NCBI GenBank assembly: GCA_030680415.1
Contig: JAUXVE010000004.1
Location: 1 to 64,000 of the forward strand
Length of the DNA: 64,000 nt
From: Rubrivivax sp.
GTDB taxonomy: Bacteria; Pseudomonadota; Gammaproteobacteria; Burkholderiales; Burkholderiaceae_C
Direction: 5' to 3'
The notes under the pieces were generated by a model. That model was not told the origin of the DNA, did no database searches, and saw nothing but the letters and a program-made list of their open reading frames with translations. Positions within the stretch are counted from its first letter, which is position 1, and each line of letters opens with the position of its first letter. Shown here piece after piece: positions 1 to 64,000 of this stretch. The position numbers were made by a program, and so were the translations under genes.

Positions 1-105
1 GGCACCGTCGGCGCGCTGCGCGACGGCACCCGGCTGCGGCTGCCGGCGGCGGTCGCTGCGCCAACGGCGGCCGCGGCGTCGGCGGCCTCGGCCCCCATGC
101 GCTGA
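1..105 (+). CDS. C-terminal end of an RND efflux periplasmic adaptor (partial, 5' outside window)
   Basis: Frame +1 reads GTVGALRDGTRLRLPAAVAAPTAAAASAASAPMR* just upstream of an RND permease; adaptor identity inferred mainly from context. Confidence 0.55.
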   Translation, partial: GTVGALRDGTRLRLPAAVAAPTAAAASAASAPMR

Positions 106-120
106 AGCGGCCGCAGCGCC

Positions 121-3267
<3,147 letters not shown>

Positions 3268-3309
3268 AATCGGGACAGCGTCGAATGTGATACCCTATAC
3301 CGTATACTC

Positions 3310-3984
3310 ATGAACACCGAGACCGCCCGCTTCAACATGATCGAGCAGCAGATCCGCCCCTGGGAGGTGCTCGACCAGGACGTGCTCTCGCTGCTGGCCA
3401 CGGTGCGCCGCGAGGACTTCGTGCCGCCGGCGATGCGGGCGCTGGCCTTCGTCGACACCCAGGTGCCGCTGATCGCCGGCGATCCCGATGGCCCGCACAT
3501 GCTCGAACCCAAGGTCGAGGCCCGGCTGCTGCAGGAGCTGCAGCTGCAGCGCCACGAGAAGGTGCTGGAAATCGGTACCGGCTCGGGTTTCATGGCCGCG
3601 CTGCTGGCGCACCGCGCGCTGTTCGTGCACACGCTGGAATGCCGGCCGGCGCTGGCGCAGCTGGCGCGCGACAAGCTGCGTCGCAACGGCATTGCCAACG
3701 TCACCGTGCATGAAGTCAGCGCCGCCGCCGGCGCGCGCGGCCTGCCGGGCGAAGCACCGTTCGACGCCATCGTGCTGTCGGGCTCGGTGGCCGCGGTGCC
3801 GCCGGCGCTGCTGGCGCAGCTGAAGGTGGGCGGGCGCCTGGTGGCGGTGGTGGGCGAGTTGCCGATGATGCGCGCCCGCCTGTTCACGCGCGTCGGCGAC
3901 GCCGCCTGGTCCGACATCGACCTCTTCGACACCGTGGCGCCGCGCCTGCAAGGTTTCGAAGAGCCCACAGGCTTCCATTTCTAG
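3310..3984 (+). CDS. Protein-L-isoaspartate O-methyltransferase family protein
   Basis: 224 aa; SAM motif VLEIGTGSGFMAALLAH; N-term MIEQQIRPWEVLDQDVL typical of Pcm-like proteins. Confidence 0.85.
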   Translation: MNTETARFNMIEQQIRPWEVLDQDVLSLLATVRREDFVPPAMRALAFVDTQVPLIAGDPDGPHMLEPKVEARLLQELQLQRHEKVLEIGTGSGFMAALLAHRALFVHTLECRPALAQLARDKLRRNGIANVTVHEVSAAAGARGLPGEAPFDAIVLSGSVAAVPPALLAQLKVGGRLVAVVGELPMMRARLFTRVGDAAWSDIDLFDTVAPRLQGFEEPTGFHF

Positions 3985-4183
3985 GCCCGGCATGCCGACT
4001 CGGTCGCCCGCCACCACCGCCCGTCGCGCGTATGGGCCGTCACGGTGCCTGCACAGCGCAAGTCGTCGCATGGCGGCTGCGTCGAGCCCGCTGCCGCCGC
4101 TATAACCCTGCCGGCGGTCCCGGCGCCCGGCCCCTGCACGCCCGGCCCGCGAAATCGCCTCCAAAGAACCCGAAGGAACCCGC

Positions 4184-5524
4184 ATGCGTACGCTGATCCA
4201 CCGCCCGTCCCGCCTCGCGCCCGTCGCCCGCATCGCCCTGACCGCGCTCGCGCTGGCGGTGCCCGGCCTCGGTTTTGCGCAAAGCCTGCAGGAGCTGTAC
4301 GAGGCGGCGCGCGCCTTCGACGCCACCTACCTGGCGGCCAGGGCCAATGCGCAGTCGGCCGAATTCCGTGCCGCACAGTTCGAAGCGCTGCTGCGGCCGT
4401 CGGCAGCCGCGACGGCAGGCGCCAGCACCGGGCAGACCGACCTGCCGCGCCTGGGCCGCGGCGACAGCAGCACGGTGCAGGGCGCCATCAACGGCCGCTA
4501 CCCGCTGTTCAACCGCGCCAACGGCGTCACGGTCGAGCAGGCGCGCAAGTCGCTGGTCACCGCGCAGGCCGACCTCGACGCCGCCGAGCAGGACCTCATC
4601 CTGCGCCTGGCGCAGGCCTACTTCGACGTCATCGCCGCGCAGGACACGCTGGCCACCACGCAGGCCAGCAAGGCCGCCATCACCGAGCAGCTGGCATCGG
4701 CCAAGCGCAACTTCGAGGTCGGCACCGCCACCATCACCGACACCCGCGAGGCGCAGGCCCGCTTCGACCTAGCCACGGCGCAGGAACTGGCGGCCGACAA
4801 CGACCTGCGCAGCAAGCGCATCGCGCTCGACACGCTGGTCGGCCGCACCGCGGCGGCGCCCAGGCCGCTGGTGGTGCCGGTGGTGCTGCCGGCCACGACG
4901 CCGCCGAACCCCGAAGAGTGGGTGACGGTGGCCGACCAGCAGCACCCCACGGTGCGGCGCGCCCGCGTCGGCCTCGAAGTGGCGCAACTCGAGACCGCCA
5001 AGGCACGCGCCGGCGACCTGCCGACGGTGGATGCGGTGGCCTCGGTGGGCGCCAACCACTCGCGCGGCAGCGGCGTCCAGCTGCCCGGCACCACCACCAG
5101 CGCCACTGTGGGCGTGCAGATGAACTGGCCGCTGTACAGCGGCGGCGCGACGCAGAACCGCATCAAGGAAACCCTGTTGCTGGAAGAGAAGTCGCGCAAC
5201 GACCTCGAGGCTGCGCGCCGCGCAGTGGCGCAGGCCACGCGCGTCGCCTACTTCGGCGTGCAGTCCGGCCAGGCGCAGGTGAAGGCGCTGGAGGCGGCCG
5301 AGTCCTCGTCCAAGTTGGCGCTGGAAGCCACGCAGCTGGGCTACCGCGTCGGCGTGCGCGTCAACCTCGACGTGCTCAACGCGCAGACGCAGCTCTTCAC
5401 CACCCAGCGTGACCTGGCCAGAGCGCGTTACGACGTGCTGGTGGGTGGCCTGCGGCTGCGCCAGGCCTCGGGGCAGCTGTCGCCGGCCGACGTGGAAGCG
5501 CTGAACCGCCTGCTGGCCAGGTAG
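4184..5524 (+). CDS. TolC-family outer-membrane efflux protein
   Basis: 446 aa with signal peptide; repeated TolC-type helices; 'YRVGVRVNLDVLNAQTQLFTTQRDLARARYDVLVGGLRLRQASGQLS'. Confidence 0.92.
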   Translation: MRTLIHRPSRLAPVARIALTALALAVPGLGFAQSLQELYEAARAFDATYLAARANAQSAEFRAAQFEALLRPSAAATAGASTGQTDLPRLGRGDSSTVQGAINGRYPLFNRANGVTVEQARKSLVTAQADLDAAEQDLILRLAQAYFDVIAAQDTLATTQASKAAITEQLASAKRNFEVGTATITDTREAQARFDLATAQELAADNDLRSKRIALDTLVGRTAAAPRPLVVPVVLPATTPPNPEEWVTVADQQHPTVRRARVGLEVAQLETAKARAGDLPTVDAVASVGANHSRGSGVQLPGTTTSATVGVQMNWPLYSGGATQNRIKETLLLEEKSRNDLEAARRAVAQATRVAYFGVQSGQAQVKALEAAESSSKLALEATQLGYRVGVRVNLDVLNAQTQLFTTQRDLARARYDVLVGGLRLRQASGQLSPADVEALNRLLAR

Positions 5525-5644
5525 CCGGCCGCGCGGTGGCCGCCGCGCTGGCGTGCCGACCACGGGCTCGGAGTCGCCGTGACGCCGCCAGCGCCGCTCC
5601 AGGGGCCAGCTGTGGCGGGCGTGGCTTGGAGTAAAAGCCCTGTG

Positions 5645-6559
<915 letters not shown>

Positions 6560-6570
6560 CACGGGGCCGC

Positions 6571-7755
6571 ATGCTGCTGGCCGAGAACATCGCCCACTTC
6601 TCGCGCGTGCTGCGCACGGCCGGCCTGCAGGTGGGGCCGGACCGGGTGCTCGCGGCCATCGCCGCCGTCGAAGCGGTGGGCCCGGACCGGCGCGAAGACG
6701 TGCGTTCGGCGCTGGCCGCGGTGATGCTGGATCGGCACGAGCAGCAGGTGATCTTCGACGCCGCCTTCGACGCCTTCTTCCGCGACCCCAGGCTGCTGGA
6801 GCAGCTGATGCATGCGCTGCTGCCCAGGATCGGCGGCCGCGGCGACAAGCCGCGCCAGCCGCGCAACGACCGCCTGAGCGCGGCGCTGGCCGCACCACGC
6901 GAGCCCACGCCACCGCCCCGGGCGCCGCAGACGGCCAAGGAAGAACTGCCCTTCGAAACCACCTTCACGTTCTCCGACCGCGAACGACTGCAGCACGCCG
7001 ATTTCGAGACCATGACGGCCGACGAATACGCCCTCGCCAGGAACCTGGCCGAGCGCTTGCCGCCGCCCGTGCTGCCGGTGCGGCTGCGCCGGCACGAAGG
7101 CGCACCGCGCGGCCGCATCGACCTGCGCCGCACGATGCAGGGCATGGCCCGGCAGCCGCACACGCTGACGCCGGTGTTCACGCAGGCCGCGCGCCGGTTG
7201 CCGCCGATCGTGGTGCTGCTCGACATCTCCGGCTCCATGGACCGTTATGCGCGGCTCTTTCTGCATTACGTGCACGGCCTCACGCGGCGGCACCTGCAGG
7301 TGCACACCTTCACCTTCGGCACCCGTCTGACCAACATCACGTGCTGCCTGCGCAGCCGCGATCCCGACGTGGCGCTGAAGCGGGTCGAGGAACAGGTGCA
7401 GGACTGGAAAGGCGGCACGCGCATTGCCAGTTCGCTGCAGGAATTCAACCGCCGCTGGGCGCGCCGCGTGCTGGGTGCCAACGCCGCCGTGCTGCTGGTG
7501 AGCGACGGCCTGGACCACGACGAGGGCGGCCAGCTCGGCCAGGCCGCCGCGCAACTGCAGCGCATGGCGCACCAGGTGGTGTGGCTCAACCCGCTGCTGC
7601 GCTTCGACGGCTTCAAGCCGCGGGCGGCCGGCGTGCGTGCCCTGCTGCCGCACGTCGACCGCTTCCTGCCCGTGCACAACCTGGCCAGCCTGGCCGACCT
7701 GGCCCAGGCGCTGCGCGCGCCGGCCCTGCGCCCTGCATACTCAGCCTTCACATAG
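6571..7755 (+). CDS. VWA-domain protein, CoxE-like
   Basis: MIDAS-type 'VVLLDISGSMDRYARLFLHYVHGL'; directly follows the MoxR ATPase; ATG at 6571 preferred over the longer ORF start. Confidence 0.87.
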   Translation: MLLAENIAHFSRVLRTAGLQVGPDRVLAAIAAVEAVGPDRREDVRSALAAVMLDRHEQQVIFDAAFDAFFRDPRLLEQLMHALLPRIGGRGDKPRQPRNDRLSAALAAPREPTPPPRAPQTAKEELPFETTFTFSDRERLQHADFETMTADEYALARNLAERLPPPVLPVRLRRHEGAPRGRIDLRRTMQGMARQPHTLTPVFTQAARRLPPIVVLLDISGSMDRYARLFLHYVHGLTRRHLQVHTFTFGTRLTNITCCLRSRDPDVALKRVEEQVQDWKGGTRIASSLQEFNRRWARRVLGANAAVLLVSDGLDHDEGGQLGQAAAQLQRMAHQVVWLNPLLRFDGFKPRAAGVRALLPHVDRFLPVHNLASLADLAQALRAPALRPAYSAFT

Positions 7756-7764
7756 GAGCACGCC

Positions 7765-8775
7765 ATGGACAGCCTCGACCTGCAGGTGCTGCAACAGGCG
7801 CGCGACTGGCACCGGGCCGGCCGCAGCGTCTGGCTCGTCACCGTGATCGAGACCTGGGGCTCTGCGCCGCGCCCGCCCGGCGCCTTGCTCGCGCTGCGCG
7901 ACGACGGGCTGGTGGTGGGTTCGGTGAGCGGCGGCTGCGTGGAAGACGACTTGATCGACCGCGTTCGCCATGGCGAACGTGTCGGCAAGCCGTCGCTCGT
8001 GAGCTACGGCGTCACCAAGGAAGAAGCGGCGCGCTTCGGCCTGCCCTGCGGTGGCAATCTGCGGCTGGTGCAGGAGCCGCTGCTCGACACGGCCTGGATC
8101 GACGAGGTGCTGCAGCGCACCGCGCGGCACGAGCTGGTGGCGCGGCGGCTGGACTTCGACACCGGCGCCGTCACGGTGGAGCCCGCGTCGCGCGGCGAGG
8201 CCTTCGAATTCGAAGGGCGGCAACTGCGCGCCCTGTATGGCCCGCACTGGCGGCTGCTCATCATCGGCGCCGGCCAGCTCAGCCGCGCCGTGGCGCCGAT
8301 GGCGCTGGCGCTGGACTTCGAGGTCATCTGCTGCGACCCGCGCGAGGAATATCACCTGACCTGGGACGTGCCCGGCACCACCTTCAGCCGCTCCATGCCC
8401 GACGACGTGGTGCACGAGCTGCACCTGGACCCGCACTGCGCCGTGATCGCCGTGACGCACGACCCCAAGCTCGACGACATGGTGCTGCTGGAAGCGCTGA
8501 AGTCACCCGCCTTCTACGTCGGCGCGCTGGGCTCGCGCGGCAACACCGCCAAGCGCAAGGAGCGGCTCAAGCTGTTCGACCTCGGCGACGCCGAGATCGA
8601 CCGCCTGCACGGCCCCATCGGCCTGCACCTGGGCGCCCGCACGCCGGCCGAGATTGCCGTGTCCATCGTGGCCGAGATCGTGGCGGTGAGAAACGGCGTG
8701 ACGCTGTCGCAGAAGAAGGCCGGCTCGGCGCTGCCGGCCGGCAGCGGCACGGCCTGCGCCAGCGGCGCGGCCTGA
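7765..8775 (+). CDS. XdhC/CoxI-family molybdenum-hydroxylase maturation protein
   Basis: 'VTVIETWGSAPRPPGALLALRDDGLVVGSVSGGCVEDDLI' and 'YVGALGSRGNTAKRKERL'. Confidence 0.9.
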   Translation: MDSLDLQVLQQARDWHRAGRSVWLVTVIETWGSAPRPPGALLALRDDGLVVGSVSGGCVEDDLIDRVRHGERVGKPSLVSYGVTKEEAARFGLPCGGNLRLVQEPLLDTAWIDEVLQRTARHELVARRLDFDTGAVTVEPASRGEAFEFEGRQLRALYGPHWRLLIIGAGQLSRAVAPMALALDFEVICCDPREEYHLTWDVPGTTFSRSMPDDVVHELHLDPHCAVIAVTHDPKLDDMVLLEALKSPAFYVGALGSRGNTAKRKERLKLFDLGDAEIDRLHGPIGLHLGARTPAEIAVSIVAEIVAVRNGVTLSQKKAGSALPAGSGTACASGAA

Positions 8776-8934
8776 GGGCAGGCTCGGGAGCCGGCGGCGC
8801 GGTGCAGTACATGGCGCGCGCGTCCGACATGCGATGGTGCACGCTGGTGTTCTGATGCCCGGCCCGCAGCACGCCATCGACTGCGGCGACAATCCTCACT
8901 GCAGCCGCCCGCTGATGCGGGCTCGCAAACGCTC

Positions 8935-10122
8935 ATGACGACACCCATCCCTGCCGACGCCGCCGGGCCCGCCGACAAGGGCTCGTCGGTGCGCCTGACC
9001 TACGAGTTTGCGTCGGGCGCGCAACGCGGCGCCGCGCTGGACAACCCGTTCGTGGCCCTGTTGGTGGCCGTGCGCGATGCGGGTTCCATCGCCAAGGCGG
9101 CCACGCTGCTCGGCTGTTCGTACCGCCACATGTGGGGTGCACTGCGCAAGTGGGAAGCCACCTTCGGTGAGCCGCTGGTGTCGTGGGTGCAAGGCCAGCC
9201 GGCGCACCTGACGCAGTTCGGCCAACGCCTCCTGTGGGCCGAGATGCGCGCGCGCACGCGCATGCAGCCGCACATCGACGCGCTGCGTGCCGACCTGGCA
9301 CGCGTGGTCGCCGAAGCCCGTGACGAGCACCAGCAACTGCTCAGCTTGCATGCCAGCCACGACCTGGCCTTGCCGCGGTTGCGCGAACATGCGCAGCTGC
9401 ACGTCGCGCTGCACCTGGACATCCGCTTCATGGGCAGCATCGACAGCCTGCGCTCGCTCAACGCCGGGCGCTGCCTGGTGGCGGGCTTCCACGTGCCGGC
9501 GCTGCGCGGCGCGGCGCCCATCTTTGCCGCCGAACTCAAGCCGCTGCTGCACCCCGGCACGCACAAGCTCATCGCATGCGCCCGGCGTACGCAGGGCCTG
9601 ATGATGCGACGCGAGCATGCCGGCAGGGTGTGCACCGTGGCGGACCTGAGGCAGCGCTCGCTGCGCTTCATCAACCGGCAGCCGGGCTCGGGCACCCGGC
9701 TGTTGATGGACCACCTGATGCACGGGCATGGCCTGCGGCCTGCGCAGCTGCCGGGTTACGAAAGCGCCGTCGAAGAAAGCCACGTTGCCATCGCCGCCAC
9801 CATCGCCAGCGGCGCGGCCGACGTCGGCCCCGGCGTGGAGGCCGCCGCCATCGAGTTCGGCCTGCACTTCGTGCCCTTGGTCCAGGAGGACTACTTCCTG
9901 GCCTGCCTCAAGCAGAACCTGGAAACACCCGCCGTGCGGCGCCTGCGCGAGCTGTTGGCCGGCCAGGCCTGGTCCGACATCCTCACCGCGCTGCCCGGCT
10001 ACGGGCCGGCCGCGGCCGCTGGCCAGGTGCTGGCGATGACCCACGCGCTGCCCTGGTGGCGCTACACGCGGCCCAAGGCCGCCAAGGTGAATGCGCCGGC
10101 CAAGACGGTGAATGCTGGCTGA
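8935..10122 (+). CDS. ModE-like HTH regulator with C-terminal periplasmic-binding-protein-like domain
   Basis: N-term 'NPFVALLVAVRDAGSIAKAATLLGCSYRHMWGALRKWE' HTH; C-term 'RQPGSGTRLLMDHLM' PBP-like. Confidence 0.75.
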   Translation: MTTPIPADAAGPADKGSSVRLTYEFASGAQRGAALDNPFVALLVAVRDAGSIAKAATLLGCSYRHMWGALRKWEATFGEPLVSWVQGQPAHLTQFGQRLLWAEMRARTRMQPHIDALRADLARVVAEARDEHQQLLSLHASHDLALPRLREHAQLHVALHLDIRFMGSIDSLRSLNAGRCLVAGFHVPALRGAAPIFAAELKPLLHPGTHKLIACARRTQGLMMRREHAGRVCTVADLRQRSLRFINRQPGSGTRLLMDHLMHGHGLRPAQLPGYESAVEESHVAIAATIASGAADVGPGVEAAAIEFGLHFVPLVQEDYFLACLKQNLETPAVRRLRELLAGQAWSDILTALPGYGPAAAAGQVLAMTHALPWWRYTRPKAAKVNAPAKTVNAG

Positions 10123-10203
10123 GTGCACCGGCTGCAACAGGGGTCAGGCCGGCGCGGCCGGCGCGCGCACGCGTCGCTGCAAGACACGCTGACCTGCGCA
10201 TCT

Positions 10204-11478
10204 TCACGCCGGCGGCAGCAGCGCGACGACGACCGCCGCCATGCGCTCGGCCGCGCCGCGGTGGCGGGCGGCGAAGGCCAGTGCCTGCTGCGATGCGGGC
10301 TCCCGCGCCGAGTCGCCGGCCAGGTCGATGGCGCAACGCACGCCCTCGTCGATATCGGCCACGCGCCGCGCCGCGCCGGCGGCCAGCGCCCCTTCGGCGG
10401 CCTGCGCAAAGTTGAAGGTGTGCGGCCCCATCACCAGCGGGCAGCCGCAGGCGGCGGCCTCGATCAGGTTCTGTCCCCCCAGCGGCGCGAAGCTGCCGCC
10501 GAGCAGGGCCACGTCGGCCAGTGCGTAGTACAGCGGCATCTCGCCCAGCGAGTCGCCCAGCCAGACATCGGCCGCGGCGGCGGCAGCGGGCGGCGCGTCG
10601 GCCCAAGCAGTGCGGCGCAGGCCGTGCAGGCCCGTGGCGGCGACCATCGCTTCGACCGCATCGAAGCGCTGTGGATGCCGCGGCACCAGCAGCAGCAGCG
10701 GCCGCGGCCAGCGAATCGCGCGCCAGGCAAGCAGCAGCGGCTCCTCTTCGCCTTCACGCGTGCTGGCGGCGAGCACGACGCTGCGGCCCAGCGCCTGCCG
10801 CCACTGCCGGCCGCGGGCCAGCAACTCGGGCGGCGGTGTCATGTCGAACTTCAGGTTACCCATCACCTCGACCGCGGTTGCCCCGGAGTCGCGCAGCCGC
10901 TGCGCGTCTTCTTCGGTCTGCGCCAGCACCCGCGTGAACCGCGCCAGCGCCGGGTGCATCAGCGCGCGCAGGCGCTGGCCCTTGGCACGGCTGCGTTCGG
11001 ACAGGCGCGCGTTGGCCAACACCAGCGGCACGCCGGCCTCGTGCGCGGCGTGCAGCAGGTTGGGCCAGACCTCGGTTTCCATGATCACCCCGGCGGCGGG
11101 GCGGTGCCGGCGCAGGAAGCGCCGCACCGCGCCGGGTGTGTCGTAGGGCAGCCAGACCTGGGCGTCGCCTTCGCGCAGCAGCGCCGCACCGGCCTCGCGC
11201 CCGGTAGCGGTGCCGTGCGTCAGCAGCAGGCGCAAGCCCGGACGCTGCCGGCGCAGCGCGGCTATCAGCGCCGCGGCAGCACGCGTTTCCCCCAGCGAGA
11301 CGGCGTGCAGCCACAGCCGCCCCGGCGGCGCGTCGCCGTGGTAGCCACCCAGCCGTTCGTGCCAGGCCTGCCGGTACGCCGGCTCGTGCCGGCCGCGCCA
11401 CCACAGCCGCGCCAGATACAGCGGCGTGGCCAGGCGCAGCAGCGTCGAATACGCGGCCCGCGCCAGCGACGAACTCAC
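10204..11478 (-). CDS. waaA: 3-deoxy-D-manno-octulosonic acid (Kdo) transferase
   Basis: 'LWLHAVSLGETRAAAALIAALRRQ', 'METEVWPNLL', 'GGSFAPLGGQNLIEAAACGCPLVMGPHTFNF'; GTG start at 11478. Confidence 0.92.
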   Translation of the reverse strand: MSSSLARAAYSTLLRLATPLYLARLWWRGRHEPAYRQAWHERLGGYHGDAPPGRLWLHAVSLGETRAAAALIAALRRQRPGLRLLLTHGTATGREAGAALLREGDAQVWLPYDTPGAVRRFLRRHRPAAGVIMETEVWPNLLHAAHEAGVPLVLANARLSERSRAKGQRLRALMHPALARFTRVLAQTEEDAQRLRDSGATAVEVMGNLKFDMTPPPELLARGRQWRQALGRSVVLAASTREGEEEPLLLAWRAIRWPRPLLLLVPRHPQRFDAVEAMVAATGLHGLRRTAWADAPPAAAAAADVWLGDSLGEMPLYYALADVALLGGSFAPLGGQNLIEAAACGCPLVMGPHTFNFAQAAEGALAAGAARRVADIDEGVRCAIDLAGDSAREPASQQALAFAARHRGAAERMAAVVVALLPPA

Positions 11479-11534
11479 CGCAGACCCGTGCTGCCGCGCG
11501 TACCGGGTGGCGGCCGCTGGACCACCCGGCAGGC

Positions 11535-12938
11535 TCAATGCGCCGCCAGCGCCACCATCGCGTCTGGCTTGACGCTGCGCAACGCGGTCATGAACTGCGC
11601 CTCGATGCGGTGCAGCGCCTCGGGTGTGTGGCCTTCGAAGCGCAGCACCAGCACCGGCGTCGTGTTGCTGGCGCGGATGAGGCCGAAACCGTCGGTGAAG
11701 TCGACGCGCAGGCCGTCGATGGTGCCGATCTCGCCGCCGCCAAAGGCCAGCCGCCCATCGGCCGCGCGCGCCAGCAGTTCGGCCACCACCAGGTGGTGCT
11801 CGCCCTCGGCGCAGGGCACGTTGAGTTCCGGCGTCGAGAAGCTGGTGGGCAGTGCGTCGAGGAAAGCGCTGGCATCGACCTGCTGCGACAGGATCTCGAG
11901 CAGCCGCGCCGCGGTGTAGGTGGCGTCGTCGAAACCGTACCAGCGCTCGCCGAAGAACAGGTGCCCACTCATTTCGCCCGCAAACGGCGCTCCGGTCTCC
12001 CGCAGCTTGGCCTTGACCAGCGAATGCCCGGTCTTCCACATCACCGGCACGCCGCCGGCTTCGCGGATCGCCACCGGCACGCGCTGCGAACACTTGACGT
12101 CGAAGACGATCGGGGCGCCCTTGTGGCGCTGCAGGATGTCGCGCGCGAAGAGCATGATCTGGCGGTCGGGGTAGATGATGTTGCCGCCGCGCGTGACGAC
12201 GCCCAGGCGGTCGCCGTCGCCATCGAAGGCCAGCCCGATCTCGGCCTCGGCGGCATGCACGACCTTGATCAGGTCGGCCAGGTTCTCGGGCTTGCTCGGG
12301 TCGGGGTGATGGTTGGGGAAGTCGCCGTCGACCCTGCTGTACAGCGCGATGACCTCGCAGCCCAAAGCGCGCAGGATGGCCGGTGCACTGGCGCCGGGAA
12401 TGCCGTTGCCGGAATCGACGACGATGCGCATCGGCCGCGCCAGCCGGCAGTCGCCCACGATGCGCGCCGCGTATTCGGCGCCGATGTCCATGCGCGCGGC
12501 ACGGCCGCGGCGCGCGCTGTAGTCCTCGGCCTCGATGCGCCGGCGCAGCTGCTGGATCTCTTCGCCATAGATGGCGCGGCCGGCCAACACCATCTTGAAG
12601 CCGTTGTAGTCCTTGGGGTTGTGGCTGCCGGTGACCTGGATGCCGCTGTTGCAGCCATGCCTGCCGCGCGTGGCGGCCACGTAGTACAGCATCGGTGTCG
12701 TCACCGGGCCGATGTCGACGACATCCAGTCCGGTGGACACCAGGCCACGGACCAGCGCCGCCGCCAGCCCCGGACCCGACAGGCGTCCGTCGCGGCCCAC
12801 GACGACGGCCTTCTCGCCGACGGCCAGGGCGGCGCTGCCGAAGGCGCGGCCCAGATGTTCGGCAAAGGACTCGTCGATGTTGCGGCCGACGACACCGCGG
12901 ATGTCGTAGGCCTTGAAGATGCTCGGGTCGATTTGCAT
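11535..12938 (-). CDS. Phosphomannomutase/phosphoglucomutase
   Basis: 'SIFKAYDIRGVVGRNIDES', phosphoserine loop 'VTGSHNPKDYNGFKM', 'FDGDGDRLGVV'; ATG at 12938. Confidence 0.93.
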   Translation of the reverse strand: MQIDPSIFKAYDIRGVVGRNIDESFAEHLGRAFGSAALAVGEKAVVVGRDGRLSGPGLAAALVRGLVSTGLDVVDIGPVTTPMLYYVAATRGRHGCNSGIQVTGSHNPKDYNGFKMVLAGRAIYGEEIQQLRRRIEAEDYSARRGRAARMDIGAEYAARIVGDCRLARPMRIVVDSGNGIPGASAPAILRALGCEVIALYSRVDGDFPNHHPDPSKPENLADLIKVVHAAEAEIGLAFDGDGDRLGVVTRGGNIIYPDRQIMLFARDILQRHKGAPIVFDVKCSQRVPVAIREAGGVPVMWKTGHSLVKAKLRETGAPFAGEMSGHLFFGERWYGFDDATYTAARLLEILSQQVDASAFLDALPTSFSTPELNVPCAEGEHHLVVAELLARAADGRLAFGGGEIGTIDGLRVDFTDGFGLIRASNTTPVLVLRFEGHTPEALHRIEAQFMTALRSVKPDAMVALAAH

Positions 12939-13083
12939 GATGGCTGCGTTCACGGGCTGGCGATGCGGGCATTCTAGGCAGGCTGCCGTGCGCGCCCGGC
13001 AGCGATCGAGTTGCTGTCCGGCCGGCGCCTGCACAGGTCCGAAAACGGCCAGTGCGCGTCGCCGCACTGCCTATCATGGCGCC

Positions 13084-14532
13084 ATGCCCCTGGACCCCGA
13101 CGCCGCCTACCTGGCCCTGTGTGCGCGTGATGCGCGATTCGACGGGCGGCTGTTCGTCGGCGTCACGTCGACCGGCATCTACTGCCGCCCGGTGTGCCGC
13201 GTGCGCACGCCGCGGCGCGAGAACTGCCGCTTCTTCGGCAGCCGCGCGCTGGCCGAGGCGGCGTTCTTCCGGCCCTGCCTGAAGTGCCGGCCGGAGATCG
13301 CGCCCGGGCTGTCGCAGATGGACTCGTCGCGCAGTCTCGCCGGCAGTGCGGCGCTGATGATGGACGATGCGGTGCATGCCGGAGCGGGAACCAGCCTGGC
13401 GGCGATCGCCGAACGCCTGGGTGTCACCGACCGCCACCTGCGGCGCATCTTCCAGGCCGCCCATGGCGTGGCGCCGCGCGACTATCTGGCGACGCAGCGC
13501 CTGCTGCTGGGCAAGCAGCTGCTCACCGACACGACGCTGCCGGTGACGCAGGTGGCACTGGCCAGCGGCTTCGCGAGCGTGCGCCGCTTCAACGCCGCCT
13601 TCGCCGAACGCTACCGGCTCAACCCAACGCAACTGCGGCGCCAGGACCCGGGCCGCGCCAGCGCGGACACGGCACTGCGCCTGGCCTGGCGGCCGCCGTT
13701 CGATGTCGATGCGTTGCTCGGCTTCTTCGAACGCCGGCAGGTGCGCGGCGTGGAGCAGGTCGACGGGCTGGAGCTGCGCCGCACGCTGGGCTGGACGCAG
13801 CGCGGCGAAAAGCGGGCCGGCTGGATCGTCGCCCGCTTCGCGCCGGCGGCGCACGAAGTGCACCTGACGGTGTCGCCGAGCCTGGCGCCGGTGCTCGGCG
13901 CGGTGCTGCAGCGCGTGCGCCAGGCCTTCGACCTCGACGCCGATGCGGCCGCCATCGACACCGCGCTGGCCTCGCTGCCGGTGCCGCCGCGGCCTGGCGC
14001 GCGACTGCCGGGTGGGCTGGACGGCTTCGAGACCGCCGTGCGCGTGATCCTGGGCCAGCAGGTCACCGTCGCCGCCGCGCGCACGCTGGTGCAGCGCCTG
14101 GTGGATCGCTTCGGCGCCGCGGTCCAGACACCATATCCGGCGCTGACACGCGTGTTTCCCGATGCCGCCACGATCGCGGCGGCCGATGCCGAGGTCATCG
14201 GCAAGCTCGGCATCGTGCGCCAGCGGGTGGGCGCGCTGCAGGCGCTGGCGCGCGCCGTGGCTAGCGGCCACCTGGCGCTGCACCGCGCCGCGCCGCTGGA
14301 GGCCACGCTGGCCGCCCTGCGCGCGCTGCCCGGCGTCGGCGAGTGGACGGCACAGCTGATCGCGATGCGCGCGCTGGCCTGGCCCGACGCCTGGCCGGCC
14401 AGCGACATCGGCCTCATGAACGCGCTCGGCACGCGCGACCCGAAACAAGTCACCGCCCTGGCCGAGCCCTGGCGCCCCTGGCGCGCCTATGCAGTGATGC
14501 GCCTGTGGCACCACCTGGAGACCACGACATGA
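13084..14532 (+). CDS. Ada-type N-terminal domain fused to AraC HTH and AlkA-type 3-methyladenine DNA glycosylase
   Basis: Ada Zn-binding 'GIYCRPVCRVRTPRRENCRFF...CLKCRPE'; AraC HTH; glycosylase HhH 'ALPGVGEWTAQLIAMRALAWPDAWPASDIGLM'. Confidence 0.9.
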   Translation: MPLDPDAAYLALCARDARFDGRLFVGVTSTGIYCRPVCRVRTPRRENCRFFGSRALAEAAFFRPCLKCRPEIAPGLSQMDSSRSLAGSAALMMDDAVHAGAGTSLAAIAERLGVTDRHLRRIFQAAHGVAPRDYLATQRLLLGKQLLTDTTLPVTQVALASGFASVRRFNAAFAERYRLNPTQLRRQDPGRASADTALRLAWRPPFDVDALLGFFERRQVRGVEQVDGLELRRTLGWTQRGEKRAGWIVARFAPAAHEVHLTVSPSLAPVLGAVLQRVRQAFDLDADAAAIDTALASLPVPPRPGARLPGGLDGFETAVRVILGQQVTVAAARTLVQRLVDRFGAAVQTPYPALTRVFPDAATIAAADAEVIGKLGIVRQRVGALQALARAVASGHLALHRAAPLEATLAALRALPGVGEWTAQLIAMRALAWPDAWPASDIGLMNALGTRDPKQVTALAEPWRPWRAYAVMRLWHHLETTT

Positions 14533-15020
14533 ACACCGACCTCGTTGCGCAGTGCCGCATCGAAACCCCGCTGGGGCCGCTCACGCTGGCGGCCACCGCC
14601 CGCGGCCTGGCCGCGGCGCTGTTCGACGCCCAGCAGCACCACCCGGGCGAGATCGACGCGCCCGTGGATCCGCAGCAAGCGCACCTGGCGTCGGCGGCGC
14701 GCGAGTTGACTGACTACTTCGCCGGCAAGGGCCGCCATTTCACGGTGCCACTGGATGCCGCGGGAACCGCGTTCCAGCACAGCGTATGGCGGGCGTTGCT
14801 GGGCATCCCGCACGGCGCCATTGGCACCTACGGCGAGATCGCGCAACGGGTGGGACAACCCAAAGCGGCGCGGGCGGTGGGTGCGGCGGTCGGGCGCAAC
14901 CCGATCTCGATCATCGTGCCCTGCCACCGCGTCGTCGGACGTGACGGCTCGCTCACGGGTTATGCGGGCGGGCTGGCGCGCAAGCAGGCCTTGCTGCAAC
15001 TGGAAGGCGCACGGGCCTGA
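14529..15020 (+). CDS. ogt: Methylated-DNA-[protein]-cysteine S-methyltransferase
   Basis: Active-site 'IIVPCHRVVGRDGSLTGYAGGL'; ATGA overlap with upstream glycosylase. Confidence 0.93.
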   Translation: MNTDLVAQCRIETPLGPLTLAATARGLAAALFDAQQHHPGEIDAPVDPQQAHLASAARELTDYFAGKGRHFTVPLDAAGTAFQHSVWRALLGIPHGAIGTYGEIAQRVGQPKAARAVGAAVGRNPISIIVPCHRVVGRDGSLTGYAGGLARKQALLQLEGARA

Positions 15021-15072
15021 AGCGGAATGGCGATCACTCAACAATAAGCATAGGCGGGCTTTCGGCTGTCGG

Positions 15073-15695
15073 CCCGTTGCGGACGTTCGACGTCCGCTTT
15101 GCAGGCGACTGTCCGCGCGGCAAAGGCGTGCCCGGGCAGGCCGCAGCGCTTCGCTTCGGCGGTCGGCGCTGCGCGCCGACTGCCCTGCGATGCTCGGTCT
15201 CGCGGCCCCGTCGCAGAACTCACTGCGCTCACTGCGTTCGCTCCGTTCAAACAGCCGCGACGAGTCAGTCTTTGATGCGCGCTGCGCGCGCGGCCGCAAG
15301 CCCTGCGCTTCTCGGCGCCTCAGAGGCGCGCTGCAGCCTGCCCGGGCACGCCTTTGCAGAAACGGCGTTGGTTTTCGTCGCGAACACCAAGAACGATGCC
15401 TCGCGGCAGGCGGTGCCCGGTGGGGGCGATTTCTGGGGCGACGAGAAGCGCAGGGCCGGGGTCGGCGCGCGCAGCGCGCGTTGTCAACTGACTCGCCGCG
15501 GTTGTTTGAGCGCAGTGAGCGTAGCGAACGTAGCGAGTTCTGCGGCGCGACCCCGGACCGAGCATCGCAGTGGAGTCGGCGCGCAGCGCCGACCGCCCCA
15601 GCATGAGTCCCCACCGAGCACCGCCTGCCGCGACGCGCGGAACATCGCAACGAACGGACGTCCGCGAACGCCCGCAACGGGCCGCAAGCGGGCAG
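15073..15695. repeat. Composite imperfect inverted-repeat island (two opposed palindromic units)
   Basis: Arms 15120-15149 and 15328-15357 inverted at 29/30; arms 15401-15425 and 15609-15633 inverted at 24/25; interiors 15161-15320 and ~15430-15594 are reverse complements of one another. Confidence 0.85.
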
Positions 15696-15784
15696 CCCAC
15701 TTCTTTTCGATCGAGTGCAAATCGGTATGAGGCCGCCAGACGGGGCTGTGTCCCGGTCCGGCATCGACGCGCCGGGCTGAGGTG

Positions 15785-17392
15785 ATGCAGCTCCCGGTCT
15801 CGCTGTCGCCCCTGCAGGGCCCCGTCTTCCGCGGCCTGTGGTTCGCCTGGCTGGCGGCCAACATGACGATGTGGATGAACGACGTCGCGGCCGCCTGGCT
15901 GATGACGACGCTGACCACCAGCCCGGTCATGGTGGCGCTGGTGCAGACCGCCAGCACGCTGCCGGTGTTCCTGCTCGGCCTGCCCAGCGGCGCCATGGCC
16001 GACATCGTCGACCGCCGCCGCTACTACGCCGCCACGCAGCTGTGGGTCTCGGTCAACGCGCTGCTGCTGGCCGCGTTGTCGCTGGCGGGGCAGCTGACGG
16101 CGTCGCTGCTGCTGCTGCTGACGTTTTCCAACGGCATCGGCCTGGCCTTGCGCTGGCCGGTGTTCGCGGCGATCGTGCCGCAGACCGTGCCGCGCGAGAT
16201 GCTGCCGCACGCCCTGGCGCTGAACGGCATCGCGATGAACCTGTCGCGCGTGGTCGGGCCGGTGCTGGCGGGGGTGCTGATCTCCACCGTCAGCCCGGCG
16301 GCAGTGTTCGTGCTCAACGCGCTGCTGGCCGGCGTGGCCTTTGCGCTGGTGCTGCGCTGGCGCGGCGAGCCGGCGCGCGCCAGCGCCTTGCCCGGCGAGC
16401 GTTTCCTGGGCGCCATGCGCGCCGGGCTCAACTATGCCTGGCAGTCGCCGCAGCTCAAGGTGGTGCTGCTGCGCATCTTCCTGTTCTTCCTGCAGTCCAC
16501 GGCGCTGGTCGCGCTGCTGCCCTTGGTGGCCCTGCAACTGCATGGCGGCGGGCCGGCCACCTTCACGGTGATGCTGTCGTGCCTGGGCGCCGGCGCCATC
16601 ACCGCGGCCTTGTACTTCCCGCGCTGGCGCGCGCGCTACAGCCGCGACCAGTTCGTCAGCATCGGTTCGCTGGTGCACGCGGCGCTGTCGACGCTGATCG
16701 TCGCCGTGCCCGAGATCTGGGTGGCGCTGCCGGCGATGGTGCTCATCGGCATGGCCTGGATCTCGGTTGCCAACTCGCTCGTCATTTCGGCGCAGACGGC
16801 CCTGCCCGACTGGATACGGGCACGCGGCATGTCGATCTACCAGGTGGCGCTGATGGGCGGCGCGGCGGCAGGCTCGCTGGTGTGGGGTCAGGTGGCCGGG
16901 CTGGCCGGCGTGCGCGGGGCGGTGGTGGCCGCCGCCGTGTTCGGCGTGGTCGTCGTGCTGGCGACGCGGCGGCTGAGCGTGGATGGCGGCGGTGACGTCG
17001 ACTTCACACCCGTGCCCGTGCGCAACCTGCCGCCGGTGGCGATAGACATCGCGCCCGACGAAGGACCGGTGATGGTGACCGTCGAATACCTCATCGACCC
17101 GGCCCACGCGACGGCCTTTGCCGAGGTCATGCAGCGCACGCGGAGCGCGCGCCTGCGCCAGGGTGCCTTGTCATGGGGACTGTTTCGCGACACCGCGCAG
17201 CCGGGGCGCTACGTGGAGTACTTCGTCGACGAGAACTGGCTCGAACACCAGCGCCGGCTCGAACGTTTCAGCGCCTTCGACGCCAACCTGCGCGCACGGC
17301 GACTGGCCTTCCACATCGGCGCCGAGCCGCCGCTGACGCGGCGCTACGTGGCCGACCGCCCGCCGCCGGGCGGCGGCGGCAGGAGCGCGTAA
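15785..17392 (+). CDS. MFS transporter of the MFS_3/EntS-like type with C-terminal soluble domain
   Basis: 'FRGLWFAWLAANMTMWMNDVAAAWLMTTLTTSPVMVALVQTASTLPVFLLGLPSGAMADIVDRR' plus C-term 'VMVTVEYLIDPAHATAFAEVMQ'. Confidence 0.85.
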   Translation: MQLPVSLSPLQGPVFRGLWFAWLAANMTMWMNDVAAAWLMTTLTTSPVMVALVQTASTLPVFLLGLPSGAMADIVDRRRYYAATQLWVSVNALLLAALSLAGQLTASLLLLLTFSNGIGLALRWPVFAAIVPQTVPREMLPHALALNGIAMNLSRVVGPVLAGVLISTVSPAAVFVLNALLAGVAFALVLRWRGEPARASALPGERFLGAMRAGLNYAWQSPQLKVVLLRIFLFFLQSTALVALLPLVALQLHGGGPATFTVMLSCLGAGAITAALYFPRWRARYSRDQFVSIGSLVHAALSTLIVAVPEIWVALPAMVLIGMAWISVANSLVISAQTALPDWIRARGMSIYQVALMGGAAAGSLVWGQVAGLAGVRGAVVAAAVFGVVVVLATRRLSVDGGGDVDFTPVPVRNLPPVAIDIAPDEGPVMVTVEYLIDPAHATAFAEVMQRTRSARLRQGALSWGLFRDTAQPGRYVEYFVDENWLEHQRRLERFSAFDANLRARRLAFHIGAEPPLTRRYVADRPPPGGGGRSA

Positions 17393-17470
17393 GGCCATGG
17401 ATCGAACAGCTTGCCCGCCACCGGCTGCGGCGATACTTGCAGCCTGCCTGAACCTGCCGAGACAAGCACC

Positions 17471-19105
17471 TTGACACACACCTTCGACTGGACCACCGGC
17501 TACGCCAGCCAGCGCTCGCCCGTGTTCGCGCGCAACGTCGTTGCCACCTCGCACCCGCTGGCAGCGCAGGCCGGACTGCGCATGCTGCAGGACGGCGGCA
17601 ACGCCGTCGACGCCATCATCGCCACCGCGGCGGTGCTGACCATCGTCGAGCCGTGCAGCAACGGCCTGGGCTCGGACGCGTTCTGCATCCTGTGGGACGG
17701 CACGCAACTGCACGGCCTGAACGCCTCCGGCTGCGCGCCGGCGGCCTGGACGCCCGAGTACTTCGCCGCCAGGTACGGTGCCGAGGCGCGCACGCCGCCC
17801 AAGCGCGGTTGGGACGCGGTCACCGTGCCCGGTGCGGTGTCTGCCTGGATGGCGCTGCACAAGCGCTTCGGCAAACTGCCCTTTGCCGACCTGCTGGCGC
17901 CGGCCATCGACGCCGCCGAGCGCGGCTACGCGGTGCCCGTGATCGTGCAGCAGAAGTGGCGCAACGCGGCGTCGCTGCCCGAGATCACTTCGCAGCCGGG
18001 ATTCGCGGAGGCCTTCCTGCCCCATGGGCGTGCGCCGCAGGTCGGCGAGCGTTTCACGTTCGCTGCCGCCGCGCGCTCGCTGCGCCTGATCGCCCAGACC
18101 GGCGGCGAGGCTTTCTACCGCGGCGAGATCGCCGCCGCCGCCGAGGCCCACGCGCGCGCGCATGGCGGCGCCATGACGGCGGCCGATTTCGCCGCCTACC
18201 AGCCGGAGTGGGTCGAGCCGATCGGGCGCGACTACCGCGGCTGGCGGCTGCACGAGATCCCGCCCAACGGGCAGGGCATTGCCGCGCTCATCGCCTTGGG
18301 CATCCTCGACAAGTTCGACCTCGCCGCGCTGCCCGTGGACGGCGTGGCGTCGCAGCACCTGCAGATCGAGGCCATGAAGCTGGCCTTCGCCGATGTCTAC
18401 CAGTACGTCGCCGAACCGCGCTCGATGCGCCTGACCGCGGCGCAGATGCTCGACGACGGCTACCTGAGCAGTCGCGCGCGGCTGATCGACCCGAAACGCG
18501 CGCAGGACTTCGGCCCCGGCCATGCGCCGCAGGGCGGCACCGTCTACCTGACCGCGGCCGACGAAGGCGGCATGATGGTCAGCTTCATCCAGAGCAACTA
18601 CATGGGCTTCGGCTCGGGCATCGTGGTGCCGGGCTACGGGCTGAGCCTGCAGAACCGCGGCCACGGCTTCACGCTGGACAGCACCAGCGACAACCTCGTC
18701 GGCCCGGGCAAGCGCCCGTTCCACACCATCATCCCGGCCTTCCTGACGAAGGATGGCCGGCCGGTGATGAGCTTCGGCGTGATGGGCGGCGACATGCAGC
18801 CGCAAGGTCACATGCAGACGCTGGTGCGCATGCTCGACTACCGCCAGCAACCGCAGGCCGCCTGCGACGCGCCGCGCTGGCGCTGGAACTCCGGCCTCGT
18901 CAACGCCGAGCAGGGTTTCGACCCCGCCACCGCGCAAGGCTTGCGCGAGCTCGGCCACCGCGTCGAGCCCTTCGCCGACAGCTACCAGGACTACGGCGCC
19001 GGGCAGTTCATCTGGCGTCTCGACGAAGGGCAGGGCGACGCGGCGGTGGAAGGTTACGCCGCCGCCAGCGATCCGCGGCGAGACGGGCAGGCCGCCGGCT
19101 TTTGA
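17471..19105 (+). CDS. Gamma-glutamyltransferase family protein
   Basis: 'VVATSHPLAAQAGLRMLQDGGNAVDAIIATAAVLTIVEPCSNGLGSDAF', 'NRGHGFTLD', 'KRPFHTIIPAFL'; TTG start proposed at 17471. Confidence 0.88.
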   Translation: MTHTFDWTTGYASQRSPVFARNVVATSHPLAAQAGLRMLQDGGNAVDAIIATAAVLTIVEPCSNGLGSDAFCILWDGTQLHGLNASGCAPAAWTPEYFAARYGAEARTPPKRGWDAVTVPGAVSAWMALHKRFGKLPFADLLAPAIDAAERGYAVPVIVQQKWRNAASLPEITSQPGFAEAFLPHGRAPQVGERFTFAAAARSLRLIAQTGGEAFYRGEIAAAAEAHARAHGGAMTAADFAAYQPEWVEPIGRDYRGWRLHEIPPNGQGIAALIALGILDKFDLAALPVDGVASQHLQIEAMKLAFADVYQYVAEPRSMRLTAAQMLDDGYLSSRARLIDPKRAQDFGPGHAPQGGTVYLTAADEGGMMVSFIQSNYMGFGSGIVVPGYGLSLQNRGHGFTLDSTSDNLVGPGKRPFHTIIPAFLTKDGRPVMSFGVMGGDMQPQGHMQTLVRMLDYRQQPQAACDAPRWRWNSGLVNAEQGFDPATAQGLRELGHRVEPFADSYQDYGAGQFIWRLDEGQGDAAVEGYAAASDPRRDGQAAGF

Positions 19106-19992
19106 AAGCCGCCGAGGGGCGCCTGGGCCCCGGCCTGGCGCTGGCCGCGGCCGGGTCGGTGGCGTTCTCGGCCAAGGCCATCATCGTCAAGCTCGCCTAC
19201 CGGCACGACGTCGATGCGGTGACGCTGATCATGTACCGCATGCTGTTCGCGCTGCCGCTGTTCCTGGCGCTGGCCTGGTGGGCCGGCCGCGGCAAGCCGC
19301 CGCTGGCGCAGCGCGACCTGGCGGTCGTCACGGGCCTGGGTTTCTGCGGCTACCACCTGGCGAGCTTTCTCGACTTCGCCGGCCTGCAGTACATCACCGC
19401 CAGCCTCGAGCGGCTGATCCTCTACCTCAACCCGACCATCGTGCTGGTGCTGGCCTGGCTGCTGTTGCGCCAGCGCGTGAGCATCAGGCAGGCACTGGCG
19501 CTGGCCGTCAGCTACGCCGGCGTGCTGCTGGTCTTTGGCCACGAGGTGCAGCTGTCGGGCGCCGACAGCGCCCTGGGCGCGGCGCTGGTGCTCGGCAGTG
19601 CGCTCAGCTACGCCGTCTATCTGGTCTACAGCGGCAAGGAGGTGCGGCGCCTGGGGGCACTGCGGCTCACCGGCTGGGCGACCACGGTGGCCTGCCTGCT
19701 GTGCATCGCACAGTTCCTGCTGCTGCGGCCGCTGTCGGCGGCGCTGGTGGCGCCGGCGGTGGTGTGGCTGTCCTTGCTGAACGCCACCTTGTGCACCTTT
19801 GCGCCGGTGCTGATGGTGATGATGGCCATCGAGCGCATCGGCGCCACGCTGACCGCGCAGACGGGCATGATCGGCCCCTTGTCGACCATCGTGATGGGCG
19901 TGCTGATCCTCGGCGAGCCCATGAACGCGTGGATCGTCGCCGGCACGGCGCTCGTGCTGTTGGGCGTGTGGCTGCTGGCCCGCGCACGTTGA
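19102..19992 (+). CDS. EamA/DMT-family transporter
   Basis: 10-TM EamA pattern 'AAAGSVAFSAKAIIVKLAYRHDVDAVTLIMYRM'; TTG start overlapping the GGT stop. Confidence 0.82.
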   Translation: MKAAEGRLGPGLALAAAGSVAFSAKAIIVKLAYRHDVDAVTLIMYRMLFALPLFLALAWWAGRGKPPLAQRDLAVVTGLGFCGYHLASFLDFAGLQYITASLERLILYLNPTIVLVLAWLLLRQRVSIRQALALAVSYAGVLLVFGHEVQLSGADSALGAALVLGSALSYAVYLVYSGKEVRRLGALRLTGWATTVACLLCIAQFLLLRPLSAALVAPAVVWLSLLNATLCTFAPVLMVMMAIERIGATLTAQTGMIGPLSTIVMGVLILGEPMNAWIVAGTALVLLGVWLLARAR

Positions 19993-20013
19993 ACCTTTCT
20001 GGAGACACAGGAC

Positions 20014-20802
20014 ATGGATCTCGGCATTCAAGGCAAGTGGGCGCTGGTGTGCGCCGCAAGCAAGGGTCTGGGCAAGGGCTGCGCGCAGGCGCTGGTGGGT
20101 GAGGGCGTCAACGTGGTCATCACCGCGCGCGGCGCCGAGGCGCTGCAGGCCACGGCGGCCGAGCTGGCGGCGCTGAACCCTTTGGTGCAGGTGCGCGCGG
20201 TGGCCGGCGACATCACCACCGTCGCCGGCCGCGCTGCGGCGCTGGCCGCCTGCCCGCAGGTCGACATCCTCGTCAACAACGCCGGCGGCCCGCCGCCCGG
20301 CGACTTTCGCGACTGGGACCGCGAGGCCTGGATCAAGGCGCTGGACGCCAACATGCTGACGCCCATCGAACTGATCAAGGCCACCATCGACGCCATGGCC
20401 GGACGCGGCTTCGGGCGCATCATCAACATCACCTCGGGCGCGGTGAAGGCGCCGATCGACATCCTGGGCCTGTCCAACGGCGCGCGCACGGGTCTCACCG
20501 GCTTCGTCGCCGGCGTCGCACGCCAGGTGCGCGTGGCCTCGCACAACGTGACCATCAACAACCTGCTGCCCGGCCCCTTCGACACCGACCGCCTGCGCGG
20601 CACGATGATCGGGGCGGCGCAAAAGAGCGGCCAGCCGCTGGAGGCGGTGATGGACGCCCGCCGCAAGCTCAACCCGACGCAGCGCTTCGGCACCGCGGCC
20701 GAGTTCGGCGCCACCTGTGCCTTCCTGTGCAGCGTGCACGCCGGCTACATCACCGGGCAGAACGTGTTGATGGACGGCGGCGCCTACCCGGGTACGTTCT
20801 GA
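20014..20802 (+). CDS. SDR-family oxidoreductase
   Basis: 'ALVCAASKGLGKGCAQALVGEGVNVVITARG', 'ILVNNAGGPPPG', C-term 'YITGQNVLMDGGAYPGTF'. Confidence 0.9.
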   Translation: MDLGIQGKWALVCAASKGLGKGCAQALVGEGVNVVITARGAEALQATAAELAALNPLVQVRAVAGDITTVAGRAAALAACPQVDILVNNAGGPPPGDFRDWDREAWIKALDANMLTPIELIKATIDAMAGRGFGRIINITSGAVKAPIDILGLSNGARTGLTGFVAGVARQVRVASHNVTINNLLPGPFDTDRLRGTMIGAAQKSGQPLEAVMDARRKLNPTQRFGTAAEFGATCAFLCSVHAGYITGQNVLMDGGAYPGTF

Positions 20803-20820
20803 ACCGGGCCGGCCGGGGCC

Positions 20821-21780
20821 TCAGCGCCGGCCGCCCCCGCTGCTCACGGCGATACCCGCCACGATGAGCACGAAGGCCACCGCGTGGTAGCCCTGCGGCA
20901 CCTCGCCCAGCACCAGCGCCGACATCACGCCGGCGAACAGCGGCGTGAGGTTGTTGAAGAAGGCGGCCAGCGCCGGCCCGCCCTGCACCACGCCCAGGCC
21001 CCAGCAGCGGTAGGCCAGGACCGACGCGCCCAGCGACACATACAGCAGCGCCGCCAGCACGCCCAGGCTCCAGTGGATCGGTGCGGCGCCGGCGATCTGT
21101 TCGCCGGCGCTGAACAGGCTCGCCGCCACGAGGCCGAACAGCGTCTGGACGAGCAGGAAGCCGGCCCAGTCCCAACCCTCCTCGGGCGTCGGCCGCGCGG
21201 CGCCGCGCATGTGCGCCGGCGGCCGCACGAGCAGCCAGCTGTAGAAGGCCCAGCCGACGACGGCGGCGAGCATGAACAGGTCGCCCGGCACCGGGCGCAC
21301 CGCCAGCAGCGTCGGCAGCGAACCGCGGCCGATGACCCACAGCACGCCGGCCAGGCCGATGGCGGCGCCGAGCAACTGGCGCCGGCTCGGGTGCACGCCG
21401 TAGAACAGCGTGCCCACCGCCAGCATCCACACCGGCATGCTGCAGGCCACCAGCGTGACGTTGATCGGCGTGCTCGTCACCAGCGCCAGGTACTGCAGCG
21501 AATTGAACAGGCCCACGCCGAGCAGACCGACCAGCGCCAGGTAGCCCCAGCGCCGGGCCAGACGCTGCGGCTGGCGCAGCGCGCGCCAGCCCAGCGGCAG
21601 CAGGATCAGCGCCGTGAGCACCCAGCGCAACAAGTTCAGCGTCAGCGGTGGCACCTGGCCCACCATCAGCCGGCCGACCACCGCGTTGCCCGCCCACAGC
21701 AGCGGCGGCAACGTCAGCAGCAACGCCAGCCGTGGCGTCAGCGGCAGGTTCAAGGCCGCATCGCCCCGCAGTTCCAGCAC
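20821..21780 (-). CDS. EamA/DMT-family transporter
   Basis: 'LLLTLPPLLWAGNAVVGRLMVGQVPPLTLNLLRWVLTALILLP'; start may be a little downstream. Confidence 0.87.
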   Translation of the reverse strand: MLELRGDAALNLPLTPRLALLLTLPPLLWAGNAVVGRLMVGQVPPLTLNLLRWVLTALILLPLGWRALRQPQRLARRWGYLALVGLLGVGLFNSLQYLALVTSTPINVTLVACSMPVWMLAVGTLFYGVHPSRRQLLGAAIGLAGVLWVIGRGSLPTLLAVRPVPGDLFMLAAVVGWAFYSWLLVRPPAHMRGAARPTPEEGWDWAGFLLVQTLFGLVAASLFSAGEQIAGAAPIHWSLGVLAALLYVSLGASVLAYRCWGLGVVQGGPALAAFFNNLTPLFAGVMSALVLGEVPQGYHAVAFVLIVAGIAVSSGGGRR

Positions 21781-22052
21781 TGCTCGAAGGGGCCGTCGAC
21801 GGCTTCACCGCAGGTCGTGCACACCCAGTGCACGTGCGGCAGGTGGCGCAGCTGGTGCAGCAGCTCGGTGGCGCGCGCATGGTCGTCGTTGTCCAGCACC
21901 CAGACCTCGGGCAGCGCCTGGTCGGGCGGGATCTCGCCGGCGATGCTGCCGGTGTAGTAGCGCTGCACGCTGACGTCGATGCCGGCCTGCTGCAGCAGGT
22001 CGGCCCACAGCGTGGCAATGGCGGCGTTGGGGGCTTGCACGAGGCGTTTCAT
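21750..22052 (-). CDS. DUF2007-like small protein with C-terminal Zn-ribbon
   Basis: 100 aa; 'MKRLVQAPNAAIATLWADLLQQAGIDVSVQRYYTGSIAGEIP...CTTCGEAVDGPFEQCWNCGAMRP'. Confidence 0.72.
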   Translation of the reverse strand: MKRLVQAPNAAIATLWADLLQQAGIDVSVQRYYTGSIAGEIPPDQALPEVWVLDNDDHARATELLHQLRHLPHVHWVCTTCGEAVDGPFEQCWNCGAMRP

Positions 22053-22142
22053 GAAGCCCGATCGTGCCACGCCGTGCGGGATGTCCCGTGCTGGGCAGCA
22101 CGGTACGGCTTGTCGTAACCTCGGGCCCCCAAGGAGAAGACC

Positions 22143-23126
22143 ATGCCACTCGCGATCCAGATCACCGCCTACGGCGGCCCCGAACAACTCAAGCTCGTCG
22201 AGCTGCCGGTGGGCGACCCCGGCCCCGGCGAGATCCGCATCCGCCATATGGCCTGCGGCCTGAACTTCATCGACGTCTACCAGCGCACCGGGCTGTACGC
22301 CAACCCGCTGCCGCTGACGCTGGGCATGGAAGGTGCGGGCATCGTCGAGGCGGTGGGTGAGGGCGTCACGCACCTGCAGGCGGGCGACCGCGCGGCCTAT
22401 GCCAGCAACCCGCCGGGCAGCTACAGCCAGCTGCGCGTGATGCCGGCCAAGACGGTGTGCCGGCTGCCCGACGCGATCGACTTCGACACCGGCGCGGCCA
22501 TGATGCTCAAGGGCCTCACGGCGCAGTACCTGCTGAAGAAGACACTGCCCGTGCACGGCCTGCAGCCGGGCGACCATGTGCTGTTCCACGCCGCCGCCGG
22601 CGGCGTGGGCCTCATCGCCTGCCAGTGGGCCAAGGCGCTGGGGTTGCAGCTCATCGGCACCGCCGGCGGCGCCGCCAAGTGCGAGCTGGCGCTGCAGCAT
22701 GGCGCGGCGCATGTCATCGACTATACGAAGGAGGACTTCGTCGCCCGCGTCAAGGAAATCACCGGCGGCAAGGGCGTCAAGGTGGTCTACGACTCGGTCG
22801 GCAAGGACACCTTCGAAGGCAGTCTGAACTGCCTGCGGCCCTTCGGCCTGATGGCCAGCTTCGGCAACGCGTCGGGCCCGGTGCCGCCGTTTGCCGTCGG
22901 CAACCTGGGACCCAAGGGCTCGCTGTACCTGACGCGGGCCACATTGTTCACGCACATCGCCACGCGCGAGGCCACGCAGGCCATGGCCGACGAACTGTTC
23001 GCGGTGGTGGGCAGCGGCCAGGTGAAGATCCGCATCGGCCAGCGTTTCCCGCTGGCCGAAGCGGCACAGGCGCACCGCGACCTGGAAGCGCGCAAGACCA
23101 CGGGCTCGACCGTGCTGTTGCCGTAA
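22143..23126 (+). CDS. qor: NADPH:quinone oxidoreductase
   Basis: 'QITAYGGPEQLKLVELPVGDPGPGEIRI', 'HAAAGGVGLIACQWAKALG'. Confidence 0.9.
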   Translation: MPLAIQITAYGGPEQLKLVELPVGDPGPGEIRIRHMACGLNFIDVYQRTGLYANPLPLTLGMEGAGIVEAVGEGVTHLQAGDRAAYASNPPGSYSQLRVMPAKTVCRLPDAIDFDTGAAMMLKGLTAQYLLKKTLPVHGLQPGDHVLFHAAAGGVGLIACQWAKALGLQLIGTAGGAAKCELALQHGAAHVIDYTKEDFVARVKEITGGKGVKVVYDSVGKDTFEGSLNCLRPFGLMASFGNASGPVPPFAVGNLGPKGSLYLTRATLFTHIATREATQAMADELFAVVGSGQVKIRIGQRFPLAEAAQAHRDLEARKTTGSTVLLP

Positions 23127-23131
23127 GACGA

Positions 23132-23164
23132 AAGAAGACCGCCGCGAAGAGCGGCGGTCTTCTT
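23132..23164. terminator. Bidirectional intrinsic terminator
   Basis: Perfect 14-bp stem AAGAAGACCGCCGC-GAAGA-GCGGCGGTCTTCTT between convergent genes. Confidence 0.9.
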
Positions 23165-23178
23165 GCCGGCGGGCCGGC

Positions 23179-23991
23179 TCAGGGCTGGCTGAACTTGTAG
23201 TCGGTCCTGGCCTTGGCGCGCAGGTCTTCCTGGTACTTCTGCATGCGGGCCTGTTCCATGCGCTGCTTGAGCTGTGCCTTGACCTCTTCGAAGCCCGGGA
23301 ACGCGGCTTCGCGCGTGTCTTCCAGGCGGATGATGTGCCAGCCGAACTGGCTCTTCACCGGTGCGTCTGTCATCTGGCCCTTCTGCAGCTTGGCCAGCGC
23401 GCCGCCGAATTCAGGCACGTAGGAGTCGGCCTTGGCGAAGTCGAGGTCGCCGCCGTTCTGGCCGGAACCCGGGTCCTTGGAGTGTTTCTTGGCCAGGTCC
23501 TCGAAACTCGCGCCACCCTTGATCTGGGTGATGAGGCCCTTGGCCTCGTCCTCGCCTTCGATGAGGATGTGGCGGGCGCGGTACTCGGTGCCGCTGGCCT
23601 GGGTCTTGAACTTGTCGTATTCGGCCTGGGCCTCGGCGTCGGTGACCGGGTTCTTCTTGCGGTAGTCCTCGAACAGCTCGCGAATCAGCACGCTCTGGCG
23701 GGCGAGTTCCATGCGTGACTTGTAGTCCGGGCTGGCGGCGAGGCCGCGCTTTTCGGCCTCCTGGACGAAGATCTCGCGCAGCACGACCTGGTCGCGCGCC
23801 TGGACCTGCATCTCGGGGGCGATCTGCTGGCCGGCGCGCGCCGCTTCCTGCAGCAGCATGTCGACGCGCGCCTTGGGCACGGCCTTGCCGTTGACGATGG
23901 CGATGTTCTGGGCCGCGGCGCCCAGCGGCAGCATCAGTGCGGCCACGGCAAGGGTCAGGGCCGCGCGCGCGGCAGGAGTCATCGGCTTCAT
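23179..23991 (-). CDS. Parvulin-type peptidyl-prolyl cis-trans isomerase (PpiC/SurA-like, exported)
   Basis: Signal peptide plus 'YRARHILIEGEDEAKGLITQIKGGASFEDLAKKHSKDPGSGQNGGDLDF'. Confidence 0.92.
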   Translation of the reverse strand: MKPMTPAARAALTLAVAALMLPLGAAAQNIAIVNGKAVPKARVDMLLQEAARAGQQIAPEMQVQARDQVVLREIFVQEAEKRGLAASPDYKSRMELARQSVLIRELFEDYRKKNPVTDAEAQAEYDKFKTQASGTEYRARHILIEGEDEAKGLITQIKGGASFEDLAKKHSKDPGSGQNGGDLDFAKADSYVPEFGGALAKLQKGQMTDAPVKSQFGWHIIRLEDTREAAFPGFEEVKAQLKQRMEQARMQKYQEDLRAKARTDYKFSQP

Positions 23992-24077
23992 CGGTGGGGA
24001 ACTTTCAGGAGTGGTGCCACGCCCGGGTGGCGGCAAGGAAGTGAGAGCCGCTTCGAGTGCGGTGGCGCGGCTTTGGT

Positions 24078-24338
24078 TCAGTCGGCGTCCGGTGCCTCGG
24101 CCACGATGGCCAATGCATGCACGCCCTGGGCGGCCAGCGGACCGAGGGCATCATACACAAGGCGGTGCCGCGCCACCCGGGACACGCCGGCGAAGCGCGG
24201 GCTGGTGATGCGCACCGTGAAATGCCGCCCTTCGCGCGCGCCGGCGTGGCCGGCATGGAGGTGGCTGTCGTCCAGCACCTCCAGCCGCTGCGGCGCCAGC
24301 GCGGCGCGCAACCGGGCCTCGATCTCCTCGGCGGTCAT
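24078..24338 (-). CDS. BolA-family protein
   Basis: '[48 protein letters not shown]'. Confidence 0.9.
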
Positions 24339-24760
24339 TTCGGCTCGGGCTCGAAGGCGATGGCCGCCGAGTTGATGCAGAAACGCTCGCCGGTGGGCGC
24401 GGGGCCGTCGTCGAAGACATGGCCGAGGTGGCTGCCGCAATGGTTGCAGCGCACCTCGACGCGCACCATGCCCAGACTGGCGTCGACGACGCGCTCGACG
24501 ACTTCGCTGTCGATCGGCTGCCAGTAACTGGGCCAGCCGCAGCCGGCGTCGAACTTGGTGCCCGACTCGAACAGCGGCGTGCCGCAGCCCACGCACAGGT
24601 AGCGGCCGTCGTCGAAGTGGTCCCAGTACCGGCCGCTGAAGGCGCGTTCGGTGGCGGCGTGGCGCGCCACCTGGTACTGCATGGGGTCGAGGCTGGCGCG
24701 CCATTCGGCGTCGGTCTTGTGCACGGGGTAGCGCGGGTCGTCGTGATGGTGCGGTTTCAT
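24335..24760 (-). CDS. msrB: Peptide-methionine (R)-S-oxide reductase
   Basis: '[29 protein letters not shown]' and '[33 protein letters not shown]'. Confidence 0.96.
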
Positions 24761-26244
24761 GATGAGCAGGAGACCTCCAGTTGTTGCGCCCAGGCGGGCG
24801 GAAAGCCGGCGTCGGCCTCGTGTTCGGGCTGCTCGTCGAAGGGGTGTTGCAGCACCCGCAGCAGGCGCTGCACCTCGCTGAAGTCGCTCCCGCGGGCGCG
24901 CTGGATCGCCGCTTCGGCGAGGTGATTGCGCAGCACGAACTTGGGGTTGACGCGGTTCATGCGTGCCGCGCGATCGGCGTCGATGCTGGTCTCGGCGCGC
25001 AGCCGCGCGGCATAGCGGGCGGACCAGGCGTCGAAGGCGTCGCGGTCGATGAAGAGGTCGCGCACGGCGGTGTTGGCGGCGCCGGCTCCGGTGCCGAAGG
25101 TCGCCAGCCGGCGGAAGGTGATGGTGAAATCGGCGCGGTCCTGGGCCATCAGGCGCAGCAGGTCGTCGACCAGTGCCTCGTCTTCTTCGCGTTCGGCCCG
25201 CAGGCCGAGCTTGGCGCGCAGGGCCGCCAGCAGCGCGCGCGGGTAGGCGGTCTTGTACGGCTCCAGCGCGGCCAGCGCGGCATCGGTGTCGTCGATCAGC
25301 GGCAGCAGCGCCTGCGCCAGCGCGTGCAGGTTCCACAGTGCCACGGCGGGCTGGCGCGCGTAGGCGTAGCGGCCCTGATGGTCGCTGTGGTTGCAGACGT
25401 GGCCCGGGTCGAAGGCGTCCATGAAACCAAAGGGGCCGTAATCGATGGTCAGCCCCAGGATCGACATGTTGTCGGTGTTCATGACGCCGTGGCAAAAGCC
25501 CACCGCCTGCCACTGCGCCAGCAGCGCCGCGGTGCGCCGTGTCACGGCCTCCAGCAGGCCGGCGTAGCGTGCGGCCGTGCCCTGCAGCGCCGGGTAGAAA
25601 CGTTCGATGGTGGCGTCGGCCAGGGTCTTCGACGCCGCCTCGTCCTGCGCCGTGTGCGTGAAATGCTCGAAGTGGCCGAAACGCAGGAAGCTCGGCGCCA
25701 CCCGCGTCACCACGGCAGCCGTTTCCACCGTCTCGCGGTGCACCGGCAGGGGCGAGCCCACCAGCGCCAGCGCGCGCGTGGTCGGGATGCCCAGCGCGTG
25801 CATGGCCTCGGAACACAGGTACTCGCGGATCGACGAGCGCAGCACGGCGCGCCCGTCGCCCATGCGCGAATAAGGCGTCAGGCCACTGCCCTTGAGCTGC
25901 GCTTCCATCGGCCCCATGGCGCTGTCGGCTTCGCCCAGCAACAGCGCACGGCCATCGCCAAGTTGCCCGGCCCAGACGCCGAACTGGTGTCCCGAGTAGA
26001 CGGTGGCCAGCGTGCCGCCCGGGGGCTGTACGGTGCCGGACAGCAGGGCCAGTGCGTCGTCGCCGTCGAACCAGTCGGCCCAGCCCAGTTCGCGCGCCAG
26101 CGCATCGTTGCGGGCCACCCAGTGGGCCCCGGGCAGGCCCTGCGGCAGTTGGGCGACGCTGAAAGCGGCGCCCAGGCTGCGCATCAGGCCGGCCTGTCGC
26201 CAGGCCGGGGTGGCCGCGGTGCGCCAGTGGTCGCGTGCGTTCAT
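24757..26244 (-). CDS. selO: Protein adenylyltransferase SelO (YdiU/UPF0061)
   Basis: '[23 protein letters not shown]', '[43 protein letters not shown]'; C-term SCSS. Confidence 0.94.
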
Positions 26245-26326
26245 GCCGGGATTGTCCGCCGGCCCGGCTTGGCGCGAGGCCCTTGGGGTCATCGCGCTGT
26301 CACCAGCGAGACAATCTCTTCGGGGT

Positions 26327-26346
26327 AGTCCCTAAAGCCAGGGACT
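26327..26346. promoter_or_regulatory. Palindrome AGTCCCT-aaagcc-AGGGACT upstream of livJ
   Basis: Perfect 7-bp inverted repeat in the selO/livJ divergent intergenic region. Confidence 0.5.
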
Positions 26347-26397
26347 GTGCACTTCAGCTACCTTCCACAGACTCACCGATTCCTTCAGGAGACCACG

Positions 26398-27651
26398 ATG
26401 ACTATCCGCAGAAACGTCCTCAGCATCGCCCTGGGCAGTGCCTTGGCCCTCGGCAGCAGTGGCGCCTTCGCGCAGAAGGGCGAGACGGTCAGGATCGCCT
26501 GGATCGACGCCCTCACCGGCATGACGGCGGCGACCGGCCAGAACCAGCTCAAGGGCTTCCAGTTCACGGCCGAGCAGTTCAACAAGAGCAATCCCGCCGG
26601 CGTGAAGTTCGAGATCACCTCGTTCGACAACAAGCTCAGCCCGCAGGAAACGGTTAACGCGCTGCAGGCCGCCATAGACCAGGGTATCCGCTATGTGGCC
26701 CAGGGCACCGGCACCGGACCGGCCACCGCCATCATCGACTTCCTGAACAAGTACAACGAGCGCAACCCGGGCAAGGAAGTGCTGTTCCTGAACTACGCCG
26801 CGGTGGACCCGTCGCTGACCAACGAGAAGTGCAGCTTCTGGCACTTCCGGCTCGACGCCGACACGTCGATGAAGATGGAGGCGCTGACCACCTTCATGAA
26901 GGACCAGGCCGACGTCAAGAAGGTCTACCTCATCAACCAGAACTACGCCCACGGCCACCAGGTGTCGAAATACGCCAAGGAGAACCTGGCGCGCAAGCGG
27001 CCCGACGTCCAGATCGTCGGCGACGACCTGACGCCACTGGCGCAGACCCGCGACTTCGCGCCCTACATCGCCAAGATCAAGGCCTCGGGTGCCGATACCA
27101 TCATCACCGGCAACTGGTCGTCCGACCTCACGCTGCTCATCAAGGCGGCCAACGATGCCGGCCTCAACGCCAAGTTCTATACCTACTACGCGGTCGTCAG
27201 CGGCACCCCCACGGCAATGGGTGCCAATGCTGCCGGGCGTGTCTACGGCGTGGGCGTGCTGCCCCCGTATACCGTGCCTTCGGCGCGCAAGGTGATGGAC
27301 GAATACAAGGCCAAGTTCAACGACGACTTCTATACGGCGCAGATCTACAACGCCTATGCGCTGCTGTCGGCCGCGATGGCGAAGGCCAAGACCACCTCGC
27401 CCATCAAGGTGGCCGCGGCAATGGAAGGCCTGGAGGTGGCGGGCTTCGGTGGCGGGACGATCACGATGCGCAAGACCGACCACCAGTTGCAGCAGGCCGT
27501 CTATATCTCCCGCTGGGAGAAGGCCGGGCCCAAGCCCGACGACTACAGCGTCGAGAATACCGGCTACAACTTCAAGAACATCAAGACCTACGAGCCTTAT
27601 GTCTCCAGCACGCCGACGTCGTGCCAGATGAAGCGCCCGGGCGGCGCCTGA
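26398..27651 (+). CDS. Branched-chain amino-acid-type ABC transporter substrate-binding protein
   Basis: Signal peptide; 'VRIAWIDALTGMTAATGQNQLKGFQFTAEQFN' Peripla_BP_6-type; followed by livHMGF-like genes. Confidence 0.92.
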   Translation: MTIRRNVLSIALGSALALGSSGAFAQKGETVRIAWIDALTGMTAATGQNQLKGFQFTAEQFNKSNPAGVKFEITSFDNKLSPQETVNALQAAIDQGIRYVAQGTGTGPATAIIDFLNKYNERNPGKEVLFLNYAAVDPSLTNEKCSFWHFRLDADTSMKMEALTTFMKDQADVKKVYLINQNYAHGHQVSKYAKENLARKRPDVQIVGDDLTPLAQTRDFAPYIAKIKASGADTIITGNWSSDLTLLIKAANDAGLNAKFYTYYAVVSGTPTAMGANAAGRVYGVGVLPPYTVPSARKVMDEYKAKFNDDFYTAQIYNAYALLSAAMAKAKTTSPIKVAAAMEGLEVAGFGGGTITMRKTDHQLQQAVYISRWEKAGPKPDDYSVENTGYNFKNIKTYEPYVSSTPTSCQMKRPGGA

Positions 27652-27720
27652 CCTCCGGCGTCGTCGGCCGGGCCCTGGGGAGCACGCTGCCCAGGGCCCT
27701 TTCTTTCGGATGAACCGCGC

Positions 27721-28752
27721 TTGGACCAGATCCTTATCAACGTCCTGAACGGCATCAGCGCCGGGCTGCTGCTGTTCATGCTCAGCTCGGGGCTGACGCT
27801 CATCTTCAGCATGATGGGAGTGCTGAATTTCGCCCACGCCAGCTTCTACATGGTGGGCGCCCATTTCGCCTACTCGCTGACGCGGGTGGTGGGTTTCTGG
27901 CCCGCGCTGGTGCTGGCGCCGGTGCTCGTGGGCCTGCTGGGCGCGCTGTTCGAGCGCACCGCGCTGCGCCGCGTGCACAAATTCGGCCACGTGCCGGAAC
28001 TGCTCATCACCTTCGGCCTGTCGTTCGTGATCCTGGAACTGGTCAAGCTGATCTGGGGCCTGTCGTCGATGCCTTTCGCACCGCCCCCGTTGCTGCAGGG
28101 GCCCGCCTTCACGGTGGTGCAGTCGGTCGCCGACGGCCTGAGCCTGGTCTGGGGCGCCGCCTCGCCCGAGCGCTGTGCGTCGACGGCCGAGCTCATCGTC
28201 CACTGTTCGACATTCCCCGCCACGCGCTTCTTCATGATGGCGGTGGCCCTGGTCATGCTGCTGGCGCTGTGGCTGCTGCTGACGCGCACGCGCATCGGCC
28301 TGGTGATTCAGGCCGCCCTCACGCACCCCGAGATGGTCGAGGCCCTGGGCCACAACGTGCCGCGGGTGTTCATGCTGGTCTTCGGCAGCGGCTGCGGGTT
28401 GGCTGGCCTGGCGGGGGTGATCGGCGGCGTGACCTTCGTCACCGAACCGTCGATGGCCACCATCGTCGGCTCGATCATCTTCGTCGTCGTCGTTGTCGGC
28501 GGCATGGGCTCGCTGGCCGGCGCCTTCGTCGCATCGCTGTTGATCGGGTTGCTGCAGACGCTGCCGCTGACGGTGGACAAGTCGCTCGTCCACGTGGCCG
28601 CCAGCCTGGGCTGGTCGGTGGTGCCTGGCGACCTGGGTTACCCGCTCATGAAGATCACGCTGGCCCAGGCGGCACCCATCCTGCCCTACCTGCTGCTGGT
28701 GCTGATCCTGATCTTCAGGCCCAAGGGCCTGCTCGGCACGCGCGAAAGCTGA
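27721..28752 (+). CDS. Branched-chain amino-acid-type ABC permease (LivH-like)
   Basis: 'LNGISAGLLLFMLSSGLTLIFSMMGVLNFAHASFYM'; TTG start. Confidence 0.92.
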   Translation: MDQILINVLNGISAGLLLFMLSSGLTLIFSMMGVLNFAHASFYMVGAHFAYSLTRVVGFWPALVLAPVLVGLLGALFERTALRRVHKFGHVPELLITFGLSFVILELVKLIWGLSSMPFAPPPLLQGPAFTVVQSVADGLSLVWGAASPERCASTAELIVHCSTFPATRFFMMAVALVMLLALWLLLTRTRIGLVIQAALTHPEMVEALGHNVPRVFMLVFGSGCGLAGLAGVIGGVTFVTEPSMATIVGSIIFVVVVVGGMGSLAGAFVASLLIGLLQTLPLTVDKSLVHVAASLGWSVVPGDLGYPLMKITLAQAAPILPYLLLVLILIFRPKGLLGTRES

Positions 28753-28756
28753 GCCG

Positions 28757-30067
28757 ATGGCGCGCGCACACCAGACCCGCCCCCGCTACCGCTTCAAGCC
28801 CTGGAACGTGGGCCGCTGGGTGCTGTGGGGCCTGTTTGCGCTGGCGCTGCTGGTGGCCCCGCTGCTGTGGACCACGGGCTTCGCGCTCACCATGCTGTCG
28901 CAGATGGGCATCGCCATCGTCGCCTGCCTGGCCTACAACATCCTGCTCGGCCAGGGTGGCATGCTCAGCTTCGGCCACGCCGTGTACACCGGCCTGGGGT
29001 CCTTCCTGGCCATCCACACGCTCAACATGGTGGCCAATGGTGCGCTGGCATTGCCGATCAGCCTGATTCCGCTGGCCGGTGCACTCGGCGGCCTGTTCTT
29101 TGCCGCCATCCTGGGCTACGTCACGACGAAGAAGGCGGGGACGACCTTCGCGATGATCACGCTGGGCATCGGGGAGCTGGTCTGGTCGATGTCGCTGATG
29201 GTGCCCGAGTTCTTCGGTGGCGAAGGCGGCATCTCGGGCAACCGAGTCGTGGGCGAAGCGTTCCTGGGCATCAGCTTCGGGCCGCAGATCCAGGTCTACT
29301 ACCTGATCGCGGTGTATTGCTTCGTCTGCACCGCGCTCATGTTCGCCCTCACGCGCACGCCGCTGGGCCGCATGCTCAACGCCGTGCGCGACAACCCCGA
29401 GCGCGTCGAATTCATCGGCTACAACACGCAGCGCGTGCGCTACATCGCGTTCATGATCTCGGGGCTGTTCTCGGGCGTGGCCGGCGGCCTGGCGGCACTG
29501 AACTTCGAGCTCGTCACGGCCGAGGTGGTGGGTGCCGGCCGCTCGGGCGCCTACCTGCTTTTCGTGTTCCTGGGCGGCGCCACCTTCTTCTTCGGCCCCA
29601 TCATCGGCGCCGTGCTGATGGTGGTGGCGCTGGTGCTGCTGTCGGAGCTGACGCAGGCCTGGCTGCTGTACCTGGGCCTGGTCTTCGTGTTCATGGTGAT
29701 GTATGCACCGGGCGGCATTTCCAGCCTGATCATGATGAATCTGCGCGTGGCCAGCTTCGGCAAGCTGCGGCCGCTGCTGGGGTCCTACCTGGCGCTGGCG
29801 GGCACGGCGGCGACGATCCTGGCCGGTGCGGGGGCGATGATCGAGATGGTCTACCACCTGCAGCTCAACGAGGCGCTGGGCCCCGAGCTCAAGTTCATGG
29901 GTGCCGCGCTCAACGCCAAGAGCCTGGACAGCTGGTTCGGCGCCTGCTTCGTGCTCGCGGTGGGGGTGGCGCTGTTCGAGATGACACGGCGCCACTTCGC
30001 CCGACTGTGGGGCCAGACGCAGGAAGAGATCGAGCGCGAGATCAAGCGCCGCGAGGCAGCGATATGA
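28757..30067 (+). CDS. Branched-chain amino-acid-type ABC permease (LivM-like)
   Basis: 'YNILLGQGGMLSFGHAVYTGLGSFLAIH', 'GRMLNAVRDNPERVEFIGYN'. Confidence 0.92.
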   Translation: MARAHQTRPRYRFKPWNVGRWVLWGLFALALLVAPLLWTTGFALTMLSQMGIAIVACLAYNILLGQGGMLSFGHAVYTGLGSFLAIHTLNMVANGALALPISLIPLAGALGGLFFAAILGYVTTKKAGTTFAMITLGIGELVWSMSLMVPEFFGGEGGISGNRVVGEAFLGISFGPQIQVYYLIAVYCFVCTALMFALTRTPLGRMLNAVRDNPERVEFIGYNTQRVRYIAFMISGLFSGVAGGLAALNFELVTAEVVGAGRSGAYLLFVFLGGATFFFGPIIGAVLMVVALVLLSELTQAWLLYLGLVFVFMVMYAPGGISSLIMMNLRVASFGKLRPLLGSYLALAGTAATILAGAGAMIEMVYHLQLNEALGPELKFMGAALNAKSLDSWFGACFVLAVGVALFEMTRRHFARLWGQTQEEIEREIKRREAAI

Positions 30068-30870
30068 CGAACCTGGCTGCGGCGGCCGGCGCCGAATTCG
30101 CCATTGAACTGCGCGACGTGCGCAAGAGCTTCGGCAAGACTGAGATCATCCGTGGCGCCAGCCTGGCCGTGCGGCCCGGCGAGCGCGTGGCCATCATCGG
30201 CCCCAACGGCGCCGGCAAGAGCACGCTCTTCAATCTCATCAGCGGCCGCTTCGGCAGCACCTCGGGCGACATCCTGCTGCACGGGCACAAGATCGACGGC
30301 CTCAAGCCCTACGAGGTCACGCGCCGCGGCCTGGCGCGCAGCTTCCAGGTCAGCAATCTGTTCACGCGGCTGTCGGTGTTCGAGAACCTGCGCTGCGCCG
30401 TGCTGTGGAGCCTGGGCTACAAGTACGCGTTCTGGAAGTTCCTGGCCGACCTGAACGACGCCAACGAGCGTGCCGAAGAAGTGATGGAGATGCTCAAGCT
30501 CGAGAAGCGGCGCGACGTGCAGGCCATGAACCTGACCTACGCCGAGCAGCGGGCGCTGGAGATCGGCATCACCATCGCCGGCGGTGCCAGCGTGATCCTG
30601 CTCGACGAACCCACCGCGGGCATGAGTCGCAGCGAGACCTCGCGCTTCGTCAACCTCATCCGCGAGGTGACCGAGGGCAAGACGCTGCTGACGGTGGAGC
30701 ACGACATGGGCGTGGTCTTCGGCCTCGCCGACAAGATCGCCGTGCTGGTCTACGGCGAGGTGATTGCCTTCGACTTGCCCGAGGCGGTGCGCAGCAACGA
30801 GCGCGTGCAGGAAGCCTATCTGGGCTCGGTGCTGGCCGACCAGCAGGCCGCTGCGGCGGCGGGCCACTGA
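30064..30870 (+). CDS. ABC transporter ATPase (LivG-like)
   Basis: Walker A GPNGAGKST, Walker B VILLDEPTAGMS; ATGA overlap with LivM. Confidence 0.92.
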   Translation: MTNLAAAAGAEFAIELRDVRKSFGKTEIIRGASLAVRPGERVAIIGPNGAGKSTLFNLISGRFGSTSGDILLHGHKIDGLKPYEVTRRGLARSFQVSNLFTRLSVFENLRCAVLWSLGYKYAFWKFLADLNDANERAEEVMEMLKLEKRRDVQAMNLTYAEQRALEIGITIAGGASVILLDEPTAGMSRSETSRFVNLIREVTEGKTLLTVEHDMGVVFGLADKIAVLVYGEVIAFDLPEAVRSNERVQEAYLGSVLADQQAAAAAGH

Positions 30871-30871
30871 G

Positions 30872-31567
30872 ATGCTGACGCTGCGCAACGTCCACGCCTT
30901 CTACGGCAAGAGCCATGTGCTGCACGGCGTGCACTTCGAGGTGCGGCCGGGCGAGATCGTGGCGCTGCTGGGCCGCAACGGCTCGGGCCGCTCGACCACC
31001 GTCAAGACCATCATGGGCCTCGTCGAAGGCACGGGCTCGGTGCGCTGGAAGGATGCCGAGATCCTGGGCTCCGAGGCCTTCCGGATCGCCCACGCCGGCA
31101 TCGGCTACGTGCCCGAGAACCGCGACATCTTTCCCACCCTGACGGTGCACCAGAACCTGCTGCTCGGCCAGAAGCGCGGCGCCAAGACGGCGCGCTGGTC
31201 CTTCGACGACATGTATGCCCTGTTCCCGCGCCTGAAGGATCGCCAGCACAACGAAGCCGGCGTGCTGTCGGGCGGCGAGCAGCAGATGCTCACGCTGTGC
31301 CGCACGCTGATGGGCGACCCCGAGCTGATCATGATCGACGAGCCCACCGAGGGCCTGGCGCCCAAGATCGTGGAGCTGGTGGCCGCCTACCTGCACGAAC
31401 TGAAGCGGCGCGGCATCTCGGTGCTGCTGGTGGAACAGAAGCTGACCATCGCGCTGGAAGTCGCCGACCGCTGCCTGGTGATGGGCCACGGCCAGATCGT
31501 CTTCGAAGGCCGGCCGGCGGACCTGCGCGCGAATGCCTACATCCGCAAGGAGTGGCTGGAAGTGTGA
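30872..31567 (+). CDS. ABC transporter ATPase (LivF-like)
   Basis: 'LSGGEQQMLTLCRTLMGDPELIMIDEPTEGLAP'; Walker A reads GRNGSGRST. Confidence 0.9.
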   Translation: MLTLRNVHAFYGKSHVLHGVHFEVRPGEIVALLGRNGSGRSTTVKTIMGLVEGTGSVRWKDAEILGSEAFRIAHAGIGYVPENRDIFPTLTVHQNLLLGQKRGAKTARWSFDDMYALFPRLKDRQHNEAGVLSGGEQQMLTLCRTLMGDPELIMIDEPTEGLAPKIVELVAAYLHELKRRGISVLLVEQKLTIALEVADRCLVMGHGQIVFEGRPADLRANAYIRKEWLEV

Positions 31568-31570
31568 GCC

Positions 31571-31660
31571 CCCAGGCTTGTCGCTTCGCGCCTTCGCCAC
31601 CCCCCAAGGGGGCTCGGTCCGCCTTGGGGCGGCCCGGCGGCGGACCGGGTCGCGCCTTGT
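31571..31660. repeat. Intergenic structured repeat-like element (CCCCCAAGGGGGC...GCCTTGGGGCGGCCCGGCGGC)
   Basis: Stem CGGTCCGCC (31615-31623)/GGCGGACCG (31639-31647); resembles intergenic elements recalled from Comamonadaceae-type genomes. Confidence 0.5.
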
Positions 31661-31737
31661 CGCGGCAGGGACATCGAGCGTCCACACCCGAAGCCTAGAA
31701 TCGCACGACCGTTCTATTTGCACCCCGAGGAGTCGCC

Positions 31738-33843
<2,106 letters not shown>

Positions 33844-33854
33844 ACCTCGGTGGC

Positions 33855-35324
33855 ATGATCAAGCGCGTCTTGCTGGGCCTGCTGGCCGGGCTGTTGCTGC
33901 TGGCCGCAGCGCTGGTGGTCAATGCGCTGCGCCAGGGCTCACGGCAGGTGGTGGTGCCGGCCCTGGCGCCCTTGGCGGTGGACGCCGACCGCGTCGCCGA
34001 GTCCATGGCCATCGCGGTGCGCGCCAAGACGGTGAGTGGCCTGCTCGACCCCGTCGGCGTGGCCGCCGAATTCGACAAGCTGCATGCGCACCTGGCGTCG
34101 CGCTATCCGCTGGTGCACGCCACGCTCAGGAAGGAGATCGTCGGCGCACACAGCCTGCTCTACAGCTGGCCCGGCTCGGACCCCCAGGCACAAGCGATCG
34201 CGTTGCTGGCGCACCAGGACGTGGTGCCGGTGGCGCCAGGCACCGAAGCGCTTTGGAAGCAGCCGCCCTTTGCCGGCGTGGTCGAGGGTGGCGTGGTCTG
34301 GGGCCGCGGCACACTGGACAACAAGAGCAACCTCATCACGCAGATGGAGGCCGTGGAGTCGCTCCTGCAGGCCGGCTTCAAGCCGCGCCGCACCATCTAT
34401 CTGATCGCCGGCCACGACGAAGAAGTGGGCGGGCAGCGCGGTGCCGTGGCCATCGCGGACTTGCTCGGGCAGCGCGGCGTGCGGCTGGACTTCGTGCTCG
34501 ACGAAGGCCTGGCGGTGACCGAAGGCATCCTGCCGGGCGTGGACCAGCCGCTGGCCCTGATCGGGCTGGCCGAGAAGGGTTCGGTGTCGCTGCGCCTGGC
34601 GGCGCACGCCGCGCCGGGCCATTCGTCCATGCCGCCGGGGCCGGGGCAGAGCGCCATCGGCATGCTCAGCGCCGCGCTGGCGCGGCTGGACCAGAATCCC
34701 ATGCCCGGCGGCATCAAGGGCGTTGCGGCGGCCATGTTTGCCGTGGTGGCACCGGAGCTGCCGTTCGGGCCGAGGCTGGCGATGTCCAACCTGTGGCTGC
34801 TGCGGCCGGTGGTCGAAAACATGCTGTCCAAGGGCGCGGCCACCAACGCCATGATGCGCACCACCACGGCGATGACCGTACTCAATGCCGGCATGAAGGA
34901 CAACGTGCTGCCGGGCCGCGCCGAGGCGGTCGTCAACTTCCGCATCCTGCCCGGCGACACGGTCGAGTCGGTGGCCGCACACGTGCGGCGGGTCATCGCC
35001 GACGTGCGCATCGAAGTCCAGCCGGTGGGGGTGGCGTTCGAGGCTTCATCGGTCTCGTCACCCACCGCGCCGGCATTCGGCCTCGTCGAGCGCACGATCC
35101 GCGAAGTCTTCCCCGACAGCATGGTGGCGCCGAGCCTGATGTTGGCCGCCAGCGACGCACGGCACTTCCAGGCCGTGGCCGACCAGACCTATCGTTTCAT
35201 GCCGATCCGCTTCAAGTCGGAAGACCTGCCGCGTGTGCACGGCACCGATGAACGCATCGCCGCGGCGCAGCTGGCCGACATGGTTCGCTTCTACCACCGC
35301 CTGCTGCAGCAGGCGGCCCAATGA
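33855..35324 (+). CDS. M20-family peptidase (PM20D1/CPS1-like) with N-terminal membrane anchor
   Basis: '[45 protein letters not shown]'; '[12 protein letters not shown]'; single N-terminal TM. Confidence 0.88.
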
Positions 35325-35346
35325 CCCTCAAGCAAGGACGCCCGTC

Positions 35347-36522
35347 ATGACCCGTGCCGTCATCGTCTCCACCGCACGCACGCCGCTGGCCAAGAGCTGG
35401 AAGGGCGCCTTCAACATGACCCATGGCGCCACGCTCGGCAGCTTCGCCGTCAAGGCCGCCGTCGAGCGCGCCGGCATCGACCCCGGTGCCGTCGATGACG
35501 TGCTGATGGGTTGCGCCAACCCCGAAGGCGCCACCGGCATGAACATCGCACGCCAGATCGCCCTGCGCGCCGGCTTGCCCGTCACCGTGAGCGGCACCAC
35601 CATCAACCGCTTCTGCTCCAGCGGCCTGCAGACCATCGCGCTGGCGGCGCAACGCATCATCGCCGGCGAGGCCGATGTCTTCGTCGCCGGCGGCGTGGAG
35701 AGCATTTCCTGCGTGCAGCAGGAGATGAACAAGCACATGCTGGTGGATCCGGCGCTGCAGAGACTCAAGCCCGAGGTCTACTGGAGCATGCTGCAGACGG
35801 CCGAGAACGTGGCCCAGCGCTACGGCGTGGCCAAGGAACGCATGGACCGCTACGGCGCCGGCAGCCAGCAGAAGGCCTGCGCGGCGCAGGAGCTGGGTCT
35901 GTTCAAGGACGAGATCGTGGCCTGCACGGTGACCGCCGGCGTCGCCGATGCGGTGCTCGGCCTGCGCAGCAAGGAAGTGACGGTGAGCGCCGACGAAGGC
36001 CTGCGCCCGGGCACCACCTACGAGGGCATCAAGGACATCCGGCCGGCCACGCCCGGTGGCGTCGTCACCGCCGGCAACGCCAGCCAGTTCAGCGACGGCG
36101 CCGGCGCCTGCGTGGTCGTCAGCGAGACCTACGCCGAGCAGAAGGGACTCGAGCCACTGGGCCGTTTCCTGGGCTTTGCGGTGGCCGGCTGCGAGCCCGA
36201 CGAGATGGGCATCGGTCCCGTCTTCGCGGTGCCCAAGGTGCTGCAGCGCTTGGGGCTGAAGGTCGACGACATCGACCTCTGGGAGCTCAACGAGGCCTTC
36301 GCCGTGCAGGTGCTGTACTGCGCCGACCGGCTGGGCATTCCGATGGACCGGCTCAACGTCAACGGCGGCGCCATCGCCGTCGGCCACCCCTACGGCGTGA
36401 GCGGCCAGCGCCTCACCGGGCACGCGCTGATCGAAGGCCGGCGCCGCGGCGCCAAACGCGTGTGCGTGACGATGTGCATCGGCGGCGGCATGGGGGCGGC
36501 GGGCATCTTCGAGGTACTGTGA
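35347..36522 (+). CDS. Acetyl-CoA acyltransferase (thiolase)
   Basis: '[21 protein letters not shown]', '[25 protein letters not shown]', '[18 protein letters not shown]'. Confidence 0.94.
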
Positions 36523-36600
36523 GGGCAGCCCGCGCGCGCTTCGGTCCGCAGCTGCGCCGCGGCCGCCGCTCGAGCGTGGGCCGGCACGGGCACTGATGCG

Positions 36601-37023
36601 GTGACGCCCGACCTCGACACCGTGCGCGAGTTCTTCCGCCTCTCGCCCTTCATGGTCGACCTGGGTGTCGAGCCCACTGCGGTGAGCGCCGGTCGCATCA
36701 CCACTCAGTTGGCATTGGCCCCGCGCCACATGCAGCACACCGGGCAGGCCCATGCCGGCGTCATGGCCACACTGGCCGACCACAGCATGGGCGCGGCCGC
36801 GCAGACCCTGGCACCCGAGGGCCACTGGGTGCTGACGGCCGAGCTCAAGACCAGCGCCCTGCGCCCGGGCCGCGGTGAGCGGCTGGTGTGCGAGGCGCAC
36901 GTGCTCAAGGCCGGGCGGCGCATCAGCTTCACCGAGGCCGAGGTCTACGCCGAACAGGGCGGCCAGCGCACGCTGGTGATGAAGGCTTCGGCCACCATGG
37001 CCATCGTCGCCGCCGAGGCTTGA
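36601..37023 (+). CDS. PaaI-type hot-dog thioesterase
   Basis: GTG start; 'HTGQAHAGVMATLADHSMGAAAQTL'. Confidence 0.82.
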   Translation: MTPDLDTVREFFRLSPFMVDLGVEPTAVSAGRITTQLALAPRHMQHTGQAHAGVMATLADHSMGAAAQTLAPEGHWVLTAELKTSALRPGRGERLVCEAHVLKAGRRISFTEAEVYAEQGGQRTLVMKASATMAIVAAEA

Positions 37024-37031
37024 CACCCGCC

Positions 37032-38858
<1,827 letters not shown>

Positions 38859-38895
38859 CGATGGGCAATTCGGCGCTTGACACAAGGACCTGACC

Positions 38896-39684
38896 ATGGC
38901 AACTCCCGTACTACAGCTCTTCGACCTGACTGGCCAGGTGGCGCTGGTCACCGGCGGCTCGCGCGGCCTGGGCCTGCAGATGGCCGAGGCGCTGGGTGAA
39001 GCCGGCGCCAGGATCATGCTGACTTCGCGCAAGGCGGCCGACCTCGAAGAGGCGGCGGCGCAACTGTCCGAGCGCGGCATCGACGCGCGCTGGATCGCCG
39101 CCGACGCCAGCGACCCGCTGCAGATCCGCAAGGTCGTCGACGAGACGATGCAGCGCCTGGGCCGCATCGACATCCTCGTCAACAACGCCGGCGCCACCTG
39201 GGGCGCGCCGGCCGAGGACTACCCGCTGGCGGCCTGGGACAAGGTGATGAACCTCAACATCCGCAGCCTGTTCCTGTTTGCGCAGGCCGTCGGCAAGGCC
39301 AGCATGATCCCCAACCAGCGCGGCCGCATCATCAACGTGGCCTCGATCGCCGGCCTGGGCGGCTCGATGGATGTCAAGTTCATCGCCTACGGCACCAGCA
39401 AGGGCGCGGTGGTCAATTTCACGCGCACGCTGGCGGCGGAGTGGGGCGCCTACGGCATCACCGTCAACGCGCTGGCGCCGGGCTTCTTCCCGAGCCGGAT
39501 GACGCAGGGTGTGCTGGCGCACTTCGGCGCCGACAAGCTGGCGGCGGCCGCGCCGCTCAAGCGCCTGGGCGACGACGACGACCTCAAGGGCGCCGCGCTG
39601 CTGTTCGCCAGCGCCGCCGGCAAGCACATCACCGGGCAGATCCTGGCCGTCGACGGCGGCGTGTCTTCGGTGCACGGCGGGTGA
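38896..39684 (+). CDS. SDR-family oxidoreductase
   Basis: 'ALVTGGSRGLGLQMAEALGEAGA', 'ILVNNAGATWGAPAEDYP', 'YGTSKGAVVNF'. Confidence 0.93.
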   Translation: MATPVLQLFDLTGQVALVTGGSRGLGLQMAEALGEAGARIMLTSRKAADLEEAAAQLSERGIDARWIAADASDPLQIRKVVDETMQRLGRIDILVNNAGATWGAPAEDYPLAAWDKVMNLNIRSLFLFAQAVGKASMIPNQRGRIINVASIAGLGGSMDVKFIAYGTSKGAVVNFTRTLAAEWGAYGITVNALAPGFFPSRMTQGVLAHFGADKLAAAAPLKRLGDDDDLKGAALLFASAAGKHITGQILAVDGGVSSVHGG

Positions 39685-40247
39685 AGGCGAGCCGGCGGCC
39701 CTTTCCGCGGCGCATCCCTTTCGTCGAGGAACTCGGCCTCGAGCTCTGGGGCTTCGGCGGCGGCCAGGCCGAACTGCGGCTGGACCTCGCCGAGGCGCAC
39801 CTCAACTACTGGGACGTGGCGCACGGCGGTGTGCTGATGACGCTGCTCGACGTGGCGATGGCACACGCCGCGCGCAGCGTCGGCGTTCCCATGACTGCCG
39901 CGCGCAGCGTCGGCGTTTCCGTGACTGCCGCGCGCAGCACCGGCGTGGCCATGGATGCGGCGCAGACCGTGCCTGCCGACGCCGTCGAGCAGAGCCCCGG
40001 CGTGGCCACCATCGAGATGAAGACCAGTTTCATGCGCCCGGCCGAGGGGCGCCTGCGCGCCGTCGGCTCGCTGCTGCACAGGACCGCCACGCTGGCCTTC
40101 TGCGAAGGCAGCGTCTTCGACGAGGCCGGCCACCTCTGCGCCCACGCCACCGCCACCTTCAAGTACCTGCGCGCGCTGCCCACCACGGGCCGCCATTCCA
40201 AGGCGCTGCACCGTGCACCGCCGCCACCCGACAAGGAGCGTCCATGA
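39681..40247 (+). CDS. PaaI-type hot-dog thioesterase with internal tandem repeat insertion
   Basis: 'YWDVAHGGVLMTLLDVAMAHAAR' ... 'VATIEMKTSFMRPAEGRLRAVG'; GTG start overlapping upstream stop. Confidence 0.82.
   Translation: MKASRRPFPRRIPFVEELGLELWGFGGGQAELRLDLAEAHLNYWDVAHGGVLMTLLDVAMAHAARSVGVPMTAARSVGVSVTAARSTGVAMDAAQTVPADAVEQSPGVATIEMKTSFMRPAEGRLRAVGSLLHRTATLAFCEGSVFDEAGHLCAHATATFKYLRALPTTGRHSKALHRAPPPPDKERP
39867..39956 (+). repeat. Three in-frame 30-bp tandem repeats, consensus GCCGCGCGCAGCGTCGGCGTTYCCRTGACT
   Basis: Units 39867-39896, 39897-39926 (2 differences), 39927-39956 (more diverged); encode AARSVGVPMT/AARSVGVSVT/AARSTGVAMD. Confidence 0.95.
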
Positions 40248-41257
40248 TCAACCGCCGCATCGTGCTGGCATCGCGCCCGGCCGCCGAGGCCCGCCTCGAC
40301 AACTTCCGCCTCGAGGAGGTGCCACTGCCTGCGCTCGAGGACGGCCACGTGCTCGTGCGCCACCACTGGCTGAGCCTGGACCCCTACATGCGCATGCGCA
40401 TGAACGACACCAAGAGCTACGCCGTGCCGCAGGCCATCGGCGCCGCGATGGTCGGCGGCACCGCCGGCGAGGTGGTCGAGTCGCGCCACGAGCGCTTCCA
40501 GCCCGGCGACACCGTCGTCGGCTCGGGAGGCTGGCAGGAGTATTCGGTGGTCGACGCGCGCCAGAGCGGCGCGCCGCGCAAAGTCGATGCGTCGGTGATC
40601 CCGCTTTCGGCCTACCTGGGCGCGGTGGGCATGCCCGGCGTCACGGCCTGGGTCGGGCTGACGCAGATCATCCAGCCCAAGGCCGGCGAGACGGTGGTGG
40701 TGAGCGCCGCCAGCGGCGCCGTCGGCAGCGCCGTGGGTCAGTTGGCCCGGGCCCGCGGCTGCCGCGCGGTGGGCATCGCCGGCGGCGCCGACAAGTGCGC
40801 CTATGTCGTCGACACGCTCGGCTTCGACGCCTGCATCGACTACAAGGCGCAGCGCGACTTCGCCTCGCTGGCGGCGGCGCTGGACGACGCGGCGCCCAAG
40901 GGCGTCGACGGCGACTTCGAAAACGTCGGCGGCATGATCCTGGACGTGGTGATGTCGCGCATGAACGCCTTCGGCCGCATCGCGCTGTGCGGCATGATCT
41001 CGGGCTACGACGGCGCGCCGATCCCGCTGGCGCGGCCGGCGCTGCTGCTCACGCAAAGGCTCAAGCTGCAGGGCTTCATCGTCAGCGAGCACATGGCCTC
41101 GTGGCCCGAGGCACTGAAGGAACTCGGCGGCCTGGTGGCCAGCGGCCAGCTCAAGTACCGCGAGAGCATTGCCGTGGGCATCGAGAATGCGCCCGAGGCC
41201 TTCCTGGGACTGCTCAAGGGCAGGAATTTCGGCAAGCAGCTGGTGAAACTGATGTGA
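40244..41257 (+). CDS. NADP-dependent oxidoreductase (CurA/PTGR-like MDR family)
   Basis: 'HHWLSLDPYMRMRMND', 'VVSAASGAVGSAVGQLARARGCRAVGIAGG'; ATGA overlap. Confidence 0.9.
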   Translation: MINRRIVLASRPAAEARLDNFRLEEVPLPALEDGHVLVRHHWLSLDPYMRMRMNDTKSYAVPQAIGAAMVGGTAGEVVESRHERFQPGDTVVGSGGWQEYSVVDARQSGAPRKVDASVIPLSAYLGAVGMPGVTAWVGLTQIIQPKAGETVVVSAASGAVGSAVGQLARARGCRAVGIAGGADKCAYVVDTLGFDACIDYKAQRDFASLAAALDDAAPKGVDGDFENVGGMILDVVMSRMNAFGRIALCGMISGYDGAPIPLARPALLLTQRLKLQGFIVSEHMASWPEALKELGGLVASGQLKYRESIAVGIENAPEAFLGLLKGRNFGKQLVKLM

Positions 41258-41712
41258 ACTGGACCTGGTCGCGCTTCCGCGAGCTCGGCGTCGACAACCT
41301 CTACGACGCCCTGGCCCTGCGCTGCCGTGTCTTCGTGCTCGAGCAGGGCCCCTACCTCGACCCCGACGGCATCGACCGCCAGGCCTGGCACCTGCTGGGG
41401 CGCGACGGACACGGCACGCTGCACGCCTACCTGCGCATCGTCGACCCCGGCGTGAAGTTCGCCGAGCCTTCGCTGGGCCGCGTCGTCACCTCGCCCGAGG
41501 CGCGCGGCACCGGCCTCGGCCGCACTTTGGTGAGCGAAGGCGTGGCGCGCTGCGCTGCTGCCTGGCCCGGGCAGGGCATGCGCATCAGCGCGCAGGCGCA
41601 CCTGGAGGATTTCTACGGCGCCTGGGGTTTCCGCCGCGTTGGCGAGCCCTACCTCGAAGACACCATCCCGCATCTGGAAATGTTGCGGCCCGCAGGCCCT
41701 GGGGCAGGGTAG
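41254..41712 (+). CDS. GNAT-family N-acetyltransferase (ElaA-like)
   Basis: 'LYDALALRCRVFVLEQGPYLDPDGIDRQAWHLLG', 'LGRVVTSPEARGTGLGRTLVSEGV'; GTG start. Confidence 0.85.
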   Translation: MNWTWSRFRELGVDNLYDALALRCRVFVLEQGPYLDPDGIDRQAWHLLGRDGHGTLHAYLRIVDPGVKFAEPSLGRVVTSPEARGTGLGRTLVSEGVARCAAAWPGQGMRISAQAHLEDFYGAWGFRRVGEPYLEDTIPHLEMLRPAGPGAG

Positions 41713-41731
41713 GCGGGCTGAGGAGAAGCTG

Positions 41732-43396
41732 ATGAACCCCAGCCACGAAGTCACCAACCAGAGCACGCCCTACAGCGGCGTCAATCTGTTCCGTGTCAAC
41801 CGGCCGCTGCGCGACGCGCTGCGCGTGTACATGCCGGACATGGATACCTCGCGGCTGGACGAACTGGGCGCCGAGGCCGGCGCGGCGGCGACGCAGGCGC
41901 ATGCCCGCCGCGCCAACGCCCACCCGCCGGTGCTGCACACGCACGACCGCCACGGCCGCCGCATCGACGAGGTCGAGTTCCACCCCAGCTCCCACGCCTT
42001 GCTGGGCACGGCGCTGCGCCACGGTGTGCACGGCACGCCGTGGTCACGCGGACCCGGTGGCCATGTCGAACGCGCTGCGGCCTTCATGCTGCTCACCGAG
42101 GCCGAACCGTCGGTGCTGTGCCCGGTGTCGATGAGCTATGCGGTGACGCCGGCGCTGCGCGCCAACCCGGCGCTGCACGCGGCATGGGGCCCCAAGCTCG
42201 CGAACGCGGTCTACGACGAGCGTTTCCTGCCCTACGACCAGAAGACCGCGGTCACCATGGGCATGGGCATGACCGAGAAGCAGGGCGGATCGGACGTGCG
42301 CGCCAACACCACGCGCGCCAAGCCCGACGGCGCCGACGCCTGGGGCCGGCGCTACCGCGTCACCGGTCACAAATGGTTCCTGTCGGCGCCGATGTGCGAC
42401 GCCTTCCTGGTGCTGGCGCAAACCGCCACCGGCCTGAGCTGCCTGTTCATGCCGCGTTTCCTGCCCGACGGCAGCCTCAACGCCATCGCCGTGCAGCGGC
42501 TCAAGCACAAGCTGGGCAACCACGCCAACGCCAGCGCCGAGGTCGAGTTCGACCACGCGAGCGCCTGGCTGGTGGGTGGCGAAGGCCACGGCATTCCGCA
42601 GATCCTGGCCATGGGCGCGCTGACACGGCTGGATTGCGCCTTGGGCACCGCCGGGCTGATGCGCCAGGCGCTGTCGCTGGCGCTGCACCACACCACCCAG
42701 CGCCACGCCTTCGGCCGGCCGCTGATCGCGCAACCCCTGATGCAGAACGTGCTCGCCGACCTGGCACTGGAAAGCGAGGCTGCCACCGCGCTGGCGCTGC
42801 GGCTGGCGGTGGCGGTGGACCGCACCGACCACGGCCCCGAAGAACACGAGGCGGTGATGCGCCGCCTGCTCACGCCGGTGGCCAAGTTCTGGATCTGCAA
42901 GCGCGGCAGCCACTTCGCGCAGGAGGCCATGGAATGCCTGGGCGGCAACGGCTACGTCGAGGACGGCGGCGAGGGTGTGATGGCGCGCATCTACCGCGAG
43001 ATGCCGCTGAATTCGATCTGGGAAGGGGCCGGCAACATCATGGCCATCGACCTGCTGCGGGCACTGCGCGGTGCCGACTTGCTGCCGGCGCTGGAGCGCG
43101 AGCTGGCACCGGCGCGCGGCGCCCACCCGGCCTTCGAACGTGCCGCGGCGCTGGTCCTCGACACCGTGGACCAAGGCGTGCACGAGGCGCAGGCGCGCAT
43201 CCTGGCGCGCGACCTCGCGCTCGTGCTGCAGGGGGCACTGCTGCACGGCCAGGCGCCGACGCTGGTCTTCGAGGCCTTCTGCGCGTCGCGCCTGGCCGCC
43301 ACGCCCGACGTCTTCGGGCTGCTGCCCGCGGGCATCGACCTCGAAGCGCTCATCGAACGGGCCCTGCCCGTGGACACCCGCAAGGAGCAGCCATGA
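41732..43396 (+). CDS. AidB-like acyl-CoA dehydrogenase
   Basis: 'VTMGMGMTEKQGGSDVRANTTRA', 'HKWFLSAPMCDAFLVLAQT', 'CLGGNGYVEDGGEGVMARIYREMPLNSIWEGAGNIMAIDLLR'. Confidence 0.92.
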   Translation: MNPSHEVTNQSTPYSGVNLFRVNRPLRDALRVYMPDMDTSRLDELGAEAGAAATQAHARRANAHPPVLHTHDRHGRRIDEVEFHPSSHALLGTALRHGVHGTPWSRGPGGHVERAAAFMLLTEAEPSVLCPVSMSYAVTPALRANPALHAAWGPKLANAVYDERFLPYDQKTAVTMGMGMTEKQGGSDVRANTTRAKPDGADAWGRRYRVTGHKWFLSAPMCDAFLVLAQTATGLSCLFMPRFLPDGSLNAIAVQRLKHKLGNHANASAEVEFDHASAWLVGGEGHGIPQILAMGALTRLDCALGTAGLMRQALSLALHHTTQRHAFGRPLIAQPLMQNVLADLALESEAATALALRLAVAVDRTDHGPEEHEAVMRRLLTPVAKFWICKRGSHFAQEAMECLGGNGYVEDGGEGVMARIYREMPLNSIWEGAGNIMAIDLLRALRGADLLPALERELAPARGAHPAFERAAALVLDTVDQGVHEAQARILARDLALVLQGALLHGQAPTLVFEAFCASRLAATPDVFGLLPAGIDLEALIERALPVDTRKEQP

Positions 43397-44301
43397 ACCC
43401 CCTGCAAGGCGGCATCGCCGTCATCACCGGCGCCGCGTCGGGTTTCGGCCTCGAGGCCAGCCGCATCGCGGCGCGCCTGGGCATGAAGGTCGTGATGGCC
43501 GACGTGCAGGCCGACGCGCTGGAACTCTCGCGCCACGAGATCGAAGGCCTGGGCGCGCAGGTGCTGGCGCTGCGCACCGATGTTGCCAGGGCCGCCGACG
43601 TCGATGCGCTGGCGCAGGCCACGGTGCAGCGCTTCGGCGTGCCGCACTTCGTGTTCAACAACGCCGGCGTCGGCGCCGGCGGCCTGATCTGGGAACACAG
43701 CGCCAGGGACTGGGATTGGGTGTTCGGCGTCAACGTCATGGGCGTGGCGCACGGCGTGCGCGCCTTCACGCCGCTGATGCTGGCCGCGGCCGGCGCCGAC
43801 CCGGCGTATCGCGGCCACATCGTCAACACCGCCAGCATGGCCGGCCTGTTGAACCCGCCCAACATGGGCCTGTACAACGCCAGCAAGCACGCCGTGGTGT
43901 CGCTCAGCGAAACGCTCTACCAGGACCTGTCGCTGGTGAGCGAGCGCGTGCACGCGCATGTGCTGTGCCCCTACTTCGTGCCCACCGGCATCACGCGCAG
44001 CGACCGCAACCGGCCGCCCGAGATGGCCGACGCGACGGCCGGCCCGACGCGCAGCCAGGCCATCCAGCAGGCCATGATCGACCAGGCGGTGAGCAAGGGC
44101 CGCGTCACCGCGGCGCAAGTCGCGCAGTTCGTCTTCGATGCCTGCCGGGACAACCGCTTCTACATCTACAGCCACCCGCAGGCGCTGGCCGCGGTGCAGA
44201 CGCGGCTGGAAGACATCATGACGCCGCGCAACCCCAGCGATCCGTTCGCCGCCAAGCCCGAGATCGGCGCCCGCCTGCGCGCCGACTTGCACGGCCGTTG
44301 A
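43393..44301 (+). CDS. SDR-family oxidoreductase
   Basis: 'AVITGAASGFGLEASRIAARLGMKVVMADV', 'HFVFNNAGVGAGG', 'YNASKHAVVSLSETLYQDL'; ATGA overlap. Confidence 0.93.
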   Translation: MNPLQGGIAVITGAASGFGLEASRIAARLGMKVVMADVQADALELSRHEIEGLGAQVLALRTDVARAADVDALAQATVQRFGVPHFVFNNAGVGAGGLIWEHSARDWDWVFGVNVMGVAHGVRAFTPLMLAAAGADPAYRGHIVNTASMAGLLNPPNMGLYNASKHAVVSLSETLYQDLSLVSERVHAHVLCPYFVPTGITRSDRNRPPEMADATAGPTRSQAIQQAMIDQAVSKGRVTAAQVAQFVFDACRDNRFYIYSHPQALAAVQTRLEDIMTPRNPSDPFAAKPEIGARLRADLHGR

Positions 44302-44450
44302 GCCGCACGCGGGCTTGGCAGGAAGCCCCAGGCGCGCCGTGCGCGGCGTGGCCGACCGGACCCGTCAGGCCGTCATCAAGCCCGGCGCCGGCGGCCGACG
44401 GGCAGCGCAGCGCGGCGACGAACGGTGGCGGTGCCGTACAGTCCGCCGCC

Positions 44451-45692
44451 ATGTTCGTGACTCCCTCCTCTGCCGCGCCCGAACGCTGCGCCGCCGTCAT
44501 CGGCGGCGGCCCGGCCGGCCTGATGGCCGCGGAGCAACTGGCCACGCGTGGCGTGGCGGTGGATCTGTACGACGCCATGCCCTCGGTCGGCCGCAAGTTC
44601 CTGCTCGCCGGCAAGGGCGGGCTCAACCTCACGCATGCCGAGCCGCTGGAGGTGTTCATCGGGCGCTACGCCGAACGCGCACCGGTGTTGGCACCCTGGC
44701 TGCAGGCCTTCGGCCCCACCCAGCTGCGTGCCTGGGCCGCGGCGCTGGGCGTGAGCACCTTCGTCGGCAGCTCGCAGCGCGTGTTTCCGCAGGACATGAA
44801 GGCCGCCCCCCTGCTGCGCGCCTGGCTGCACCGCCTGCGCGGGCAGGGCGTGCGCTTTCACATGCGCCACCGCTGGCTGGGCTGGGCCGACGAGGGCGCA
44901 TTGCGCTTCGACACGCCACAGGGTTCGCTGCAGGCGGCGCCTTCGGCCACCGTGTTGGCGCTGGGCGGCGCGAGTTGGTCGCGCCTGGGTTCCGACGGTG
45001 CCTGGTGGCCCTGGCTGCACGCGCGTGGCGTCGACCTGGCGCCGCTGCGGCCGTCGAACTGCGGTTTCGACGTCGGCTGGAGCGAACACCTGCGCCAGCG
45101 CTGGGCCGGCGCGCCGCTCAAGGGCGTGGCGCTGGCCTTCGAAGGCTGGCGGCAACCGGGCGAAATGGTGCTTACCGCCACGGGCGTGGAAGGCAGCCTG
45201 GTGTATGCAGCCTCGGCCCGTCTGCGCGAGCGCATCGCGGAGCAGGGGCAGGCCACGTTCCAGCTGGACCTGCTGCCGGCACGAACGCTCGACTGGGTGC
45301 AGCGTGAACTGGCACACCCGCGCGGGCCGAGGTCACTGTCCACGCACCTGAAGACGCGGCTGGGCCTGTCCGGCGCCAAGGCCGCACTGCTGTGGGAGGC
45401 AGTGCCCAAGGCCGCGCAGGCCGACCCGGCGCAATTGGCCGGCTTCATCAAGGCGCTGCCGATCCGCGTCAACGCGCCGCGGCCGATCGACGAGGCCATC
45501 AGCAGCGCCGGCGGCGTGCGCTTCGAGGGCCTGGACGAACACCTGATGCTGCGGTCGCTGCCCGGCGTCTTTGCCGCCGGCGAGATGCTGGACTGGGAAG
45601 CGCCCACCGGGGGCTACCTGCTCACCGCTTGTTTCAGCACCGGCCGGGTGGCGGGGCAGGGCGCGGCCGACTGGGTGCAGGGCGGCCGCTAA
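44451..45692 (+). CDS. NAD(P)/FAD-dependent flavoprotein (HI0933/TIGR03862-like)
   Basis: '[51 protein letters not shown]'; C-term '[31 protein letters not shown]'. Confidence 0.9.
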
Positions 45693-45726
45693 ACTGCCCC
45701 GTTTCGTTTTCAGCACCGCGCACCTC

Positions 45727-48084
<2,358 letters not shown>

Positions 48085-48131
48085 GTCGGCGGCACGGCCG
48101 ATCGAGCCACCGCCAGGCGCCAGCCGTCGGC

Positions 48132-48137
48132 TAGAAT
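48132..48137 (+). promoter_or_regulatory. Putative -10 (TAGAAT) for the thrS transcript
   Basis: TAGAAT ~50 nt before the candidate leader ORF. Confidence 0.45.
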
Positions 48138-48180
48138 TCGGCTTCGATCAACCAGCAAGGGCGAGAAAGGCATCCTGGTT

Positions 48181-48231
48181 ATGACACCGCGGACGTCGAC
48201 CTTTTTTGCCGAGGCCACGGCCCCGGCGTAA
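48181..48231 (+). CDS. Candidate Thr-rich leader peptide MTPRTSTFFAEATAPA*
   Basis: ATG..TAA 17 codons with 4 Thr codons (positions 2, 5, 7, 13); purine-rich GAGAAAGG upstream; followed by antiterminator/terminator-compatible segments. Confidence 0.55.
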   Translation: MTPRTSTFFAEATAPA

Positions 48232-48263
48232 GCGGCTGCGCTGTCGTTCCACCTTTCCCCTGA

Positions 48264-48292
48264 ACAAAGCGCGGCCACCCCCCGCGCTTTGT
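48264..48292 (+). terminator. Terminator-like hairpin ACAAAGCGCGG-CCACCCC-CCGCGCTTTGT before thrS (candidate attenuator)
   Basis: Perfect 11-bp stem; weak T-rich tail (cgtttct); 20 nt upstream of thrS ATG. Confidence 0.6.
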
Positions 48293-48312
48293 CGTTTCTG
48301 GAGATCAAGAAC

Positions 48313-50220
48313 ATGCTCAACATCACGCTGCCGGACGGCTCCCGGCGAGAGTTCCCCGGCCCCGTGACGGTGGCCGAGGTCGCGGCGTCCATCGGCGCCG
48401 GGCTGGCCAAGGCGGCGATCGCCGGCCGCGTCGACGGCAAGCTGGTCGACACCAGCCATGCCATCGAAGGTGATGCCCAGCTGGCCATCGTCACCGACAA
48501 GGACGCCGACGGCCTGGAGATCATCCGCCACAGCACGGCGCACCTGCTGGCCTACGCGGTGAAGGAACTGTTCCCCGAGGCGCAGGTGACGATCGGCCCG
48601 GTGATCGAGAACGGCTTCTATTACGACTTCGCCTACAAGCGCCCGTTCACGCCCGATGACCTGGAGGCCATCGAGAAGCGCATGGCCGAGCTTGCCGCCA
48701 AGGACGAGCCGGTGCAGCGCCGCGTGCTGCCGCGCGACGAGGCCGTCGCCTACTTCAAGGGCCTGGGCGAACACTACAAGGCCGAGATCATCGCCAGCAT
48801 CCCGGCCGGCCAGGACGTGTCGCTGTACCGCGAAGGCGGCTTCGAGGACCTGTGCCGCGGCCCGCACGTGCCGCGCACGGGCAAGCTGCGCCACTTCAAG
48901 CTGATGAAGGTGGCAGGGGCCTACTGGCGCGGCGACCAGGCCAACGAACAGCTGCAGCGCATCTACGGCACGGCCTGGGCCAGCAAGGACGAACTGCAGG
49001 GCTACCTGCGCATGCTGGAGGAAGCCGAGAAGCGCGACCACCGCCGGCTCGGCCGCGAACTCGACCTCTTCCACCTCGACGAACACTCGCCCGGCACGGT
49101 GTTCTGGCACCCGCACGGCTGGACGGTGTGGCAGCAGGTCGAGCAGTACATGCGTGCGGTCTACCGCGACAACGGCTACCTGGAAGTCAAGGGCCCGCAG
49201 ATCCTCGACCAGGGCCTGTGGGAGAAGACCGGCCACTGGGACAAGTACCGCGAGAACATGTTCACGACCGAGTCGGAGAAGCGCCACTACGCGCTGAAAC
49301 CGATGAACTGCCCGGGCCACATCCTGATCTTCAAGCAGGGCATCAAGAGTTACCGCGACCTGCCGCTGCGCTACGGCGAGTTCGGCCAGTGCCACCGCAA
49401 CGAGCCCACGGGCGGGCTGCACGGCATCATGCGCGTGCGCGCCTTCACGCAGGACGACGGCCACATCTTCTGCACCGAGGACATGATCCTCGATGAGTGC
49501 GTGGCCTACACGGCGCTGCTGCAGAAGGTGTATGCCGATTTCGGCTTCAAGGACATCATCTACAAGATCGCCACGCGGCCGGACGCGCGCATCGGCTCCG
49601 ACGAGATCTGGGACAAGGCCGAGCACGCGCTGATCGAAAGCCTGGAGAAGAGCGGCTGCGACTTCGTCGTCTCTCCCGGCGAGGGTGCTTTCTACGGCCC
49701 CAAGATCGAATACACGCTGAAGGACGCCATCGGCCGCCCCTGGCAGTGCGGCACGATGCAGGTCGATTTCTCGATGCCCGAGCGGCTGGACGCCGTCTAC
49801 GTCGCCGAAAGCAGCGAGCGCCGGCACCCGGTGATGCTGCACCGGGCCATCGTCGGCAGCCTGGAGCGTTTTATCGGCATCCTCATCGAACAGCACGCCG
49901 GCGCGCTGCCAGCGTGGCTGGCCCCGGTGCAGGTGGTCGTGGCCTCGATCACCGACGCGCACGCCGAATATGCCGCCAGCGTGGCGAAATCGCTGCAAAA
50001 ACAAGGAGTTAGAATCTCTCTGGATTTGCGCAACGAGAAAATCAACTATAAAATCCGCGAGCATTCAATGCAGAAGGTCCCGTTCATCCTGGTCGTAGGC
50101 GACAAGGAGAAGGCAAACGGGACTGTTGCCGTGCGCGCCCGGGGCAACCTGGACCTCGGTGTGATGGCCCTGGCAGACTTCCAGCAGAAGCTGCTCGGCG
50201 ACATCGCGCTGAAGACCTGA
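48313..50220 (+). CDS. thrS: Threonyl-tRNA synthetase
   Basis: TGS domain N-term; '[56 protein letters not shown]'. Confidence 0.98.
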
Positions 50221-50292
50221 GACCACCCGCCACCGCACCCCATTCAGAGTTGGCGGCCCGCCTTGCCTTGCGGCCGCTTTAGGAGTTGACAC

Positions 50293-50841
50293 ATCGCTAC
50301 CTTCATGGACCGTCGCACGCCGAACGCGGAGCGCAAGCACAGGTTGAACCGGGAAATCATCGCGCCGCAGGTGCGCTTGAACGGGGTGGAGAACGAGCCG
50401 CTGGGCATCGTTTCCACGATGGACGCCTTGCGCATGGCCGGCGAGCTGGACGTCGATCTGGTCGAGATCGCAGCCACGGCGGACCCGCCGGTGTGTCGGT
50501 TGATGGACTACGGCAAGTTCAAGTACCAGGAACAGAAGAAGGCGGCCGAAGCCAAGAGCAAGCAGAAGGTCATCGAGGTCAAGGAAGTCAAGTTCCGCCC
50601 CGGCACCGACGAGGGCGACTACGCGATCAAGATGCGCAACCTGCGCCGCTTCATCGCCGAAGACGGTGACAAGGGCAAGGTCACGCTGCGTTACCGGGGC
50701 CGCGAGATCACGCACCAGGACATCGGCATGCGCATGCTGGAGCGCATCCGCGACGAGTTGTCCGACGTGGCGATGGTCGAGCACATGCCCAAGCTGGAAG
50801 GGCGCCAGATGATCATGGTGCTGGCGCCGAAGAAGAAGTAG
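50293..50841 (+). CDS. infC: Translation initiation factor IF-3 (AUC start codon proposed)
   Basis: '[46 protein letters not shown]'; AGGAG at 50281-50285 is 7 nt from ATC 50293 and 19 nt from in-frame ATG 50305. Confidence 0.88.
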
Positions 50842-50856
50842 GAGTCTGTATTTCGA

Positions 50857-50972
50857 CGGCACGGTCTGGTCACCGTGCCGGTGAAGGTGGGCCCGACGCA
50901 TCGTCGATGCCGGGGCCACAACAAGCCGCTGCAGGCCAACAAGCACCGGGAACCGTTCCCGGACGCCTGCAG
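50857..50972 (+). promoter_or_regulatory. Structured intercistronic RNA between infC and rpmI (candidate ribosomal-protein autoregulatory site)
   Basis: Three hairpins: 50857-50880 (9-bp CGGCACGGT/ACCGTGCCG), 50890-50917 (GGCCC..GCATC-gtc-GATGC..GGGCC), 50929-50972 (CTGCAGGC/GCCTGCAG enclosing CCGGGAA/TTCCCGG). Confidence 0.5.
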
Positions 50973-50994
50973 GGGTCACATAGAAGGAGCAGTC

Positions 50995-51198
50995 ATGCCC
51001 AAGATGAAGACCAAGAGCGGTGCCAAGAAGCGGTTCCGCGTCCGTCCGGGGGGGACCGTCAAGCGCGGTCAGGCGTTCAAGCGCCACATCCTCACCAAGA
51101 AGAGCACCAGCCGCAAGCGCGACCTGCGCGGCGCGGTCAACGTGCACGAGTCCGACATGGGTGGCATCGCCAAGATGCTGCCCTTCGCCGGTCTTTGA
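50995..51198 (+). CDS. rpmI: 50S ribosomal protein L35
   Basis: [46 protein letters not shown]. Confidence 0.98.
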
Positions 51199-51227
51199 CC
51201 TTCCACTGACGGACCAGGAGAACACAC

Positions 51228-51584
51228 ATGCCTCGCGTCAAACGTGGTGTCACGGCACACGCCCGCCACAAGAAGATCCTCGCCCTGGCCAAGGGCTTCC
51301 GCGGCCGCCGCAAGAACGTCTTCCGCATCGCCAAGCAGGCGGTGATGAAGGCCGGGCAATACGCCTACCGCGACCGCCGTACCCGCAAGCGGGTGTTCCG
51401 CCAGCTCTGGATCGCACGCATCAACGCCGCGGCTCGCGCCGGCGGCATCACCTACAGCAAGTTCATGGCCGGCCTGAAGAAGGCCAACATCGAAATCGAC
51501 CGCAAGGTCCTGTCGGACATGGCCATCCGCGACCCGGCCGCCTTTACGAGCATCGTCGACAAGGTGAAGGCCCAGCTCGCTTGA
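51228..51584 (+). CDS. rplT: 50S ribosomal protein L20
   Basis: [51 protein letters not shown]. Confidence 0.98.
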
Positions 51585-51666
51585 GCCCACGCTGCCGGGC
51601 CGGCAGGCGCGGCAGCCGCTCGAGCATCGTCACCGGGTTCGTGCCCGGCGACGCCCCTGCTTGCAC

Positions 51667-51699
51667 AGGCCGTCACCTCGGGGCGGCCTTCTTGTTTTT
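51667..51699 (+). terminator. Intrinsic terminator-like hairpin AGGCCG/CGGCCT plus T-rich tail just before pheS
   Basis: 6-bp GC stem with 11-nt loop followed by tcttgttttt, ending 7 nt before pheS ATG. Confidence 0.55.
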
Positions 51700-51705
51700 C
51701 GGACC

Positions 51706-52761
51706 ATGAACGATCTCGACACCCTGGTGCAGGCCGCGACGGCCGACTTCGACGCCGCCGCGCTGGGCGCCGAGCTGGAAAACGCCAAGGCGCGCTACCT
51801 CGGCAAGAGCGGCCGCATCACCGAGCAGCTCAAGAGTCTGGCGACGCTGCCTGCGGAACAGAAGAAGTCCCGCGGCGCCGAGATCAACCAGGCCAAGGCG
51901 CGCATCGAAGCGGCACTGCAGGCGCGCCGCGAAGCGCTGGCCGCCGCCGAACTCGAGCGCCAGCTGCAGGCCGAGGCGCTGGACGTCACACTGCCCGGCC
52001 GCCGCCGCGGCAGCGGCGGGCTGCACCCGGTGAGCCGCACCATCGAACGCATCGAGGGCATCTTCGCTTCGATGGGTTTCGACGTTGCCGAAGGCCCCGA
52101 GATCGAGACCGACTGGATGAGCTTCACGGCGCTCAACAACCCCGAGAACCACCCCGCGCGGTCGATGCAGGACACCTTCTACGTCGACATGAAGGACAGC
52201 GAAGGCCGCTGGCTCAACCTGCGCCCGCACACCAGCCCGATGCAGGTGCGGTACGCGCGCGCGCACGCGGCGAAGTACGCCGGCGAGCTGGCGCAGGGTC
52301 GCGCGATGCCCGAGATCCGCGTCATCGCCCCCGGCCGCACCTACCGCGTCGACAGCGACGCCACGCACTCGCCGATGTTCCACCAGTGCGAGGGCCTGTG
52401 GATCGGCGAGAACGTCAGCTTCAAGGACCTCAAGGTCGTCTTCATCGACTTCGTGCGCCAGTTCTTCGAGACCGACGATTTCGATGTGCGCTTCCGCCCG
52501 AGCTTCTTTCCCTTCACCGAGCCCAGCGCCGAAATCGACATCGCCTTTCGCAGCGGGCCACTGGCGGGCAAGTGGCTGGAAGTGGCGGGCTCGGGCCAGG
52601 TGCACCCGAACGTGGTGCGCAGCTACGGCCTGGACCCCGAACGCCACATCGGCTTCGCCTTCGGCATCGGGCCCGACCGGCTGGCGATGCTGCGTTACGG
52701 CATCGACGACCTGCGGCTGATGTTCGACGGCGACCTGCGTTTCCTGACGCAGTTCAACTGA
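51706..52761 (+). CDS. pheS: Phenylalanyl-tRNA synthetase alpha subunit
   Basis: '[21 protein letters not shown]', '[31 protein letters not shown]', '[18 protein letters not shown]'. Confidence 0.98.
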
Positions 52762-52815
52762 GCACACCAGCGCTCAGAACGTCGCTCGCCTGATCTCAAC
52801 GAAAACTCTCTACCA

Positions 52816-55230
52816 ATGCAATTCCCCGAGTCCTGGTTGCGCGAGTTCTGCAACCCGCCGCTGAACACCCGGCAACTGGCCGACCTGCTGACGATGTCGG
52901 GCCTGGAAGTCGAAGAGCTGCGCCCGGTGGCGCCGCCTTTTTCCGGCGTCATCGTGGCCGAGATCCTGGAGGCGGTGCCGCATCCGCAGGCCGACCGGCT
53001 GCGCGTGTGCCGGGTCGACGTCGGCACGGGCGAGCCGCTGCAGATCGTCTGCGGCGCGCCCAACGCGCGCGCCGGGCTGAAGGCGCCGCTGGCCGTCGTC
53101 GGCGCCGAGCTGCCCGCGGGCGACGATGGCCAGCCGTTCAAGATCGGCATCGGCAGGCTGCGCGGCGTGGAAAGCCGCGGCATGCTGTGCAGCGCACGCG
53201 AACTGAAGATCGCCGCCGACCACGGCGGCCTGCTGGAACTGGCCGCCGATGCGCCGGTGGGCGCCGACATCCGCGGCTGGCTCGCACTCGACGACACCGT
53301 CTTCACGCTCAAGCTGACGCCCAACCTGGCGCACGCGCTCAGCGTCTTCGGCATCGCGCGCGAGGTCTCGGCGCTGACCGGCACGCCGCTGACCACGCCG
53401 GCCATCACACCGGTGCCGCCGGCGCACGACCAGCGCCTGCCCGTGGAGGTGCAGGCCGGCAACCTGTGCGGCCGCTTCTCGGGCCGCGTCGTGCGCGGCG
53501 TCGACACGAAGGCGCGCACGCCGGCCTGGATGGTCGAACGCCTGGCGCGCTGCGGCCAGCGCAGCGTGACGGCGCTGGTGGACATCTCCAACTACGTGAT
53601 GTTCGAGGTCGGCCGGCCGTCGCACATCTTCGACCTCGACAAGATCCACGACAAGCTCGTCGTGCGCTGGGGTCGGCGCGGCGAAAAGCTCAAGCTGCTC
53701 AACGGCAGCACCGTCGAGATCGACGCCGATGTCGGCGTCATCGCCGACGCCGAGGGCGTCGAGTCGCTGGCCGGCATCATGGGCGGCGAGGCCACGGCGG
53801 TGTCCGACGCCACGAAGAACGTCTACGTCGAGGCCGCCTTCTGGTGGCCGGAGGCGGTGCAGGGCCGCTCGCGCCGCTACAACTTCACCACCGACGCCGG
53901 CCACCGCTTCGAGCGCGGCGTCGACCCGGCGCTGACGGTGGCGCACATCGAGCGCATCACGCAACTCATCATCGACATCTGCGGCGGCGAGGCCGGCCCG
54001 ATGGACGACCAGGTGCTGCACCTGCCCGAGGCGCAGGCTGTGACGATGCGCGTCGAGCGCGCGTCCAAGGTCATCGGCATGCCGCTGACACAGGAGCAGT
54101 GCGCCGACGTCTTCCGCCGCCTGGGCCTGCGGTTCAGCGAGGCGCCCGGCAGCCTGACCGTGTTGCCGCCGAGCTGGCGTTTCGACCTCAGGATCGAGGA
54201 AGACCTGATCGAGGAGATCATCCGCGTCATCGGCTACGACAAGCTGCCGCTGACGCCACCGATGGCGCCGGTGACGGCGCGCGTGCGCCCCGAGTCGCAG
54301 CGCAGCGCCAACACCGTGCGCCGCGCCCTGGCCGGGCTGGACTACCAGGAAACCATCAGCTTCAGCTTCGTCGAAGAGCGCTGGGAGCGTGAACTCGCCG
54401 GCAACACCGACCCGATCAGGGTGCTCAATCCCATCGCCGCGCCGCTGGCCGTGATGCGTTCCAGCCTGCTGGGCAGCCTGCTGCAGGTGCTGCGTGTCAA
54501 CCTGGCGCGCAAGGCCAGCCGCGTGCGCGTGTTCGAGATCGGCCGCGTGTTCATACGCGACGCCAGCGTTCCCGACGGCGCGCTCACCGTCGCCGGCCTG
54601 CACCAGCCCATGCGTGTGGCCGGCCTGGCCAGCGGCGCCGCCGACGGCCTGCAGTGGGGCCGCAAGGAGCAGGGCGTCGATTTCTTCGACGCCAGGGGCG
54701 ACATCGAAGCGCTGCTGGCGCCGCGCCGGCCGGTCTTCGTGGCCGACACGCACCCCGCCCTGCACCCGGGGCGCTGCGCCCGTGTCGAACTCGACGGTCG
54801 CGCCATCGGCTTCGTCGGCGAGTTGCATCCGCAGTGGCGGCAGGCCTACGAACTGCCGCAGGCGCCGGTGCTGTTCGAGCTGGACCTGGACCCGGTGCTC
54901 GAGTCGCCGGTGCCGGTGTTCACGCCGGTGCCGCGCCAGCAGCCGGCATGGCGCGACGTGGCGCTGGTGCTACGCGACGTGGTCGGCCACGATGCGCTGA
55001 TGGCGCGTCTGCGCGATGATCCAGCGGGTCTGATCCGCTCGGCCACGCTGTTCGACCTCTACAAGCCCGCCACGCCGGTGGCGGGCATCCATGCCGGGGA
55101 ACGCAGTCTGGCGGTGCGGCTCGAGTTGCTCGATTCCGACGCCACGCTCACCGACGACCGCATCGAAGCCGCGGTCGCCGCGGCCGTGGCGCGCGCACAA
55201 ACAGCCTTCGGCGCCCGCCTGCGCGGCTGA
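52816..55230 (+). CDS. pheT: Phenylalanyl-tRNA synthetase beta subunit
   Basis: 804 aa; '[35 protein letters not shown]', '[15 protein letters not shown]'. Confidence 0.98.
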
Positions 55231-55246
55231 AGGGGAGGGACCCGCC

Positions 55247-55600
55247 ATGACCGACACCCACGAGAGGGTGATCCTGCCCACACTGGACACGCCGACGCTG
55301 ACCAAGGCCGAACTGGCCGAACTGCTGTTCGACCGGCTGGGCCTGAACAAGCGCGAATCGAAGGACATGGTCGAGGCCTTCTTCGAGATCGTGCACACCA
55401 GCCTGGTCGCCGGACAGGACGTCAAGCTCTCGGGCTTCGGCAACTTCAACATCCGGCGCAAGGCGCCGCGGCCAGGGCGCAACCCGCGCACCGGCGAGGC
55501 GATCCCGATCAAGGCGCGCAACGTCGTCACCTTCCACGCCAGTCACAAGTTGAAATCTATCGTGCAAGGCGACACGCCGCCGGCGGAGGAGTTCGAGTAG
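55247..55600 (+). CDS. ihfA: Integration host factor alpha subunit
   Basis: '[67 protein letters not shown]'. Confidence 0.97.
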
Positions 55601-55634
55601 AGTCTAGCTTTCGGCACAGATCCCATTGATTTCA

Positions 55635-56048
55635 ATGGAGAAAGCGCTCCCCGCCATCCCCGCCAAACGCTACTTCACGATCGGTGAGGTGAGCGAGTTG
55701 TGCGGCGTCAAGCCGTATGTGCTGCGTTACTGGGAGCAGGAATTCACGCAGCTCAAACCCATGAAGCGGCGGGGCAACCGGCGCTACTACCAGCACCACG
55801 AGGTGCTGCTCATTCGGCGCATCCGCGGGCTGCTGTACGACCAGGGCTTCACCATCAACGGCGCCCGCAACCGCCTGTCCGACGCCGCGGTGGCGGTCCG
55901 GGTGGCCGAGGCCGAAGCGGCCGAAGACCAGGCTGCCGCCGCGGCGGCAGCACAGGAAGCCGCTTCGGCCACCGAGACGCCGGCTGCGCTGGCGCCGGGG
56001 CCGCTGCGCGCGGAACTGATGTCGATCCGCGACCTGCTGTCCGTCTGA
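55635..56048 (+). CDS. MerR-family transcriptional regulator
   Basis: 'KRYFTIGEVSELCGVKPYVLRYWEQEFTQLKPMKRRGNRRYYQHHEVLLIRRIRGLLYDQGFTINGAR'. Confidence 0.92.
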   Translation: MEKALPAIPAKRYFTIGEVSELCGVKPYVLRYWEQEFTQLKPMKRRGNRRYYQHHEVLLIRRIRGLLYDQGFTINGARNRLSDAAVAVRVAEAEAAEDQAAAAAAAQEAASATETPAALAPGPLRAELMSIRDLLSV

Positions 56049-56079
56049 GGCCCCGGCGTCGGGTGGTGATCGGCCGACG

Positions 56080-56085
56080 TATACT
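56080..56085 (+). promoter_or_regulatory. Putative -10 box TATACT for tRNA-Pro
   Basis: TATACT ~12 nt upstream of tRNA 5' end. Confidence 0.5.
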
Positions 56086-56097
56086 CTTGCGCTTCGT

Positions 56098-56174
56098 CGG
56101 GATGTAGCGCAGCTTGGTAGCGCACTTGTCTGGGGGACAAGGGGTCGCAGGTTCGAATCCTGTCATCCCGACCA
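56098..56174 (+). tRNA. tRNA-Pro (anticodon GGG)
   Basis: CGGGATG/CATCCCG acceptor, anticodon loop CTGGGGG, T-loop GTTCGAATC, encoded CCA. Confidence 0.95.
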
Positions 56175-56178
56175 CGTC

Positions 56179-56200
56179 AAGCCACCACCGGGTGGCTTTT
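56179..56200 (+). terminator. Intrinsic terminator downstream of tRNA-Pro
   Basis: AAGCCACC-accg-GGTGGCTT followed by TT. Confidence 0.8.
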
Positions 56201-56458
56201 CCGTCTAGGGTTCCATGCCACGCTGCGCCGGATCACCGCGCTTGGCGGCTGGCTGGCAGGTACTGCACCACCGGTCATCGCGAGCAGTGCGATGAGGGTC
56301 GCGTGCCGCCGCCATCGCAGTGCGTACGGCCCAGCGGGCGATTCGCGCAGTCGAAAGGGCTGTTCGTCGCAGCCGGGGCGCCGGCTGCGGCCAGCGCGGG
56401 TAGGCTACCGCCTTCGCTCCATTCCAGAGGGGCACCGCAGGACGGTGTCCGCTCGACC

Positions 56459-57619
56459 ATGCGCCACACACTGATCGTCATCGTCTGCGCGGCCATGCTG
56501 GCTGCCTGCGGCAAGTTCGACAAGGCCGACGCGCCGTCCAAGGCCGCTGCGGCGGCCAAGGCGCCGCCCGCCGTGCTGCTGCTGTCGCCCGAAGACCTGC
56601 ACACGGTGAACGCCAGCGCCCAGGCCACCGGCCCCGTGATCACCGGTTCGCTGCAGCCCGAGCGCCGCGCCGACCTGCGCGCCGAGGTCTCGGCGGTGGT
56701 GCTGCAGGTGCTGAAGGACAACGGCGAAGCGGTGCGCGCCGGCGACCTCATCGTGCGCCTGGACGACACCGCCATCCGCGACAGCCTGACCTCGGCCGAC
56801 GAGGTCGTGCGCGCCGCCACGCAGGCCTTCGAGCAGGCCGAGCGCCAGGTGCAGCGCCTGAAGACGCTGCAGGCGCAGGGCATGACCTCGATGCAGGCAC
56901 TGGAGGACGCCGAGGTGCGCCGCAACAACGCGCAGAGCGACCTCGTGGCGGCACGCGCCCGCGCCGTCGCCGCGCGCCAGCAGCTGCGGCGCACGGAGGC
57001 GCGCGCGCCCTTTGCTGGCGTGGTCAGCGAACGCAAGGTTTCGGCCGGCGACACGGCGCAGGTCGGCAAGGAACTGATCAAGGTCATCGACCCGGGCAGC
57101 CTGCGTTTCGAAGGCCTGGTCTCGGCCGACCGCATGCACGAGCTGCAGGCCGGGCAGGCGGTGAACTTCCGCGTCAACGGCTATCCGGAGACCGAATTCG
57201 TCGGCCGCCTGCGGCGCATCGACGCCACCGCCAATGCCACCACGCGCCAGGTCGAGGTTGTCGTCGACTTCGCCAACCGCGCTGGCGCGCCGCGCGTGGC
57301 CGGGCTCTTTGCCGAGGGCCGCGTCGAGGCCGGCGCGTCGCAGGTGCTGGCGGTGCCCGAAGGCGCGCTGCAGCGCGCCGGCCAGGCGGCCCATGTCTGG
57401 CGCGTCGCCGGACAGGCCATCGCCAAGGTCGGCGTCAGGCTCGGCGAACGCGACGCGCGCAGCGGCGAGGTCCCGGTGCTGGCCGGCCTGAGCGCCGGCG
57501 ACCGCATCCTGCGCCGCCCGGGCAGCACACTCGTCGATGGCCAGGCCTTCGAGCTCGCCAACGGCGGCACAGCCGCCGCTTCGGCCCCCGGCACAGCGGC
57601 GCTCGGCGCCACGAAGTGA
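56459..57619 (+). CDS. RND efflux periplasmic adaptor (membrane-fusion lipoprotein)
   Basis: Lipobox-like MLAAC; 'GSLQPERRADLRAEVSAVVLQVLKDNGEAVRAGDLIVRLDD'. Confidence 0.92.
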   Translation: MRHTLIVIVCAAMLAACGKFDKADAPSKAAAAAKAPPAVLLLSPEDLHTVNASAQATGPVITGSLQPERRADLRAEVSAVVLQVLKDNGEAVRAGDLIVRLDDTAIRDSLTSADEVVRAATQAFEQAERQVQRLKTLQAQGMTSMQALEDAEVRRNNAQSDLVAARARAVAARQQLRRTEARAPFAGVVSERKVSAGDTAQVGKELIKVIDPGSLRFEGLVSADRMHELQAGQAVNFRVNGYPETEFVGRLRRIDATANATTRQVEVVVDFANRAGAPRVAGLFAEGRVEAGASQVLAVPEGALQRAGQAAHVWRVAGQAIAKVGVRLGERDARSGEVPVLAGLSAGDRILRRPGSTLVDGQAFELANGGTAAASAPGTAALGATK

Positions 57620-57625
57620 GTCGCC

Positions 57626-60600
57626 ATGTTCCTTTCCGACTTCAGCATCAAGCGGCCGGTGGCGATGATCGTCGTCATCATCGGCCTCATGGCACTCGGG
57701 CTGCTGGCGCTGTCCAAGCTGCGCGTCAACCAGATCCCCGACGTCGAGCAGCCGGTGCTGGTGGTCAACATCGCCTATCCCGGTGCCTCGCCCGAAACCA
57801 CGGAACGCGAGGTCGTCAACCGCATCGAGAAGGCGCTGCAGGGCATCGCCGGCGTCGACGAGGTGCGCGCCACGGCCGGCGAGGGCAATGCGCGGCTGGT
57901 GCTGATCTTCAACTTCGACAAGAACATGGTCGAGGCCGCCGACGAGGTGCGCAACGCCATCGGCTCGGTGCGCCACAAGCTGCCGACCGAGATCCGCGAA
58001 CCGGTGCTGCAGCGGCTGGACCCGGCGGCGCAGCCGATCATGCAGCTGGCGCTGTCGTCCACTTCGCAGACCCACGCCGAGATCTCGCGCCTGGCCGAGG
58101 ACCAGCTGGCCGACCGTTTTCGCGGCATCCCCGGCGTGGCGGTGGTCAACGTCAACGGTGCGCTGCGGCGTGAACTGTCGGTGCTGCTGCACGCCGAGAA
58201 GCTGCGCGAATACGCGGTCTCGGTGACCGAGGTGGTGGCCGCGCTGCGCGCGCAGAACACCACCGCGCCGGTGGGCAAGGTGCGCGGCACGCTCGAGGAC
58301 CAGAGCATCCGTCTGGTCGGGCGCATCGAGTCGCCGGGCGAATTCGAGCACATCGTCATCAAGCGCCGCGGCAACGAGCTGCTGCGCCTGGCCCAGGTGG
58401 CTACGGTGCAGGACGGCTTTGCCGAACTGAGCGGCTTCTCGGTGCGCAACGGCCACCCCAACGTCGGCCTGTCGGTGACGCGCACGCGCGAGGCGAGCAC
58501 GGTCACGGTGGCCGACGGCGTGCGCAAGCTGGTGGCCGAGATCGGCCCCACGCTGCCGGCCGGCACCAAGCTCGAAGTCACGCGGGACGGCGGCCGCAGC
58601 GCGCAGGACAGCCTGAACAACGTCATCCACGCGCTCGTCTTCGGCGCCGGGTTGACGGTGTTCGTGGTCTACCTGTTCCTGAACTCGTGGCGTTCGACGC
58701 TGATCACGGCGCTGTCGCTGCCGACGTCGGTGGTGGCCGCCTTCATTGCCGTCTGGCTGTGTGGTTTCACGCTCAACTTCATGAGCCTGCTCGGGCTGTC
58801 GCTGGCCATCGGCGTGCTCATCGACGACGCCATCGTCGTGCGCGAGAACATCGTGCGCCACATGGAGCGCGGCGAGGACCGCCGCACCGCCGCACTCAAG
58901 GGCACGGCCGAGATCGGGCTGGCGGTGGCCGCCACCACCTTCTCCATCGTCGCCGTGTTCGTGCCGGTGGCCTTCATGCCCGGCGTGTCGGGGGAATGGT
59001 TCCGGCCTTTCGGCCTGACCGTGGTGGCGTCGGTGCTGGTGAGCCTGTTCATCAGCTTCACGCTCGACCCCATGCTGTCGGCCTACTGGGGCGACCCGCC
59101 CGGGCATCACCAGCAGCCACGGCGCGGCATCAGCCGCGTGCTGCAGCGCTTCAACGATTGGTTCGACCACCAGTCCGACCGCTACGGCCGCGTCATCGCC
59201 TGGGCCCTGCACCACCGGCGCTGGATGGCGGTCTTCGCGCTGGCCAGCCTGGTGGCGGCGGTGGCGCTGCAGCTGCGCTTCGGCGGCTCGAGCTTCCTGC
59301 CGGTGGCCGATTCCGGCACCCTGGCGGTGGAGATCCGCACCCCCGCCAGCAGCAGCCTGGAGTACGCGCGGCTGAAGGTCGAGGCCGCGGCAACACTGGC
59401 ACGCACGCTGCCCGAGACGGTGGCCACCAACAGCTACGTCAGCCCGGGGGGCGGGCGCATCTACGTCGACATCGGCAAGAGCACGCAACGCAAGCGTTCG
59501 GCGATCCAGGTCGCGGCCGAGTTGCGCCGGCTCACCGCACGGCTGGTGGGTGCCGAGTACGTGGTGCTCGACGACCTCAACAACGGCGCGCAGAAGCCGG
59601 TGCAGATCCGTTTCACCGGCGCCGACTCGCGCCAGTTGCTGGCCATCACCAACGACTTCATGGACAAGCTGCGCCAGCTGCCGGGCGCGGTCGACGTGGG
59701 CCTGTCGGAGCAGGACCCGCAGGTCGAGATGAAGATCGAACTCGACCGCGGCCTGGCCAACACGCTGGGCATCTCCGTCAACGACGCGGCACAGGCGCTG
59801 CGCGTGGCCTTCGCCGGCGTCGAAGTGGGCGACTGGGTGGACCCGAACGGCGAGACGCGCGACGTGGCGGTGCGCCTGCACCCCGACGACCGCGTCGACG
59901 CCGGCAACATCGAGCGCCTGCCCATCGCCGTGAGCGGCGGCAACCGCATGGTGCCGCTGGAGCAGATCGCCACCGTGACCATGGGCCGCGGGCCGTCGCA
60001 GATCCAGCACGTGAACGGCAAGCGCACGATTTCGGTGGCGGCCAACGTGCAGGGCCGTTCGCCGGGCGAGGTCACGGCCGAGGCGCTGAAGATCGCGCGC
60101 GCCATGGCCTACCCGCCGGGCTACGGGCTGGAACTGGCCGGCGCCTCGCGCGACCAGCAGGAGGTGTTCCGCGAGATGGGCATCGCGCTGGTCATGGGCG
60201 TGGCGCTGATGTACCTGATCCTGGTCATGCAGTTCGGCTCGTTCACGGCGCCGCTGGCGGTGATGCTGTCGCTGCCGCTGTCGTTGATCGGCGTCGTGCT
60301 GGCGCTGCTGGCCACCGGCGGCACGCTCAACCTGATGAGCTTCATCGGCGTCATCATGCTGATGGGGCTGGTGGCGAAGAACGCGATCCTGCTGCTCGAC
60401 GCTGCGCGGGTGCTCGAACGCGAGGGCATCGACCGCGAAGACGCACTGATGGCGGCCGGCCGCAAGCGACTGCGGCCGATCCTGATGACGACCTTCGCGC
60501 TCATCGCCGGCATGACGCCGGTGGCGGTGGGGGTGGGCGAGGGCGGCGAGTTCTACCGCCCGATGGCGGTGGCCATCATCGGCGGCGTCATCACCTCGAC

Positions 60601-60838
60601 GCTGCTCACGCTGCTGGTCATTCCCAGCTTCTACGACAGCATCGAGACCTCGCGCGACCGCGCCGTGGCCAAGTTCAAGGCGCGCGAGCAGCGCTGGAAC
60701 ACCGGGCTGGCCTTCAGCGTGACGCTGCTCGAGGCGGTGGCGGCGCTGCTCATGCTGCGTCTGGTGTGGCGTGCGCTCAGGGCCGTGCCGGCAAGGCTGC
60801 GGCGCAATGGCGGTCTCGTCGCCGGGCGAACGGCCTGA
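57626..60838 (+). CDS. RND efflux inner-membrane permease
   Basis: 1070 aa; 'FSIKRPVAMIVVIIGLMALG', 'DDAIVVRENIVRHMERG', 'GLVAKNAILLLDAA'. Confidence 0.93.
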   Translation: MFLSDFSIKRPVAMIVVIIGLMALGLLALSKLRVNQIPDVEQPVLVVNIAYPGASPETTEREVVNRIEKALQGIAGVDEVRATAGEGNARLVLIFNFDKNMVEAADEVRNAIGSVRHKLPTEIREPVLQRLDPAAQPIMQLALSSTSQTHAEISRLAEDQLADRFRGIPGVAVVNVNGALRRELSVLLHAEKLREYAVSVTEVVAALRAQNTTAPVGKVRGTLEDQSIRLVGRIESPGEFEHIVIKRRGNELLRLAQVATVQDGFAELSGFSVRNGHPNVGLSVTRTREASTVTVADGVRKLVAEIGPTLPAGTKLEVTRDGGRSAQDSLNNVIHALVFGAGLTVFVVYLFLNSWRSTLITALSLPTSVVAAFIAVWLCGFTLNFMSLLGLSLAIGVLIDDAIVVRENIVRHMERGEDRRTAALKGTAEIGLAVAATTFSIVAVFVPVAFMPGVSGEWFRPFGLTVVASVLVSLFISFTLDPMLSAYWGDPPGHHQQPRRGISRVLQRFNDWFDHQSDRYGRVIAWALHHRRWMAVFALASLVAAVALQLRFGGSSFLPVADSGTLAVEIRTPASSSLEYARLKVEAAATLARTLPETVATNSYVSPGGGRIYVDIGKSTQRKRSAIQVAAELRRLTARLVGAEYVVLDDLNNGAQKPVQIRFTGADSRQLLAITNDFMDKLRQLPGAVDVGLSEQDPQVEMKIELDRGLANTLGISVNDAAQALRVAFAGVEVGDWVDPNGETRDVAVRLHPDDRVDAGNIERLPIAVSGGNRMVPLEQIATVTMGRGPSQIQHVNGKRTISVAANVQGRSPGEVTAEALKIARAMAYPPGYGLELAGASRDQQEVFREMGIALVMGVALMYLILVMQFGSFTAPLAVMLSLPLSLIGVVLALLATGGTLNLMSFIGVIMLMGLVAKNAILLLDAARVLEREGIDREDALMAAGRKRLRPILMTTFALIAGMTPVAVGVGEGGEFYRPMAVAIIGGVITSTLLTLLVIPSFYDSIETSRDRAVAKFKAREQRWNTGLAFSVTLLEAVAALLMLRLVWRALRAVPARLRRNGGLVAGRTA

Positions 60839-60881
60839 GCGACTGGGACAAGTCCCCGGACGGGATGCGCCGGACGGCTCC

Positions 60882-60887
60882 TAGAAT
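60882..60887 (+). promoter_or_regulatory. Putative -10 (TAGAAT) upstream of phaR
   Basis: TAGAAT 34 nt before phaR ATG. Confidence 0.4.
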
Positions 60888-60920
60888 GGGCCGGATTCCG
60901 ACGCTCCAGGAACCTGCCGC

Positions 60921-61490
60921 ATGCCTACCCACCGCCGTGCCCCGGCCGCCGCCACCGCTGCCGGTGCCACGGGCAGCGTGCGGGTGCTCAAGAAGTATCC
61001 CAATCGACGCCTCTACGACACGCAGTCCAGCAGCTACATCACGCTGGCCGACGTGAAGCAGATGGTACTGGCCGGCGACGACTTCGAGGTGCGCGACGCC
61101 AAGACCGGTGACGACCTCACGCGCAGCATCCTGCTGCAGATCATCCTCGAGGAAGAGTCGGGTGGGGTGCCGATGTTCAGCGCGCAGACGCTGTCGCAGA
61201 TCATCCGCTTCTACGGCCATGCCATGCAGGGCGTCATGGGCACGATGCTCGAGAAGAACATGCAGGCCTTCGTCGAGCTGCAGAACCAGTTCCTGAACCA
61301 GAGCAAGGGCCTGTACGACCCCAAGCACCTCAGCCCCGAGGTCTGGACCCAGTTCCTCAGCGGCCAGGCGCCCACGCTGCAGAACCTGATGACGGGCTAC
61401 GTCGAGCAGAGTCGCGAGATGTTCGAGAAGCTCCAGCAGGCCGGCGCCCTGTTCCCGGGCCTGCCCGGTTTCCCGCCGGCCAAGAAATAG
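60921..61490 (+). CDS. phaR: Polyhydroxyalkanoate synthesis repressor PhaR
   Basis: 'RVLKKYPNRRLYDTQSSSYITLADVKQMVLAGDDFEVRDAKTGDDLTRSILLQIILEEE'. Confidence 0.96.
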   Translation: MPTHRRAPAAATAAGATGSVRVLKKYPNRRLYDTQSSSYITLADVKQMVLAGDDFEVRDAKTGDDLTRSILLQIILEEESGGVPMFSAQTLSQIIRFYGHAMQGVMGTMLEKNMQAFVELQNQFLNQSKGLYDPKHLSPEVWTQFLSGQAPTLQNLMTGYVEQSREMFEKLQQAGALFPGLPGFPPAKK

Positions 61491-61501
61491 GCCAGGACGG
61501 G

Positions 61502-61522
61502 TCTCGGGCAAGAGGCCCGAGA
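61502..61522. terminator. Hairpin TCTCGGGC-aagag-GCCCGAGA after phaR
   Basis: Perfect 8-bp stem but no T tract. Confidence 0.45.
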
Positions 61523-61530
61523 ATCGCCAC

Positions 61531-61632
61531 ATGTTCGACACCGCTACCGCGCCTGCCGCCATCGGCAAGGCCCCCACTATCGCATTTGTCTCGCTCGGCT
61601 ACCCGAAGAGCACGGGTTCCATACCCGGCTGA
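61531..61632 (+). pseudogene. rimO: Truncated 5' end of rimO (ribosomal protein S12 methylthiotransferase)
   Basis: MFDTATAPAAIGKAPTIAFVSLGYPK resembles the RimO N-terminus ('...FVSLGCPK...') then diverges to STGSIPG*; position after phaR fits. Confidence 0.65.
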
Positions 61633-61880
61633 AGCTGCGAGATGGCCTTGGTGGCCGACTCCACGCTGCCCGTCGATCTCGATGGCTTGATGCTCGGCGC
61701 GGGTCTGGTAAGCGATGGCAATGGCCTCAGTGCGCCGGTTTCGGCGTTGATCGGCTGCGGACACTCGGCCGTCGACCAATCGGTGGCTCCGATCTATGCG
61801 AAGGTCTCCTATCTGACGACGACCTGCCACCCGCTTCGCGGTGTCGGTCGGCAGGATCCGACCCAAAGGCGTCGGCGGCA
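61599..61880 (-). pseudogene. Possible degenerate coding fragment, unidentified
   Basis: Minus frame reads ...CPQPINAETGALRPLPSLTRPAPSIKPSRSTGSVESATKAISQLQPGMEPVLFG* with in-frame stops upstream. Confidence 0.3.
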
Positions 61881-62004
61881 CTTTTCAGTTCGAACGGCCG
61901 GTTCACTCAAATCCCGGACGCTCCAGTTTCGGCCCCTACATCACGCTCGAGCGCACCGACGCCCCGGGCGTGACTTACGCCGAAGGTGGTGCCAAGACGG
62001 TGTG
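61863..62004 (+). pseudogene. Possible degenerate coding fragment, unidentified
   Basis: Plus frame reads PKGVGGTFQFERPVHSNPGRSSFGPYITLERTDAPGVTYAEGGAKTV*; lacks a plausible start. Confidence 0.3.
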
Positions 62005-62105
62005 AACCGACTTTTGCGCGGAAGTCGGTGCCGCTGCCGGACTGGGTCAGAGCCCTCGTGAGCTGAATGCGCCCGCGTGGGCGACTCTGCAGATTCGCTG
62101 GCAAT

Positions 62106-62708
62106 TCACATCGCGTGCGCTGCGCCCGGGATGGTGTTCAGGTGGGTCGCGATGTCGATGCCCGGCACGACAGGCACGCCGCCATTGGCGCTGCAGGTCG
62201 CGCCGCCCATCGCGCTTTCGGCGCCGTGGTGGACGAAGCAGAAGTGGTTCTTTACCGTCAGCTGAAGCACAAAGCCCTGTGCATGGTGATGCGGCATCTC
62301 CATGCCCGTCCAGTGGAAGTGCGAGTAGGCGCCAGGTTGCGGAATGTCGGCTCGAGGCATGGTGAACATCGGGTGGTCGTGCATCGGATGGTGCGAGAAC
62401 ATCGCGTGCGCCAGCTTGCCCTCCATCATCCAGCCGACCACGCAGTCGCCGGGCATGGAGTTGCAGTTGACGTGGCCGGCCACCGGGTAGCCGTCGGCCG
62501 TGACGACCCCTGTGTAGCGGACATAGAAGAACCCCCACAGGCTGCCGTCGCTGCGCTGGCGCGTTTGCTGGTGGCTATCGAAGTCATTGCCGAAGAGGAA
62601 CGGGTACGGCGCGGCGTGGTTGCGCCAGGGGTACCTGTTGCCGGCGTTGGCGCCCGAGAACGCGAACAATGCAGCGGCGCCGAGCAGAATGTGAAGGGTC
62701 TTGATCAC
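62106..62708 (-). CDS. Exported His/Met-rich protein of unknown function (putative metal-binding)
   Basis: 200 aa, GTG start, signal peptide MIKTLHILLGAAALFAFSGANA; about 18 His including SHHPMHDHPMFTMPRADIPQPGAYSHFHWTGMEMPHHHAQG. Confidence 0.7.
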   Translation of the reverse strand: MIKTLHILLGAAALFAFSGANAGNRYPWRNHAAPYPFLFGNDFDSHQQTRQRSDGSLWGFFYVRYTGVVTADGYPVAGHVNCNSMPGDCVVGWMMEGKLAHAMFSHHPMHDHPMFTMPRADIPQPGAYSHFHWTGMEMPHHHAQGFVLQLTVKNHFCFVHHGAESAMGGATCSANGGVPVVPGIDIATHLNTIPGAAHAM

Positions 62709-63259
62709 GGTGCTTCTCCTGGAATGGGACGTGGTTGTCGACCGTGTAGCAGCAGGCGGCGGGCCCGGCCGGACCGAATAGATGACAGACGACCACCCAT
62801 CCGCATGGGGACATGCGAATGCCGGGCGGCCGATCCTGCAACGCGGGAGTCAATCCGTGGGCGGCCTCGGTGCCGCCGCGACGTTCCGTTGCGGGGGAGT
62901 GGGGGAACGCAAACAGTCCCAGACCTTGCGCAACAGCGTCTTCCTCGCGCAGCGCGCTCCACGCCAACCTCGTCGGCCGTCGCCGACCGGCCCTGTGGCG
63001 ACGGCAGCAGCTTCTCCGCGCCTTCAAGAGCTGTGCATGGCGCGCCTGCGCCTCGTTCGTCGCGAGAACCTGCGTTCGCCAACGTACAGACTTGGCGACG
63101 AGAAGCACGCAGCCTTCACTCGGTATCGGTGTGCGACGGGCGCATCGGTTCAGGGCTCTGACTCTTCTGTGCGCGGATCTGCTTCGGTCGATGTTCGGCA
63201 GGGACCTGGGCCGGATGGGGCTCCGCCTGAATTCAGCACTCTGGGTTTCTTCAGAATTG

Positions 63260-63269
63260 CCCCCCCCCC
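63260..63269. repeat. Poly-C tract (C10)
   Basis: aattg-CCCCCCCCCC-gctt ~107 nt upstream of the DUF305 gene. Confidence 0.95.
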
Positions 63270-63375
63270 GCTTCTGCGTAAACCGCCACCGGATTTCACT
63301 GTGAGCTCGCCGGTATGGGATTCGGCCCAGCCGTCACTCGCGTCACCGAGGCACACCCACGAAGGGAACAGCGAA

Positions 63376-63824
63376 ATGATGAAGTACGCGAAGTTCGCTG
63401 CGATGATCGCCACGTCGACCGTCGTGATGTTCGGCCTGATGTACCTCAACACCTATGCATGGACCATGTCTACTTCAGCGAGACGCGGGCCTACATGGCG
63501 CTCGTCATGGGTGCGGCCATGGCCGTGGTCATGCTCGCATTCATGCTGGCGATGTACACCGACCGAAAGGTCAATGTCGCCATCTTTGCCGGCTGCGCGG
63601 TCGTCTTCGTCGGGGCGCTCTGGCTGGTGCGAAGCCAGGCCACGGTGAGCGACGTCTCGTGGATGCGGGCGATGATCCCGCACCATTCGATCGCCATATT
63701 GACCAGCGAGAGAGCTCAAATCACGGATCCGCGCGTACGCAAGCTGGCGGATGCGATCATCGAGGCGCAGCGCCGGGAGATCGCAGAGATGAAGGCCTTG
63801 ATCAGCGAACTCGAAGAACAGTAG
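63376..63824 (+). pseudogene. DUF305-family membrane protein disrupted by a single-base frameshift
   Basis: N-term MMKYAKFAAMIATSTVVMFGLMYLNTYA in one frame, DHVYFSETRAYMALVMGAAMAVV...WMRAMIPHHSIAILTSERAQI in the next; break at ~63457-63462. Confidence 0.75.
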
Positions 63825-63839
63825 GTCTGAAGTACGTAG

Positions 63840-63929
63840 GGCGACACCCTGCACCTAGAAGTGTCCCCGCTGAAGTTCATGCAGAAGCTGGCGGGCCTGG
63901 TTCGACACCAAGTTGGGCGGGGCCCTTGA
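63840..63929 (+). mobile_element. IS91-like transposase remnant
   Basis: GDTLHLEVSPLKFMQKLAGLV resembles the IS91-family 'GTTHLVMSPLEFMQRLAALV' segment; stop after ~10 unrelated residues. Confidence 0.5.
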
Positions 63930-64000
63930 CTTCCTGCAATTGTCCGGCCAAGCGCACGCTGCGTAAGTCAGCTTCCAGGCGCGGCCTCGTACTCACACTG

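Follow-up and report, generated by a model that had tools for sequence, protein, structure and literature searches.

The gene for threonyl-tRNA synthetase, thrS, is controlled in different ways in different bacteria. In E. coli, the synthetase (ThrRS) represses the translation of its own mRNA. In Firmicutes, T-box leaders before thrS bind tRNA directly, and a choice is made between a terminator and an antiterminator. Classical attenuation is, of course, also well described. It controls the pheM-pheST operon of E. coli through its synthetase's own amino acid. It is also found in Thr_leader, a threonine-responsive attenuator having a Thr-rich leader ORF and mutually exclusive antiterminator and terminator folds.

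Here, we consider the region upstream of thrS in a stretch of 64,000 nucleotides from Rubrivivax sp. (GCA_030680415.1, contig JAUXVE010000004.1, positions 1 to 64,000), called the window. We hold it highly probable, from sequence and modeled folding, that this region encodes a ribosome-mediated, threonine-responsive transcription attenuator of thrS, switched by the supply of charged tRNA-Thr. Its parts, and the first two genes downstream, are these:

48132-48137, + strand: -10-like box TAGAAT, matching the TAnAnT/TAnACT box found in genus leaders
48157-48171, + strand: conserved element at the leader ribosome-binding site, core AGAAAGG (genus alignment and leader-wide conservation)
48181-48231, + strand: Thr-rich leader ORF, MTPRTSTFFAEATAPA and stop (sequence; corresponding ORFs in about 200 leaders)
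48181-48192, + strand: segment 1, inside the leader ORF, pairing with 48236-48247 (folding and covariation)
48234-48247, + strand: segment 2, containing the 5' arm of the antiterminator (48234-48242) and the 3' arm of the 1:2 pairing (48236-48247)
48264-48276, + strand: segment 3, where the 5' arm of the terminator (48264-48274) overlaps the 3' arm of the antiterminator (48268-48276)
48282-48299, + strand: segment 4, the 3' arm of the terminator (48282-48292) and a short imperfect U tract
48300-48303, + strand: thrS Shine-Dalgarno sequence GGAG (sequence)
48313-50220, + strand: thrS, threonyl-tRNA synthetase, the putative regulated gene (TIGR00418, 703 bits)
50293-50841, + strand: infC (IF3), with an apparent AUC start (TIGR00168, 243 bits)

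The leader ORF reads ATGACACCGCGGACGTCGACC...GCGTAA, and its 16 codons before the stop include four for threonine, as a sequence-only reading of this DNA had noted. That reading had also proposed a perfect 11-bp stem, which is indeed present (ACAAAGCGCGG at 48264-48274 with CCGCGCTTTGT at 48282-48292, closing a 7-nt loop), and an alternative 9-bp pairing with one G-U. The alternative pairing exists; its 3' arm, however, lies at 48268-48276 (GGCUGCGCU at 48234-48242 with AGCGCGGCC), not at 48269-48277. The stop codon of the leader lies 2 nt 5' of the antiterminator arm. The pairing of segments 1 and 2, which the earlier reading lacked, completes the classical set of 1:2, 2:3 and 3:4 structures.

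These parts would work as follows. RNA polymerase would start near 48145, the position expected from the TAGAAT box, and a ribosome would load on the Thr-rich leader ORF. Should charged tRNA-Thr be scarce, the ribosome would stall at the threonine codons and cover segment 1, so that segment 2 would be available to segment 3; the antiterminator formed by the two would let transcription continue into thrS. Should charged tRNA-Thr be plentiful, the ribosome would proceed to the stop codon and cover segment 2, and the 3:4 terminator would form. Were the leader not translated at all, the 1:2 pairing would form, and the terminator with it. We infer that the leader is translated, that the hairpin actually terminates transcription and that it does so in response to threonine.

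The anatomy itself, of course, is directly observed, as is its conservation. Upstream stretches from the 60 genomes searched in the same genus gave 55 leaders. All but one of these (54/55) have the MTPRT-type ORF, the stop, the antiterminator arm and the hairpin in nearly the same layout, which is more than chance would give. An ORF and a hairpin juxtaposed by accident are ruled out by this conservation together with the in-frame threonine enrichment described below. The exact sequence GGTTATGACACCGCG opens an MTPRT... ORF of 12-22 codons, mostly Thr-rich, in 53/55 leaders, and where ATG is replaced (L042) the replacement is GTG, so a start codon is preserved. After the stop, most genus leaders have an arm of the GGCCGCGC type, and then AGCGCGG...CCGCGCT with a T run. 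In one genus member (L010, 1200-1500) the mini-ORF is lost while the hairpin remains; the proposed sensor has here been lost naturally.

One might suppose that the hairpin simply terminates an upstream gene or tRNA gene, that thrS has its own promoter after the hairpin, and that the mini-ORF is incidental. The leaders of several families do adjoin a tRNA gene, a natural site for a terminator. In the genus, however, the distance from hairpin to thrS is usually 18-30 nt (about 20 nt in the window), and this includes the Shine-Dalgarno sequence. No promoter can fit in such a gap, and thrS mRNA must therefore traverse the hairpin. Further, a terminator for an upstream gene would leave the in-frame enrichment of threonine unexplained. 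This makes the explanation very unlikely. For the same reason, a thrS transcription start downstream of 48264, which the sequence-only reading had named as fatal to its proposal, is implausible, and a -10-like box lies upstream: in the genus, a TAnAnT/TAnACT box is found 41-88 nt 5' of the leader ATG in 53/54 leaders, a raw count without chance control.

Two weak points had been raised against the locus. The first, a weak U tract, stands for the window's species, where the tract is short and broken and a generic terminator scan gave no flag. The second, the spacing of about 10 nt between the leader's Shine-Dalgarno sequence and its ATG, is less worrying because the pairing partner of AGAAAGG is the 3'-most stretch of the anti-Shine-Dalgarno sequence, for which just such a distance is expected.

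Selection on the leader ORF can be seen in its codons. In 192 distinct leaders, with codons counted from the sixth onward, threonine accounts for 24% of the variable codons in frame, while ACN makes up 1.3% and 2.9% in the other two frames. The sixth codon is threonine in 82% of the leaders, and ACG, ACC, ACA and ACT are all used there. This, in turn, means that selection acts on threonine, beyond the letters alone. ACA and ACT are rare among threonine codons in nine ORFs of the window (11/229 and 9/229); despite this rarity, codon 2 is ACA in 98% of leaders and codon 5 is ACT in 94%, the window having ACG at codon 5. Some leaders (L237, L322, L067, L070) have only one or two threonine codons. 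In a sample of 64 hairpin-bearing thrS leaders taken across the order, 17 have a mini-ORF with at least three threonine codons, where shuffles predict 1.1; other residues give counts of 0-9 in the same leaders against 1.7-4.8 expected, which is near or modestly above expectation. The leader is thus a short ORF rich in codons for the amino acid of the gene that it precedes, and the conservation of start, stop and frame argues that it is translated.

This bears on the view that the leader is an E. coli-style operator, with ThrRS binding the conserved 5' block and repressing its own mRNA. Such autoregulation is established in E. coli, and AGAAAGG...GGTTATGACACCGCG is here conserved beyond any clear needs of coding and pairing. 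An operator, however, does not predict selection that holds threonine codons to a single frame and leaves their third positions free, nor a stop codon beside an antiterminator arm, nor a terminator, and no tRNA-like operator was identified among the general folds inspected. We therefore regard this view as quite unlikely. The block AGAAAGGCA-N4-6-GGTTATGACACCGCGRACT is nevertheless nearly invariant in families of the Comamonadaceae and Oxalobacteraceae type, although the remainder of the leader diverges among them. It might serve a second layer of control, beyond base pairing and threonine codons, in which it is read by ThrRS or another protein, or acts through some effect on translation specific to MTPRT. 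We think such a layer unlikely; were it real, charging and a second signal would be sensed together.

The attenuator also requires folds that exclude each other, and these are found. Of the folds open to 48208-48278, the antiterminator has the lowest energy (z -3.4), a value equaled by 1/200 shuffles. The terminator likewise is the lowest-energy fold of 48242-48296 (z -4.9), equaled by 0/200, and the 1:2 pairing is that of the leader with an unoccupied 5' region (z -1.9), equaled by 10/200. The position of the ribosome was represented by folding each leader's transcript up to the 5' arm of the terminator without a ribosome or with one placed either at threonine codons 5/6 or at the stop, its footprint assumed to reach 13 nt beyond the first base of the A-site codon. 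Pairing of the terminator's 5' arm averaged about 0.58-0.71 with the ribosome stalled, 0.52-0.53 with it at the stop, and 0.29-0.43 without it; for the window's leader the values were 0.81, 0.41 and 0.17. In these folding models, the three positions thus correspond to on, off and off, the pattern that attenuation requires. When the stretch from stop to hairpin was shuffled, the effect of ribosome position was largely gone, the response being nearly flat. The contrasts gave p of about 1e-11 and 1e-27, which ignore relatedness and are not literal values. The trend has the same sign, with a smaller effect, in 46 divergent leaders from other families. Individual leaders are less tidy: their pairing is often non-significant, their duplex energies are noisy, and leaders of several families (e.g., L243, L321) deviate from the folding expected in this simple model.

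Covariation adds to this within limits. In the genus alignment the terminator stem pairs in 100% of cells and segment 2 with segment 3 in 85.6%; covariation within the genus is uninformative because the stem pairs in every sequence. Aligning 88 matches with the first model gave an alignment that includes two spurious rows and leans toward structure; in it, both partners have changed in 9/18 pairs (3.1 in shuffles), and such double changes occur in both the 1:2 and the 3:4 pairs. After the stop, GTTCGC is found in 40/137 leaders having the core GCGAAC (3 expected) versus 1/50 having the core GCGGAC. CCGCGC is found in 34/50 leaders with GCGGAC (4 expected), and is enriched with GCGAAC as well (33/137), which indicates a shift at the level of lineage rather than a strict rule. 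The near invariance of the genus leaves covariation in the antiterminator weak, and most changes are clade-inherited; that the antiterminator excludes the terminator in a manner dependent on the ribosome comes from folding. The sequence-only interpretation of a threonine-responsive attenuator is thus well supported, and those of its refuting conditions that were put to the sequences came out in its favor: threonine codons are conserved as codons, and the pairings are kept as they shift with lineage.

The leader ranges well beyond the genus. In its own family, models find it in 12/12 genomes, and it appears in several further families of Burkholderiales. GTDB genomes scanned with a sequence pattern yielded at least 118 stretches, the named ones mostly Comamonadaceae and Oxalobacteraceae; of the 118 matches listed, 116 lie directly 5' of thrS, and the other two stretches end early. 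Because the first codons are part of the pattern, only positions outside it count as evidence at these loci. In the wider set of leaders the ORF encodes 10-22 amino acids, and an intrinsic terminator, made up of a hairpin and a T run and found 18-117 nt 3' of the stop, lies between the ORF and the first gene in 199/202 leaders, the U tract of the window's own being weak. In distant families the ORF is altered, Arg-Thr (CGAACT) is usually retained, and runs of threonine are frequent; MFRTTTTTGK, MAFRTTTTGISTLA, MSFRTTTTGTLNLG, MQLNRTTTTS and MTTTRTTTFFNLG, which look unrelated, occur at the same site. Weak matches to models R1 and R2 within the order were counted only when thrS followed; ten (L231, L234, L235, L238, L239, L241, L242, L246, L247, L251) were left uncounted by this rule. 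Outside Burkholderiales, model R2 found nothing convincing in 369 genomes of the class; its two weak matches are generic terminators, and thrS is absent from the stretches retrieved with them.

In many other families (L213-L252; f5, f35, f44, f47, f51 among others) the leader immediately follows a tRNA gene, whose anticodon loop in L213-L252 was read by eye as tRNA-Val GAC. This placement suggests, from gene order, that tRNA and thrS leader are co-transcribed in those families. Over the tRNA gene of L249 (1370-1540), on the opposite strand, Rfam matches the antisense RNA HPnc0260, probably an artefact.

It might instead be held that the leader acts mainly through translation, by reinitiation or coupling at thrS, with termination playing little part. 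Short leader genes can boost downstream translation through reinitiation, an effect that peaks at 10-13 nt (PMC4833913). Here, however, about 80 nt and a stable hairpin separate the leader stop from the thrS start in the window, and the T run 3' of the hairpin is conserved. This mode of action is extremely unlikely.

Downstream of thrS come infC, rpmI, rplT, pheS and pheT, which perhaps are likewise controlled by the thrS leader; the cluster that thrS heads thus also encodes IF3, L35, L20 and PheRS. The infC start is apparently AUC, at 50293-50305 (ATCGCTACCTTCATGG after GGAG), with a GC-rich inverted repeat upstream. A non-standard start codon is expected for infC, where it belongs to the autocontrol of IF3. 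Between rplT and pheS (51640-51706) is a second terminator-like hairpin, AGGCCGTCACCTCGGGGCGGCCTTCTTGTTTTT, whose 5' side, GGCCGTCACC, is conserved in the genus. Different hairpins are similarly placed in Comamonadaceae (AAGGGCTAGAGCTTGAAAA...CTAGCCCTTTTTC) and Oxalobacteraceae (GCGGGGCA...TGCCCCGTTTTTG). No Phe-rich ORF was obvious at 51640-51706.

How, then, does this leader compare with described systems? No Rfam family matches it. With the covariance model for Thr_leader (RF00506) the window gave no match at the gathering score, and the leader none at E<=5; nor did Rfam give a T-box match in the window. In the open literature, no description of a thrS attenuator was found. An earlier prediction is possible in Lopatovskaya et al. 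2010 (Mol Biol 44:128), which PMC4833913 cites, since this is reportedly a comparative paper on attenuation of aminoacyl-tRNA operons.

The leader resembles the gamma-proteobacterial thrLABC attenuator in its Thr-rich ORF, its exclusive folds and its predicted response to threonine. That attenuator, however, precedes biosynthesis genes, senses threonine and isoleucine, and has another sequence; here, the gene is thrS. Like pheM-pheST, it would be a classical attenuator through which an aminoacyl-tRNA synthetase operon responds to the synthetase's own amino acid; there, Phe codons precede pheS, whereas here Thr codons precede thrS, the first gene of thrS-infC-rpmI-rplT-pheST. With the E. coli thrS operator it shares the gene and the gene cluster; there, binding of ThrRS blocks translation, whereas here translation of the leader is predicted to decide transcription. 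With the T-box of Firmicutes thrS it would share the sensing of tRNA-Thr charging through a terminator/antiterminator choice, which the T-box achieves by binding tRNA directly, without a leader ORF.

Thus, a classical mechanism, a switch for shortage of charged tRNA-Thr, very probably stands before thrS in much of Burkholderiales. If so, its leaders form a family open to automatic annotation, and a large order controls thrS by tRNA-Thr charging sensed through leader translation. This would be a third solution for thrS, beside repression by ThrRS in E. coli and the T-boxes of Firmicutes.
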